Shown: piece by piece, positions 1 through 64,000 of the stretch
How the letters are laid out: each line of letters opens with the position of its first letter
How positions within the stretch are numbered: the first letter of the stretch is position 1
Assembly (NCBI RefSeq): GCF_000003815.2
Contig: NC_049996.1
Span: forward strand, 5,227,069-5,291,068
DNA length: 64,000 nucleotides
DNA from: Branchiostoma floridae
Lineage: Eukaryota; Chordata; Leptocardii; Amphioxiformes; Branchiostomatidae
Direction: 5' to 3'
Made by a program: the position numbers and the translations under genes
Notes under the pieces: model-generated
Told to the model about the DNA's origin: nothing
The model's input: only the letters and a program-made list of their open reading frames with translations
The model's database searches: none

Positions 1-680
1 TTAGCATAATGTCCAGATATTATGTTCAATAATAACAGAACATACGAATAAAGTAATGGACTAATAGTAAAACTATGCAGATATTATGTTTGATATCTTG
101 TCACTAATATTGTAATCATAGTTACCGAATTTACATAACATAACATTACATGATATATTGTCTTGATGCAACAACGAGCCAGCCACCTCCCACCGAGCCA
201 CCAGGACCTGAATTAAGTATTGATTCATGATATCATAACTTTGAAGATAATTAGATCATGAATATCCTAGATCGTGAATCACGTTGGTTTGAACCGGGTG
301 TGAAAAAGGCTATTAATAAACGGATTCACCACCCATCTCTCAAAGGAAGGAGGACTTAAAACTGTTTTCAAGTTAGTGATTGATTTATACATTTACAAAT
401 ACATAAAAAATAATGAATTTTATCAGTTTTATAACAGGTTGTTTGAGCTCATACAACAGTCAACATCAAGGTTTTCCGTCAGTCACTAACAACATATTTG
501 TACAAAAGTTGTGGATTTTTTTTCACATGGAAATCCAACAGCCCTGGTGTTAAACACTGTCTTTTTTCATTTATATGTATCTCTTAAAGCTTTCCGAGAA
601 GATATTCCATTTCGTGACTTCCCTTTGCAGACTTACAACAAACCAACAGTTTTAGATTGGCATAGTCTTGGTGAAGGCTG
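1..680. other. AT-rich sequence, no gene seen
   Basis: No exon with convincing splice sites, RNA gene or recognisable mobile-element protein could be supported here. The open frame at 511-750 on the plus strand overlaps the start of a repeat shared with position 2186 and shows no family signature. Confidence 0.5.
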
Positions 681-685
681 GAACA

Positions 686-846
686 AACGAGCTACCAGAG
701 TACTCAACGTGTTTCAACACCCTACTTTTGTCAATGTGGTTGGCATATGACGAATTCCGAAATAGAATGTTAACAGCCGAGACCATGGTTACATAGGAGC
801 TGACAAATCCCAGTGACAATTTTGGGGTATTATTGTCTGCACTTGT
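686..846. repeat. Left half of a two-part duplicated segment, copy 1
   Basis: This stretch matches 2186-2346 over about 160 bases. Both share the phrase ACGAGCTACCAGAGTACTC and end in a similar run around TCTGCAC. The copies differ by many substitutions and small indels, so the duplication is old. I cannot name the parent sequence. Open frames in either copy are short and do not agree, so I do not call a gene. Confidence 0.7.
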
Positions 847-1562
847 CCTGTAAATATGCATGAACTATGTATGCTGACAGCTTAAAGGCTGATATATATG
901 GTATTGTAATCTCATGAAATACATTGTTGCAAAAAGTAAATGCTACTTTTAAAAGCTTATTGATTTGATCTTACATCGATATTTGGTAAATACTTCTATT
1001 AATGTTTTCTTTAATTAATGGTCACCAGGTAACAAGAAATGAAGGAGTAACTGGAATGAAAATATCCATTGGGTGATATATCTATGCTAATATGTATATC
1101 CATGTATAAGGAAAAAGCTGAAAGCCCTGAGTAAAACAAGTGGCTGCCTGGCATTGAAAGCATGGTTTTCCAGTATTATTAACCATTTGTATTGATCAGT
1201 AGTTTTCACACCACCTGGAAGTGGACAGCCTATTGAAGAGAATGGAGCTTAGTGTTGGATCATGTCCAAAACCGGCACACTTGGTTTACTGGCCAATTTC
1301 CAGCATGTGAACATCTGCTCCTGGAGGGTACAGTGCTACAGAAGCAAGGGTTACGATCGCGTAAGTATGAATGACTTGTTATGACGTGTTACTTACCAGT
1401 GTAATTTAAAGTTCATGACAAAATTTATTTCCATGTGATTTTTAGACATCAAATTTTAATTAAAAAGAACGAATGTATTGGCATCGTTTGTACATGAATT
1501 CCAGATACAAAGGTATCCAATAAGGTGGAAAAGCTGCTGTAAAGAAAGACTCCATACCTAAA

Positions 1563-1838
1563 ACGAGGATAAGTTTATCCTGAGCAACAATGTCATTTTG
1601 ATGGAACCCAGCTGGAGGCTGCTGCGCCCCAAAACTACAGCCGTTCCATAGTATACGGTTGAAAACCACCTCTCTCATTGACTGAAAGGGCTTCAGAATA
1701 CTCCGAGCAAACCAAACGAAAATGTCAATTGTAATAATGCGGACTGAACGCACCACATTCTATATTTAAGCTGAGTGTTGAGTAGGGGACTTCTTAAGTT
1801 ATTTAGGAAGGCACAGAGAATGCTGATACTGGTGGAGC
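1563..1838. repeat. Right half of the duplicated segment, copy 1
   Basis: This matches 2377-2640 with many small differences. Both contain a GAGGATAAG start, a CCATAGTATA core and the near-identical end AAGCTGAGTGTTGAGTAG followed by AGAGAATGCTGATACTG. It lies about 700 bases beyond copy 1 of the left half, whereas in copy 2 the halves are almost adjacent. Function is unknown; a decayed element or a decayed tandem gene are both possible. Confidence 0.7.
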
Positions 1839-2185
1839 AGCCGGAGATATATCTGCTTGCAACATGCAAATCTAGCGTCACTGACCAATTCAAGTATGCA
1901 CTATTTGTAACTTATAGGCACAATAAGGAGTGTTTACGTTTTATTCGGGCCATTGTTTTACTGCAAGTGTGTAAATATAGAATAAACCCGTGTTCATCCC
2001 ATCTCATCTCCAATCCAGCCCCTGATGCACCTGTTGGAGTCACTGATCAACTCCCGGAGGCGCTGCAAAGCAACATCCTGCCAATATGACGTCACCCGGT
2101 TTGTCCAGGTCCATCAGCTTCACCAGCTTCACTATGTGATGAGCTTGAAAATACCGACAGTCCTGAGTTTTTGCATGCTTAATAG

Positions 2186-2640
2186 AACCAACGAGCTACC
2201 AGAGTACTCAACGTGTTGCAACAGTCCAACACCCCACTCTTTCCAATGGGGTTGGCGTATGCGATTTACGAAGAAGAATGTAATAGCAGTACCATTGGTT
2301 ATATAGACCTTGAAAAATCCCAGTAAAAGTTCTGGGGTGCTATCGTCTGCACATTACCTATAGTACCGGATGAACTGAGGATAAGTTATCCTCACTGAGA
2401 AACCATACTATTTGGATGGTAACCAGGTCGAACCATTGCCGTCCATAGTATAAGGTCGAAAGAGACGTGTTTCGTTGACTTAAAGAAAACTGCAAGAGCT
2501 ATAGAATACTCCACAACAAATCAACTTTTACATAATTGTAAAAATATGGACTTAACGTTCAACATTCAGAATTTAAGCTGAGTGTTGAGTAGAGGATTAG
2601 TCAAGTTGTTTAAAAAAGCAAAGAGAATGCTGATACTGTT
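2186..2640. repeat. Copy 2 of the duplicated segment (both halves)
   Basis: 2186-2346 matches 686-846, and 2377-2640 matches 1563-1838. The order of the halves is the same in both copies, which supports one ancestral unit of at least 450 bases with an insertion of about 700 bases in copy 1. No coding potential is conserved between the copies in any frame I could follow. Confidence 0.7.
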
Positions 2641-2859
2641 GCATAATGTTATTTTTGATAGTTCACGTTCATTAGGACTGAGCGTTTTTGCACATGACTG
2701 GGGAATCCGCATGGCATCAGCGGCAGTTTTGGAAATATATTGGGTGCATACAGAAGGTGATACCAGTCGTGGTTGCCAGATGGGGGTATCCGTCTGGAAA
2801 TTGAATGAATCAAACAATAACCGTTATGTAGCCTGTACAGCCCTGTTGCGTTAATTGGC

Positions 2860-4250
2860 GCTCCTTCCCTACGTGCATTTATTTTTGAGTAGGGGGTGTC
2901 TTTAGAGGAGGTCTTATATTCCCTACAGCATGACATAAGAGACGAGGCAGAGGAAGCTAAGAAGCATAAGGACATAACAAAACTAGGGCGCATAGAGAAG
3001 ACTAAGAAGTGATGATGTGCAGAAGCAGAAAGAAAAGAAAAAAAATTAAAATTGTGAGAAGGGGAGGAAGAGATTATTCTACTAATGCCGGAGACAAAGA
3101 ATTAAGCCACATGGATAATAAAAGGAACTCAGAACAGAGAACAATTAAATTTTGGGATACTAAAATGTGCGGTTCAATAAGACAATAATCAAATGCAAAA
3201 CCTCTCTGGGTTATCCACACGGACAGATGAAGTTGCTCTGTCAACTGTTTTGATTTTCGTACAGTTATGGCGGGAAGTAATCTGTCCATCATCTAAAAGC
3301 AGTATTCTGATTGGTTCTATCAAAAACGCAATATCTGACACACAGTGATATGGATGCAAACTAGAAGTCTGGTGGCATTTAGGTTTCCGAGGCTAGTAGT
3401 TACCGCAGCATCTATGTATTGTTTTCACAAAAATATGATTGTTATCCACTCTAACAAATTTTATTTCATTTTGTTGTGTAACAGTTTTCTTATTGTTCAA
3501 ACTCAGAGGTATTTTGATGTGGCCTAACCAGATTCCTATTCGTGTGAACACCTGTAATCCGATATGATTTTGAGACATGTCAAGAAATAACAACAAGAAA
3601 TGACCAAGCTTTATAATGTGGTCTGTCTCTGTAATTGTGACACCTTCCCCCCAAAATGTCTCATTTACGTATAACGTGTTACATACCTTCTCCTGGAACC
3701 TGGCAGTGTTATCGTGTGTGTAATGTTATGCGTTTTTGTGTTGTGCTTTATGCGCCTTTCATAACAACCGCCACTGGTGGCAGGGGTAGCATCTATTCTG
3801 TTTATACCTTTGAATGGGTTCCAGTGATTTCCAGTTCTTCCCGGGCAGGTACACGTCCATTAAACCTGGCGCGGGCAGGCAGTGGGGAGGGTTTTCCGGA
3901 GTCAGCGTGTGGATACCGTTAAACCCTGCGTTTTCCTGCACAGTCGTCTGTGCGGTGATTCCCAGGCATCGCACAGCCCGCGTGTTACCACGCCGGGTAG
4001 ATAACAATAAGCTTTAGTTCACGCATTGATCCCCACTCTGTGAAATATACGTAAGGAAATTATAGGATTGTATTCTAAAACTGTTCAACAGTTTTACCAG
4101 AAACAACTTATTAATTTCTATAAGAAATGTAACTATGAGATGATTTATGCATATCCGTGAATTAATGTATGTAGAACTAGGGAATCTATATAACGTTACA
4201 CAACAGAAATGCTTTTTGCATACCTAGGAGATACCTAGGGATTACTACAT
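2860..4250. other. No gene seen; locally GC-rich block at 3760-4010
   Basis: I found no recognisable exon. The block at about 3760-4010 is clearly more GC-rich than its surroundings and is open in more than one frame, which follows from composition. It may be the remains of an inserted element, but no terminal repeats were found. Confidence 0.4.
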
Positions 4251-4251
4251 A

Positions 4252-4336
4252 GTTAACTAATATGCATGCCTAAGATACTTTGTAATTCACTATTATAGTG
4301 AAGTACAAAGTATCTTAGGCATGCATATTAGTTAAC
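4252..4336. repeat. Long near-perfect inverted repeat (hairpin)
   Basis: Two 39-base arms (4252-4290 and 4298-4336) are reverse complements with a single mismatch, separated by a 7-base loop TATTATA. The arms begin and end with GTTAAC. The structure could extrude as a cruciform or be a fold-back MITE. No clear flanking target-site duplication was identified. Confidence 0.9.
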
Positions 4337-5109
4337 TGTTATTTTATGCATGTATGAACCTGGCTAATTTACCATACGCAGCGACATCATAGACATCTTT
4401 TCCTGAAGGCTGATCCCTGACCGCACCCTCAGTTCATCATGCTGTAGGAATATACGTATGCTTGTCAGAATCTAAGCGTAAATTGTCCACAGAGTTCACA
4501 TTGTTTTGCCTTGTGCAGAAACTTGATAAAGAACAGTAAGGAAACAGCAAGTAAATTTTATGGATGATATCCTAGCCATAATGCAATAATAATGAGATGG
4601 CATGAAAAAACAAAAACAATATAGATAAAACAAAAAAGATGGCTGAATTTTTAACATAGACACCATAAATGTAACAAGATTCAAAGTGACAAAATATTGG
4701 TTGCACTTTTACATCTACCCAACAAGTTTCAATAGAATAGAATTTAGTTCAATATATGTATGTGATGGCCCGCATCAGCATCATTTGAACTATGTAGTAA
4801 AAAAAGACAGAAGAATGAATAGCTTATCTTTAAACACAGTAGCCGGGCTGGTCTGGTACCATTTTCTGTGTGTCTAAATCCCTTTTCTGTGCATCTGAAT
4901 CTTCTGTACTAATGTACACCTTTTTTCAGTCGGAATATAAATAAAGCCCACAGACAACGTCCACGAGACGTCAAAAAAGTGCGTCAGTAGAGATGGATCT
5001 AGACATGCAGATAAACCCACAAAACTTTGTTTGGTACTCCCTCCCACTGGTGAATGAACTTGGGAATGTACTTATTTCATGGTGGTCATAGCAATGTTTA
5101 TTTACTTAC

Positions 5110-5196
5110 TGTAATTGCGAGCAGCACCATTCTGTCTACATTATGTGGAGCCAAATGCCTCACCCCCGTGGCGATCCTTGCTTTCCTTATGAAGAA
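5110..5196 (-). CDS. Exon Y, copy 1, of an unrecognised gene with duplicated exons
   Basis: On the minus strand an 87-base stretch lies between an acceptor (CTATAG) and a donor (GTAAGT) and is open in phase 0. It encodes 29 residues starting FFIRKARIATG and ending MVLLAIT. It aligns without gaps to the exon at 5762-5848, which has the same length, phase and splice sites (YVFRRARSSTG to LVLLALT). Conserved reading frame and splice sites argue that both were real exons. The protein family is not recognised. Confidence 0.5.
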
Positions 5197-5358
5197 CTAT
5201 AGGTACGACAATTATGCTATTGATACATTCAGTCTAATGTTGCTTGCCAAAACAAAAAGCATCATTCAAACTTCTTTCGGATGACAGTTTAGTGGACCTG
5301 TATACAGACCAACACATTCAGATGTAGATAGAAGATGAAACCGTAGGAGTCGACCCAC

Positions 5359-5497
5359 CTTGATTTGGTCGATGGTAATACGACTCGCCACAGCTTCTTC
5401 CATCAAAGCTCTGAGCCTGGGGCAGTCGGGGTTGATTTCCCTTTGCCCCAGTCCTCCCTTAGCTTTTCAGATTGGTCAACAATTAACATCTCGCAGC
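5359..5497 (-). pseudogene. Exon X, copy 1, frame broken
   Basis: This is the partner of the exon at 6057-6192. Both start LRDVN and end DQIK before a GTGGGT donor. In this copy the first half has in-frame stops (TGA) and length changes of about three bases relative to the other copy, consistent with at least two indels. The second half (CPRLRALMEEAV) stays open. It therefore looks like a decayed duplicate exon. Confidence 0.5.
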
Positions 5498-5761
5498 CTA
5501 ATGCAAAAATATAGTCACCTGCATCGAATGTTCCGAAAAATAGTTTCATCAGGTTTGTTATTCGTGTCCAAATCAGATTCAGTGATATATTCTATCTACA
5601 CCAGGGTTTACCTCGTCATCATGCTGCAAAAATGAACACAGAAATGCTTGTCAGAATCTAGGTGTGGATTGTCGACAGAGTTCACAATCTTGTGCCTGTG
5701 CATAATGCAAAAATAATGAAAAAAAAGATAGATGTGGTCACAGCAATGTCTATTTACTTAC

Positions 5762-5848
5762 GGTTAGTGCGAGCAGCACCAGTTTTTCCTGATCCTGAGA
5801 CTTCCACCTGCTTATGCCCGTGGACGATCTTGCTCTCCGAAAGACGTA
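5762..5848 (-). CDS. Exon Y, copy 2
   Basis: This is an 87-base phase-0 exon between a CTATAG acceptor and a GTAAGT donor, encoding 29 residues that begin YVFRRARSSTG and end LVLLALT. It follows exon X copy 2 (6057-6192) on the minus strand, and the phases fit (exon X exits in phase 0). With copy 1 it gives the order X-Y-X-Y, a tandem duplication of an exon pair with a period of roughly 650-700 bases. The family is unknown. Confidence 0.5.
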
Positions 5849-6056
5849 CTATAGGTATGACATTTATACTATCGATACATTCAGCTTGATGTTGCTTGTT
5901 AAAACAAAAAGCATCATTTAAGCTAAGTCATTCAACCTAATTTCGGATATCATTTTAGTGGACCTGTATACAAAACAAAAAAAGGCACTGAATACCATTA
6001 CACATGAAGAGGTAGACAGAAGATGTGTTAAAATGACACCGTAGAAGGCGACCCAC

Positions 6057-6192
6057 CTTAATCTGGTCCATTGAGAAACCTACCCTGACTGCCTCATCCA
6101 CCAAAGCTGCCAGCCTGGGACAGTTGTAGTTGATCTTCATGTGGCCCCTGTTCCACAGCTTCTCCCATTGTTCAAAGTTAACATCTCGCAGT
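6057..6192 (-). CDS. Exon X, copy 2, of an unrecognised gene
   Basis: This is a 136-base minus-strand exon with a TAG acceptor and a GTGGGT donor. It encodes about 45 residues including NFEQWEKLWNRG, INYNCPRLAALVDEAV and MDQIK, charged and probably helical. It splices in phase 0 to the exon at 5848. No start codon or terminal exon was found, so this is a fragment of a larger or broken gene. I do not recognise the domain. Confidence 0.5.
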
Positions 6193-6454
6193 CTACTAGA
6201 GGCAAAAATAGAAGGTTCATACCAGATAAAGACGCAGAGAAATTCCTGTGTTTGAAATATTTCTATAAATATCTAAATAATATATAAATGAATCTTATTA
6301 TTTATCACACAGAAGCTAAATGATGGATTGGTCCTCATGTGTGTTTGATTATTGTAGCCTTTGCGTCTAATGTGTTGTTACTACTATTATTGTGTGCATG
6401 TGTGAGACGCTCTGTTTCCAGTTCCTAAATTATGCTGGCATATCCAGCCCTCCT

Positions 6455-6960
6455 GGTGCATATTGTCAGGTCAGAATCTGTGCTATTTGTTCATCTGAAG
6501 TGGCAGGCTTCCGATTGTGTTGCTTTAGTGGCTGGACAGACGGCTCGGAGCTTCGTCTTTTTATTCTTAATCGTTTTCCAGAACTTCTGAGGATTGTTTG
6601 GATTCGTGTCTTTGAGTTGTTCGTTCCAGTTAGCGTTACGTGCCTCTTCCCCATCCTATTTTAAGTTTTATTTCTCCTTGAAATTTGTAGGGTCTCTCCT
6701 TCTAAACTTCCTCTGAGTTGTTTTTGTAATTTTCATCTGCACATCCAGGGCTTTGCTCCAATACCATTTGCTATGTTGTGTCACTGTCTTATTTAGGATG
6801 ATTTCTGCTGCAAATACCATTAATCTATCTCTTTAAAGATTTCTTCTGTATGGTTGTCTTAATTGTTGACCAGTTGTTTTTTTTCAACCCACTTATGGAA
6901 GACTGTATCTGTCCTCTTTTCCCATTCCTGCTAGTCTACCGTTCGTAGATTCCGCCGTTT
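6455..6960 (-). mobile_element. Non-LTR retrotransposon relic (endonuclease-RT linker region)
   Basis: Reading the minus strand gives GEEARNANWNEQLKD followed by PQKFWKTIKNKK, the kind of basic linker seen between endonuclease and reverse transcriptase in CR1/Jockey-type LINEs (compare the common motif in which a FW is followed by a basic helix). Stops and frame changes flank it, so the copy is dead. The call rests on remembered family texture, not on a search. Confidence 0.5.
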
Positions 6961-7225
6961 CTGTTTCTCTACCTTCTCTTATTCTCAATTGTCATGGTGA
7001 TATGGTTGTGGTCCGTTTGCACTTGAACCGAGGGGCAGCTCTTCAGCTGTTTGTGTGTTTATCATGGGAAGATTATAGATACTGTTCTCTCTCGTGGGAG
7101 TGTTGTTGTTTGTTATTTGCAATAAACATATTATTATTTGTAGTTTGCTCTTTTCCATCGTGTTGCTCAGGATTTGGCCCAAGTCGTTGTCCTCCTTTTT
7201 TTATCTCCAAAGGATGTATGTCTGG

Positions 7226-7400
7226 CATTCGTCGCATAGTACACGGTGCTTCTTCGCAGTCTTCAGTTTTTCGTAAGTCATCTACAGTAATGGCCCATTC
7301 AGTTTTTCGTAAGTCATTCACAATGCAGTCAGTCGTATTGTCTGCACCTATATCCTTTACTACTACCGTCACGTCTGATGCAGTCACAGTCTGTACATTG
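7226..7400 (-). repeat. Unrecognised coding-like motif, copy A
   Basis: The minus strand encodes VTASDVTVVV, then a DIGADNTTDCIVND-like stretch, then LRKTE twice. The same motif, diverged, occurs on the same strand at about 8620-8720, 9930-10060 and 11690-11790. Similarity is visible at protein as well as DNA level, so these may be remnants of an ancestral coding exon. No family is recognised. Confidence 0.5.
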
Positions 7401-7799
7401 TCTGTCTGTCAACAACAAGGTCAGACAAGAGTAAAAATAATGTTAACTAAGAAGCACAAGCTCTTTTTTATTCTCCTTTATACTCCAGATTTTTATTACA
7501 TTAGTTCACTTGAGGTGTTAGAGTTAGATTTAGAGTTAGACTTGCAGTCTAACAAATGTACTTAGGGGTGAACGTTTCAAGAAAAGAATGTGAAAGATCT
7601 GATAAAGGTGATGTTTTCTATAGCTTTCTGGCCAAACTGAAAATGTACTTGCATAAGGTACAATCCATTTTGCAGCTGAAAGGAAATGCATTGCTAACTA
7701 AAATGTCAAAGCCTATTGCTGTCAAGTAGTAGATATGAAGTAAACTGTGTCTTGAAATGACTATTCGAATCACTGCCTCCTTTCAAAACTATCACCCTT

Positions 7800-9260
7800 T
7801 TGTTGCATAATAACAATGTTTAATTTTTTCCAAAAATTGTCATTTATGCCTTATTCCTTATACCATGATATTCTTTACTTTCCAGTATTTTTGCATTATT
7901 TCGGTGGATGAGGAATATATGTGCCAGTCTTACCATCTAACATAGGATTCTAAATAGATAATGGTAAATTCTTCAGATTAGCAATATTATCTAAAACAAA
8001 TCCGACAATTTGTCTCTTTATTCTGTTGGCAAAGCTAGTTTCCAAAGCATACAATATGGGGGTTTTGGTATTCCGGTGACAAAACGAGGACAAATAAGAA
8101 ATTTTAGTCTAGAAAACTTGCAATAGACCTAAATAAACACCGGCCATCACTATAAATTTTGACTTGAATAAAACAATCAGTAAAACGGGTTCTTTAATGA
8201 TAAAGGCTTAGCCCGAACTGACATAACAGAAGTGCCAACTGATTCGCCGAATACTTTAAAGACAGAGCGTGCCACCGTCTTCCAGCAGCGGCGTAATGTT
8301 TCAGTCAGACCATGGCTGCCTCGCATCAGATGTTGAAAGTTTGCTGAAAGGGATGGCTGGCACATCATCCTCGGGGCCAGAGGCCGAACTCTCCAAAACA
8401 AAGCTCAGGTCTGGCCCCCTACAGACAGATAATAAAGGTTATGGATATTACTTCTTTGCTATTAAATTTTGACTGACCAGTACATTGAGAGCAATAGCTC
8501 TGAATAATGTACTAAGTATCTACACTCACAGGTGGGTGTAACTCATTCGTTTTCTAATGTTGACCATTAGTCTCCTGCTTCCTTACAACAACAAAAAATG
8601 GGCGCAACAGCACTTTTCGAATCGTTCGTAATTGTCGTTCGTAATGTCGTTCACAATATAGTCAGTCATGATGTCGCCTACTACTACTACTACTCTCATG
8701 CCTGATAGAGTTGTTAGAGTAGTAATAGAAGGAGACACGAATACACACGTCTGAGTTGTATTATCGGGATGGATAATGTTATCAACACAACCGGTGGATT
8801 TAAAAAGACTGTGGGAGCAGACGATTGTGGATATGGTAGCGGAAAAAAAAAACGACGCGTTTGGATTGAATTCATCACGCGGGAAACAGAGCAAAGGGGA
8901 TAGTAGGGGCAGATGGGGTGGAGTCGGAAGGGACGGGGTCTTCGACTGTGTTCATCATGTGGGATACTCAGGAATAGGCAAATACGGCAAGGGGAGGACA
9001 GTATATTATAGATGACTTATTAACCTGCATTGTCTCACTGGCACATCCTTAACTTCCTTAGTGAATCCAAACATGCCAGTTACAATGAGTTTTTGGCGTT
9101 AAAGACTATAACTACCTTCTTTGTTTTGCATAATATTTTATTCAATTTCCTACCCCTTCCTTCTGTTATGCCTTTTCGGGAGAATCATTTCCTTTGGCCA
9201 GGCATAAAACCACAATTTGTACACATACATGTTAACTTCATGATTTGCAAATGAATTTGT
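7800..9260 (-). repeat. Old tandem duplication, copy 1
   Basis: This region parallels 12300-13250. Matching anchors are ACAAAACGAGGACAA at about 8090 against CAAAGCGAGGACAAGC at 12560, the KPLSLKNPFY and KPSTLKNTSY peptides (minus strand), and the AWPKE and AWPRE exons. Offsets drift from about 4.5 kb to 4.0 kb, so several indels followed the duplication. In copy 1 the acceptor of the AWP exon (about 9110-9213) reads TTATG instead of TTAG and stops interrupt its frame. Confidence 0.6.
8620..8720 (-). repeat. Coding-like motif, copy B
   Basis: The minus strand reads MRVVVVVGDIMTDYIVND, matching the VTVVV-D-TD-IVND pattern at 7226-7400 and 11690-11790. It sits in an open frame from 8894 to 8583 whose upstream part is Ser/Thr-rich, as in copy D. 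The family is unknown. Confidence 0.45.
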
Positions 9261-9929
9261 ACAGTCTTCCAGGTAACTAGATCTTACACTAACTTCATCT
9301 TTTCAACGAACTATGCAGAGTACTATTCTGAGGTGTAATTTAACCCTCAAGCACCCTCAGGCAAAGAGTTGTCAACAAAACATTTCTGGCGTGCACAGAC
9401 CTGTTTGGGATAGATATTTGATACAACATGCTTGTCATCGCATGTAGCCAAATCAAGGCAGTACATTCGAAACAAGAATAGGGGCAGACGGGAAATGGTC
9501 TTAGAAGGTCAAAATGAAATAACATTGTCGTATATATTCTGTTATGTCTTTGTCGAAAAATCTGTACGTCGAAATGTTATTTGTACCGACGGTCTCCAGA
9601 TAAGTACATCACAGCAAACTCAACGATACCTAACAAAATATTTACCAAACTCAAATGGCACTCCTACTAGATGACTAAATCTTCTTAGCAGTACGGACAC
9701 AAAGTTCCGACCCGATAAAAAGTCAGGAAAGTAATAAAAAAAACATTTAAGGGGCGAAAAACATGTCCGACCTGGGCACTGAAGCAACTTTTTGTAACGT
9801 TAAAAATTAGTCCTCTGCTGCCTTTCAACAACAAAAGAAAGGGCGCATCAGGACTTCTGGGATTGCTCGGAGACATGACCGAATGTTTTTCTGCGCGATG
9901 TCATGTGTCGTCTACAGTAATGTCGCAGG

Positions 9930-10170
9930 TGCGGAGTTGCATATGTCGTGTTTGTAGTAATGACACATTCAGTTGTTCATGAGTCATCCACAATGCATGT
10001 CACTTGTATTGTTTGCTCCTGTGTCATCTTGTCCGCATCGCGGACAATATACTTTGTTCTTGTCTCCGCCTGAATTTCCAGCCTTTTTTTCTCGAATTCG
10101 TCGAAAAAAGTAAATATAGCGTGGCTTGGAGGCCTTGGTCCCGCAGTTGCCAGCTGTCGACGGGCAGCTA
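9930..10170 (-). repeat. Coding-like motif, copy C, frame broken
   Basis: The minus strand gives DTGANNTSDMHCG in one frame and TCIVDDS in another, so the motif is shared with the other copies but interrupted by a frameshift and a stop. Just upstream (about 10030-10110) a second frame reads FFDEFEKKRLEIQAET, which looks protein-like but is not recognised. Confidence 0.4.
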
Positions 10171-10830
10171 TGATTGATATTCACGTGACAAGACAACCAC
10201 CGTGTTACGTCACGTGTCACCCGTCACGCGGGCATTTAACCTTACTAGCTTTCCGATCTACCAGCCACATCTTCTGCTACTGTCACGTCTGAAACAGTCA
10301 CAGTCTGACCATTGCCCGTCCGTGTCTTGTACTCTTTGTCCTCTTTATGCCCCTCCGATCTTTTTCATTCTCTGCCTCTTCCTGGTGAAAGGGAGAAGGC
10401 AAGAGAGTAAAGATAATGTTAAATAACTAAAGCAAGTAAACTGAGCCCATTTGAGGAATCATTATTTTAAAATAAACTACTCTGAATGTCTCAAGTGATA
10501 CTAATTTACCAAACGAGCAACCATCATTTAGTTCAGTTACTTTTCATAGTAAACATTGCCTATGACATTTATGCTGTATGTTTTTATAGCGCATGTTTAC
10601 ATTAAAGACACTAAGATTGGTTGTTCTTAGTAGCCACCAAAATTTTGGTGTGTTGTTATTTAATCTATGTAACCAATATTTACCTGCCTCTGTAAGTTTG
10701 ATTGTAGAAGCTTATTAGAAATGACTTTACTCTACTTCACTCATACTATTTTCTTTGTCTGATAAGCACCCACCTCTACAGAGAACAGAAAAGAACAAAA
10801 AAGAACAGATTTATAATTAGCAATACATAC

Positions 10831-10936
10831 ATCAGGAAACAGGTTGCCAGCATCTGCTAGAGCATACACCTCCGAGTGCTTAAAAACTCTCGTACCATGC
10901 ACACTTTCTGGCCAACCCATATAGATGTTAGTAAAG
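10831..10936 (-). mobile_element. Harbinger-type DDE transposase exon (HARBI1-like)
   Basis: A 106-base minus-strand exon lies between an acceptor (CCAACAG) and a donor (GTATGT). It reads FTNIYMGWPESVHGTRVF, then HSEVYALADAGNLFPD. The pattern F-xx-GWP-S-H-R-VF followed by a short loop and LFPD is characteristic of the DDE domain of PIF/Harbinger transposases and HARBI1 (DDE_Tnp_4), where it lies just before the GDSAYP segment. The other exons are not intact nearby. Whether it is an element relic or a domesticated gene cannot be decided here. Confidence 0.7.
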
Positions 10937-11422
10937 CTGTTGGTAGAAACATATTGCAATATTAGACAAATGAAAATAATTCGAGTTTATTCAACTAGAG
11001 TTAGTTAATACAGTGATGAGTTTATAGTCACCGTCATTACAATTTTAAAATCCATTCCTACTATGGCTTAAGAAATCTTAAATTTACGCTATGCAGACCA
11101 TGGGAGCTTAAGGTGCCCGCACCAACTTAGACTATTCAAGTCCACCTATAATTTGAAACAGTACCTGAGTATTGACAATATTCGTCAAAAAGTATGAACC
11201 AGTCCCAAAAAAGAAAATACGTTGAAACCGGAAGACATAACTCGAAATCTAGGTACACTAGTAGATTATCAGTATTTTGTTGTAGTATTTAGATTATACA
11301 ACAAAGAGAGAAATGAAATTTATAGACTAATAGCATCTTTGTTTCTCTAATTCACGAAATTGTTGGTGATGCAGATAAAGAGAGGTTGACATAAATATAA
11401 AGAAGACAAACCTACATAGTAC

Positions 11423-11501
11423 CTTCCTGTGTTCTTGCCTTGTCTCTTAGCACATTTTCATTATGATCAAGCACAGCAAGCTGAAGTCTCGCCTTCATAC
11501 T
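11423..11501 (-). CDS. Exon of an element-associated protein (DHN motif)
   Basis: A 79-base minus-strand exon lies between acceptor TTATCAG and donor GTACTA, encoding SMKARLQLAVLDHNENVLRD and KARTQEG. The LxxLDHNxN-R-A-T-G texture resembles a recurrent segment in multicopy element-associated proteins of invertebrate deuterostomes and cnidarians. It lies upstream of the DDE exon in the same orientation, so both may belong to one transcription unit, though the phases were not linked. Confidence 0.45.
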
Positions 11502-11598
11502 CTGATAAAAATAAGTGCTGTCTCTTAGGTGTATACTTCAGGAGCATGGAATGATACACCTCCAAACTCCCCGCATAACAAAAACGACGTAAGTTCGG

Positions 11599-12081
11599 TT
11601 ATAGTAGTAAAAGACGAAGAAACACATCTATATCTGAATTGTAGGACAACAAAACATAACTTTTTTTTAAACACCTACATTCAGTTTTTCTTGAGTCGTT
11701 GACAATGCCGTCAGTTTTGATGTCACCTGTGTCGTCCACTACTACCGTCACATCTGATGCTGTAACAGTTAGAGTAGTAACCGTAGTACATCTAGCAAGT
11801 GACAAATTGTAGCCCCCGAATGAGTAGTGGTTGCAAGTTGTTTGAGCCCGGCTTGCCAAGAGATCTTTATGAGTACTGATTGAATTTTTTTCACCAATGA
11901 ACGTGTTTTTCACCAAGGAACTAAAAGACGTGTTTACACCTCCAAGGTGTGGCATATTTGCACATGTCATAGTTTTTCTACAGGAAAACTTTGTTTCCTT
12001 ACTTGCCTGCGGATAGCCAGACTCAACGTCGGAATTGGATGTGCTTAAAGAAGGAAACATATCAGAAAAAGAAAATTGCAA
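11599..12081 (-). CDS. Ser/Thr-rich open frame ending in motif copy D, unrecognised
   Basis: This is a 160-codon open frame whose C-terminal part (11690-11790) is VTASDVTVVVDD and TDGIVND, the motif repeated at 7.3, 8.6 and 10.0 kb. The N-terminal two thirds are rich in Ser, Thr and Asn. The frame at 8894-8583 has the same organisation, which argues that it descends from coding sequence. No splice model or family can be assigned, and it may be an exon of an element protein. Confidence 0.35.
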   Translation of the reverse strand: MQFSFSDMFPSLSTSNSDVESGYPQASKETKFSCRKTMTCANMPHLGGVNTSFSSLVKNTFIGEKNSISTHKDLLASRAQTTCNHYSFGGYNLSLARCTTVTTLTVTASDVTVVVDDTGDIKTDGIVNDSRKTECRCLKKSYVLLSYNSDIDVFLRLLLL

Positions 12082-12299
12082 ATTTGTTATAGGCAGAGTT
12101 TTTTTTTCTATTTAGAAAATTCTGACCAAACAGCTAATACACTTTTTTTCAGGAAAATCAAAAGGTATAATATGTCTAGCTGATGCAAGAAAAGAGTTGC
12201 TAACCAACGGATCGCAGTGTCGAGTCCACTGCCTTTGTTTGAATGGAATAATAAGTACAAAGGAAAACTTTCTTGAAACGGCCCTCTGGAATAACAGCT

Positions 12300-13250
12300 C
12301 CCATATTTAGTTTTTCACCCTTCAGTTGCATAACTGTACCGTTGGTTTCTTCCAAGAAAGACAAAGCAAGAATTTCAGTAGTTCCTGCATATTCCTTACT
12401 TTCTAGTACATGTTGAAACCTTTCAAAAAAAGAAATTATGTACCTTTCTTTCCCTCTAACAGAGCAGTCTTAATTGAAGATGGGGATGTTTTAAGAACTG
12501 CAATCAAAAATTCTAGTTTCAATTGAATGCAGTATAGGATTTTAGCAATTCCATTGTCAAAGCGAGGACAAGCAATTAATCTGTAATTAACAAAACTGCC
12601 CTGAAAACGCTGTTCATCACCATCTTAACAACACTAAAACGATCTAAATAAGATGTATTTTTCAGTGTTGAAGGCTTGGGTTGTGTTGACATAAGTGCCA
12701 TGTCAGCTTCTAGATTCATTTGGCCTTACAATAGCATGGAAACTTGCCACATGTATATGTTGTCTATGGGAACAATACAAAAGCTATCTTTGACAAAGGA
12801 GTCAAGTAGTCCTTTATCCTATAAAACACATATTCTACACTCATCAGTTCAGGAGAATTAGAGCAAGAATTAAAAAAAAATCGTGTTATTGTAATGTAAA
12901 AGGGTATTGACACTACTACTCAATTTGAAACAATAAAAAGGAAACAAAACAGTGCTTAAGTGCAATTTTTCCTGTAGCAGCCAGATCTCATAGATATTCT
13001 TATAAAAATGCCAGTGTAGTGTCTTTTCGTGGCCATACACTTTAATTTCATCATTGCTGACCATGCCGTAAAGTGGTTTATAAACGTATTCCTACCTAAT
13101 TGTTTTGCATTTTTTTTCTTAATTAATGGTTTTCTATTGCCTTCCTTCAGTTCTGCCATTCGAGGGGGAATCCTTTCCCGTGGCCATGCCTAAAACAACA
13201 ACTGTCACAAATGTTAACTTCATAATTTAGCTTTTAGAAAATTGTTTATT
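12300..13250 (-). repeat. Old tandem duplication, copy 2
   Basis: This is the counterpart of 7800-9260. The copy is better preserved here: the exon at 13096-13189 still has a good polypyrimidine tract and AG. The peptide pair near 12650 against 8190 keeps the same minus-strand frame, suggesting the duplicated unit carried exons of a minus-strand gene. Confidence 0.6.
13096..13189 (-). CDS. Putative exon (AWPRERIPP), unrecognised
   Basis: A 94-base minus-strand exon follows the acceptor TTGTTGTTTTAG and precedes a GTAGGA donor. It encodes AWPRERIPPRMAELKEG and then a Lys-rich stretch. The duplicate at about 9110-9213 has lost the acceptor and frame. I do not recognise the family. It lies between the Myb-like relic and the DHN exon on the same strand and may be part of the same element or gene. 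Confidence 0.4.
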
Positions 13251-13984
13251 TACAAACCCAACAAACAACAGTAAATGACAATTACTCCTGGTCATTAAGC
13301 ATGGGGACTAATAACAATGTATGTCGAAGTTTATTTTTACGAATCTGTTGGACGACTTAATCAGGCCCAATAAATGGACATGACGCAACATTACGAACAA
13401 GATCGACAACGTGAGCCCCTAGATGCGAATAGATAGAAAAAAAAATACATGATTGTGTACTTGCCTTGAGCATGGTGTTTACGTGGTGCTGTTCACGTGG
13501 TGTTCACGTGGTTCTCTATGAAACATTTGGAATAGAAAGCTTGTCCCTCTTAGTATCAGCTCAAGCTGACTCGTCAGAAGGCCTTGTCCCGTCCTCACTG
13601 ATGCTCCCTCTTTATGTTTGCCCACTTTTGCCGCCCGAATGAATAGGAAAGATGTGAATGTTACATATGTAAGAGTCAAGAGTGATGCAGAATGCCTCCT
13701 CGGATGCATCCCCTCTCTTCTTTTAGGTATTCCAAACGGAGGCTGTTAACTACCATTTATCTCATATCTGAAAGAAGAAAAAAAGCAAACAAAATAGATT
13801 GTTTTACATTGTATAACATGACGAGGGCAATTATATTTGTTGATAGACAGATTGTTCGACAGAAATGCTAAAAAGAAAATGTAACATAATGTAAGAAAAC
13901 ATAAGTTACTGATATGCCGTTTTCTACATCTATGTTACATATCGACTGTATGAGTACTTCTTAAAGCTAAGCTGATCTGAGGAA

Positions 13985-14140
13985 AGTTGTCCCTCTTAGT
14001 GTAGCCACATACTTGACAGCTTCGATCCAGAAGGTTGTATCCTTTACTTGTGGCATTGCAAGAACGTTCTTGGTCCCATACCTTTGAGGGAATGAATATA
14101 AACTCGACAAGTGCTCTGGTCTCCTCCAGCGACCAGGCCC
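13985..14140 (-). mobile_element. Myb/SANT-like relic of Harbinger-type element
   Basis: The minus strand reads AWSLEETRALVEFI, then after a frame change MGPRTFLQCHK, then after another KDTTFWIEAVKYVATL. The order W-xx-EETRALVEF, a W/P-containing loop and K-D-xx-FW-xx-A-xx-V matches the Myb/SANT-like DNA-binding protein that accompanies Harbinger-type transposases. At least two frame changes show it is dead. It lies upstream of the DDE exon on the same strand, the usual pairing for the superfamily. Confidence 0.5.
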
Positions 14141-15002
14141 AACGTTACCGCTTCACGTCTTTCCCCGTGGCCGAAGAGAGCGCATTGTAGTAGAATGATG
14201 ACAGTCCACGGCGGTCTCAAGTTTGGTCTGACCGCGCGCGATCAACGATTTCTGTAGCTTGTCATCCTCATAGGGGAAAATATGGAAACTTATCAATTCG
14301 TTTTTCTGTTGATGTTCTAACAGACAAAACATACCGGCATGGCTCCCTTGAAACTACCTCGTTTCGACAGGAAGCGCGCGATTGAACGTTGACACAAGTA
14401 AACGCGCTTATGAAATCTCCACAGTAGCGTTATCGGAAAAACGCCGGCCGGTTTGTTGTGAAACACGATATACCATGTTCTCTCCCCAGTCATCCATTAG
14501 GTGACAATACAAAGTTGTTGTTTTTTTTTGTTATAATAAAATGGCATACGCAAATAACACTTTTAATAAACATGCAAACGTCTCTTTTTCTTGCCCTATT
14601 TCTATATTTGTGATTGTGTATGTGTGCATGTGTTTATAAAGTGTATAGATACGGGTAAACATTATTCAAATACGCGTCTGGGAGTAAATCTCCGTTTTAG
14701 CCAGTTGTAAAGATTGGGTTGCATTTAAGCTGCCTTGCCATATCATTGTGATCGATAATAATACACTGGTACAGTACTACAATCCCATTGGATTTGCTAT
14801 AAGTTACTCTATCTTTGAAGTGTTATTTTCTCGCGACGGCGAAGAAACGTGAAGAGTCATGCACATGGAGCAATGACCGGAAAAACAGTATACATGTAAA
14901 CAATGCACACAACTGGTCCCGGATTGCGTAAAAGCTCGGTTGCTCATAATTCAGTGCTGAAATGTAACGGATAAATTATAACGGCTTTTAGTTCTGGGAA
15001 AT

Positions 15003-16255
15003 ATTATTTTTTCTGTTGTTCTTAAAAAACCCTTCTGATGTAAACAAAGTAATCTTAATAAGCTTAACAGACATTAGGAGTGAAGACACGTAACTTTTGG
15101 GCATGCCCAATCAGGGTAAAATCACACGTCTCCATTGATTTCATAATTTTACCCTCATACGAGGGTATAAGTAAATTCTGATAATTAGTTCAAGTGAAAA
15201 TGAGTTTAAGAAATGAAGGAACGGTATATTGATGGAATGTACAGAATGAATCAATAGAAAGAAATATTTCTTGCAGAGAAAAACACAAAAACTACTGTAT
15301 GTATGTGTTTATGCGACAGACTAATGTGCATAATGAATAAATTAGTTGCTTTTCAAATACTATTTTCTTATTAAATAACATAATTAAGATATTGCTATTA
15401 TTGAACCATCAAATTATTGTTTAGAAATTGGCAAGAGAAATCTTTTTTTTTCATAAGAACCTGTAACAGTAACTATATATGTATTTATATAGACATTATA
15501 ACAACCCGCTGTCGTAACACACCGCATTTGACTATATTACGGTGCGGCAGCAGCTGGTAATATTACACTGAAAGACCTGTCAATTAAACTTTTGCTCATC
15601 TAGCTGCAAATATCCCTTAATTAAAGTACCCAGTGAATATTACTCTACTGCTGTTAGTGATAAAACCTTTTACTCCACGTAGTGCTATGAAAATGCGTAT
15701 TTTTCCGCAAATTAAACCTTATTATGTAAACAAAATAACAAGCTGAACAGATATTGAGAGTGATCAAGCGTAACTTGTGGGCATGCTCAGTCATTGTAAA
15801 ATCACACGTTTGCATCTGTTGAATATTTTTAAACATTACCGTCCATGTATCTAGACCTGCTTTTCATCAGTAAACCAGTATAGCATTTATTTACAGTTTG
15901 TAGAAAGGAAACAAAAAAAGAACAAAAAGCCCAAATATTGATTTCTTTCGAAACAGTATCTGCCCGTCGTCGTAACCCATCACATTTGCCGGCACGGGCC
16001 CCGGCAGCAACTGGTTATATTACACTGAACTACCTGTCAACTAAACTTTTTCACATCTAGCTGCAATTGGTCTTTAATTAAAATCACCCTGCGAAGATGC
16101 CTCTACTGATAGCAACATTCACTTCACTATGGTTCTGTGAACATACTTTTTTTAACACATTAATTCTTATTGTATAAACAAATAACTTTTGACTGACACA
16201 ACAGACACAGCTTGTAGGCATGTTCAGTCAGGGTAAAATCATAAATGGCTTGTAA
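15003..16255. repeat. Three-copy tandem repeat (about 450-bp unit)
   Basis: Units at 15505-15835 and 15961-16255 share a start at GTCGTAAC, a GCAGCAACTGG-like core, a CATCTAGCTGCAA segment and an end at GGGCATGCTCAGTCA then GTAAAATCA. A partial third unit at about 15003-15140 keeps only the end portion. A short inverted copy of the GGGCATGCCCA end lies at about 16672-16722. No coding content. It may be a tandemly amplified MITE. Confidence 0.7.
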
Positions 16256-16412
16256 AATTAAATTTTGAATATGCCGCCACATTATGGACCAGTCTATGAA
16301 ATAACAAAAACAAAGCCGATAAACTAAAAGGGTACAGAGTAAGGCTGAAAAAAAAAAGAATGAACAAACGACTACGGCAGAGATGATAATGTTGCCAAAA
16401 TTAACTCTGGTA

Positions 16413-16700
16413 CTATAAAGGCATTTGTAATTTTAGTCCTTTAAGAGCTGGTATTAGATACTTATCATTCGGTACGTCTAACAGTTTATTGGTTATTTTG
16501 TAAATCATGCGAAGTATTGCATTTTTTTTTCTTTTAACTTCACGCGTCATCCACTGCAGGCCTGTTTTAATTTTGGCAACACTAGCATGATTCTGTACCA
16601 TTTCCAGTCTATCTTTGTCTTTCCTTGTATACGGGTTCCATACTGTTCTTACATGTGACGTGAGATTTTTATCCCGACTGGGCATGCCCACAAATTAACT
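16413..16700 (-). mobile_element. LINE reverse-transcriptase C-terminal relic
   Basis: A minus-strand open frame reads VRTVWNPYTRKDKDRLEMVQ, then a QWMTREVKRKKNAILRMIYK segment. The pattern VW-P-T-KDIDRLE-VQ followed by a basic LxMLYKI helix is typical of the region after the reverse transcriptase in CR1/L2-type non-LTR retrotransposons. The frame is only 92 codons and flanked by non-coding repeat, so this is a fragment. Confidence 0.65.
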
Positions 16701-16739
16701 TTTATCACTCACAATTTCTGCGTGGCTCTATTTGTTATT

Positions 16740-19090
16740 TATTCATTTTTTTTAGGATTCTCAGAATGCAGTGGAAGGTATGGCTGTGTTTCTTGGTAAA
16801 AGACGCCTTTTCGGGTCCTTCACATTCCAAGACCACCCTTCGGCCCTGTTTTTAATGTAACAAACAACCAGGAACAAAGTGTCTCCAGTATTTTACTGAA
16901 GTCAAAAGACTAAATTTGTATTTATTCAAAAACTATTTCTTTTCATCTTCGATTGTGTACCTATAGCTAAAAATATGATTGCGTAGGCTGGACTGGCTAT
17001 AAGTGGGTAGGTACTGTAGCTGTTGTCACTCTGCCGCTTGAAAAAGGAGAATACAACGGGGAAGAGTTGCATCCATAGTGGTTGGAAAATACGGTAGAGA
17101 TAACGAAGTTAGTCATACGCTCACGTAGCTTGAAATGCAAGATACCATCAGTACAGGTCGGTTTACTTTATGTTATTGTTGGTGTTGTGATTGTTTAACT
17201 TTCATTTGGGATACAAACGTATTTGATGCATTGTTGTTCTATTTGGTAATAATGCTAAGTTTGTCTGGTTGCGTGGTTTGATTTATCAACGTTACACATG
17301 TTCTCCTAAAAACATGGATTTTGTCCTGAGAGCGTGTACCTGGCTACATAAAATGAAATAAAATAAAATAACAAAAGATAACTCCTTGTATAAAATGTGT
17401 GTCTTTGAAAGATACTTTTAGTAGATTTAAGTCCATCAGTCAAAATATCGAAAGCAACAGACCTTAAATTTGCGATATTCCATTCACCCAAAATATGGTT
17501 TGCTTATATATTTATTTTCCTAACCCGCAAAATATAGATTTCGAAATGAGTTTTTTTTTCAATGAAACTTTTGTATTTGGAGGAATGAGCCGTGGAAGAA
17601 GACACTGCAAATTGCCTTATCACATATAATGATACTAAACTGAACGCTGTGAAACTAGCGGTGTAAAGCTGAGGTATAAAGAGTTAAACACAAGGAAACA
17701 AACATTACCAGTGTTTATAATGACAACATTTTCTGTTTTTATGGAGGCGCTTTATTTTGACAAACATCTGATAACATTGATCCCTAAAGTCACCAAAATT
17801 TTCTGATTTGCATTTTTTTGCTTAAGATTAAACTAAAATTCTCCGTTTTAGGGTTTTCTTTTCAATTTCTGATTTTAAGTTTATTTACTATAGACAAAAC
17901 ATACATGTATAAATTGATATTTCTCAGTAAATTACCGATGATGTAAAATCAGGGCATAAATTTAAAATCATTCCGAGCCGTTAATGAGGTATGTTGAACT
18001 CTTTTTTCCCGATCTTTTACGATGTCTGCACAGTGTGCCAAAAGTGGCAATTCATACTGGTGATACCCTTAACGTAAATATTCAAGGTCACCAACAATAG
18101 TAGCTTAGCACATGTCAAATGAGAACATGCTGTCTTGAAAATTGTTTGTGTTTCTGCACTACCTTTATTTGTCTGATACAAGCAAGTCACTCTAGGGAAA
18201 ATGGCTCAACAGCACTAGTTTGCAGTAAAAACTTAGACTGACCGCAGATGGCCTCAAACAGAATACGGGTTCAGCGGTTCGAATTTAATTACGGCAGATC
18301 GAACCTTGTCAAATTCAGCTAGAAATGAGAGGTTTTGTTTTACTACCGTGCATTATTAAGGCTCATCTATCAAGGAAACCTACAAATGTCGAAGAAATGG
18401 CGGTCCAAATACCACGAAATATTCTATAAAAATCATTTTCATGTAGCTCACAATGTTACCCCTCCCCATGCGTGAGAGACGTAGTGCAGATCCTCTCAAT
18501 CCTACTTCAGGGACTTGGTGACAAGGACGAATTATCCAAAGAGTCAATCATCCAACGGGAATATCATGCAGACTTCATTGTACCTTGAAAAATGGAATAT
18601 ATCAAATTTTCCGTGTTTGATATTTCTAGATAACCAAACTGCAGTTATTCTCCTGGAACGGAACATTGAATTACCCCCTACAAACTCTCCCCAGCAGGCG
18701 ATATTTATTTGTTAGAAATATATGTTACACAGATATAAGTCTCTCGTTAGTGTTTTTTTTCTAAATTTCGTCGGTATTTTCACTTTATATTATAAAATGC
18801 AGCAATGTATTTAGTTTGCAATTAACCGTTGACATAAGAAAAGGAAAACAGCTTATTACAAGCAAAACAGTGTCCTTCACCAGCGGGCTGATCAAGGCCA
18901 TTAAGCTGTGCGGATTGTCGGGCAAATTTTTCTTGGTTGCTTTTAATTTTATTCTGCTGGCTCAAGATATCATTGAATGTATGCTAACCCATAATAACAT
19001 TACGATATGAAAAGAGGGTATGTACGGAGCGTATAGTATAAATGCATCTCAATATAAGTTCTCAAAGTAAAATAAGTTAATCCATTTGTT
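16740..19090. other. No gene seen (upstream of lectin gene)
   Basis: No exon or element could be supported. Because the lectin start codon lies two bases behind an acceptor, the 5' untranslated exon(s) and promoter of that gene must lie somewhere upstream, possibly here, but I could not identify them. Confidence 0.4.
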
Positions 19091-19096
19091 ACAGAT

Positions 19097-22000
19097 ATGG
19101 AAATTATCGAGGTTAACGGCGATTCTGACGGCCACATGAACCACCTTCCGAACCACCTTCGGCAGATTAGCGGCCAAAATAAACACGGAGAACAAGGGAT
19201 TGACGTACAAGTGGGGAGCACGTCACCCATAGCCGTGCGTTTGAATATCAATGCGATGTATGAAGACAGTTCATTCCAACAGCTCGGAAGACGAGGTAAC
19301 TTCTTTTGAATTATATTAGCATAAGCACTACAGCGACATTACGAAACCTAACATTGTTTTAACCCTATCTAAAAGAAGAGCTGGGGGGTATAGGATCATT
19401 ACCTACTCTACGTAGTATAACTGCCGTGCCACGTCTGCGTTGACTAGTAAAATTATTGAATTCACATAAGATTTAGATTTAAGATAGAATAATATCATAA
19501 TCATAATAAGAATCATATATTAGATATATTGAATTTATCATATTTTATGTTTCCGTGGAAATCCGTTTCTGGCATAGTCTTCAAAAGTACTTATAACAAA
19601 AAACTAACATGCTTTTCTTTGTTAAATGACCTTTGTTTTTCTAAATTCTTAATAATTCTTCCAAATGCATAATGTGACATTCAGGATTTTATTCATGTAT
19701 TATGATAATCTGATGACGTAACTGGTTAAAATCCATGATGCTGTACCATTTCAGAAGCGAAGGTATAATTCTCTAGGTATCACTAACTTTTTTTATATTT
19801 TAGAAAAAAATTAAAGTTTTCGCATTAACGTTTTTCATTAATATTAAGTGGAATTTCTGGTTTATATAAAAAATCCAAGATGAGAAAAATACATGCGACG
19901 GCAATTTCAGACGTCATTTTGGTATCGTTGCGTTTGTTATTTATTATCAGCACAAGTTTTATACAATATTGATATTAATAAGTCACTTTTTTGTTAGCCG
20001 GTTTGGTTTGTTTTGTACTTTCAGATATTAAGAGAATTCCCTTTTTAAACGATTTGTTACAAAGAACAATAATACAGACGATGCTATATTTACGTCATGA
20101 ACGATGTCAAGAATGATTAATACTGACAAAAACATCATCCCCTGCAAAGTTGTTGTTCATGAACCTAGTCCTTCGGAAATGACAGAGTAGCCAGAGGGGT
20201 AAGGATTCCCCAAAAGCCTTGTCTAGATAGCGATAATGCATTGTACGAAATTTATCAAGTTTTGTCAGCTAGTTATCGTACAAGATAGTCCCACCAGAAG
20301 CACAAAATATATTTTAAAATATTCAAACGTAGCGAATGCTTTTAGTCTTTTACGATTATTTGTTTCACACAACAAAACAAGAGATCTGAGACGAGAGTTA
20401 ATGTTCTGGGAGTTGAATCACAACCGGTTTCTTTGATCATACTTTGAAATTTATTTTGAAGGCCTCGAGTGGGACAGAAGTCCTTCTTCGCAGAAAGCCA
20501 TCATAATGTTGTTGTTTTCGTATATGCTGCAAGTGATGTCGTATCATTGGTTAGAAAAGAATATGAACTTTTACAAGAACTCTTAGAAGACCACAACAAT
20601 CTATTCGATTCTTTTTTGCACATATATTATAAAATAAATTTAAAGAATATCCAGAGTTTTTTAACTTTCCAGCAGCATACTTGGAAATAGGAAATGTATA
20701 GAATATGCAAGAGCATTAAGCGTTCAGCAGTCAAATTACGGTATTATCGCAGTGGAGTGGTATTATGTCTTTTCTACAGTGTTCACTTATTCTTCATGGT
20801 CTGTTATTTTTTATTATTTTTTATTTTTATATTGTTAATTTTTCTCTGTCGCAACATATGTTTTCAGTCTTTTTTTCATGTAGATCAGGAATTGACTTTA
20901 AAAATTAATTTAGAGAATCTGCGTCGAGTCCATTCGGACCTAGGAAATTTTGATGTTTGATCCCTGCCAAAATGTAATGTTTTCAAATCGTGAAATGTTA
21001 TGTTTCTCCTCATTGTGTTTTTGTTAAAGATTAAGGGGCTATACTGTGGAAAATGATTGTTTAACGCGTTATTAACGTCAGGCGAAACAAGGTCCTTCTG
21101 ATATTTTTGCATTAATGATGGTGATGAGCATGGATTATTTGCTCCTTAAACGTATTTAGATATTCTCCGTATACTTTAATCTTCACTGAACGAAACGTTA
21201 TTGTGTATGTCTGGTTCAAGTTTGGTCACTTTGGTCCCAAAATGTTGGCGTGTATGGACTGTTTATGAATGCATCCTTTGAAAGCGGTGCCCTTCTTGGT
21301 TTCACAATGATTTTGCTAATAAGGGTATTAAGTTTATGTTATGTCTTCGGTGGTAGTTTGCGTGGATTGATGGAATATCTTGGTCAGTTTGATTGTCCCT
21401 TGGTTTATTTAATAAACAACAACTGCTGTATTGGTCTAATCGACGCGACGCGATCAATGTTTTATTAATATAGACGTCGTTAGATTGCACCATATTTCAG
21501 AACACTCCTTACTTTTTTATGAAGCCCTGTCTCCGAGTGTGCTTATTCCTACTTAGTTGAGGTCAAATCCATCAGATTTTCTCTTTTCCAGGCTGTCATG
21601 CTCATAGCACGGTTTATCAAAGTGTTCCTAATGTAGCGGTAAACGAATTTCATAGCGGTGATATGTACACATCGTCAACGCCGTGTTTTAAAAACATTTC
21701 AAAGCATTGGGTAGTCATCAAATTTTCCTGTCCTTGGTTTTTGACGACGCCTCAGGGTAGTCGTCAAATGGTATATTATTATCGCTCCTCATATATCTTT
21801 AACGATTCAATTTCAAAGACCTACCGGCGATTCCCATCAAAGATGGAGAAAGTGAGGAGGAAGGCAACGTGTACAACTATATCGACACTGATGACATTAA
21901 CAACTCAGGACAGCCGAGTAGGGACCAAGGGAGGTATGAACAGGCCGATAAAGAGGGAGACACTTCACTTCCCAATAACGTCGAGATGGACACCTCTCGC

Positions 22001-25000
22001 CTGCGAAGCAACCCTCTCTACGTGCCTGGTGCGCTTCGACAAGATAAAAACCGAAGTAATTTATTCATTTTAAATATAGCAAATGTGACATACTCTCAAT
22101 TAGCATTGCTTATATAGTAATTAGTATAATACCAAACAATAGGAACAGTCATAGGTCTAAGTACTTTTGTCAGTGACTTGACGAGCAACTGAAATTATGT
22201 GTTGTTGTTTTTAAGTCAAAATAATATGTTGATAATATAAAGACATATCTACGACAGCTGGATAAAAGATCTAGGCTTGTTCAAAACAATGTTTTGTTCT
22301 AAACCATCGGTTTGCCGCTATACAAACAAAGCTACTCGACTTATTAACATATAGCCTAGTCTATTGGTTTAAAATCTGGTAGCACCAGATTCTTGTCAGG
22401 GCACTAAAAAACGGTTGCTTTTTTGAAACGTCTGACCATTTCTGTTATTTTTTTGCGTACATGGTTGACGATGTTTTGGTTCCTGACTGTTATCTTTAAT
22501 TTTGATCATTCTTTTCAGATTTGCGGAAGATCGTTTCGAATATATGGCGTTTTCATTCACTCCGACCCATAACCCGAGTTGCCTTTGCAGTTGCTATAAT
22601 AATGGCTTCTGTGGTCGTTACTGCCATTTATCTCACGGTAATTGTCTTTCCTAACTTTAACCCTGTATAACATTTCGTAATTCATGTTAACTACAATCCA
22701 ATGGAATTCGTTTATACAACATAACAGAAAGTAATGGCATAATTAAATCCTAGCTTTATATAAGTATTTATCTATATATTACATGAGTTTCAGACAAGAA
22801 GTACAGTTAGCTAACAAAAGCTTTCTCACTAACATAAACATGAAACAAGAGTAATAAAGAAAGTCAACATACATATATACACAATTGATAACAGAAAGGT
22901 AAATTTAGACAAGTTGGTGCTGTATCAATTAGCCTTATTTTACCAATACACAAGGAATACTTTAAAAAGGAATACTTTTACCTTCACTCTATAATAAAAA
23001 GTTTTTGAAGCTCTAATAGTTTTGTTTCAAATGTTCCACTTTTTTTATAACAAAAAACATAAACATTGAATTCCATAGCCATTAAAGCAGCTTAAGTCAG
23101 GAAATTTATTGACTGTACATGTGCAAGGGAGTCCTTGGTACAAATCGATGTCTTTTGACAACGTTTTGAGGGACAAATTTAGTCTAAGGATATTGTATCA
23201 AAGTGTGGCTACTTAACAATACGCCATGATTTGTGAACTCAGCTATTGACAAGCAGAATCTTAAAATACATCTACTTCTCTTGCACAGGTCGATGGATAT
23301 GACCTGAAAATAGCATCAACACCGGCAGATATGAAAGCTGGTATCACTGGAACATCAGGAAGTGTAAGTATTTCACTAAATATAATAAGGGTTTCTATGC
23401 TTAGAATCTTAATTTTTTTCTTAAGGCTTTCTTTTACCCAAAAATGATTCCAAATTTTCACTTAAGTTTATAAATCGTAAACTTGAAGATATTTGGTAAC
23501 ACTACCCAAACTTGCGTTTCTGTGTGTAACAACGTTTAGTGGATAGAGAGAGCATGATCGTTTAATTATTTATTTTGTAGACGATCATTCAAAATGTCAT
23601 TTATTTGATTTTAGGACGTTGATTTGATATCAGGTTGACATCTTTAGAGAACATCAAAACTTGTGCAAGAGTGCGGAATAAAAATATCGCAGCTATTATG
23701 AGATCTATGTGGTCAAGAAGGTCAACCAAAAAAAAAAGAAAAAATGTATTAAATCACGTGATGTCATCCCGACTAATCCATTTAGGGTACGGAGGTCCCT
23801 AACATACAATTACACAAGATGTCCGCTTTATCATATCACCATTTACTTCACCTGCACAGGTCTATGAATTTGATGTGGCGACAACATCATCACCGGCAGT
23901 TATGAAAACTGACATCACTGGCAACGATGGAACACCAGGCAGTGTAAGTACTTTAATAAGTAACTATAAGGAATTCTTCTGTAGTTTTTTTTTCTTTACT
24001 AAATTGTTAATTGTATTAGGCATCCCAACCTGCGTATGTTTGGGTAACCAATTTTAAGTGAACAGAGAGAGCATGGACTTGCAATGTTTTAGCAGGATCC
24101 GGAGATCATAAAATATAAAACAATAAACTCCCAAGGTATGGTGTGTATATATAAGCTCATGTTACAGCTGCATTCTGATATATGCTTCTATAGACCTCGT
24201 AATTACTCTTTTTGTTTTGTTTTGAGCAGGATTCGATACCTACAGTTGAAGCAACACAGTGGAAGACTGAAAATCCAGACCTGTCAGCGACCAGGAAAGG
24301 TACGGCACAGACACAAACTTTACAACTTAAGTTGTCGATCCTATAATCCATAATCTAGCTAGGATTAGGTACCCATCTTTTGCATTACATAATTTAAATG
24401 AGTTTATGTTTTTTTTTTACCAGTCAAAACAGAAGTATGTGCGATTCTAATAAAACCCAACTTCCATGTGTTGATATACACGCATGCATCGTTGTGCTTC
24501 ACATTTCAACAAATGTTTATTTTAACACTCTTATACACTACACCTTTGCCGAATGAGTGTTCTTGTGTTTAGCTATATAAATACCCCTGACACAGAATAT
24601 ATGGCACATAAAATGCGTAAACACAGGGTTGATTACCTTCGTCGAGTCTTAATCGTTTTCGCTCCACAGTTTCAGCTGACAGCTTCAGCTGCAATGACGG
24701 CTACAGAGCCATCGAAAAGACCTGCATACGGCTCGGTTCTGAAGAGTTGTCGTACGATGAGGCAAAAAAGACCTGCGAAAGGGAGGGAGCGACACTGGCC
24801 ATGCCTAAGACAAAAGAACTGGACGTCGCTCTGAGGAACCTGGTCCGCACGGAAGGCCAAAACAACATCCATTGGATCGGCTTGAGGAAAAAGAAGGGAC
24901 TCAAGCTTCTAAATAAAATGTGGCAATGGATGGACGGAGTCTTCTTGCGCAACTACAAGGTAAAATAATGATGTTAGAAGAAACTAGCTAAATAGCATAA

Positions 25001-26301
25001 CAAGTGCTTTCGTCACTAATGAGATATTGCTACCATAATCGAAATTTCCATAATACTTCCTCCCGCCCCAAATTCTTACCACCAGATAATCAGATTAAAA
25101 GTCTAATTTTCCTGTAATGACGTTTTGGAACCTTGCAACGCGGCACACAAAGAACTTTGTGTTGACATAAAATGACGTCATCTCCATTTCAGCTATCCGC
25201 CATCTTTGTTTTATAACCTTAAATGTCTTAAGATACAATTTTAAATTTACCTTCTTCCTGAAAATTAATTTCTGTCCCTGCATGTTTATCTAGTTGTGGT
25301 CATCGCAAGCTTAAAATGTTTAATTAGATGGCCATACTAGTATTTTGCATGCACGTAGGTGTTATAAAGACAAAGGTCAACGCCCATTTTCGCGCCCTAT
25401 GATATTTCATCGTACTACAGTGGATTTGCCGGTTATTTGTTATTCACCTAGGCATGCTGTGGATTCGACTTTTTTTGCGAAATATTTTTGTTGATATCAA
25501 AATGTAGTTGTAAATGTTTCAGAGCCAGAACAGCTACTTTTGGAACTGATTGCGTGATTTCTCAATCTTTTTAAAAGTTTAACTTATTGCATGGTCTATT
25601 TGACATGGGTTTAGGAATTTCAAAAAGCTCTAACTACTTTCGCGTTAGTTTTAGGCTATTTTGTAACTGGGACTGCATTGTAAACATTTCATGCAGGTTA
25701 AGAAGGCAGACTAATCAGGTAGTGCAACGTGAGAAATGAGAAACATTCTGTCTTTAGGCCTTTTCGAAAATAACTCTTTTTGTCGGTTACCCTACCAAAT
25801 CTGTCCTTCATTTGCTTTACTGCTGCATGGAGTATAACACGTTAGAGCTGACATCTAAGTCACAAAATTTAAAACAGACTCTGTATATAACATACTGTTA
25901 ATTAATAGTGTAAGAGACTTGGGGAGTTGGTAAATTAGAAAAGTATATTAGGTGAACCTTTATATTAAAAAAAGATATCAGTGTCGAATACATTTTAGTA
26001 TTTTGTGCTTATGTTGGAATCCTTCCACACACACACACACACACACACACCGACCGTAATTTCGTAGCCAGAAACAAAATGAAGTTTTTGAGGTCATAAG
26101 AAATGGCACAGTTTAACATTTTGATGTTTTTTTGTCGTTGTTTAGGGATGGAATCCAAGAAGGCCCAATAACCACTATAGGATCAATGGATATAGGCGGC
26201 TTTGCGTGTCTTACTATTCAGGTCTCACTGGCTATCCTATGTGGGACGATACGAACTGTGGATTCCGATACAGGTTTATTTGCCAAGCTCCTCTGGCATA
26301 A
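19097..26301 (+). CDS. Type II transmembrane C-type lectin-like receptor
   Basis: Eight exons join in phase into 410 codons with stop: 19097-19295, 21819-22055, 22519-22637, 23289-23363, 23860-23943, 24230-24299, 24670-24959, 26146-26301. Residues 1-145 form an acidic cytoplasmic part with tyrosines in NAMYEDS, NVYNYI and NPLYVPG. A membrane segment spans about 166-184, preceded by basic residues. Three short exons encode a Ser/Thr/Gly stalk. The C-terminal C-type lectin domain (about 265-409) has the six cysteines of the long form, a WIG core and FICQ at the end. The calcium/sugar motif is altered (WNPRRPNN, and WDD in place of WND), so calcium-dependent sugar binding is uncertain. The start ATG lies just after an acceptor, so a 5' UTR exon is upstream. 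A role as an immune or adhesion receptor is inference. Confidence 0.88.
19690..20245. repeat. Degenerate copy of the CRE-bearing MITE family
   Basis: It starts with CTGATGACGTAACTGGTTAAAA, like the 32.2-kb copy, and ends CCTTGTCTAGATAGCGATAA, like the terminus CCTGGTCTAGATAGGGTTAA at 32.8 kb. It lies in intron 1 of the lectin gene. Internal sequence is strongly diverged. Confidence 0.5.
26026..26051. repeat. (CA)n microsatellite
   Basis: A run of about 13 CA dinucleotides in the last intron of the lectin gene, about 95 bases before the final acceptor. Confidence 0.95.
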
Positions 26302-26367
26302 TATGAAAATCAGAAAGGCCTCATTTGCGAGCAAATACAACATAATCCATCGATATGTTAATAGATA

Positions 26368-26373
26368 AATAAA
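26368..26373 (+). promoter_or_regulatory. Poly(A) signal of lectin gene
   Basis: AATAAA lies 67 bases after the lectin stop codon. A second AATAAA follows at 26382. This is the expected distance for a short 3' UTR. Confidence 0.65.
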
Positions 26374-26399
26374 CGTTTCTTAATAAAAATAAGGTTTAA

Positions 26400-29150
26400 A
26401 GAAATGGACTCTCTAAAAAGTATACCAATATTAAATGCAATCAATTTTTGCTTTCATAAAAAAATCGACTTTTTTGAAACAGTATTACGCATAAAAGCTA
26501 TTCTAAGCTTGACTTTTGAAGGTCTCAAATTTCTTCTGTCAAAAAAATTCATAAAGCTAAATAAGACGCTAAATCCCAAAATATACACTTAGGTAAGAGA
26601 AAATTTTCTTTAAAAATCACAGAATAAGAATAGCCTAGTGATGTGTTACTGAGAAAGTCCTGTAGACTGCCATTAGAAAATTCCAATTAAATTGTTTTCA
26701 TTTTAGGGTATGTTTGAGTCAAACTTCTGCCCTTAGAATTGACAAACATAAAAAAAAGTAATTTCAAAAGGCGAATGTGCCAAAAAAATCCTACTGTTCA
26801 GTGTTAATAAGCAACGGATATAGGTTTGACTCGGATAATGGTGAACTATTGTTATGGAAAAAAATACGAAAAAAGGAATGGACCCAAAAAAACACGGGTG
26901 TTTTTTTTAGAATTTTATTACAAAATTTTGCTTTTTTGCTGTATATATTTCAAAGTGCTTAAAATAGCCTTCTATTATCCTTCAAGCACTATCCCTTTGG
27001 CTGACCTTACATATTCCCGTATATCTGTATTCAAGTGAAGCATTAGAAAGGTCATCAAAAGTAAAGGTGCGAGATCAATGAAAATGTTGGTGACAATGTA
27101 TCCCGATCTTCTTCCTAGTAATGTACATGTTAATTCTATCGTGCAAGGTATAAGAGTTTGTGGGGACACTGAATTCACCTCACTGAGGAAACAATGTAAT
27201 TACTTATGTATTAAATAAATATAACATAAAAACTGTTAGGCGTTTAGTTGGATATCTTTTAAATTTGATCTTTACGGGTCAGTTTCAAAAGACAATTATA
27301 GTCAATTTATCATAACTAAAGTTGATTTTAGTTTATTCTTTAGAAGTGAAAAATTTGTCTAGAAATAAATTGTCAATATTCTCTTCAAAAATCAGTTTGG
27401 TGACAAATGATGTCTTTACTTACACAATTATGAACTTGACTTGTTCATAGAAGGCTAATCCATTCAATATATATTTGTAAGACAATTTAATAAGCATAGA
27501 AATGAAATCACTTGCCATATGGCAAGGACGTTAATGTATATATCAACTTTGTTGTTGTAGGTGTGTTTTACTATCCTAAAGATTTCTTCATAAGTGAGTG
27601 CTTGAAGGGCATTGCTGTGAAAAAAATTAAGAAAACGTCTCTTGTGCGTTACTAGTGTCGTATTTAGATTTTTCGAGTGGCTTACAGTAAGTGTTTGCAT
27701 GTGTACAGACTACTTTATACGATTTTCTTTTTACATTATGGCTGTATGGATCAGGACAGTATTAATGGGATATATCTTTTCACATTTGAGGCCACCGTCA
27801 TAAAAAGTAGATGAATATTTTAATTACTTCAACGTTATTACTGTTAATTATTAACTGCCTTGTATATATTACACTCTTTTACCGACCAATGGAGTAAAGT
27901 CCGCTACACAATGTGTTACAGGTAGTAAGTAAAAACTAAGAGACCCAGTTATGCCTTTCCGAGAAAAAGTGGGCCGTTGAAAGAAACATGGTATTATCAC
28001 ACAATAGAATAAAAAGTTTTGGTTTTTTTTTGGTCAGATTTTATTCAAAATGCTATGCAGCTTGTTTGACATATTTATAGATACTACAGCAATGAAAACA
28101 TCAGCATGATTTGTCTTAGGATGAGAAATAATAGTAATGAGTAACAATACCATAGTAAGAAATAAGCTCAGGTAATTGCGAGCAATGTGTTTTAAAGCCG
28201 TAGCCATGCTTTTCATACACTCACTCAAAGGTGGAATGAGGTAAACAAAATGTTCATCCTTTATAGTAAAAGAACAGCAAAATATCATGAAAAATAAGAA
28301 CGTCAAATGAACTATGCCAATTACACAATCGTTTACATCAGGTAAAGATATTTATATCTGTGGCGTCATATATTTAAAGCTCTATGTCATACGCATTTCA
28401 GATAATACAAATTCTACGGCACTTAACCACTGTCAAAATTAGATACAGTTGTACTAGGCCGGCTAAAAAAGCAATGCCAATGGTTTTATATCGTCTTTTC
28501 GCGTATTTTTCTATTTATCATACTGCCTGTAATATAGCAACTCGCTCCATTCTAGTCTGTAAAAGATGAACCCTTGAGAGATCAAACATGAAATTTGGCA
28601 CGTAATGACACATTTGTTATTATACAGGTGAAATTTCAGCTTGCTAAAATAGTTTTAAAATGGTCAGATCTAGAGAAACTGATCTGACGAGCTTCTAAGG
28701 GTGTGCTCATCTTGAAATCAAATCAGTTGCTCATAAAAATCTGAACCACGAATTAAGATTTCTCAATCTTAAGAGGGAAATCTTGTACCTTTCTGCCAAA
28801 TTTCAACTCATTAGATGAAAACATGAGCCTGTTATAAAACCAGTGGCATGTACATCTTGTTCTGTCACGTATGTAATTTTTTATGTTGTAAACTTGTCTT
28901 TATGAATAAATATGTGAACAAAATGGCATTCCTTTTTGAACCGGCATCGTACTTATCATGTTGCAATATAATAAACTTAGAGTCATTATGATACATATAT
29001 ACAAGTGAATTTTCTCTTTGAGAAAAGTTGAATCATTTCCCTACCAGGAGTTCTGTCAAGTTATCCTTCTCAAATGCTAATTTATGAGAAAATATATTAC
29101 AGCATTTTGCAGTCGTTGGGAATTCCATAAATAATCGAACCTTGCATCAA
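26400..29150. other. AT-rich region without recognisable gene
   Basis: Only short open frames occur. The frame at 28034-28306 (minus, 90 codons) has two hydrophobic stretches but no neighbours, splice model or family signature, so it is not called. Confidence 0.45.
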
Positions 29151-29164
29151 ATACTACAAACTCT

Positions 29165-29225
29165 TATATTGACAATGACAATGATCTTTATTGCATATTA
29201 CTGTCCAACAAGGGCTAAATGGATT
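29165..29225 (-). mobile_element. LINE 3' tail
   Basis: On the minus strand the sequence ends GTAATATGCAATAAAGATCA followed by TTGTCATTGTCA, the AATAAAGAT tail plus short tandem end typical of CR1/L2-type LINE 3' termini. The preceding 200 bases show only scattered reverse-transcriptase-end-like residues (YTSLKREERL), so the rest is decayed. Confidence 0.5.
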
Positions 29226-29229
29226 GAAT

Positions 29230-31600
29230 TAGAGTACTTTTAAGTATAGGAGTAAAGAGGTTACATTTTATATCATCTAGAATTTACAAAGCCTCTCCTC
29301 TCTTTTCAAACTTGTGTAAACGAACTCTTCACCAAAACTTAATACGTGTGATGAAAAATCTATACAAATTAAATTATTAAAAACATGTCATCTACAGCAC
29401 CGATATTTAGTTATTGATGTGGACGACTTTAGAGCTACACGGCAGTTAAAACAAAAGCCAAAAGACTTTGATATAAAGTACAAACAAGTAGAATCTAAAT
29501 TAGACCAAAAGCAATTTTGTGATATAGTGTGAATATGAAACGAAATCTATGAAGTATCTATGCGCCTAATCAACGAATCAAACGCAACAAAATATACCAG
29601 AAGTACTTTGAAACTTTGTTGATAAAATTAAATTATCCAGATATTATAATGCCAAAACATTACAAAAACAGGATTAGAGAATCGTGGACATTTATACCCA
29701 TGACTACTAGAAAATCACTCAGATATTGAAAGGGTCTTTAACGACGCCTTATACACCATATATATTAAAGTTAAGAAGAGATGAAGTAACCATATATTGA
29801 TTAAAACCTCTGATACTTAAACGTTATAACGAGTGGTTAAGGCCCTTAAAAATGCATGACCCTCTCTGTAGTAATAACATTTACTCGATAACGTAACGTA
29901 GACAGCTCCTCGAAAGTCATCAGAAAATAGTAAAATATGTGTACATGAATAAAGAGCTTATTTGAATCTAATAAGAATTAGATATATAGGTAAAGACCAA
30001 TACTATTCACACATCAGTGAGTCATTTCCAGAACATAAAATTGACGTTATATAATAATAGAATAAACATGATATTGTACATAAAAGAAAATATTTTCCTT
30101 GTTTTTTTCTGATATCAATCAACATTCTATGCTTTCTTGCATTATGTATTTTAGATTGCTAAACGAATAAATTCGCTCTGAACTACAACGTAGTTTTTTT
30201 TACATATTACAGTTTCTTTGACTAATATTTTTTTGTTGGCTCCAGCCGTCTTTGATGTATATATTTTTGAGTGACATTTTGCATGCACAAAGCTATTTGG
30301 TTCTAGCAACTCCTTAGAACACCATTCTACTATGAATGCTGTAATCTTGTCTATTTTTTATGGATACAAACGCACAATACTGAAAACAAATTCTTGTTTT
30401 TCTGTTATTTGCAACCCAACTAAAATTAAATACTTTTTGATCTGCTTGTTACTTATCAAAATGGTGACTCAGTGATTGCCATTTCTTCATCTTTGTAACT
30501 AGCAAGACCTTCACCTACAGTCTTATCCCGGGTGATTCTTGTCGCTCAATCCCTTTGTAATTCTCTTTTTAAATATTGCAGGTAATTATGAGGCATTCTA
30601 AATAAATCAACATTAATCACATTTGTTAGCACCCTGTTTAAGAAAAAAATACCTTACTCAATATTCTTCACGTCTAATTATTTCCTTATTAAGGCACAAC
30701 AAGAAATACAAAATACTGCTGTCATTTGAAACAAAATAAGAAGAAAATATAGTTGCTGTACTTGCATATTGTACACAAAGAGACCAAAAATAAAGTAACA
30801 CTGACAATTGTCACATCAGTGTAAAGAATAATAAAAGTTTAACAATGATACATAATGCCGTAAAATCATCAGTTTATCTAGTAATTGAAGATAAATGACT
30901 GATAAAATTCATTTTTATAAATGGTTGTGCTGTAGATGTTAGTCTTGAAAGCAAGTACATTTAATTATAGCTCCCCATAGGTTCATAAACACACTATCAA
31001 GTAATAGTGTATTGGAATAGGATACAGGCCATGTGTAATGTTTAATAACTTTAAAATCTCACCGGTGTATGTACAGCTGTACAGTGTGTGATTTTGTTTT
31101 TGTTGCAGCTTGAAAGAGCCTCCTAAAAAGCACCAGAGTCAACGACGCCCCAGTCCGTGCGTGCAAATACCATATTTTGTTGATTAGAGTATACACATCA
31201 ATGAATAAATAAGCACCTCTGATGTGTGCCAAAATTTGCAACAACTTACAAAATCTTGTCTTATTTTAAAAAGCTGAAAAAATGAGTTCTAGAAAATATG
31301 GTAATACATGGAAACTTTGCTGAAACTTTTGGAAAGTTGTTTGGAAACTTAACTTAAATGTCCATTCTTACTCGATAGGAGCTGTTCTTATGTCCAGACC
31401 AAATCATATAATAAAAATCCGGTCATTTGCAGGCCCAGAGTTGCTTTTTCGGACCTGACTGGAACCTGTATCATAATGTATCCTAACTATACCCACCTTT
31501 AATCGACATATATTTTAGCAAGACTCTGACAACTATTACTTGACCACAACTATAAGTTAAATGTGTTAGGATACTTCAACAGATCTGTGATTGGGAATCA
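29230..31600. other. No gene seen
   Basis: This is AT-rich DNA with short open frames only. I could support no exon, RNA gene or named element. Confidence 0.45.
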
Positions 31601-31638
31601 GGTGATTTTGGGAAACCACTTTTTTTTTAACTACTCTC

Positions 31639-31862
31639 CACTGCAGTCAGCAATTGAGCAACTGAAGGAGGGGCTGAAGTTACTAGGCCTCTACGATGCC
31701 CTGGAGGCCGAGCCTCAGGTCATGGTGGCTCTTCTGTGAAAGGCCACAGAATCCAATACAACAGACTCTATAAGGAAGATAAAGGGGCCAACAGTAAGAA
31801 GAGACAGAAAAATGTGTACGAACGCCTGTGCAACTGGCTAGAGGGTATTGAAGACGGTTGGA
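31639..31862 (+). pseudogene. Fragment resembling a G2E3/HECT-like multicopy protein
   Basis: After an acceptor-like CACTGCAG the plus strand reads SAIEQLKEGLKLLGLYDALE, then stops. In another frame it continues VKGHRIQYNRLYKE, then KNVYERLCNWLEGIED. The order (I-QL-EGL-LG-D, then a hydrophobic loop, then a WLEDIE-like end) resembles the segment N-terminal to the HECT-like domain in G2E3-type proteins that are multicopy in invertebrate deuterostomes. One frameshift separates the halves. Moderate to low confidence without a search. Confidence 0.4.
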
Positions 31863-32224
31863 TGGCTTTTTATTGACAGTGGAAAATTTGTACACAATAT
31901 TATGCATGTTACTGTATATGAGAGATTCCTAACCTGTAACACATGTGCCTAGGCCAAGAATCACAATGCTAGGTGCCGCTGCTATTTAAGGTTGAATTAT
32001 TAAACACCCGTTCAAAATAACTGCATTCAATTAAATATAGATTAATTTACAGGGGTACATTTACTTTGAACCATCCAGGCTCAGCTTGCGTCCCCCATAA
32101 GGACTTGCTGAAGTTCTTGACGGCATTTGAGCCCAAGCCCCTAACAGGATGGAGCCGGGAGCCTTCGCCGACCTTTAAGGAGTGTGCTGCCGAGTGCTGC
32201 TGCCTACCCGTGTTAAGCACGTGT

Positions 32225-32803
32225 TATGCTAATTTGATGACGTCATGGGTTAAAATCCTAGATGGCGGACAATGTCATTTTCAACGATAAATACATGTTA
32301 TTTTTAATCAAATACCGTCAACATCTTTTATTTTCTTACAAAACACACTTGATCATTTTAGTCCATTTCTATTCGGTTTGGGGTTATATGTGGAAAACGT
32401 ATTTTAGAAAATTCAAGCTTGTCAATCAAAGATGGCGGACAAATGACGTCATTTTCTGACGCCATATAGACGTCAGTGTCGTCGTCATAGGCAACAAAAG
32501 ACTTGGCAGACTTAGACATCAATAAAATAACCTTTATAGTCATTGTTTTGTTCAATTCATTTAAATATAGCGGTAATTTCATATTTTGACGATTTTAGCC
32601 CAAAATATGACATTATGACGTCATAATTACGTTGTAACGATACCAAAATTACAGAAAATATAAAAATTTACTAGTACATCATCTTACCAAATTTGGTGAT
32701 CGTTACCCAAGCCGTTTTGAAATTACGAAGGGTGGGTGGGGTCAAAAGAGCCCCCCTGGTCTCAAGAATCCCGAAGAAAAGCCTGGTCTAGATAGGGTTA
32801 ATG
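32225..32803. mobile_element. MITE-like repeat with CRE and YY1-like motifs
   Basis: It contains three TGACGTCA palindromes (about 32238, 32443 and 32616) and two AGATGGCGGAC motifs (32260-32270 and 32430-32440). It ends CCTGGTCTAGATAGGGTTAA, the reverse complement of the TTAACCCTATTCAGACCGGG start seen at 50173. No coding frame. It is one of at least six copies in this window. Confidence 0.65.
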
Positions 32804-33009
32804 CATGTATATAGGTGAGTTGCCCGGGAACAAGAGTTTTCTGTTTTCTCGTACCTTGCACTATGCCTCATATGGGACAACGTGGGTATATGCATATGTA
32901 TAAATGCGCCCATTGTGCACGACAAGACTTATCCCTGCTAATTTTGATTGGTCAAATCATAATTGTGTTCGTGTACTGCGCATTTGGTGGGGTGGGGTGG
33001 GGAAGTTGA

Positions 33010-34240
33010 CTGTTGAACGAGGGAATGGACATCCCAGTCTATGCTCAGTTTTCTACAGGATTCAATGCTCCTATCCCAAATATTTTGTCAACATGTACCT
33101 AGGGATCCTTCATAGACTCAGTTATTTAAATCTTTTGCATTCTTCAAGGACACTTGAGAACAGGCTGGCCTTTGAAATATCCCTGTCTATCATAAATAAG
33201 AACAGATGTGCGCAATATGAGAAAACAAGTATACGGAGATATCAGGGGTTAACATTCATCCGGATACTGTTCAAGGCTATGTAATTCTACGCGCTAAATG
33301 ACAAATGTTCAACATCAAATTTGAAGATGTTTCTAGTCATGTGCCGTTATGCTCGATGTCAGTTTGCTGTATATGCGACATATATTGTTGAGCTTGCAAA
33401 TCAGTTAAGCAGGACAGCATAGATTTGATAACTCTGAAAATGTTCCAGTTTTACATGCATACATTTAAAGTGTTTGCCAAGGAATATACACAATGTATGC
33501 TCCTGACAAACTTGTTTTTTACTTTTGTGTTTTGTTGCCTTTCATTGCCTCTTTACTTTCCGCAAGCTACCCGTGCTGAGAAGAAGGACCAGGTCTAACG
33601 GCGGCTAACGTTGATAGACACCGCCACTCGTAGTGTGCTGGGAAGATGATCTTGTCTCGACAAGCACACAGATATGTATCGGCCCATATCGCATGTAGCA
33701 TCGCTGTACAAAAAATCACCAATAACTATGACTACCATTGTGTTAATAACTTTTTTTGTTTACGTGTGATATGGAAAGAGGCCTCGGATATTTAGTACAT
33801 AGATATTTATGCTAAAACTTGATGATGTGCTTGCCGGGTATGTGGACGCCGCCATTAAACCACTGAGCAGAAGTGATGGTCTGCCGCGTGGTCGGCGTCA
33901 TTTCCAACATGCCTCAACTTTCAGTAATAATAATAACCTACGAGCTGCGAGATTTGTTAGTTGAACTGGCGGGTTGAACGTTTGGAAGTTGTGATTTAGC
34001 TGAACTAGGAATTTGATTTGTCGAGTTAATGTTCGATTCTACGGGCTGACCGGGGTGCCTGTGAGTATGTCCACTTTCCCCGAGAGCTGTACCAAGGACT
34101 GCCCTAATATAAAGAACGTCCCGTTTCTATGATGACTGTCCCCTTAAATGTCGAGGACTGCTATCTTTTGTTAAAGATTATACAAATTCCCGAGGATTGT
34201 CCCCAATCCATTGGTCCTGGTGATCGAAGATCTAGTTAGT
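33010..34240. other. Upstream region of the OTC gene, no gene seen
   Basis: No exon was supported. The OTC promoter may lie in the proximal part. I saw no clear TATA or initiator arrangement that would fix a start site. Confidence 0.4.
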
Positions 34241-34244
34241 AGCA

Positions 34245-34365
34245 TCAAAGATGCGTTTACAGTTAGTTGCATAATGAACGGATACGTATACAGTCAGTTG
34301 CATAATTTTCGGATACGATTACAGTTAGTTGCGTAATGATTGAATATACTTTTACAGTTAGTTGG
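34245..34365. repeat. Minisatellite directly before the OTC start codon
   Basis: Four diverged units of about 31-35 bases share TTTACAGTTAGTTGCATAATG. The last unit ends at GTTAGTTGGT, immediately before the ATG at 34367. The repeats must therefore lie in the 5' UTR or core promoter of the OTC gene. Confidence 0.8.
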
Positions 34366-34366
34366 T

Positions 34367-37300
34367 ATGAAGCCAAGTGTGCTGTCCCTTGCATTGAAGC
34401 TACGTTTTCAGTCAGTGATGGCTTTGCTCAGATTCGCTACCGGAGGGAGAAAGCTTGCTTATGGTATTTTCGGAAAGAACGTGTTACCGGCGTTCCAAGG
34501 TCTTGGACAGAAGAGTTTAAAGAGACAGATAAGGTATGTACGCATCGTGACGTATATCTTAATCCATTATCTTGAATGGAGCCTTTTTGGAACCGCAATA
34601 AGTTTTGACAACCAAACTAACAGATTCGTGTATTTTGAAACGATTTTTTTAATTGGGCAATATGACTTTTAGGTCGTTGAGTTTGATAGGGGGTCTATCT
34701 AGGTTGGTTTCAGGTGCAAACAACAGATCTGCATACATAAGCAGTACAGTAATTACTTCTTATGTTGAATGCTGATACTTTTTGCTGTTCATGTGCTAAA
34801 ACATATGGCTAAGAATAAAAGTGTTTTTAAGACAGCAAAAGTGCCTGTATAATTCACTTGTTCAACAGTTTCACAAGGTACGGAGGGGGAAATTTTTTCT
34901 GTCTATTGGAATGGCATGGAGCTGTCTTCACTTTCTGTTCGTACGAGTGCTCCGGACGAAATTTTCACCCCTTAACTTTTGAAACAATCCCCTAAGCTTG
35001 CCTTCACAGTTGTTCTTTCCTGTATTCCAGTGATGTTAGTCCGAGGTTAAAGGACATGTGCACAACCAGTGTAGGAGTTCCTCTGGGTCTTTAGAAGAAA
35101 TAAAGTTCATTAAAGGCCTTTCCCACCATCTCCTGAGCTTGAAGGTCCCAATGTAAGTTGTTGGGACAGAGAACATTGAAATAGGAAGCGCTAGCTACCG
35201 TTGTGTTTTCAATGTGCAATGGTGGCATGGGTTTTATGTCCATAGTGAGGCATTCAGAACCGTTCAGGTTGAGGTGTCTTTTTGACCATTAGCATAGCTG
35301 ATCTAAATTGGATTGTAGGTTAGATAATTGCTAAAGTCGTCTCGTCTACGTATTTCCACACTGGGTTGGTGGTTTCACACATAGCGTCGTCGGTAAGGAC
35401 GAGAAATGAGATCGGGCCAAGCAGTGCACCCTGCGCAAGTGCACATTTCAGACGTCTCCACTTTGAGAGAGATCCACTATAATACACGCGTTGATTCATG
35501 TCGGAAATAAAGTTGGCTACCCAAAGTACAAATGCTGGTTGAAATTAAATCTCGAACAGTGTGACAAGTACAGTATGGTGGTAGACTCCTTTAAACACAT
35601 TGGTGGCGTCGCTTAGCTCTTTATGTAATTTTGCCGTTTTTAATTTATAACGGGAATATCGTGCAAAACATTGAAGTATGACCAACAGTAGTACACATAA
35701 AACGTAAAAGTGTTCTTTTTTATTATATCCATTGAGTACTGTACATGCATTTAATTTCGCGGGGATTTAATTTCGCGGTGGGGGATAAAATGACTTTTCG
35801 CGGCGTTTTCAAGTGCGCGGTAGCACCATGCACTCTTACTGCGATGGAAATGTTCTCGGTGGTTTTAAGTTCGCGGCGAAGCGGTCACCGCGGAAACCGC
35901 GAACATCAAACCACCGCGACAGTTTCTGCATTTACATTACTCTATCAGATCGGCCGCGTACCGCGTCTTTACTGAGATACCCCACCAAACAAGGCAGGGG
36001 GGAAGTTAACACTTACCAAGGGGGCAATCGTTTGCTGCAACAGCTTAGCCCTAGATAGAACAGTTCGAAGAATAATGCAAGATCAAATGTTAACTTGTGA
36101 CATCCCGGCATGGAAGACCCCCATTCCTCGCCTTATTAGCTCATCACGTGGTATCTAATAGTTGTTTGATTACTATCGGTTTTCTGATAGTTTGCACAGC
36201 ATAAATGGCCGTTACAGACCGTAGGGCATTGACGTGAATGACCCAGAATCAAGGAAATGCCAAATAAATATTACAAGCCAAAAATAACCACACAGCGACT
36301 TGGCAGCTTTTTATGGTAGTGTAAATCCAACAATTGTATATCATTGGCACTTCTCCCACGAAGTGGCCTTGAATGTCGTCTGGGTAACAACAGCTGCGAG
36401 ATAACGACAGCTGCAATTTCTGTTTGTGTTCCACGACGTGTAAAAATTTAATCCAGCTTTGCTTTCAAGTGGTACACTTAATTCGTAAACATTCTATCAT
36501 CAGCTTTGCTGAATTGTATTCTGCCTTTTTTTTTGCGTCTTCCTCTTTTGCTCTTAGTGCAAGTTTCACAACCTGACCATCAGGTCACTAGTTACGTTAT
36601 GCAGCTGCAAAGAACATTTCAGAAATGTATTTAAATATTATCATATAGCTAAGCGCCGCGGACCAATTGGAAGGCCCCGTTCCATGTTGGTTATATTGCC
36701 GTAACACACAGATTCAGGCCAGCTTTGTGTGTATCGCTCCTTTTGATTTGTCAGAATTTGCAACGACACCGATTGGTGTCGATTTGCTGCGTTTACTCGG
36801 TGGTTTTATTCGGCGGTTATAGCAAAGGCCCTTATGAAATTATATACACCGAGAAACAGGCGTGTCATTAACCCTTAATTCAATAATTAAATTTGACGAT
36901 ATCTTAGTCAGCGGTAGATACACGTGCTGTTTTTTTTGTATTTTGTAAATATTTTTTTTTTCTTGTCGTAGTGGACATGTTTCTATGGTTAGTCGGAACT
37001 TCCTGACGCTAAAAGACTTCACTCCGTCCGAGATTCAACAGCTCTTGTGGACGGCTGCAGACCTGAAGACCAGGATTAAAAGAAATGGGGAGGTAACGCG
37101 TACATTTTTCTTCCTTTTGTACTATAACATTTGGTCTGGAAACAGACAAATCTTGCTTTTTATTCAAATACAATTTAATCTCTACATCTCGATAAAAAAG
37201 AGAAATACCTTTGACTGACATCTATCACTCTTTTTCTGCGTCATTACAAATGCACTTAATTAAACGATTCATATACGAGTACATCTAACTAGAAAAAGCA

Positions 37301-40300
37301 GTTGTAAAGGGAAGGTTTGTATCAATATTGTTTACCCGGGTGTCTAACAGTTGCAGACGTAACCCATGCTTTACGCCTCAATGAAAAGGCAAAATTAAGA
37401 TAAAGTAGATGGATGATGTGTTTTGGACAAAAAAGGGCTGATATATATTTACATCGACAATATCAGAAAGCTGACTGCTAAACAAGTATATAATTGAATA
37501 AAAGTACCGAACTAACATTTGTTTTTCAATATGAAAACAAACTTTTTAAATACAAGAAAATAACCTAATATGTTACTCAAGTAAGTAGAAACTAGAGTTC
37601 CGGGACCTCATGCCTTCGACGAATGGTTTGAATCTTTTTTCGAGTGAATTATTTACATTTTCCCATGTTATTATGCCAATAAGGTCATGATTTTTCGTAA
37701 TTTGTCTCGGTTGATCATCCTCTGTATCACAGAGGTACAAGTCCAAAGTACAAAAGTCGCATCGTATCAGAGGCCGAGGTTAAAGGACCTATGTCGTGTT
37801 TCCTAAATAATTATGTAAATATTAATACCATTTGCATAATTTATGTCTAATAATGTTCAACTTCACTAAGCTTCATAATAAAACATTGAATTTTCCATAA
37901 TTCACTACTATGGAATTATAATAATTTCTCACCAATTATGCAAATCAGGTCGTTATTTGCATAATAAATGTGTATCAATATTTTTTGTCTTTCTTAGTTA
38001 CGCAGGTGGCAAGTTTGAGAGCCATCTAATGGAATTCAGTGGATTTCAAACTTTCCTAATTGATCATGCAAATTAGCTTTTGATTTGCAAAATAAGTATT
38101 TCATTTTGTAATTTATCACTTGGCTATCTACATATAAAAGTCCTTATGATCCGTCAACACGTTCAAAGTTTGAAACGAAATCGGCGCCTGCAGTGCAAAA
38201 ACGCAGATGATATGGTTAATATAACAAAGTTTGGAGGTTTCCGCTACAGTAAATAACAGCAGTTCCACAAGACTGTTGCGCTTGAAATCTGCAATACATC
38301 GTAACACACTATTTCATACATCTCCTTACAAACTTACATTTTTCCCATCAGCTCTACACACCCTTAGTGGGCAAGTATGCTGCTCTTATATTCCAGAAGA
38401 GAAGTACCAGGACTAGGCTGTCAACTGAGACAGGTAAGCTGTTTTAAAAATAACTTATATGAAAATGATGATAATTTATGTTATGTATCTGTTCGTCATC
38501 AAAAGCTCCAAAAAGTAGAATAAATATAAACAGACTTATCAACATCATTCCTCCTAATTTCGAGGTGCAGCCAGCGCACTTTATTTTCCAGGATTCCATT
38601 TTTCTCAGGGTTGAGATACGTTCATGTCCTTCTATTTTTTTCTAAACTCTATAGTACGTATACAGTGATTGGACGGGAAATCCTTGTCTAGGCCTAAAAG
38701 TAAGAAGGTTGTCGATTGGGTCTCTGCTAAGTGCCACATGACCGCGAGACTTATTTCACGACATTTCGTGGTGACAAAGGATTGATTCATCATTGTATAT
38801 TATTCGTTATGTGCTACCTCAACTACGCGCAACATCTTCGTGTAAGTGCCATTGTTGGGTGCCGTATCGTATTGTGCTAATAACCCTCGATTCTGACCTA
38901 TTAAAATATTTATTCAATGCATGTGTTTTGTATTGGTTTCTTTTCTACTGAGAGATTTTCAAATTCTATGTACTGGGTAAAGGATGGACTTGGTGATCCT
39001 AGCATCTATGTCATGGCCAATAAAATGATTGGAGTATTTTCCTGTATAGTTTGTGTTTATGCACATTTGAAACTCCTCAAGTCGACTTTGCCGGTATTCT
39101 ATAATGCCACCCTATCACTGCAGGTGTTAGCTTACTTGGTGGGAAGTCATATTTCCTGTCCCCGGATGACATACACCTGGGCGTGAATGAAACCGTCAAG
39201 GACTCTGCCAAGTAAGAATATTGTCTTTGCCAGCATGTTTTTAAAATATCGATAGACATCAATAATAAGAATTGTTATCTAATTTACATAATTATTGATA
39301 TATTGTTATAATAGTCTTGAATAGAAAACATTAATTCTTGTGACATTTGGCAGCGACATTGACGGTAAGTTGAGCAGACAGACGTGATTTATGCAAATTG
39401 GGGTCTCATTTACATACATTATAAGATAATGCTACAATAGCTTTCTTTGGTAAGACTTTCATACTTAGAACACATTGTTATTTAGAACACATTGTTATTT
39501 AGAACACATTGTTATTTAGAACACATTGTTATTTAGAACACATTGTTATTTAGGTATAGGAGATGATGAACTGATGTATTTTATGCAAATGAGGACCTCA
39601 TTTGTATAATCAATGAGAAACATGTATAATAGGTTCCTCGTAATAAGAACTGGCCTTTCTTGTTTACAGCAATGCGCTACAAACATCCATCTCGTAAAAC
39701 AATCTTCATACATACAGCCAGGTGAATAGAAAGAATACAAATACAACAGACCTACAAAAACAATTATCAACACTTAAAAGCAATAAAAAGCAAAAGTTAT
39801 TATTGTAACTAGGACCATTAATATTTGCAGGGTCTTGTCAGGGTATGTGGACCTCATACTTGCCAGAATGTGTAAACATGAGGATGTTGAGGCACTGGCT
39901 GAAGAAGGAAGTGTCCCTATTGTTAACGCTCTGTCCGAACTCTACCATCCACTACAGATCCTAGCGGACTTTCAAACACTACAGGTATAACAAACACTCT
40001 TTCTACATGTGCGTGGACCCTGTGCTAGTTATTGTTAATGCTTTTAGAGTGTAGAATTTTTCAAACTGTGTTAAGGCTACACCATGTGTTTTGGATGCAC
40101 TATATGTTGTGGTTACACCACGTAATAGGGTTACACCATGTGTTGGTGTGACACTATGTGTTGATGTTATACTGTGTGTACGGGTTACACCGTACGTGTG
40201 AACAAACTCAATATTTGATTTAAAAAAAAATGCAGAAAATGTAAATTTCAAGGCCTTATTTATACAAGAAAACAATTCTGCTAAAATGTCTTTTATATCA

Positions 40301-40688
40301 GTGTGGTGAAGCACCGCGCTCGCATGGTGGATCCCAGGTAAATGGACACGAATGGCGTAACATGTTTTTCTCGTGCACGCCTTGGTATGGAAGGTGAAAC
40401 TTTGTTACCCAAAATATCTATTTTGTCTCGTACACGAAGGGTCATTTTGGCAACCTGAGAGGCTTGACTGTTGCCTGGGTGGGAGACGGCAACAACATCA
40501 TCCACTCCTTCATGATGGCGGCTCCAAAGCTGGGTGTTAACCTGAAAATCGCATGCCCAAAGGTACTGTGTTCAGCAATAAAAACACATAACAACGGGAT
40601 GCCAGAACAGGAAAAATAAACTAACATATACTATGTGGAACTAATTTAATATCATAACGATACAAAACGTTCTGCTTGGATGACGGGG

Positions 40689-40720
<32 letters not shown>

Positions 40721-43700
40721 ATATATATATTTATTGTATATAAAGGGACGCTATTGATTTTCCTCTAGTTTCTTTATCTATTTATATCTATTTAAAGAGC
40801 AAATTTAAAATGCTTTCTTCTGATACGTGTTTTTTTTTAAATTTGTGTTTGGTACTTCAGTACCACTTCCGCCCTAGCGCGCTTTAATAAAACACAAAAA
40901 AACTAGTTGGGTGCAATTTTTTTTCTTTTTTTTACCTCCACGTGATAGTCATAGTACAATCGTATATGGCACTAATAATTCGAACAAATCTATATTATCT
41001 CTATTTTATATCTTAGTTCATAGCTGCCCAATGGTAATACGGCCTCATACTGCATTATCCAATGGAGAAAACCGTTTGGCAACGTTAATCATATTAGTAT
41101 GTATTTGGATATCTTGAATTTAATATACATGTATATGGCCTGTAGGGGTATGAAACCTGACCGAAGGTGACAAAATATGCAGAAGAGATTGCCAAACAGG
41201 TAAGGGGTTCGCATCGACGATTTACTTTGTAACACCTGATACAAACATGCTGAGTTAAGAATGTTTAAGTGGTTTGCGTCAGAAATGTCCGTCACAGACT
41301 CTTCTGATGGACTATTCCTGCTCTATCAGCTGTTTGGATCTTTGCAGAACAAAGATATTAATGTGATGCAACAGCTAATACCGTATCAATACAGAGAAAG
41401 CCTGGTTGACTACCGTAAAATAAATTCTTCCCCCTTTATTCGAATATATTGAGATTCAAATAACAGTTACATGTGTAGCCTAATGTTCCCACATTTCGTC
41501 TGATTATTACCAAGTACGAGACCGAGATTTACCACACAAACGACCCGAGGGAGGCGTGTGAAGGGGCCAATGCCATTGTGGCAGACAGAAGGAGAAAAAA
41601 CGGTATCGGACCAAGGCAGGAAACAATGAAGACACTTATGGCTTTTGAGGAGTACCGAGTCACTCATAAGGTAAGGTTTACATTCTCCAAGAATCTTAAA
41701 TATTGATGCAAATAAGTCAATTAGCTCATGTGTGTGTGTGTAAGAATGTTCTAATACAAATCTACTTCTAAGATAGTAACTTAATGGCATTCTTCGAATT
41801 GTGCAACTGTCTTTTGAACCCGAAATCATTGTTGTGGGTCTTTTTTTTTCTTTAACGCCATTACGTAAAATCTGATATAAGAAAATATTGATGCACATGA
41901 CCGTATATTATGGAGAACACTACTCTTTGGCTAGTACTAGGGGTTACTAACAAGTAGTAGCTTATAGATCAATATTTTAGTTTTAAAATCAATATCATAA
42001 AGTTTACTGTGGCCATTCGTCAAAGAGAAGTCACTCAAGGAACCGGATATGATTTTAAAAATGGTCACTTGTTTCAGAGAGCTACGTGTATCTTGCGTAA
42101 GTGACATTTAGCAAATCTCCATATGTTAACTATGAATAGAGAAATAAAGGAGGCGTAGGTGATTTTATACAGTCCAATAGGGAATAAATAAAAGACAAAT
42201 ACAATTTTGATGGGAATGAGTCATTTAGCTCTTGATGCTTCAGCTACTTCTGTATAGGCTATAAACTTTCAATTCCAAGAAAAAATCTGGACACCAAGTA
42301 CAGATAACAGAATGATGGTGTTTTTTACGACTCCTCTTACCAATAGCAACATCAATTACATCGAAATGAAGCCATAGAATGATGTCGTCATTTCTAAGAT
42401 ACTAGTTGGGATCCGACATCTTTGAAGTTTCAAAAATCCATTTCTTGTAGCAAGTTTGTTGGCTCTAGCGTAGGCCGTTCTGGCGCTATGCGACATGGAA
42501 GTTGGCGTAGGTCTAAAAAGCTTCCCCGCCCTTGCTTCTGTTGCCAGTAACAACATCAATGCCATTGAAATGACGTCATAAAATGATGTCATATCTAAGA
42601 TACTAAGATACCTGGTCTTAATAGGGTTACAATTAGATGTCTCTACGACGAAAAGTCTGCAGAATTGATATTCATGCTCAGGGTCCCAGCATTCTTGCTC
42701 AGGTTCCCAGAATTCTGCAGAATTGGCCTTCTTCATGCAGCCATCTAATTGCAACATATATATTCATAATCAGTTGATATATCATAACTACAAATATCAT
42801 CTGGTCAATCTATTTTAAAAAGTTTTCTGGAGTTAAAGTGTTCGTCTGGAATTATAGTGTTGCCTGCTCTATGTGTTCTTGTCCTTGCAGTTAGCGGAGG
42901 TGGCAGCTAAGGACTGGGTGTTTCTTCACTGCCTGCCCAGGAAGCAGGAGGAAGTTGACGATGCTGTGTTCTATAGCGACCGGTCACTGGTCTGGAAAGA
43001 GGCTGAGAACAGGAAGTGGACTGTAATGGTAAGTATTAATGGTGCGTAAGGCTGCTAGTTTAGCCCGTTTGTTTGCCTTCTACAAGAGAAGCTCCTCCAT
43101 GGAGTTCTAAAAATTATTTGTATTCATAGTGCGTAGAGCTCGCTCCATGGTGCTGGATGGCTGTACGACCAACCTACATGGAGGACCTCACCTCCATGGA
43201 GGTTGCTCGTGATGCCTCTATTGTACATTTGAGGATCCTCATCCTTTTCTTTCGGACCAGCAGCTTTCAGAATAGGCCAACGAAAGCTTTGGAGAGCCAA
43301 ATTGCAGAGCATAGGATAAAGCAGGACTCGTTTGTCCGGATTGAATGCACCCAAATACGTTTTATATAAGCATGCGGGGAAATCTAATGTTCTCTTTATG
43401 TAGAAACTCCGCATACCCAAGACACCTTCGGTTGCTCCTAACTAGTGGTTCGTACCCAATCATATATTCAGGTTCAGGTCCGGATTCAGGTTCAGCAGTT
43501 CAGGTTTAGGTCCGGATTTTATTTCTATGGAAGGTTTTAGATAGTTAAGAACAAAAAAATGACAGATAGCTTTTTGTAAGTCCGAACTTGGCTCTTATAA
43601 ACTAGTTTAACTGTAATATCCAACACAAGAATTGGACTCACCCAAATTTTTGACTTAACAGCACCGCTCTTTGTAAAAGAATTTACAATCCACTGCTGTT

Positions 43701-43857
43701 ACGTCATGCAGGAAGAACACGTGACTCATTAAACAGTGGATCGTAGGTTGCAGGAAGTCTATGGCGCCAATCATTTATTGATGTGTTTATTTTACAGGCT
43801 GTTATCCTGTCACTACTGAAAGACCACGTCTGCACAACCCCGAAGCCAGACTACTAG
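34367..43857 (+). CDS. OTC: Ornithine transcarbamylase, mitochondrial, with in-frame stop
   Basis: OTC makes citrulline from ornithine and carbamoyl phosphate in the mitochondrial matrix. Ten exons join in phase: 34367-34533, 36972-37092, 38352-38433, 39124-39211, 39831-39984, 40440-40562, 41146-41199, 41515-41670, 42891-43028, 43798-43857 (381 codons with stop). Exon 1 encodes an Arg/Lys-rich, acid-free presequence ([15 protein letters not shown]). Carbamoyl-phosphate motifs STRTR (114-118) and HPLQ (192-195), the WVGDGNN motif (217-223) and the catalytic HCLPR (328-332) are present. Exons 3-7, 9 and 10 (82, 88, 154, 123, 54, 138, 60) equal human OTC exon lengths as I know them. Oddities: exon 7 contains TGA at codon 250, and the ornithine-binding DTWxSMG motif is not recognisable in exon 8 ([10 protein letters not shown] at 286-295). 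Either a sequence-error-affected or diverged gene, or a recent pseudogene. Confidence 0.85.
35060..35640 (-). mobile_element. LINE reverse-transcriptase relic in OTC intron 1
   Basis: The minus strand reads [20 protein letters not shown], then [19 protein letters not shown], then [11 protein letters not shown]. These match the reverse-transcriptase palm of CR1/Jockey-type LINEs: the thumb-side FLSDR-QRV segment, the QG-x-LGP-LF loop and the YVDDTT catalytic box, here with E for the second D. Stops occur between blocks, so it is inactive. Confidence 0.75.
35735..35950. mobile_element. MITE with AATTTCGCGG repeats
   Basis: The left end has TGCATTTAATTTCGCGG, repeated as GGATTTAATTTCGCGG. The right end is the inverted CCGCGAACATCAAACCACCG then TTTCTGCATTTACA. 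The CpG-rich interior between AT-rich DNA and the imperfect terminal inversion suggest a small non-autonomous DNA transposon. It lies in intron 1 of OTC. Confidence 0.55.
36100..36960. other. OTC intron 1 distal part, nothing recognised
   Basis: This is intron sequence without supported exons or elements. It ends with a T-rich tract before the exon 2 acceptor at 36970-36971. Confidence 0.4.
39465..39553. repeat. 17-bp tandem repeat, five units
   Basis: The unit AACACATTGTTATTTAG is repeated about five times almost without change in intron 4 of OTC. There are no spacers, so it is not CRISPR-like. The near identity suggests recent expansion. Confidence 0.95.
40065..40200. repeat. Degenerate GGTTACACCATGTGTT tandem repeat
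   Basis: About five diverged units of roughly 15-30 bases, each with a TACACCATGTGTT-like core, lie in OTC intron 5. On the minus strand this produces a spurious open frame with repeating THGVT, which I do not regard as coding. Confidence 0.75.
40689..40731. repeat. (AT)n microsatellite
   Basis: An interrupted AT dinucleotide run of about 40 bases in OTC intron 6. Confidence 0.9.
41146..41199 (+). CDS. OTC: OTC exon 7 carrying TGA
   Basis: This 54-base exon has good splice sites and reads GYET[17 protein letters not shown]. The conserved family sequence at the start is GYEPD. The bases CCTGAC that would encode PD are present but displaced by one base: there is one extra A before them and one C fewer after them. 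The exon length (54) is unchanged from human because the two indels cancel. TGA occupies 41158-41160. Confidence 0.8.
42340..42622. repeat. Degenerate CRE-bearing MITE copy in OTC intron 8
   Basis: It contains AATGACGTCATAAAATGATG, a CGTAGGCCGTTCTGG-like segment shared with the 50-kb copy, and the terminus CCTGGTCTTAATAGGGTTA. Confidence 0.55.
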
Positions 43858-43859
43858 GC

Positions 43860-45870
43860 GGACCTCCTGTTTTTTGTTGGATTGGCTCTGCAAAATCGGA
43901 AGACACAAACAAAATAACTGCAAATTGATATAATAACAGTATTAACATGAGAACGATGGGTGATGATTGTCTATTTCATATATGTATGCATTAGATATTT
44001 GTGTAACAAGTTCAGTGTTTTCAGCATTAATAACATTCGTTGCTTCAAAATTGTCTTCCTATAATACATAACTTTGGACGGATTGGACTGAAAATACCGT
44101 TGTTAATGATATATTCATTGATAAATAGGTTTGCCATTTTACAATATATATATAAATATATTATTTACCATGTAAGTAAATGATTATCGATGGTACCCAT
44201 GTCTGTTATCACAGATAGTGCTAAACTTAAGTTGTGTTTTTTTAGCCAAGGGGTTGCCAACATGTCCATTTACGATTGTTTTAGATAAAATCATCATTTA
44301 TTAAAATGGAGTTTTAAGACATTCTCAGACAAAGCCGGAAGGTCAAAATGATATTTTTACATGTACTATGCACTGCATAAAGGTATGAGATCACATTTAA
44401 GGAAAAATGCAGCTTTGACTTTCAACCATCTGTATAATGATTAAAAAAATCAAACAAAAGAATAGTAGTAAGATACCCGTGTGTTATCAATGAGGAATGG
44501 CGGGGAAAAACACCACAGTAAGTCCGGTGAAAATGTTTTTTTAACGAACTTGCTTAATGCAAGATGCATGAAGTACTGAAATAAAACTCACAACAGGTAG
44601 TTGTATCTCCTCATATGAAACAATCATATCAGTCAGCTCAAATCATCATCATCATTATCAGTTGGCTGCGGAGCAGCCGATTACAAGTTTGGTTCACGAC
44701 AGCCCGTCCGCAACCAGCGCAGTAATAGCGTCAGGACTCAAGTTACCTTCCGCATCCCCCAGTAGGCTCTAGACGTACGTTAAGTAGTTGGTCTTCATGG
44801 TGTGTATTGAATGTATATCTTGGCATTACTTACATGATCGATGTGTTTTTGTTCAAAATGACTGTAGCATGATGTGACGAATCCATCTCTCTTGTTCAAC
44901 ATGTCCAGCTATAAAACAATTAATTCCAATCCTTATGCTTGACTAACTGACTAAGTAAGCGAAACAGGGGTTACAAAGGCTACTAGGGATGTTACTGTAA
45001 CTCCTACTCTTTTTGATAAGTGTGTCGGTTTCTATAACATGCTCAAAATCAGTTGCTTTGGTTTGGATCCAGACCAAATTCCCCTTAGTTGCACCTGGCA
45101 CGTTGCCATAAGATTTGTTTTGACTCATGCGGATGTCTATGGATCATTAAAAGTAAAGAAAACCACAAATCATGAAAGGTAAAGAAAAACATTAATCTTT
45201 AAAACAATTCTACACTCTCTAAATATAAGATGTTACAGCTATACAGGAGTAAACAATTGATGTATATATATAAAAGAAGTGCATATGTACATTCTTTTTA
45301 AATAATGTCCTCTTCTAAGAGAAATAAGTAGTTGCATACAGGTCACAATTCATTAACAACAGGTCATGGTTGTTATTGTAAACGGAAAACGTTTTGTAGC
45401 AGCTGCTGCTTTTATCACATTTACAACACATGAAGAGACTAACTTGTGCTAACTGCCGCTAAAGGAATGGCATGCACAAAGTAGGTATCGGTCATGCTCT
45501 AGTCATGTTCTAAGATCGGTTTCAAAACTATTTCAGGATCAAGGTCCCCTACAGAAAATATCACAAAAATTAATATCACGTTCTTTATATAGACCGCTTT
45601 ATCTAACGACGGATGAGCGTCTCTTGCGCATTGTCCTGACCGTATATACACATGTATACCACTCCGGTCACGACCACAAAAAGGCAGCGCAAGAACCAAT
45701 TAGACGTTTCCATCTGGCATCTAGCTGAACAACTCGTGCCTTAAAACGAAACTACCAGCAATCAATAACAGATATTTTTAAGAGAGGAAATCAGAACAAG
45801 CACCCAATAATAGTAGATTGCGAACTGTGCACGGATCTCTCTAACGCGGAGCGACTTTTCTAATGTATCA
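43860..45870. other. OTC-GAMT intergenic region
   Basis: This holds the 3' end of OTC (a possible AATAAA at 44580-44585, about 720 bases after the stop) and the upstream region of GAMT. A segment at about 44640-44780 starts with an ATC trinucleotide run followed by GTTGGCTGCGGAGCAGCCG, which looks like a SINE or LINE tail in reverse orientation. No other gene was seen. Confidence 0.45.
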
Positions 45871-45872
45871 AC

Positions 45873-48800
45873 ATGACCGCCATAGAGGGTGAGCCTGTGT
45901 TTGGATCCGGAGAAGACTGCAAGCCAGCATGGACAGACGCCCCGGCGGACTACGATACGACGGACGAGCACCTGTCAATCATGGGGAAACCCGTCATGGA
46001 ACGGTGGCAGACGCCTTACATGCACAAACTGGCTAAAGTCGCCAGCTGCAACGGTAGGGAAATATTCGCTTTATTCCCTGACCTAATCATCTATGGAACG
46101 GTAAATGAAGTTTTTTTATTTTGTTAGCCTGGGGGGGTATAACAGTTGCCTTAGGTCTTCATAAATACAAGCAAAATGTGCCCCTCAAATGCCAAATGCA
46201 GGAAATGAAGTTTTAGATGGTCAAGATTTTAATTTTTTTCCCCGGTCGCCCCTTGCGATGGCTTGCGCCACAGGCGCAAGCGATGCTCTGGTGCTTGTCG
46301 CCATCAAAAACATTTTCCTTTAACAGAAATTTCATTGAATTTAGCATAGTCTCCGAGGAAAGATTATCCCTCTAAATGCGGAAAACCTCATTTTTGAGGG
46401 TCATGGTTTCAGCACTTACCCGGTCCTACTAGTGCCTAGCGACGGCTTGTGCCATGGGAACTCAAAATCGGGAAAATACGTTTGGGGCGTCATTGCCCTG
46501 AAAAACTTAAGCTAAAACAATGTGAAGTTAACTAGAAAGACCATTAAATTTAGCGGCCGCTGCCTCTGTTGGATGATTCCATGTTCGCACAAAGTTTCAA
46601 CAATATAGCTTCCAACTTTAGTTTTATTTTGAGTTAACATCGTACATGTATAGTGGAAAAGATCGCCATGGAACAGCCCTCCCCATCCGTGGACGCAGTA
46701 ACCCACCTTTACTTAACACGTATATGCCTCACAGAATGAAAAAAAAAATGCGCTTAGGGCTTGTGCTAGGACGTCTTCCCTTGGTAACTTAGAATATTAA
46801 CAAGAAATGGAATAATTCTACCATTTTTCGTGTTGCCATGGCAACGGGTTTCTGAAAAGCATATTTCATAAAGTTAACTAATTTTGGTGTAAATGATAAG
46901 ATTTTCTTAACAGACTTAACTTTTTATATAACTTTTATATGTAACATATTATAACGATTCGGTATTATCAATTTATGCTAATGAGATCACGTAAGCGTTC
47001 AAAATCAAAGATTGCCTAACATATCACGATGAGATGTATAATCAGCTTATTTTTGGTCTGATTTCATCAGAAATTTGTATTTTATTGAGAAAAAATCATT
47101 TATATAAACGTTTTATATATCAATCACTGTGTTGATATTGCGACTAAAGTTCCTACCCGCATTCGTTCTTCCTTGCCGCCTTGATCCCCTGAGTATCCCA
47201 ACATCTCGTATCATTGTTTTCAGTTGTGCATTTGTTCTTGGAGTGATGTTCTTGGAGTTCTTTATGAATTCCGTGGAGTATCTGAGCAGTACTCTGGTTG
47301 CCATTGTTGACCACTACTGATCTGAGATCCTAGTTCGAGAGAAAGAAGTTCAGATTGCTATTCACCAGTTCAAACAGAACACCTTCGATTTTACCATATA
47401 TGACAAATACAGTCCAATGAATGATTACAAACACAGATAATTTCTTAAAAGCGCCGGCTATCTAGTGACAAAAGATATCATAACTTATATAAAATTTTAT
47501 TCATGTGATTAAATAGCCGCAATGTAGCAGAAAAAAAACAGATAAATACATTATACGAATTATACAAATATTGTAACAACGTTGCAAACTAAATTTAGGA
47601 AATGTCATAAAATTCGGTGCCTATATAGTGTAAGCCGTTTAGGCGTTCTGCGACATCAAATTTGGTGCAAGCTAAACCCTCCTGTCTGAATAGTGGTAAA
47701 ATTATCTAAATAATAATGCATTTCTTTAAGAATAAACTCATGATTACTTGTATATGTTTGTGTCATTTTAGTTTGCCGTATATTCTTAGCTGGTGCATAA
47801 CTTCATCGACCTTTCCGATACTTTCTTTATTATATTTGACATTCCGAACAAAATTCAACTGACTTTCCTGTCATAATACACAGACATTTAATGGTTATCA
47901 GCAATGCGATTTTAATGGCCAAATAAACGCCTTATACTTACTATTAAAGGCACAGTGGTATAATGATAATATTTACTTTGAATTACTAGTTTAGCCAATA
48001 CAGCATACATTTTGTTGCAAAATTGATGTTTTTGTTAATTCAATATTTCCTCAGGTGGCCGTGTCCTTGAAATCGGATTTGGCATGGCCATTGCCAGCAG
48101 CGAGATTCAGCGGCACAAAATCGATGAACACTGGATCATTGAATGTAACGACGGTGTGTTCAAGAGACTACAACAGTGGGTCAGGGAACAGAAGCACAAG
48201 GTCAGTACAAGACAAAAATATTATGTTTAGTATTATAAGTCTTAAATATTTTGCTACGAAACAGTATATCTGGAAGTCTCGAATTTTGAAACGTTGGGTC
48301 CTTTGTTGTTGGTAACGTAGTAGAATGTATTTTAGTTTTTGGAAAAAATCGTTTCGTACCATACTCCTCTTCTTGTTCCATAGTAAAGAATTGTCAAATG
48401 GGATGTTTTACAAATATAAGGCAACAGGTTTGTATAGTCAGGAAAGAAAAAGAATGATTAAAAAAAGAACTACATTTCATACAACTTTTAAGACCGATGT
48501 TTTTTTTTCTCTTTTGCTCATGGTCTTTGTGGTTTTCATATCTGAGAAATACAATCCCCAACCTTTTTTCCCTAAAGAAATGAGGTTAGCAATAACAATA
48601 GACAAAAACGATTCTACAGCAATTTATATATTTATCATTTTTCCGTGTACATGTGCGCTGCCTAAAGCATAAAGTGACATTCCCTTGTCCCTTTATTCTT
48701 TGGTTTTATATAAGTACGAGAATCGCAGCGCCAAACAGAAATGGCATGATATTTATCACGTTTGTTATGTTGATAGAGCCCAAAAGAAAAAAAAAAAAAA

Positions 48801-51581
48801 TTGGAATGAAAGAAATTTTTGCAAAGGCTTCCTTCAAAGACTCAACTACAATATGGCCTGTTACAAAACTAGAGATTATAGACTTCTTTACGGATGTTAT
48901 AGGTTCCTATGCAAAAAGATAAGCGGGCACATTTGAGGCATAAGTTCAAAATACCATTTACTTTTATTAACACCGATTAACGTGGTGTTTCCTGTTCTAA
49001 ATCTCTGCAGATTTTCCCAATAAAGGGCATGTGGCAGGATGTTGTCCCAACTCTACCCGATGGACATTTTGATGGTAACTTTTTTTATTGTTTATTATGT
49101 AGTTTTTTTTTCTATTAGCAACGGACCATTGTTTGTGCAGATTGTCAGTGCGTAGAGTTCTCAATGGTAGAAAAGTATGCTTGTGTATACTTTGTCATAT
49201 TTAAAACAATCGTGTAGCATATGTTCGTGGTAGGTATTCTACTACTCTATGCCACTAACGGTCAACCCTTTTAAGCCTATCCAGGCTTGTCTTTTGTGCA
49301 TTCCCAGGCCAAGGGGTGGGGGCTCAATTGGCGCCACAAATTTCCGGTTCATAGAAGGTTGTTGCCTTAAGTAATGGGTGTTGCCATTTCTCCGGCGGTC
49401 GTTGCCTTTTTAACGGTCGATGCCATATCCGAGCGACCGATCTTGAATTCGTGGTATGTTCGTGAAGATTTCGTTGCCTCTCGGATTTTGCGTCCAATCT
49501 TGAATTATCCCCTGTCAAAGACATAGCAACGCAAAAATGATGTAAATTGACCGAAATTCTTCGAAATTGTTGCCAATTAGATTTAAGGAAAACTCACAAA
49601 ATGCTGTGGCTTTAGCGTAAGCAGTTCTAAAGTTATGTGACATAAAAGTTGTCACAAGCCTCAACCCCCCGCCCCATCCGGTCTAAATAAGGTTATATAA
49701 GTTATATTCGGAATGCATATTTATTTATTAATTGTACCTCCCGTAAAGAATGGTAGGGAGACAAAACAGGTGATACCACCTCTGCAAGTTGTCTCCCCGC
49801 ATGAACACAACATTTTTTTAAAAATTACTCGGCCTTAGGGTATCGTGTTGCATTGCAGTAATTTACGTTACCTAATGATGAAATGACTGTGTCTAACATG
49901 TTACCAGGCATTTTGTACGACACGTACCCCCTGTCTGAGGCGGAGTGGCACACCCACCAGTTTGACTTCATCGGGAAGCACGCCTGCCGGTTACTGAAGC
50001 CAGGCGGAGTTCTGACCTACTGTAACCTAACTTCATGGGGTGAACTACTAGAAAACAAGTACGACAACATTGAAACCATGTTTAAAGTAAGTTGGTAAAA
50101 TTACGAAAAATCTGTCTAAGGGTATGTGTTTCAGAAAATAAAAAAATCTAAATTTACAAAATTTAAAACCCATTAACCCTATTCAGACCGGGCTTTTTTG
50201 GTCATCCCTGGACTGGGGAGGGGCGAAGGCTTTTGAGGTCAAGTCCTCTAACTCTAAAACGACGTACCGTAGGGCCACCAAGTTTTGAGGACATAATGTC
50301 GACATAACATCTGACAAGTATGTGACGTTTGACGTTACGTTGACGTAAGATGACGTAATTATGACGTCATTAATTTGATTATTTTGGCCAAACCCATGAA
50401 AAAAGGGTATTCTCAGAAAACTTTAAGTTATGGTACAAAAATGTAACAACAAGTGCCGATAACAAAATAAAAATGTTTATTACGCCTTGCGTTGCCAATA
50501 GCCACATCAATAACGTCAATATGACGTCATTAAATGACGTCATGCACATCTAAGATACGAGTTGGGCTCCGCCATATTATACCCACCACCTTGTATTTTT
50601 AAAAATACTTTTTTGGGCAACAAATAATCACAAAGTGCAATGGAAATAGACTAAATTTATTCATTTAGATGATTTTTGATGAAAAAATATCAGGTAGTTA
50701 AAAATTTTAAGGGATAATTAGTTTGTTATTCTTGATCTTGCCATTCGGTCCGCCATCTTGGATTTTGGGCTGATGACGTCATCAAATTAGCATAATTTAT
50801 GTATATTTAATTATGAAAAATATGCTTAATAATATAAGATTTTATTTATGTAACAAAATCGCAGTAATATAGCAAATAAATGTGAAAAATACATTCTTAG
50901 AACCCAAAATAGCGATTTTTGGCAAAACTGCCTGTGAATAAATGGTTGCCATGGCAACAAGAAAAAATGGAAAATTTGTAAAACTTCAAACAAATTGTTG
51001 CTAACAATATTTTTCGAAAACTCACCAAATTTGGTGGCTCTAGCGTAAGCCGTTCTTGAGTTACAGGACATCAAAGTTAGCGCAGGCCTCAAAAGCCCCC
51101 CCCCCCCCGTCTAGCTTTCTCCTTTGTAAATTATTTTCAATTATGAACATTTAACTATATAAAACAACACTTAGTTATCTACAAACTACAAATCATGACG
51201 ATACATCGATCATAACTTGAGTTATCTTCTTTTAAAGTCTGACACTAAACCAGTCTCTGCAGTTCCAAAACAAGCCGCTGTAAGGCCCAGATCCCTTCAA
51301 TACAATCCATATTAGCATTCCCTAGTTATGCTTTCACACTTATTGTATGTAGTAAATTTACTTTTAGTAACACGATGACGTTTTTAATCGAGTAAAGTCA
51401 TTATAAAAGCAGTGAAATTTCTATATGCCTTTTTTTACAGGAGACCCAGATCCCTTACCTTGAGAAAGCAGGTTTCCAGAAAAAGAACATCTCATGGGAG
51501 GTCATCTCTAACCAGCCGCCAAAAGACTCACGAAAGTACAAGTTCCCACTTATGCTTGCACCTAAGTGTATTAAGACTTAA
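45873..51581 (+). CDS. GAMT: Guanidinoacetate N-methyltransferase
   Basis: GAMT transfers a methyl group from S-adenosylmethionine to guanidinoacetate, the last step of creatine synthesis, in the cytosol. Five exons join in phase: 45873-46053, 48055-48200, 49011-49074, 49908-50086, 51441-51581, giving 236 codons plus stop, the human length. Hallmarks are PAW and [17 protein letters not shown] in exon 1, the SAM motif [14 protein letters not shown] (61-74), [24 protein letters not shown] with the conserved acidic residue, and [17 protein letters not shown]. Exon lengths 181, 146, 64 and 141 equal human GAMT as I know it. The 179-base exon 4 equals the sum of human exons 4 and 5 (68 and 111), so one intron differs. 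All sites are intact. It follows OTC in the same direction. Confidence 0.95.
46200..47060. repeat. Repeat-rich part of GAMT intron 1
   Basis: About 46815-47060 is a degenerate piece of the MITE family: a perfect GTTGCCATGGCAAC at 46832-46845, then TTATGCTAATGAGATCACGT. A matching end piece (GTAAGCCGTTTAGGCGTTCT) occurs at about 47600-47700. The 46200-46480 part holds a small inverted repeat TTGCGCC-ACAG-GCGCAA and is otherwise unidentified. Confidence 0.5.
47113..47400 (-). mobile_element. Possible LINE ORF2 N-terminal relic
   Basis: The minus strand reads [20 protein letters not shown] followed by INTVI. A VLR-RG-R-G-R-hydrophobic leader of this type often precedes the endonuclease domain in CR1-like LINE ORF2 proteins. 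It splits the MITE pieces at 46.8 and 47.6 kb, consistent with insertion. Low confidence. Confidence 0.3.
49262..49700. mobile_element. MITE-family copy in GAMT intron 3
   Basis: It begins TTTTAAGCCTATCCAGGCTT and ends CCGGTCTAAATAAGGTTA, matching the TTAACCCTATTCAGACCGGG terminus and its inverse. The interior has lost the CRE and X-box motifs. Confidence 0.55.
50173..51113. mobile_element. Best-preserved copy of the CRE/X-box/YY1-like MITE
   Basis: It starts TTAACCCTATTCAGACCGGG at 50173. It contains four full TGACGTCA sites (50362-50369, 50522-50529, 50535-50542, 50774-50781), CCGCCATCTTGGATTTT at about 50750-50766 and the perfect palindrome GTTGCCATGGCAAC at 50945-50958. It ends in a C-run and CGTCTAG near 51113. 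No coding frame. It fills most of GAMT intron 4. Confidence 0.7.
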
Positions 51582-51831
51582 AAAACAAAATCATATCATA
51601 GCCTTAAGTTTGTTTCTGTTCGTAATAGAAAGACTTAGAAAACCAAATTAGTTCATAGCCTTTGTTTTAAGCTCGTAATAGAAGCATTTCTAAATCATTG
51701 GGACCTTTATTTCTTTTACGTCTGATACATGGTATGGTTACGAAAAACATGTTTTCCTTTCATTGTTGCAAATGCTTTCAATCAAATGCTTTGATGATTC
51801 TGGTCATCTTTTTATTTTTTCTGTTCGTGTC

Positions 51832-51886
51832 AGGTGTAATGTCTTGTAGCGTAAAAGAAGGTGTAATGTCTTGTAGCGTAAAAGAA
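51832..51886. repeat. 27-bp direct duplication
   Basis: GTGTAATGTCTTGTAGCGTA followed by AAAGA is present twice in tandem, about 250 bases downstream of the GAMT stop. Confidence 0.9.
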
Positions 51887-51899
51887 CATTATGATTTGA

Positions 51900-53310
51900 T
51901 AATATGTATGAAAACCGCTCTTGCATCGATATCAAGCATACCGTAAATCATCCAAAGTACCTGGAAAAAAAACTTTTTTTTCATTTTCCCGCGCTCGCAT
52001 CAGTTTATAGGTTCCCAGAAGATGATTTTCATATAATCAAATCAAGATAGCATAATATTGAAAACTTGGAAGGCATGTTATACTAGTGAACACGCTCGAG
52101 TATGGTAATGACCAATCGCCGACGTGGCGAGAATTGTTTGCATTTAAGAATTCTGTAGTAGCCGTGTTAACGTAAAGCCGATACACATTCAGCCAAATAC
52201 ATCTTAAACTTGGTCCGCATTAGTTTGTTTCTGAAGGCAAAATTCTTTGTACACAACCAAGTGCTTTATTAAAATATGTTTCAGTTACCACCTGACACCT
52301 TTATCTCTGTTCCAAACATTAAGTATCTATATAAATAAATATATAGTCAATGTTAGATAACAATGAAAAATTAACGGTAGAATTATATATGTCAAACAAT
52401 TCCTGCCGACGTACCTACTTAACATCATATAGATGTATATCAACCGTTGGAAATATTCTTTATAGTGAATTTTTACCATGATAATGCTAGTAAAATCTAT
52501 CTGCCATTAAAATTCTAAGACAAATTTTCACCTTATTCTTATGTAGTCTTCAAATCATTCTTTTTACCTAGCAAACTAGAGAACTTACTTAATTATACTT
52601 ACTAAGGCATAATTAATTATCCTTGTAAATACCATTAAATTATTATTTCCTAGAAAAAAATAATCCACCACTACTATTACAAAGAACACTGGAGATATCG
52701 AGTATTCGGTCAGACAGGTCAACATCAAATTTAGAATGACAACATTAATTAACGAGAGCTATAGTATTAACGAAGCACACATTGTATCATTTACAACAGT
52801 CGGTCAATAAAGTTCTATATACGGGAATATCAGTTTATTATACAATGTTTCAAAAATAAACGTACATAGCTACATGTAACGGTAGATGGATTTCAACTTG
52901 GGCTTATGCTGTTAGTTAATTGAGTAACATCACATGTTTTTGTGTGTGAAGTCAAGGAGTTATTCCAGTCCTAATATTGAAGTAAACATGGTGGACCTAA
53001 TCAAACGTCACATTGTCATCTGTAAAAGTTTTTACCGGACATACGCACAGCACCAACTCTGGCTTCCTTTAAAAGCCTCTTAAAGTACCGGAAATGACCG
53101 AAATGAATGGACTCAAATTATGTCTCTCGCTATTATTTGTACCATGTGTGTAAACATGTGTACATTGGCTTACAAGACGTCTTAGGACTTTAAACTGTAT
53201 CTATGTTATATACGTTGTTGGACCCTAGCCTCTTCCCTCATGGCCTCAATGACCTCACGACAAATCCCAACAAGAAAACTTGACCCCAATTGAAACCTTT
53301 CATTTTGATT
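51900..53310. other. GAMT / polycystin-like convergent intergenic region
   Basis: The two genes converge here. I saw no exon or RNA gene. TTTATT at about 52831 could serve as a minus-strand poly(A) signal (AATAAA) for the polycystin-like gene, about 490 bases after its stop. Confidence 0.4.
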
Positions 53311-53320
53311 ATCTGGTTAC

Positions 53321-55275
53321 TTATGGTAGATCAAAAACAAGTTCCTGAAATGGTAACGTGTACGCGTCCCTGCCATCTTTACTATCTATGTCATGTTCTT
53401 CCAACCAAGACGTCCTTGCTTGGCCTCTACCATTTATTGTACATGTAGACGGACAAGAGTCACTAACGATACTTGACGATGCGTCTAATTGAGGATAATT
53501 AATATATTCCCTGTCTTCGTAGATTTCTGATTGGTCAGTTACAGTGTCTATTACATCTCGCGAAGACTGTGAATCAACGCTGACGCGTGAGGCGAGCGGG
53601 TCTGCAGAATACCGGTCTTCGGAGTCTAAAGAAAGTTGTGACAGTCGTCGACTGGCTACTTCATCCAGTTTCTTCAAGTGTACCTACAGTGGTATTAAAA
53701 CAATGAATTAATAAAGATATAGATGAAAGGAACGCCAGAAGGTGAATATGTCACTATCTTGCTACTAGACACCATTAGACTACATTTTTAACAATCTTTT
53801 TTTTTGTAATTTTGGTATCGTTATAACATAAAACCAACGTCGCAATGTAATGACCCCCCAGGCAAGGGTATGCCAAAAGAACCCAGGCGGGGTAGGTGAA
53901 GTTGGCGGAAAATGACCAATCAATCCCAAAGAGCAATATACTGTGCAACATAGGCTAGTCGACATCCAGAACTTAACATATAGCCGAAGAAGCACGCCCA
54001 AACTTTATCAACTTTAACATATGATTACAGATAAAACCATTAGAATTTGATTCTTACTCTAGGCAACTTCTTCCATTGTAAGAGTGCTCTACGGTGTTAA
54101 GACCTTCGCCCCTTTCGACTCTGTGAAGAAACAAGAGTACTATGTAAAGAACGTGCACGCTTCAATTATTAAAACGGTTTTAAGTATAACGAACGTTCTG
54201 AATGTAATTATATGTTAACAGTAATTATATGTTAACTTTACTCAGAGACATATACTATATCCAGCAACACATGTTATTTATAAAAAAAATGTGGGGAAGC
54301 TTTCCGTAAAAAAAAAAAGCTAAATCTGCTATAAAAATCGTATCAGTATCAAAGCAACAATGAGGCATATGTAGGATGGTTACATATAGGTGATGTATTG
54401 TAATAATGAGTATATGTAGCTTGTGTTGTTTTCTAGCATACTTATGAAACATAACGCATTGCCCCAGTGCCGCATTATTTCTGACATACCTTAGAGATGA
54501 GCCGCACAAAGATGACGATCAGGACAATCTTCAGTGGCTGGACAATGATAATATCTGTCAGGAAGGACACGAGGAAGGCGAACAGCCAAGCCTCGGCCTT
54601 CCTTCTACCGTACTGAACACCGTACAGCAGTGTGAAGAAGGCCGACAGAGTAACTATGGCAAAGACCAGGCTGGAACACAACAAACATAGGGTGTTATAT
54701 GGAGTTTCTATAATTAGTACTACATGTATTACAAGCTAACACACGTACCAAACGGCGTAGGGGACTATCCGTGTGTATGGATCAATTCAACATATCCCAG
54801 GATGCAGCTTACGCTTTTCAGTACAAATCTGGTGTGTTACTTCTTGAGGCTGATACGGTGCGTTTTAGTCTTTGACAAAAATCAAATTTATTACAAAGGT
54901 AGAACAAGATGGTGAAAATATTATGCATGAAAAAATCATCTTAGGTTTAAATACGAGTTTACAAGTCGAAACTGTAACAGCAAATCAACTATTACGCCAA
55001 AAATTATATTACACCGAACAACCTTTTGAGTGTGCTTACACTGTAAAACAATGCGACTACGGTGGTAGAAGGCAACGACCTTTTTTTAAAGACGGACATA
55101 AGCAGTACCCATCTTTGTTGGGGGAAGGGGGTGTCTGGTCGGAAACATTGCCGTGGTCTTGTATATGTGACAGGGTGGTTTAAGGGAAATAATTACCAAG
55201 GAATTATTATCAATTATTACCAGGGCTATCGTTGACTTATTGCGACGAACACAATGTATGTCAGGTTTCTAAAAA

Positions 55276-55353
<78 letters not shown>

Positions 55354-58300
55354 TGACTTACCAATAAACACAGACCACCAAGGAAGGCACCCCTCAGTAT
55401 CAGCTCATAATAATCTTCTTTCCTAAAGAGTATATTGTAGAAGTAATAGAAAATTTAACACGATGTCAACAAAAGTTGTATTATAATAACTTTATTAGAG
55501 ACGAAATGGCAACCATGTATGTAATCATAACCACCATTTTTGTCCCATGTAAGTATACGCTTAGGAGGGCCGTAATAATGCTAAAGTTTACAATTTCTTA
55601 TTTGTAACCTTTTTTTTTTTATTTAAAAGGAATGGGAACTTCTACTGTAGCCTCTCAATGTTTTTTTTCACAGATATGGAGACAATTTTTCACTGAGCCC
55701 AAGTGTAATTGAATTGAAAAACAGAAAAACTTATTATTGAATATCTATTATTAGTACTATTGGTGTAGAGCGTCATTTCCTCATATTTTGGCATTGTCTA
55801 TGATCATTAAACAAAAATCATCCACACCATTGACGAGGCTATGTATGTGTGTGTGTGTGTGTGTTTGTGTGTGTGCCTGTCTGTGTATGTGTGCGTGTGT
55901 TTTTCTGTGTGTGCGTGTCTGTGTGTTAATGTATGTATGTATGTAGTGTGTGTTTCTGTGTGCGTGTGTATGTGTAAGGGTGTGTGTGTGTGTGTGTATG
56001 CGCGCGCGCGTGTGTGTGTGTGTGTATGTGTGTGCGTGTGTGTGTGTGTGTGTGTGCGCGATCAGCGAACTGAGGTAAGATGTTGCTTTTGTTAGGGATG
56101 TTGCTGAAAACATATAAAAATGTTAACATAAAGCGTCACATGCAGATATCGATTTAATTTATTACAAACGCACCTGTTTTCGGGTTAATTTGCTCCATTT
56201 TCCCCCCGCCGTCCTCCGGTAGCGATGACGTGCTTTCAGTTTCTGATGTGTTGCAAGTGGTTTCAATACATACGACACTTTTCTTTTTCGTTTTATAATA
56301 GTTACCAAATGACTGAAAATCCCCCGATCGAATTATTTTGTCAATATTATTCGTTTTCTGTCTTTTTGACGATATGTTGCGGAAGATTTAGACAAGGACA
56401 ACATTTGGTGGAAAAGCGATCAGAGTGCACATCAGTCCTAGAAACACCTGCAAGGTAAATATTATAAAATATTATTTTTTTTAAATAAAGAAAGATGCTG
56501 TCTTCTACTTTCAGTAATGACATAACTTTTAAACAAAAAATAGGCTAGGCACTGCAACATGTTTCTGCCCGAAAAAAATCCAAGTAAATGGTAGAAAAAT
56601 AGCAGAAATACATATCACAAGAATATTATACAGAATCGAAAACAATAATCATTTTTGACTACATGTTAGGTTTTCTCTCTTTTCTGTAAACACAGAAAAA
56701 AGAAACATCAAAGACAAGATTTGCATTATTCGTACGAATGTCGTAGAAATCACCAACATAAATCAGTCTGGGATAGTCGTGTGTATGCCTTTACAACATC
56801 TTATTGCCTTGCTACTTAACCCTCAAACACCCGAGTGGGGTCCATTTGGACCCCAGGCGTACATTTTAAAGTGCCATTTGAACATTTTTGATCTGAAGAA
56901 AAAATCCTTCCGTGACTTTGTCAGTCAATATGTCTTATACCTTCTCCTAAGTTTTCGCAAAGATTGGTACAATAATGTGGAAATTATAAAGAAAGTTTGT
57001 GTTCAGTCCCTCTGGGGTCCAAACGGACCCCAGCAAAAATGTGCAGTTTTTAAAACAAACTTTGGAGGCTAACTCCTTAACCACTTACAGTATGACTACC
57101 AAACTTTTTTAGACAATAATAAGAATGTAAACCGAAATCATCACATACATTTCTGTGTCATCAACGTGTAATGTGACGACATTATGACGTCATTTGCCTA
57201 TTCAGGGCGGCCACCTTGGATTTTGACCAATGACGTCATGAAATTAGCATAAATTATAAATTTTAAGTCATGAATATTGCATTGAATTTCATAGAATTTA
57301 ATTGTTGTCAGAAAACAGGTGTAGTTTACCAAGAAAACCTTGTTTTTATTGAAATTGTCAAATTTTGGCAAAAATATGCCTGTTAGAATATGGTTGCCAT
57401 GGCAACCCCCAAAAATGATAAACTTACTTTATTGACTAAAAACTTTTGCAAACAATATTTTGTGATAAATTACAAAGTTTCGTAGCTTTAGCTCTAGCCG
57501 TTCATGAGTTATGCGACATAAATGTTGCTGAGGGCCTCAAAATTCCCCTATCTGGTCGGAATAGGTTTAGTGCAAAACGTCGTCCTTCTGAACTTTTGCA
57601 TAAATTATGATAATGAGTTAGAATTAGCAACACCTTAACATCTCAAAATCTTCCCCTTACATTGACGAAGCAATGTATATACAATGATCGCCGATAAGAA
57701 ATGGTACTGAGATTTTATGAACAAAACATTTTGGGGTCCGTTTGGACCCCACTCGGTCATTTTAGTCGCAAAAAAAGATCGGGTGCTTGAGGGTTAAATA
57801 AGGCTATCTTAAAACGTTTGTTTTGTCTTAGAAAATTTAAAAAAAATTATAGTAAAATACGTTCTACGTATACAAAGATGGTGACCTCGCTATAAAAGCA
57901 ACGTATACTATGGTAATAGGGTACCTCAACCCCCTGTACGTGCAATTTGTCCGTACGTTTTATGGGAGGCCACGTCCGCCAAGTATTTCTGAAAACGTTT
58001 AGGCTGACAGGGCAGGCGCGTCACTCGTACTGGCACATACGGGAGGCGAATCCACAACCCGATGGACGTGTCTGCGTGCTTTCAAATCCGCCAGTTTCCC
58101 TACGAGTCTGTATGGAGACGTACAGTACTTACTACTTACGGATCCAAAAATTTTGCCTGCGTTTTGACACGTAGACAGCACGTATTTGCATGTTCGGCGG
58201 GTTGTGCGCTTGGCTTTAAGTCAGTCATAGTCTGATGTATAGAAATTACGCTTACCGTTTGTAGACTGATGTTCAATAGAATTTTTGCGCCTCCTATGCT

Positions 58301-59942
58301 AATAAAGAGGTCGTCTGTGCTTTGTTGGAAAAACATGATGTTTGTGACCATCACGGACATAAGGAGGGAGAAACAACAGGACACTCTCTGCGCACGCGTG
58401 AAATTACTCCGCGTGGTAGGCCGCATCACAGATGCCCATAGATGATACTCCAGTAGTGGGTTTGTACTCGCAGCTTGAAAAACGTCACCTCTTGCTCTGC
58501 GTAACTACGAAGGGAAAAAACGAAAGAAAAATATCAATTCAATGGTTTTAAAAGAAATAGATAGCACCCTTACATATTTTATTTGCCCAAATGTTTAAAG
58601 AAGAAACTAATAGAAATAATAATAGAAAATTAAAATTACAAAGTAATATATACAAGTTTAAAAAAAACAACGACAAGAAATTCAAAACCCAAATGTTAAA
58701 TTTAAGCATTTTGACTGTATAATATGTAAATGAAAATATGTCATTCTTGTATTATCTCGTGAAAATTAACATAACATCAAATGAAAATCATCTACAAGTT
58801 TCCATGCTCTTTAGGAAAATGAAAACGTGCAGAATGGAAATGTTAGGTGGCGTAACAGTACACGATCCTGCACTGGGAGGTCCGTTGGTAGTGAATGTGT
58901 ACTCGGCGTAGCCCGATAGGTTTGTTGGGATCTTTGTTATTTTTACCCTTATGGCATAGTCTCCAGGCTGGAAGGACAGAAATACAGCGTCATTAGTCAT
59001 GGTTTAACAAAAAAAAAAACTTATTAAAACTATATTATAGGCGGCGTTCCGTCAGAAGGCGTTGTTTTGATGCCTGTATCATGTCCAGGAAACAAGTGCG
59101 AAGATAGTTTTAGCCCGAGAAATCAACATGATAGAGTAATAGAAAGTGGCAGGCACAAGTGGGTGGAGGCGTTTGTCTATGTTGAAAAATTTATTTTCCA
59201 TATGCTAGTTAAGTTAACCTAAGAGTGACAGGAAGTGACAGGGCCAATGCTGACTGCCAAGCAACTTTGACCCTTTGCTGACGTCATACTTTCGTTCTGA
59301 ATGTGTGACTTTAATTTTGGTTTTGGGGTCATTCCGACTAAATAAGGATCAGAGGACTGATCGAAAGCTTGTTGGTAAGCGCTCTTGTTTTTGCACAGAT
59401 TGTCTCCAAATTGTAATATAATGACAGAAAGTGTTTATTGGTTCATTGTTTCATAAACACATATCCATATATCTTATTTTAAGTAATAAAACGTGTACAT
59501 GAAATACGACAAACTATAAATATTTAAAGGTATACAAGATGGCATAACAAATAACCTACATGTGTTTGTGTTATAACTATTACATCATTACCTGATTAAA
59601 GATGTTGGCCTTTAGTTGGCATGATAGTCCTGATCGCGCTCATTTAGAAGATTGATTGCATAGTCCATGTCTGTCCATTCTGCATACCCCGTGGGGCTAG
59701 CGACAAGTGTCCACTGGTACTCGTAGGTGAAATCCCCTACATACATACATAATTTGTAAAATAAATTAGTCATAACATTTAATCAAGTTTAAATATAGGC
59801 AATACAGCACATTTTATGTAATAAGCATTGAAATTTGCTGCACTTACCGGACTGGTCTTCACAGTTTTCACACACAGATTCCAACTTCATCTGTTCTCCT
59901 TCGTTTATTACAGGGCCACATGTACCATGCAGTTCCTCACAG
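53321..59942 (-). CDS. REJ/polycystin-1-like gene, partial and broken
   Basis: Minus-strand exons: 59942-59848 and 59736-59592 (REJ domain: [18 protein letters not shown], then [11 protein letters not shown]), 58967 to about 58800 ([20 protein letters not shown]), 58504-58256 ([28 protein letters not shown] plus a membrane helix), possibly 56242-56174 (acidic linker), 55422-55362 ([13 protein letters not shown]), 54670-54490 ([19 protein letters not shown], then [11 protein letters not shown]) and 53683-53321 (121-residue acidic tail with stop). These are polycystin-1-family signatures: the RPxxSNFTRxQR block after PLAT and the QPLK helix. GAIN/GPS and PLAT are missing, and only about 300 bases separate the REJ and post-PLAT exons. 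The exon at 59592-59736 has one base too few for its phases. The later channel helices are absent. Partial gene, pseudogene or misassembly. Confidence 0.65.
54490..54670 (-). CDS. Polycystin-like membrane exon (QPLK helix)
   Basis: This 181-base exon enters with one base completing a codon and exits in phase 0 at AAG before GTATGT. It encodes [29 protein letters not shown], a membrane helix and [16 protein letters not shown]. The G-x-QYG-xx-KAE-WL...QPLK pattern is a strong polycystin-1-family signature. It joins in phase to the terminal exon at 53683. Confidence 0.8.
55279..55348. repeat. (TA)35 microsatellite next to a splice donor
   Basis: Seventy bases of uninterrupted TA lie 13 bases inside the intron that follows the exon at 55422-55362 on the minus strand. 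Confidence 0.95.
55841..56058. repeat. Long interrupted (TG)n tract
   Basis: About 218 bases are mostly TG with interruptions (TGTATG, CGCGCG) in an intron of the polycystin-like gene. Open frames across it on both strands are products of the repeat. The TG and CGCG content makes Z-DNA formation possible. Confidence 0.95.
56816..57797. mobile_element. piggyBac-like MITE with TTAA ends
   Basis: Both ends read TTAACCCTCAA(A/G)CACCCGA inward, flanked by TTAA, the piggyBac target. Three 18-base palindromes GGGGTCC-N4-GGACCCC lie at 56837-56854, 57014-57031 and 57733-57750. The interior 57170-57560 is related to the CRE/X-box repeat (TGACGTCA near 57184 and 57231, GTTGCCATGGCAAC at 57393-57406). 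No transposase frame, so it is non-autonomous. It sits in an intron of the polycystin-like gene. Confidence 0.75.
57900..58200. other. GC-richer block, unidentified
   Basis: This CpG-containing block has several GTACG words and is open in both directions over short distances without any family signature. It may be a decayed element. No exon of the surrounding polycystin-like gene was found in it. Confidence 0.3.
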
Positions 59943-60063
59943 CTATGAGAAGAACATGAAATTACCATTGACAAACAATACATAAATATTTGAATTGCAA
60001 ATATATTGATTTTTAACCCTAGGATTTGTCAAATACTGAGCGAATCATCGTTACTGTAATGTT

Positions 60064-60400
60064 ACTACCTACCTACCTACCTAGTCCCTTGACCTCCAGG
60101 TCGTTGGGGGGACAAGGTAGACATGAAGATCGAGAGTTGCCTCCAGGTTCTTCTATCCCTAGCCAGGGTTATCCTCTCCTGTAGGCTGAGGCCCGTCCAG
60201 TCAGCGATGTCTTCCTGCCAAGCTTTTCGCTGCCGTCCTCGGCGACGTCCACCTTCCACCGTTCCTTGTAGGCCAGGTTGTTGTGTCGGGTGACGTGCCC
60301 GAACCATTGCCGTTTACGTCTTATAACTGTTGCTAGAAGTGTTTCCTGCGGGCCAAACTGTAATGTTAGGTCGAGCAAATAGAACACGTGAGTCGTTGAA
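60064..60400 (-). mobile_element. LINE ORF2 3' end with (GTAG)n tail
   Basis: The minus strand reads RRKRQWFGHVTRHNNLAYKE in one frame and then LQGTVEGGRRRGRQRKAW, DWTGLSLQE and RRTWRQL in another. This is the highly recognisable C-terminus of RTE/CR1-type reverse-transcriptase proteins (WFGHV-R, then G-R-RGRQ-W-D-I-W-G). The element ends at 60064-60083 in a short GTAG repeat, the expected microsatellite tail. One frameshift shows it is dead. Confidence 0.8.
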
Positions 60401-60419
60401 AAATTGATCATACGTTTCT

Positions 60420-61540
60420 TGACAAAGACTAGTTTATAAGAGTTTGACGGTTGAAACGTTTGGCAAATAGATCGTTTTCACAGAAAACCGTTCGAAAACC
60501 GTTCCGTCACGCGTGGGCGCCATGTTGGATGGTAACCTGGATGAATAGAACACAGAACAGCGCTACCAAAGTTACTTGCGGAGGGTTCAAGTGTGCTGTT
60601 ATACGGAACTGGGCTGTCAAGGGTACCGCCATACGTGCGTACATATTCAAGTTCGTACGGGGTGGTCCGTATGAGTTTCTTAGCCTCTATCACACCACGC
60701 CAGGTATTGGATCTTTAGTAGAAATTTGACATATAATATATCAGGGGAGTTAAGTGACCGAGGAATATGGTTAGCGACTCAGGTAACTAACTTCTCTAGG
60801 ATGTTATTTGTCTATTTTTTGTCTAATTATATTTTTTTCGCGTGTCCTAGGGCGCTTTTTTTGTCCGTGTAAAAACGAAAACGAAGCACTGTGGTGCGTC
60901 GCAGTGTCCGGAGGTGCCACACTGCGGCGCGCCGCTGCGCATCATTTCCACTTTTTTCCATTTTCATGTGCGCACAAGTGTGGACTGGAGCGAGACCGCC
61001 CAGTTTTAATGGCCAGCTCTGTTGGAACTTCAGTTATTTGGTAGTTTTCCGTGACAGGCGAGCATAGACAAGACCGATTCCTAAAAATCGCCGATAAGTT
61101 CTAAAAATTGATTGATTTTCGACAGAATATCAGGCGCATACTGATAAATATCATTTATAGCTCGCTGACATTTTTTGTGACAGGGCCTTTACGTCCATGA
61201 CATACCCCTGCCGGAAACCAACTTTCAGCCCGCTAAAAGAGCATTTGTCTGTATAACGCAAACTCCGCGCCGGGGCTCATGTTGTTTATCAAACTAAAAG
61301 AGGGTGCACTGTAAGGAAAGTTGTTAAATAGAAACATTGAGCAGGCCTTATCCTGTTTTCATGGAACTCGCAGTTAGTACGGCAAACATTCAGCCCGTTT
61401 CCGAATTAAAAAAAAAAAAAACTTCTTTCCACGAACGAGTCCACCACGTGCCGTGTGGAGATCGAGCAGCTTATCATCCAACATGGCCGCTCGAACGTTC
61501 GAACGCGACTGTGACGTCACTGTGAAAACGATCTATGTGA
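60420..61540. other. CpG-rich stretch, no gene seen
   Basis: The DNA between about 60480 and 61020 is richer in CpG than its surroundings (for example GGCGCGCCGCTGCGC near 60925) and then returns to AT-rich sequence. No exon was supported. It could hold regulatory sequence or a decayed element. Confidence 0.35.
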
Positions 61541-61547
61541 CGGAGCC

Positions 61548-62996
61548 CTAACTGACGCCGATGTCAAACTCAAGCTGCTTCCTGAAATCTATCCTCTTCC
61601 GGTTCCTGGAATTTGCTAGGACGATGACTGTGGAGTCGAGGAGACTTCCGACTGCGATGACGGCAGCACCAACACTCTCTAACAAAGTCGGCACCAACCC
61701 GACAAACGCAAACTGCAGCAAAAACGTCACCCCCTCTTCTAGTTGTCCCGACAGTACTTGTGTAATGGGCGGCACTGCTTTGGCTGCCTTTACGTATATA
61801 AATGCTGACACCGCGTATAAAAAGCCACACAGTACCAGGGGTATTGTTAAATACACATCCATGTCCCACTTTGGGTGCGTTAAAAACATTGATCCAATCG
61901 CCATTGTAGAAGAGACAGCATGTGAATAAAATAATACCGCCAGGTCTGTACTGTGTACAAGTAAAAGTCTGAGCTGAACGTTTGAGAGACATTCTGTCAA
62001 AGCTGATAGAAGGGCCAACGAAACGCCAATGATTGGTGCACTGTTGTCACGTGACATGCCGATGTTTCGGGTTATTGTTTTGCTGTTGTCACGTGATGTG
62101 CCGATGTTTCCGGTGATTGGTGTGCTGTTGCCACGTGACGTACCGATGTTTCCGGTGATTGGTGCGCTGTTGCCACGTGACGTACCGATGTTTCCGGTGA
62201 TTGGTGCGCTGTTGTCACGTGACGTACCAATATTTTCCCAGGGGCCGACCGCCACCAGAACAATTCCTGCAGTACAAAGCACGCTCCCGAAAAACCCAGC
62301 TAAACTCGGTCTCTACAACAACAAACATGGTGATCAGAGCTACCATCTACAAAAAAGAAAAAAAAAATAAATAAAAGAGAAGGGAAGAAGATAAAAAAAA
62401 GTAGAAAAAATGAAACTAAAAAGGAGAAAATGTGACCTAGGAAAGGACTATTTCGAAATAATCCACAAAACTTAGTCTCTGTAGTTAGAATCATTGCTAT
62501 CAGATAACTACGCGCTATCATAGAAAAGACACAAACATGCACTAACAAGCACAAGCAGAATTCCACAGTTAAAAGAACCACGAAAACTTGAAGGAAGTAA
62601 GGAATTTTTCTCGGGTACTAAGCGCTGTAAAAACTCACCTGTCGGAGAAAAATGTAGGCCCCTATGGTGATGAGAAGCGGCAGTGCGGAGTTGTTGATGG
62701 CGGTCGCGTTCGCGGGTGGAAGATATGTGATGGCAAAAACGAAACTTACAAACTCGACATACTCGCCGACACCTTGAAGTACCAACTGTCCCAAGACTCG
62801 CCAATCTCAGACTCGCCGGTCTCAGGTCTGTCTTATACAACAGCACGAGCCCCAGCGTCAGGAGAAGCGCGCTGCCCTCCTGAATGAAGACCACTTGAAG
62901 CGCCGTGACTCCACTGGTGGTTACCTGCCGCGTCAGGACCGAGATAAACGCAAACACAACCCCGTAGGACGCAGCGATGGAAACATCTTTCACGGC
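61548..62996 (-). CDS. Drug/metabolite-transporter (EamA/SLC35-like) protein, 3' exons
   Basis: Two exons are seen: 62996-62639 (acceptor CAACAG, donor GTGAGT) and 62312-61548 with the stop. Exon 1 encodes AVKDVSIAASYGVVFAFISV, LQVVFIQEGSALLL, then VGEYVEFVSFVFAITYLPP and ANATAINNSALPLLITIGA. Exon 2 encodes GFFGSVLCTAGIVLVAVGPW, a hydrophilic repeat loop, then helices through LSGQLEEGVTFLLQ to the C-terminus. The layout of paired helix repeats and the late E-G/E-E motif fit the EamA/DMT fold, an integral membrane transporter; the substrate is unknown. The N-terminal exon was not found. Exon 1 is 358 bases, one more than phase allows: the frame shifts within a GAGTCTGAGATTGGCGAGTC repeat near 62800. 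Confidence 0.65.
62029..62238 (-). repeat. In-frame 42-bp coding minisatellite with E-boxes
   Basis: Five 42-base units encode five 14-residue repeats of the type NIGTSRGNSAPITG in the loop between two transmembrane halves of the transporter-like protein. The unit length is a multiple of three, so copy-number change keeps the frame. Each unit contains a CACGTG E-box. Confidence 0.9.
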
Positions 62997-63389
62997 CTGT
63001 TGAAAGGGAACACGCGATACAAACTCGTTCGTTCGATACAACTTGAATAAAGATAATTTTGTGCACAACTGTTGCTTTATTTCTACCGACGTTTGACGAC
63101 AAGTCTGTGGTCTTCCTCAGGGTTATTGGTTCACATTGTACCGCAGCTAAATGTGTTTCTGCTTAGAGTCAATAACTGTATACGATTTGAGTAAATATTG
63201 TACGTTTGGGACTGCATCTGTAAGTTTCAATGTGAACTATTCAGAAATACTCTACGGAAGGTGTCAGACGTTATTCCGAAACGTTAGTGGCTGCGAAAAA
63301 AATAGTCTTTTTATTGACGTCCTCAACGATAACACAAGACGGCAATACGGCGACCTTAAATTGATATCCCTTCATTCATTGTTTGACTA

Positions 63390-63910
63390 TAAATGTAATA
63401 TGGGAAAGCATTTATTTTATTTGATTAAAGCACCACAGAAGTATATTGATATGCTTTTTCATGAAAAGAAAACCACGTGTATTGTGTTTGTGTGTATTGT
63501 GTATGCACTTTCAATGTGTGTTCATTTTCCGAATGAACTCCAATTCTCAATCTCATGCTGTACGGTTTTACGCTAAAGTATGTTTCATGCGTCAATTATC
63601 TTGGCCACTGTATCATGTCCGACTTTTCTGCCGAATTTGTCATTCAGAATCAAGTCAGGGGTTTTTATTCCAGAGCAAATTCGCTCCATAGCTAGTTTCC
63701 CTGCAGCGCTACGGAGAATTTTTTTCACGGCTTACTGTTTATCAATGTTCTGTTCATAAGTCTGGTCAGACTACAGTGTGGGCGATATCGCATAATTTTG
63801 TATATCATACCATTAAGATGATGCTTGCGATTACTAGGCGGACCAGCACAAGTGTTGTATTTGCCACCTTTGATGCAAGGCGCCTTAATCTAAAGCATTT
63901 GTTTCTCGTC
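63390..63910 (+). mobile_element. LINE reverse-transcriptase relic
   Basis: The plus strand reads APQKYIDMLFHEKKTTCIVF, then after frame changes LKYVSCVNYLGHCI, VIQNQVRGFYSRANSL and a decayed continuation to about 63900. The order D-L-FNEKK-xx-C-VF followed by VKYLGH-I-D and R-xx-Y-RAN-L is typical of the RT thumb region in CR1/L2-type LINEs. Several frameshifts make it a dead copy. Confidence 0.65.
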
Positions 63911-64000
63911 TACTCATTTCAGCTAATGTAAATATACACACTTGCGCATTCTGATTTTTACAGTGAAAGGACGACTCTAGCTTCATTGCGTCAATTTGGC

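Follow-up and report, generated by a model that had tools for sequence, protein, structure and literature searches.

What has become of an OTC gene that keeps its catalytic motifs and carries an in-frame stop codon together with an altered ornithine loop? The gene lies in the Florida lancelet, Branchiostoma floridae, and the original prediction offered two readings of it: a decaying gene, or a carbamoyltransferase paralogue with changed amino-acid specificity and a sequence error in exon 7. Two features are at issue, the TGA in exon 7 and the part of exon 8 that should encode the SMG loop, which is the main acceptor-recognition site in OTC.

Gene model and surroundings

The window, by which we mean the whole 64,000-nucleotide stretch analysed (C18:5227069-5291068), contains an OTC-like gene at 34418-43857 (+). 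Its ten exons are in phase, as had been claimed, and each intron runs from GT to AG. Exon 1 (34418..34533), located by tblastn with the second OTC of the genome described below, supplies the start codon and a presumed mitochondrial presequence. It is followed on the same strand by exons 2 (36972..37092), 3 (38352..38433), 4 (39124..39211), 5 (39831..39984), 6 (40440..40562), 7 (41146..41199; 54 bases, phase 0/0), 8 (41515..41670), 9 (42891..43028) and 10 (43798..43857), the last ending in the terminal stop TAG. The motifs reported as preserved, STRTR (in exon 3, where the carbamoyl-phosphate motif reads FQKRSTRT), HPLQ (exon 5), WVGDGNN (exon 6) and HCLPR (exon 9), are all found in the translation; the carbamoyl-phosphate site (SxRT, HPxQ, HCLP) is intact there, and none of the exons contains a frameshift. 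Exons 8-10 score 88.4 bits with Pfam OTCace and have human OTC as their best solved-structure match, and ATCase is absent among their 27 matches with E up to 0.001. GC3 of the coding region is 0.56, against a GC of 0.33-0.45 for the window. The acceptors of exon 6 (40440) and exon 8 (41515) end in AAG, at a position where the second OTC has C or T in nine of nine acceptors; the two AAG acceptors are a possible sign of decay.

Exons of GAMT (guanidinoacetate N-methyltransferase) occupy 45873-50086 (+), just 3′ of the OTC duplicate and on the same strand. A query made by joining two GAMT exon pieces matches solved GAMT structures (E 1.1e-51); in the 20 kb around the second OTC there is no credible match to either piece. 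Elsewhere in the window, an open frame at 24633-24965 (+) has a C-type lectin domain (Pfam Lectin_C, 33.8 bits), and another at 61551-62312 (-) has a weak EamA transporter match (16.9 bits, below the curated cut-off) and a repeated NIGTSRDNSAPIT-like segment.

A canonical OTC in the same genome

The genome searched comprises 513,431,437 bases in 431 contigs. A genome-wide Pfam search placed OTC exons in the window and on contig C373 (92,488 bases), with one more match, of 27.5 bits and below the family cut-off, on C2, which is presumably another carbamoyltransferase. The OTC on C373 is intact and canonical, with DTWISMG in its loop, and the presence of this second, canonical OTC in the same genome supports the suggestion that the window gene is a paralogue. 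Exon lengths are identical between the copies except in exon 8, which has 156 bases in the window and 150 on C373, the discrepancy to which attention had been drawn. A genome search with the whole C373 protein, in which 19 candidates were scored, yielded 16 matches, every one of them in the window gene or the C373 gene, and hence no third OTC or haplotig; it recovered seven of the ten window exons and nine of the ten on C373, so that it may have overlooked a further copy that is short or very diverged. C373, which carries the canonical OTC of the assembly, is a short contig and probably an unplaced scaffold.

In blastn with low-complexity filtering and an E of up to 1e-5, nine of the ten exons match between the copies: identity is 69% for exon 1 and 77-85% for the remaining eight, and exon 8 is without a match. 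Corresponding introns show no similarity by blastn, and four further matches pair no corresponding introns and are repeat-like. Coding identity is 79.9% over the nine exons without exon 8 and 79.5% when the flanks of exon 8 are added. The notion that C373 is the other haplotype of the window was rejected, the exons being 69-85% identical and the introns unmatched; for scale, allelic SNPs in the Chinese lancelet are given as 4.39% (PMC4284660).

As judged from a coding identity of ∼80%, a dS of about 1 and dissimilar introns, the two copies are old paralogues. Orthologues of the Florida and Chinese lancelets are reported to have a mean coding identity of 79.5% and virtually no intron similarity, after a split ∼120 million years ago (PMC4284660). 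Since coding and intron divergence of the two copies resemble those of this species pair, the duplication is, as a rough estimate, about as old. By the same coding divergence, the time under selection may be ∼100 million years.

Where constraint holds and where it fails

Rates were computed pairwise between the window and C373 copies by the Nei-Gojobori method. Outside the loop (343 codons) dN is 0.097 and dN/dS 0.098, at a dS of 0.991 that is close to saturation; for exons 2-10 outside the loop the values are dS 0.955, dN 0.076 and dN/dS 0.080. The ratio is 0.080 upstream of the TGA (bootstrap 0.045-0.131) and 0.083 downstream of it (0.039-0.146), and this equal constraint on either side argues that the stop is recent. 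Constraint has not been lost across the coding region, which rules out a long-standing but not a recent loss. Of the earlier suggestion of a decaying gene, then, long-standing decay does not survive a dN/dS of ∼0.08 on both sides and the lack of frameshifts, while a recent death is compatible with the data.

For the loop, dN is 0.511 and dS 0.797; their ratio is 0.64, and its bootstrap interval is broad, at 0.18-2.7, with 933 of 1000 replicates usable. Differences at codon positions 1, 2 and 3 number 6, 8 and 6 among its 17 codons, compared with 37, 23 and 114 among the 269 codons before it and 3, 6 and 29 among the 76 after it. It holds 15.5 nonsynonymous differences per 17-codon stretch; the next densest stretch outside codons 1-41 has 8.7, and the N-terminal presequence reaches 12.8. 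The C373 loop is near the human and prokaryote loops, so nearly all of the loop change would have occurred on the window branch, at a rate approaching the neutral one.

Family conservation was assessed with 74 prokaryote OTC loci, 70 of which were aligned, the others (L079, L092, L095, L097) being dropped for want of an open frame >200 residues with both motifs. SMG is present in 70 of 70, in a set that is biased towards SMG because MGQEEEKQ was one of its six search patterns. We called a site near-invariant if it is conserved in at least 90% of the 70 prokaryote OTCs and is the same in C373 and human. The loop region (C373 residues 269-286) has 11 such sites, of which 8 differ in the window copy; the rest of the protein has 51, all of them unchanged there (Fisher 4.9e-8, an optimistic value, since the region was chosen after seeing the alignment and takes in one residue ahead of the loop). 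An 80% cut-off gives 9 of 12 against 0 of 60, and a 97% cut-off 8 of 11 against 0 of 40. Sites 167 and 172 are excluded by the rule at the 90% cut-off, as C373 departs from human there and both copies have changed alike. Site 188 (G in the window, D in C373), which is conserved in the family and lies outside the loop, is not among the 51 because C373 differs too.

Outside the loop, with human as outgroup, 19 changes fall on the window copy and 4 on C373 (chi-square 9.8). One of the 19 (T269, human 262, adjoining the loop) is at a near-invariant site and the other 18 are not; five (G83A, L148V, G162A, T219C and L260I, human numbering) lead to the commonest or second commonest prokaryote residue. 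This faster evolution also fits a general relaxation of the window copy, and counts against the reading that we prefer below.

The altered loop

The altered SMG loop and the helix after it lie at 41584..41640 (+), counted from the exon start plus a 69-base flank, and include a 6-base in-frame insertion. The C373 loop reads DTWISMGQEEEKQERLK; that of the window is two residues longer, and the codon alignment sets D-R-R-(RK)-N-G-I-G opposite D-T-W-I-S-M-G. Placement of the two-residue gap is ambiguous: the codon alignment sets SMG against GIG, whereas in the MAFFT alignment S stands opposite K and MG opposite IG. DTWISMG is indeed absent, as was first noted; to call the loop unrecognisable was an overstatement, since it aligns with one 6-base in-frame gap and substitutions.

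With one 6-base gap, 31 of 51 loop bases match, which is equalled by 2 of 5000 dinucleotide shuffles, and in the core without the edges 20 of 36 match, equalled by 97 of 5000. When gaps are free, 14 of 2000 shuffles do at least as well as the whole loop and 385 of 2000 at least as well as the core, so that the core is then not significant. The best gap falls on a codon boundary with the insertion in frame, and the frame is also maintained in both flanks of exon 8, which are identical to C373 at 52 of 69 and 23 of 30 bases. From these alignments the window loop is most likely homologous and diverged; the core aligns weakly, and it may therefore have been partly replaced, or swapped by one mutational event after death of the gene.

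In OTC, ornithine is bound by Asp263, Ser267 and Met268 of the loop together with Asn199 and Leu304, and carbamoyl phosphate by SxRT, HPxQ, Arg141, Cys303, Leu304 and the neighbouring subunit's Gln114 (PMC8517447). The SMG loop and helix alpha-10 are described as moving together on ornithine binding (PMC10765591), and the diverged stretch of the window corresponds to this unit of loop and helix. The window copy lacks the sequence DxxxSMG that defines the OTC acceptor motif (PMC4581275); it keeps Asn199 and Asp263, and its S267 and M268 are changed. Set against the animal mitochondrial OTC (EC 2.1.3.3), it shares the exon lengths of the canonical copy bar exon 8, SxRT, HPxQ, HCLP, Asn199 and Asp263, whereas it has D-RR-RK-N-GIG in place of DxxxSMG, changes at conserved residues of the post-loop helix and the TGA in exon 7.

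The Arg that follows Asp263 in the window copy stands, as we take it, at the position of the Arg in the ATCase motif RxQxER. An Arg after the position of OTC Asp263 also occurs in DPTCase and DBTCase, in (T/S)RWQTTG and TRWQSMG (PMC4581275). The rest of the DPTCase, DBTCase and ATCase motifs is nevertheless missing from the window; the Cys of HCLP is kept, and the overall sequence is that of OTC. Comparison of the loop with the known carbamoyltransferase families, which had been proposed as a check, was made by eye, and among the motifs set out in PMC4581275 the window loop fits none of those of OTC, ATCase, PTCase, DPTCase or DBTCase.

The nonsense codon

The in-frame TGA at 41158-41160 (+) is present as described. 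It is codon 233 of 364, and TAC (Tyr) stands at the same place in C373. The window copy is thus without a full open reading frame and, if the TGA is not a sequence error, carries a disabling change of the kind expected in a pseudogene. Exon 7 of C373 reads GYETYPNVTKDAEELAKQ, and the window exon aligns to it without an indel, both having 54 bases. Given this equal length and the GYETYP of C373, the TGA is a substituted codon and not the product of two indels. The earlier account, in which an extra A and a missing C cancel within the exon, was therefore mistaken, and arose because the GYEPD of other OTCs was expected. A hidden canonical exon 7 or 8 was rejected, as tblastn of the window gave no credible alternative for either. 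Exon 7 is still constrained (dN 0.081, dS 0.622 over 17 codons, window against C373).

With 0 of the 51 near-invariant sites outside the loop changed, the upper 95% bound on neutral substitutions since the loss of constraint is ∼0.028 per site, transitions being given double weight. If evolution were fully neutral, the chance that none of the 51 sites is hit would be 0.06 for 15 missense changes and 0.03 for 19. The polymorphism section of the Chinese lancelet paper gives an average synonymous rate of 0.070-0.075 (PMC4284660), and beside this the bound of 0.028 leaves room for a stop that is still segregating. Typical alleles may be older than the TGA, which could then be polymorphic, newly fixed or erroneous; a base error, a null allele that segregates and a fixed change may all be reconciled with the data. 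Presence-absence variation in B. floridae is reported for 2,309 genes, or 7.9% (PMC12373286). Recently inactivated duplicates and segregating null alleles of lancelets resemble the window gene in that it has a lone nonsense codon in a constrained old duplicate. The difference is that the divergence of the window gene gathers in a single functional unit, and a young null allele gives no account of this.

Interpretation

The reading that we prefer, with about even confidence, is that the window gene is an old OTC duplicate, long under purifying selection, in which the ornithine gate alone escaped constraint or was remodelled, and in which a young nonsense codon may still segregate. The duplicate, presumably mitochondrial, would for most of its life have made a protein under strong purifying selection, with most of the fold retained along with the residues that serve carbamoyl phosphate and catalysis, while one structural unit, the mobile SMG loop with the helix that follows, which in OTC shut over ornithine, would have diverged at a roughly neutral rate. 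A kept carbamoyl-phosphate site beside a diverged gate suggests that the working protein probably bound carbamoyl phosphate, with ornithine recognition lost or changed; a changed acceptor is possible on these residues. The TGA would have arisen later at codon 233, and the product of the allele in the assembly would then be a protein cut short before most of the ornithine domain, or nothing at all.

We consider it possible, though rather unlikely, that the gene is a plain recent pseudogene that never had a new function: a redundant duplicate lately switched off, whose loop was wrecked by one or more compact mutational events after, or causing, the loss, the TGA following. The TGA itself, the faster evolution of the window copy, the two AAG acceptors, the weakly aligning loop core and the canonical OTC elsewhere in the genome all point this way, and the probabilities with which 15 or 19 changes miss the 51 sites allow a short neutral phase. 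However, a neutral divergence of ≤0.028 per site is too little for a loop mismatch of ∼39% (20/51 bases) by ordinary point mutation, and the loop insertion is in frame with its gap on a codon boundary, in a gene whose exons are all free of frameshifts.

Doubtful, to our minds, is that the lancelet has here a living carbamoyltransferase, which would join the carbamoyl-phosphate machinery of OTC to an Arg-rich loop for another acceptor, or would act beside OTC as a partner subunit without a gate, in either case with a TGA that is segregating or erroneous. Slightly more doubtful is its narrower form, an enzyme with a new acceptor: a different amine would be recognised by the Arg-rich loop, in which Arg takes the place of Thr at a position occupied by Arg in DPTCase and DBTCase, and the TGA would be either a base error or an uncommon null allele. 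In favour of a living enzyme, the copy retains Asn199, Asp263, HCLP and the carbamoyl-phosphate motifs beside its altered S267 and M268 (roles as given in PMC8517447), and constraint persists in the exons 3′ of the stop. A further point in its favour, if the sequence used here is the 2020 Branchiostoma floridae assembly, is that this was put together from Sanger reads at ∼tenfold depth, taken from a single diploid individual, with its two haplotypes merged (PMC7269912). Yet the stop stands in the assembly, the loop fits none of the published family motifs by eye (PMC4581275), and exons 8-10 are closest to OTC, with ATCase not among their matches.

It is very improbable that the gene stays alive by splicing round the stop, either by skipping exon 7 or by using an acceptor 21 bases downstream. 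Either route would leave the frame open to the normal stop, but exon 7 is itself still constrained, skipping it would delete part of the ornithine domain, and the downstream acceptor would be an AAG. An assembly or base-calling artefact in exon 8 plus exon 7 is just as improbable, for while a haplotype-merged Sanger assembly might harbour one, if it is indeed the 2020 assembly (PMC7269912) that was used, the loop differs by ∼20 bases and one in-frame insertion and the exon 8 flanks still keep the frame, which scattered errors would likely have broken.

Implications

A literature search on amphioxus or lancelet OTC, the lancelet urea cycle and OTC pseudoenzyme paralogues returned nothing related, as far as titles and the opening parts of abstracts indicate. 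An animal paralogue with one diverged unit and the remainder under selection is a natural experiment on substrate change or loss in a carbamoyltransferase. Should the altered loop not be shared by other lancelets, the window gene would represent the recent loss of a redundant duplicate; should they share it, the finding would point to a basal chordate in which a carbamoyl-phosphate-binding protein has a role as yet unrecognised.
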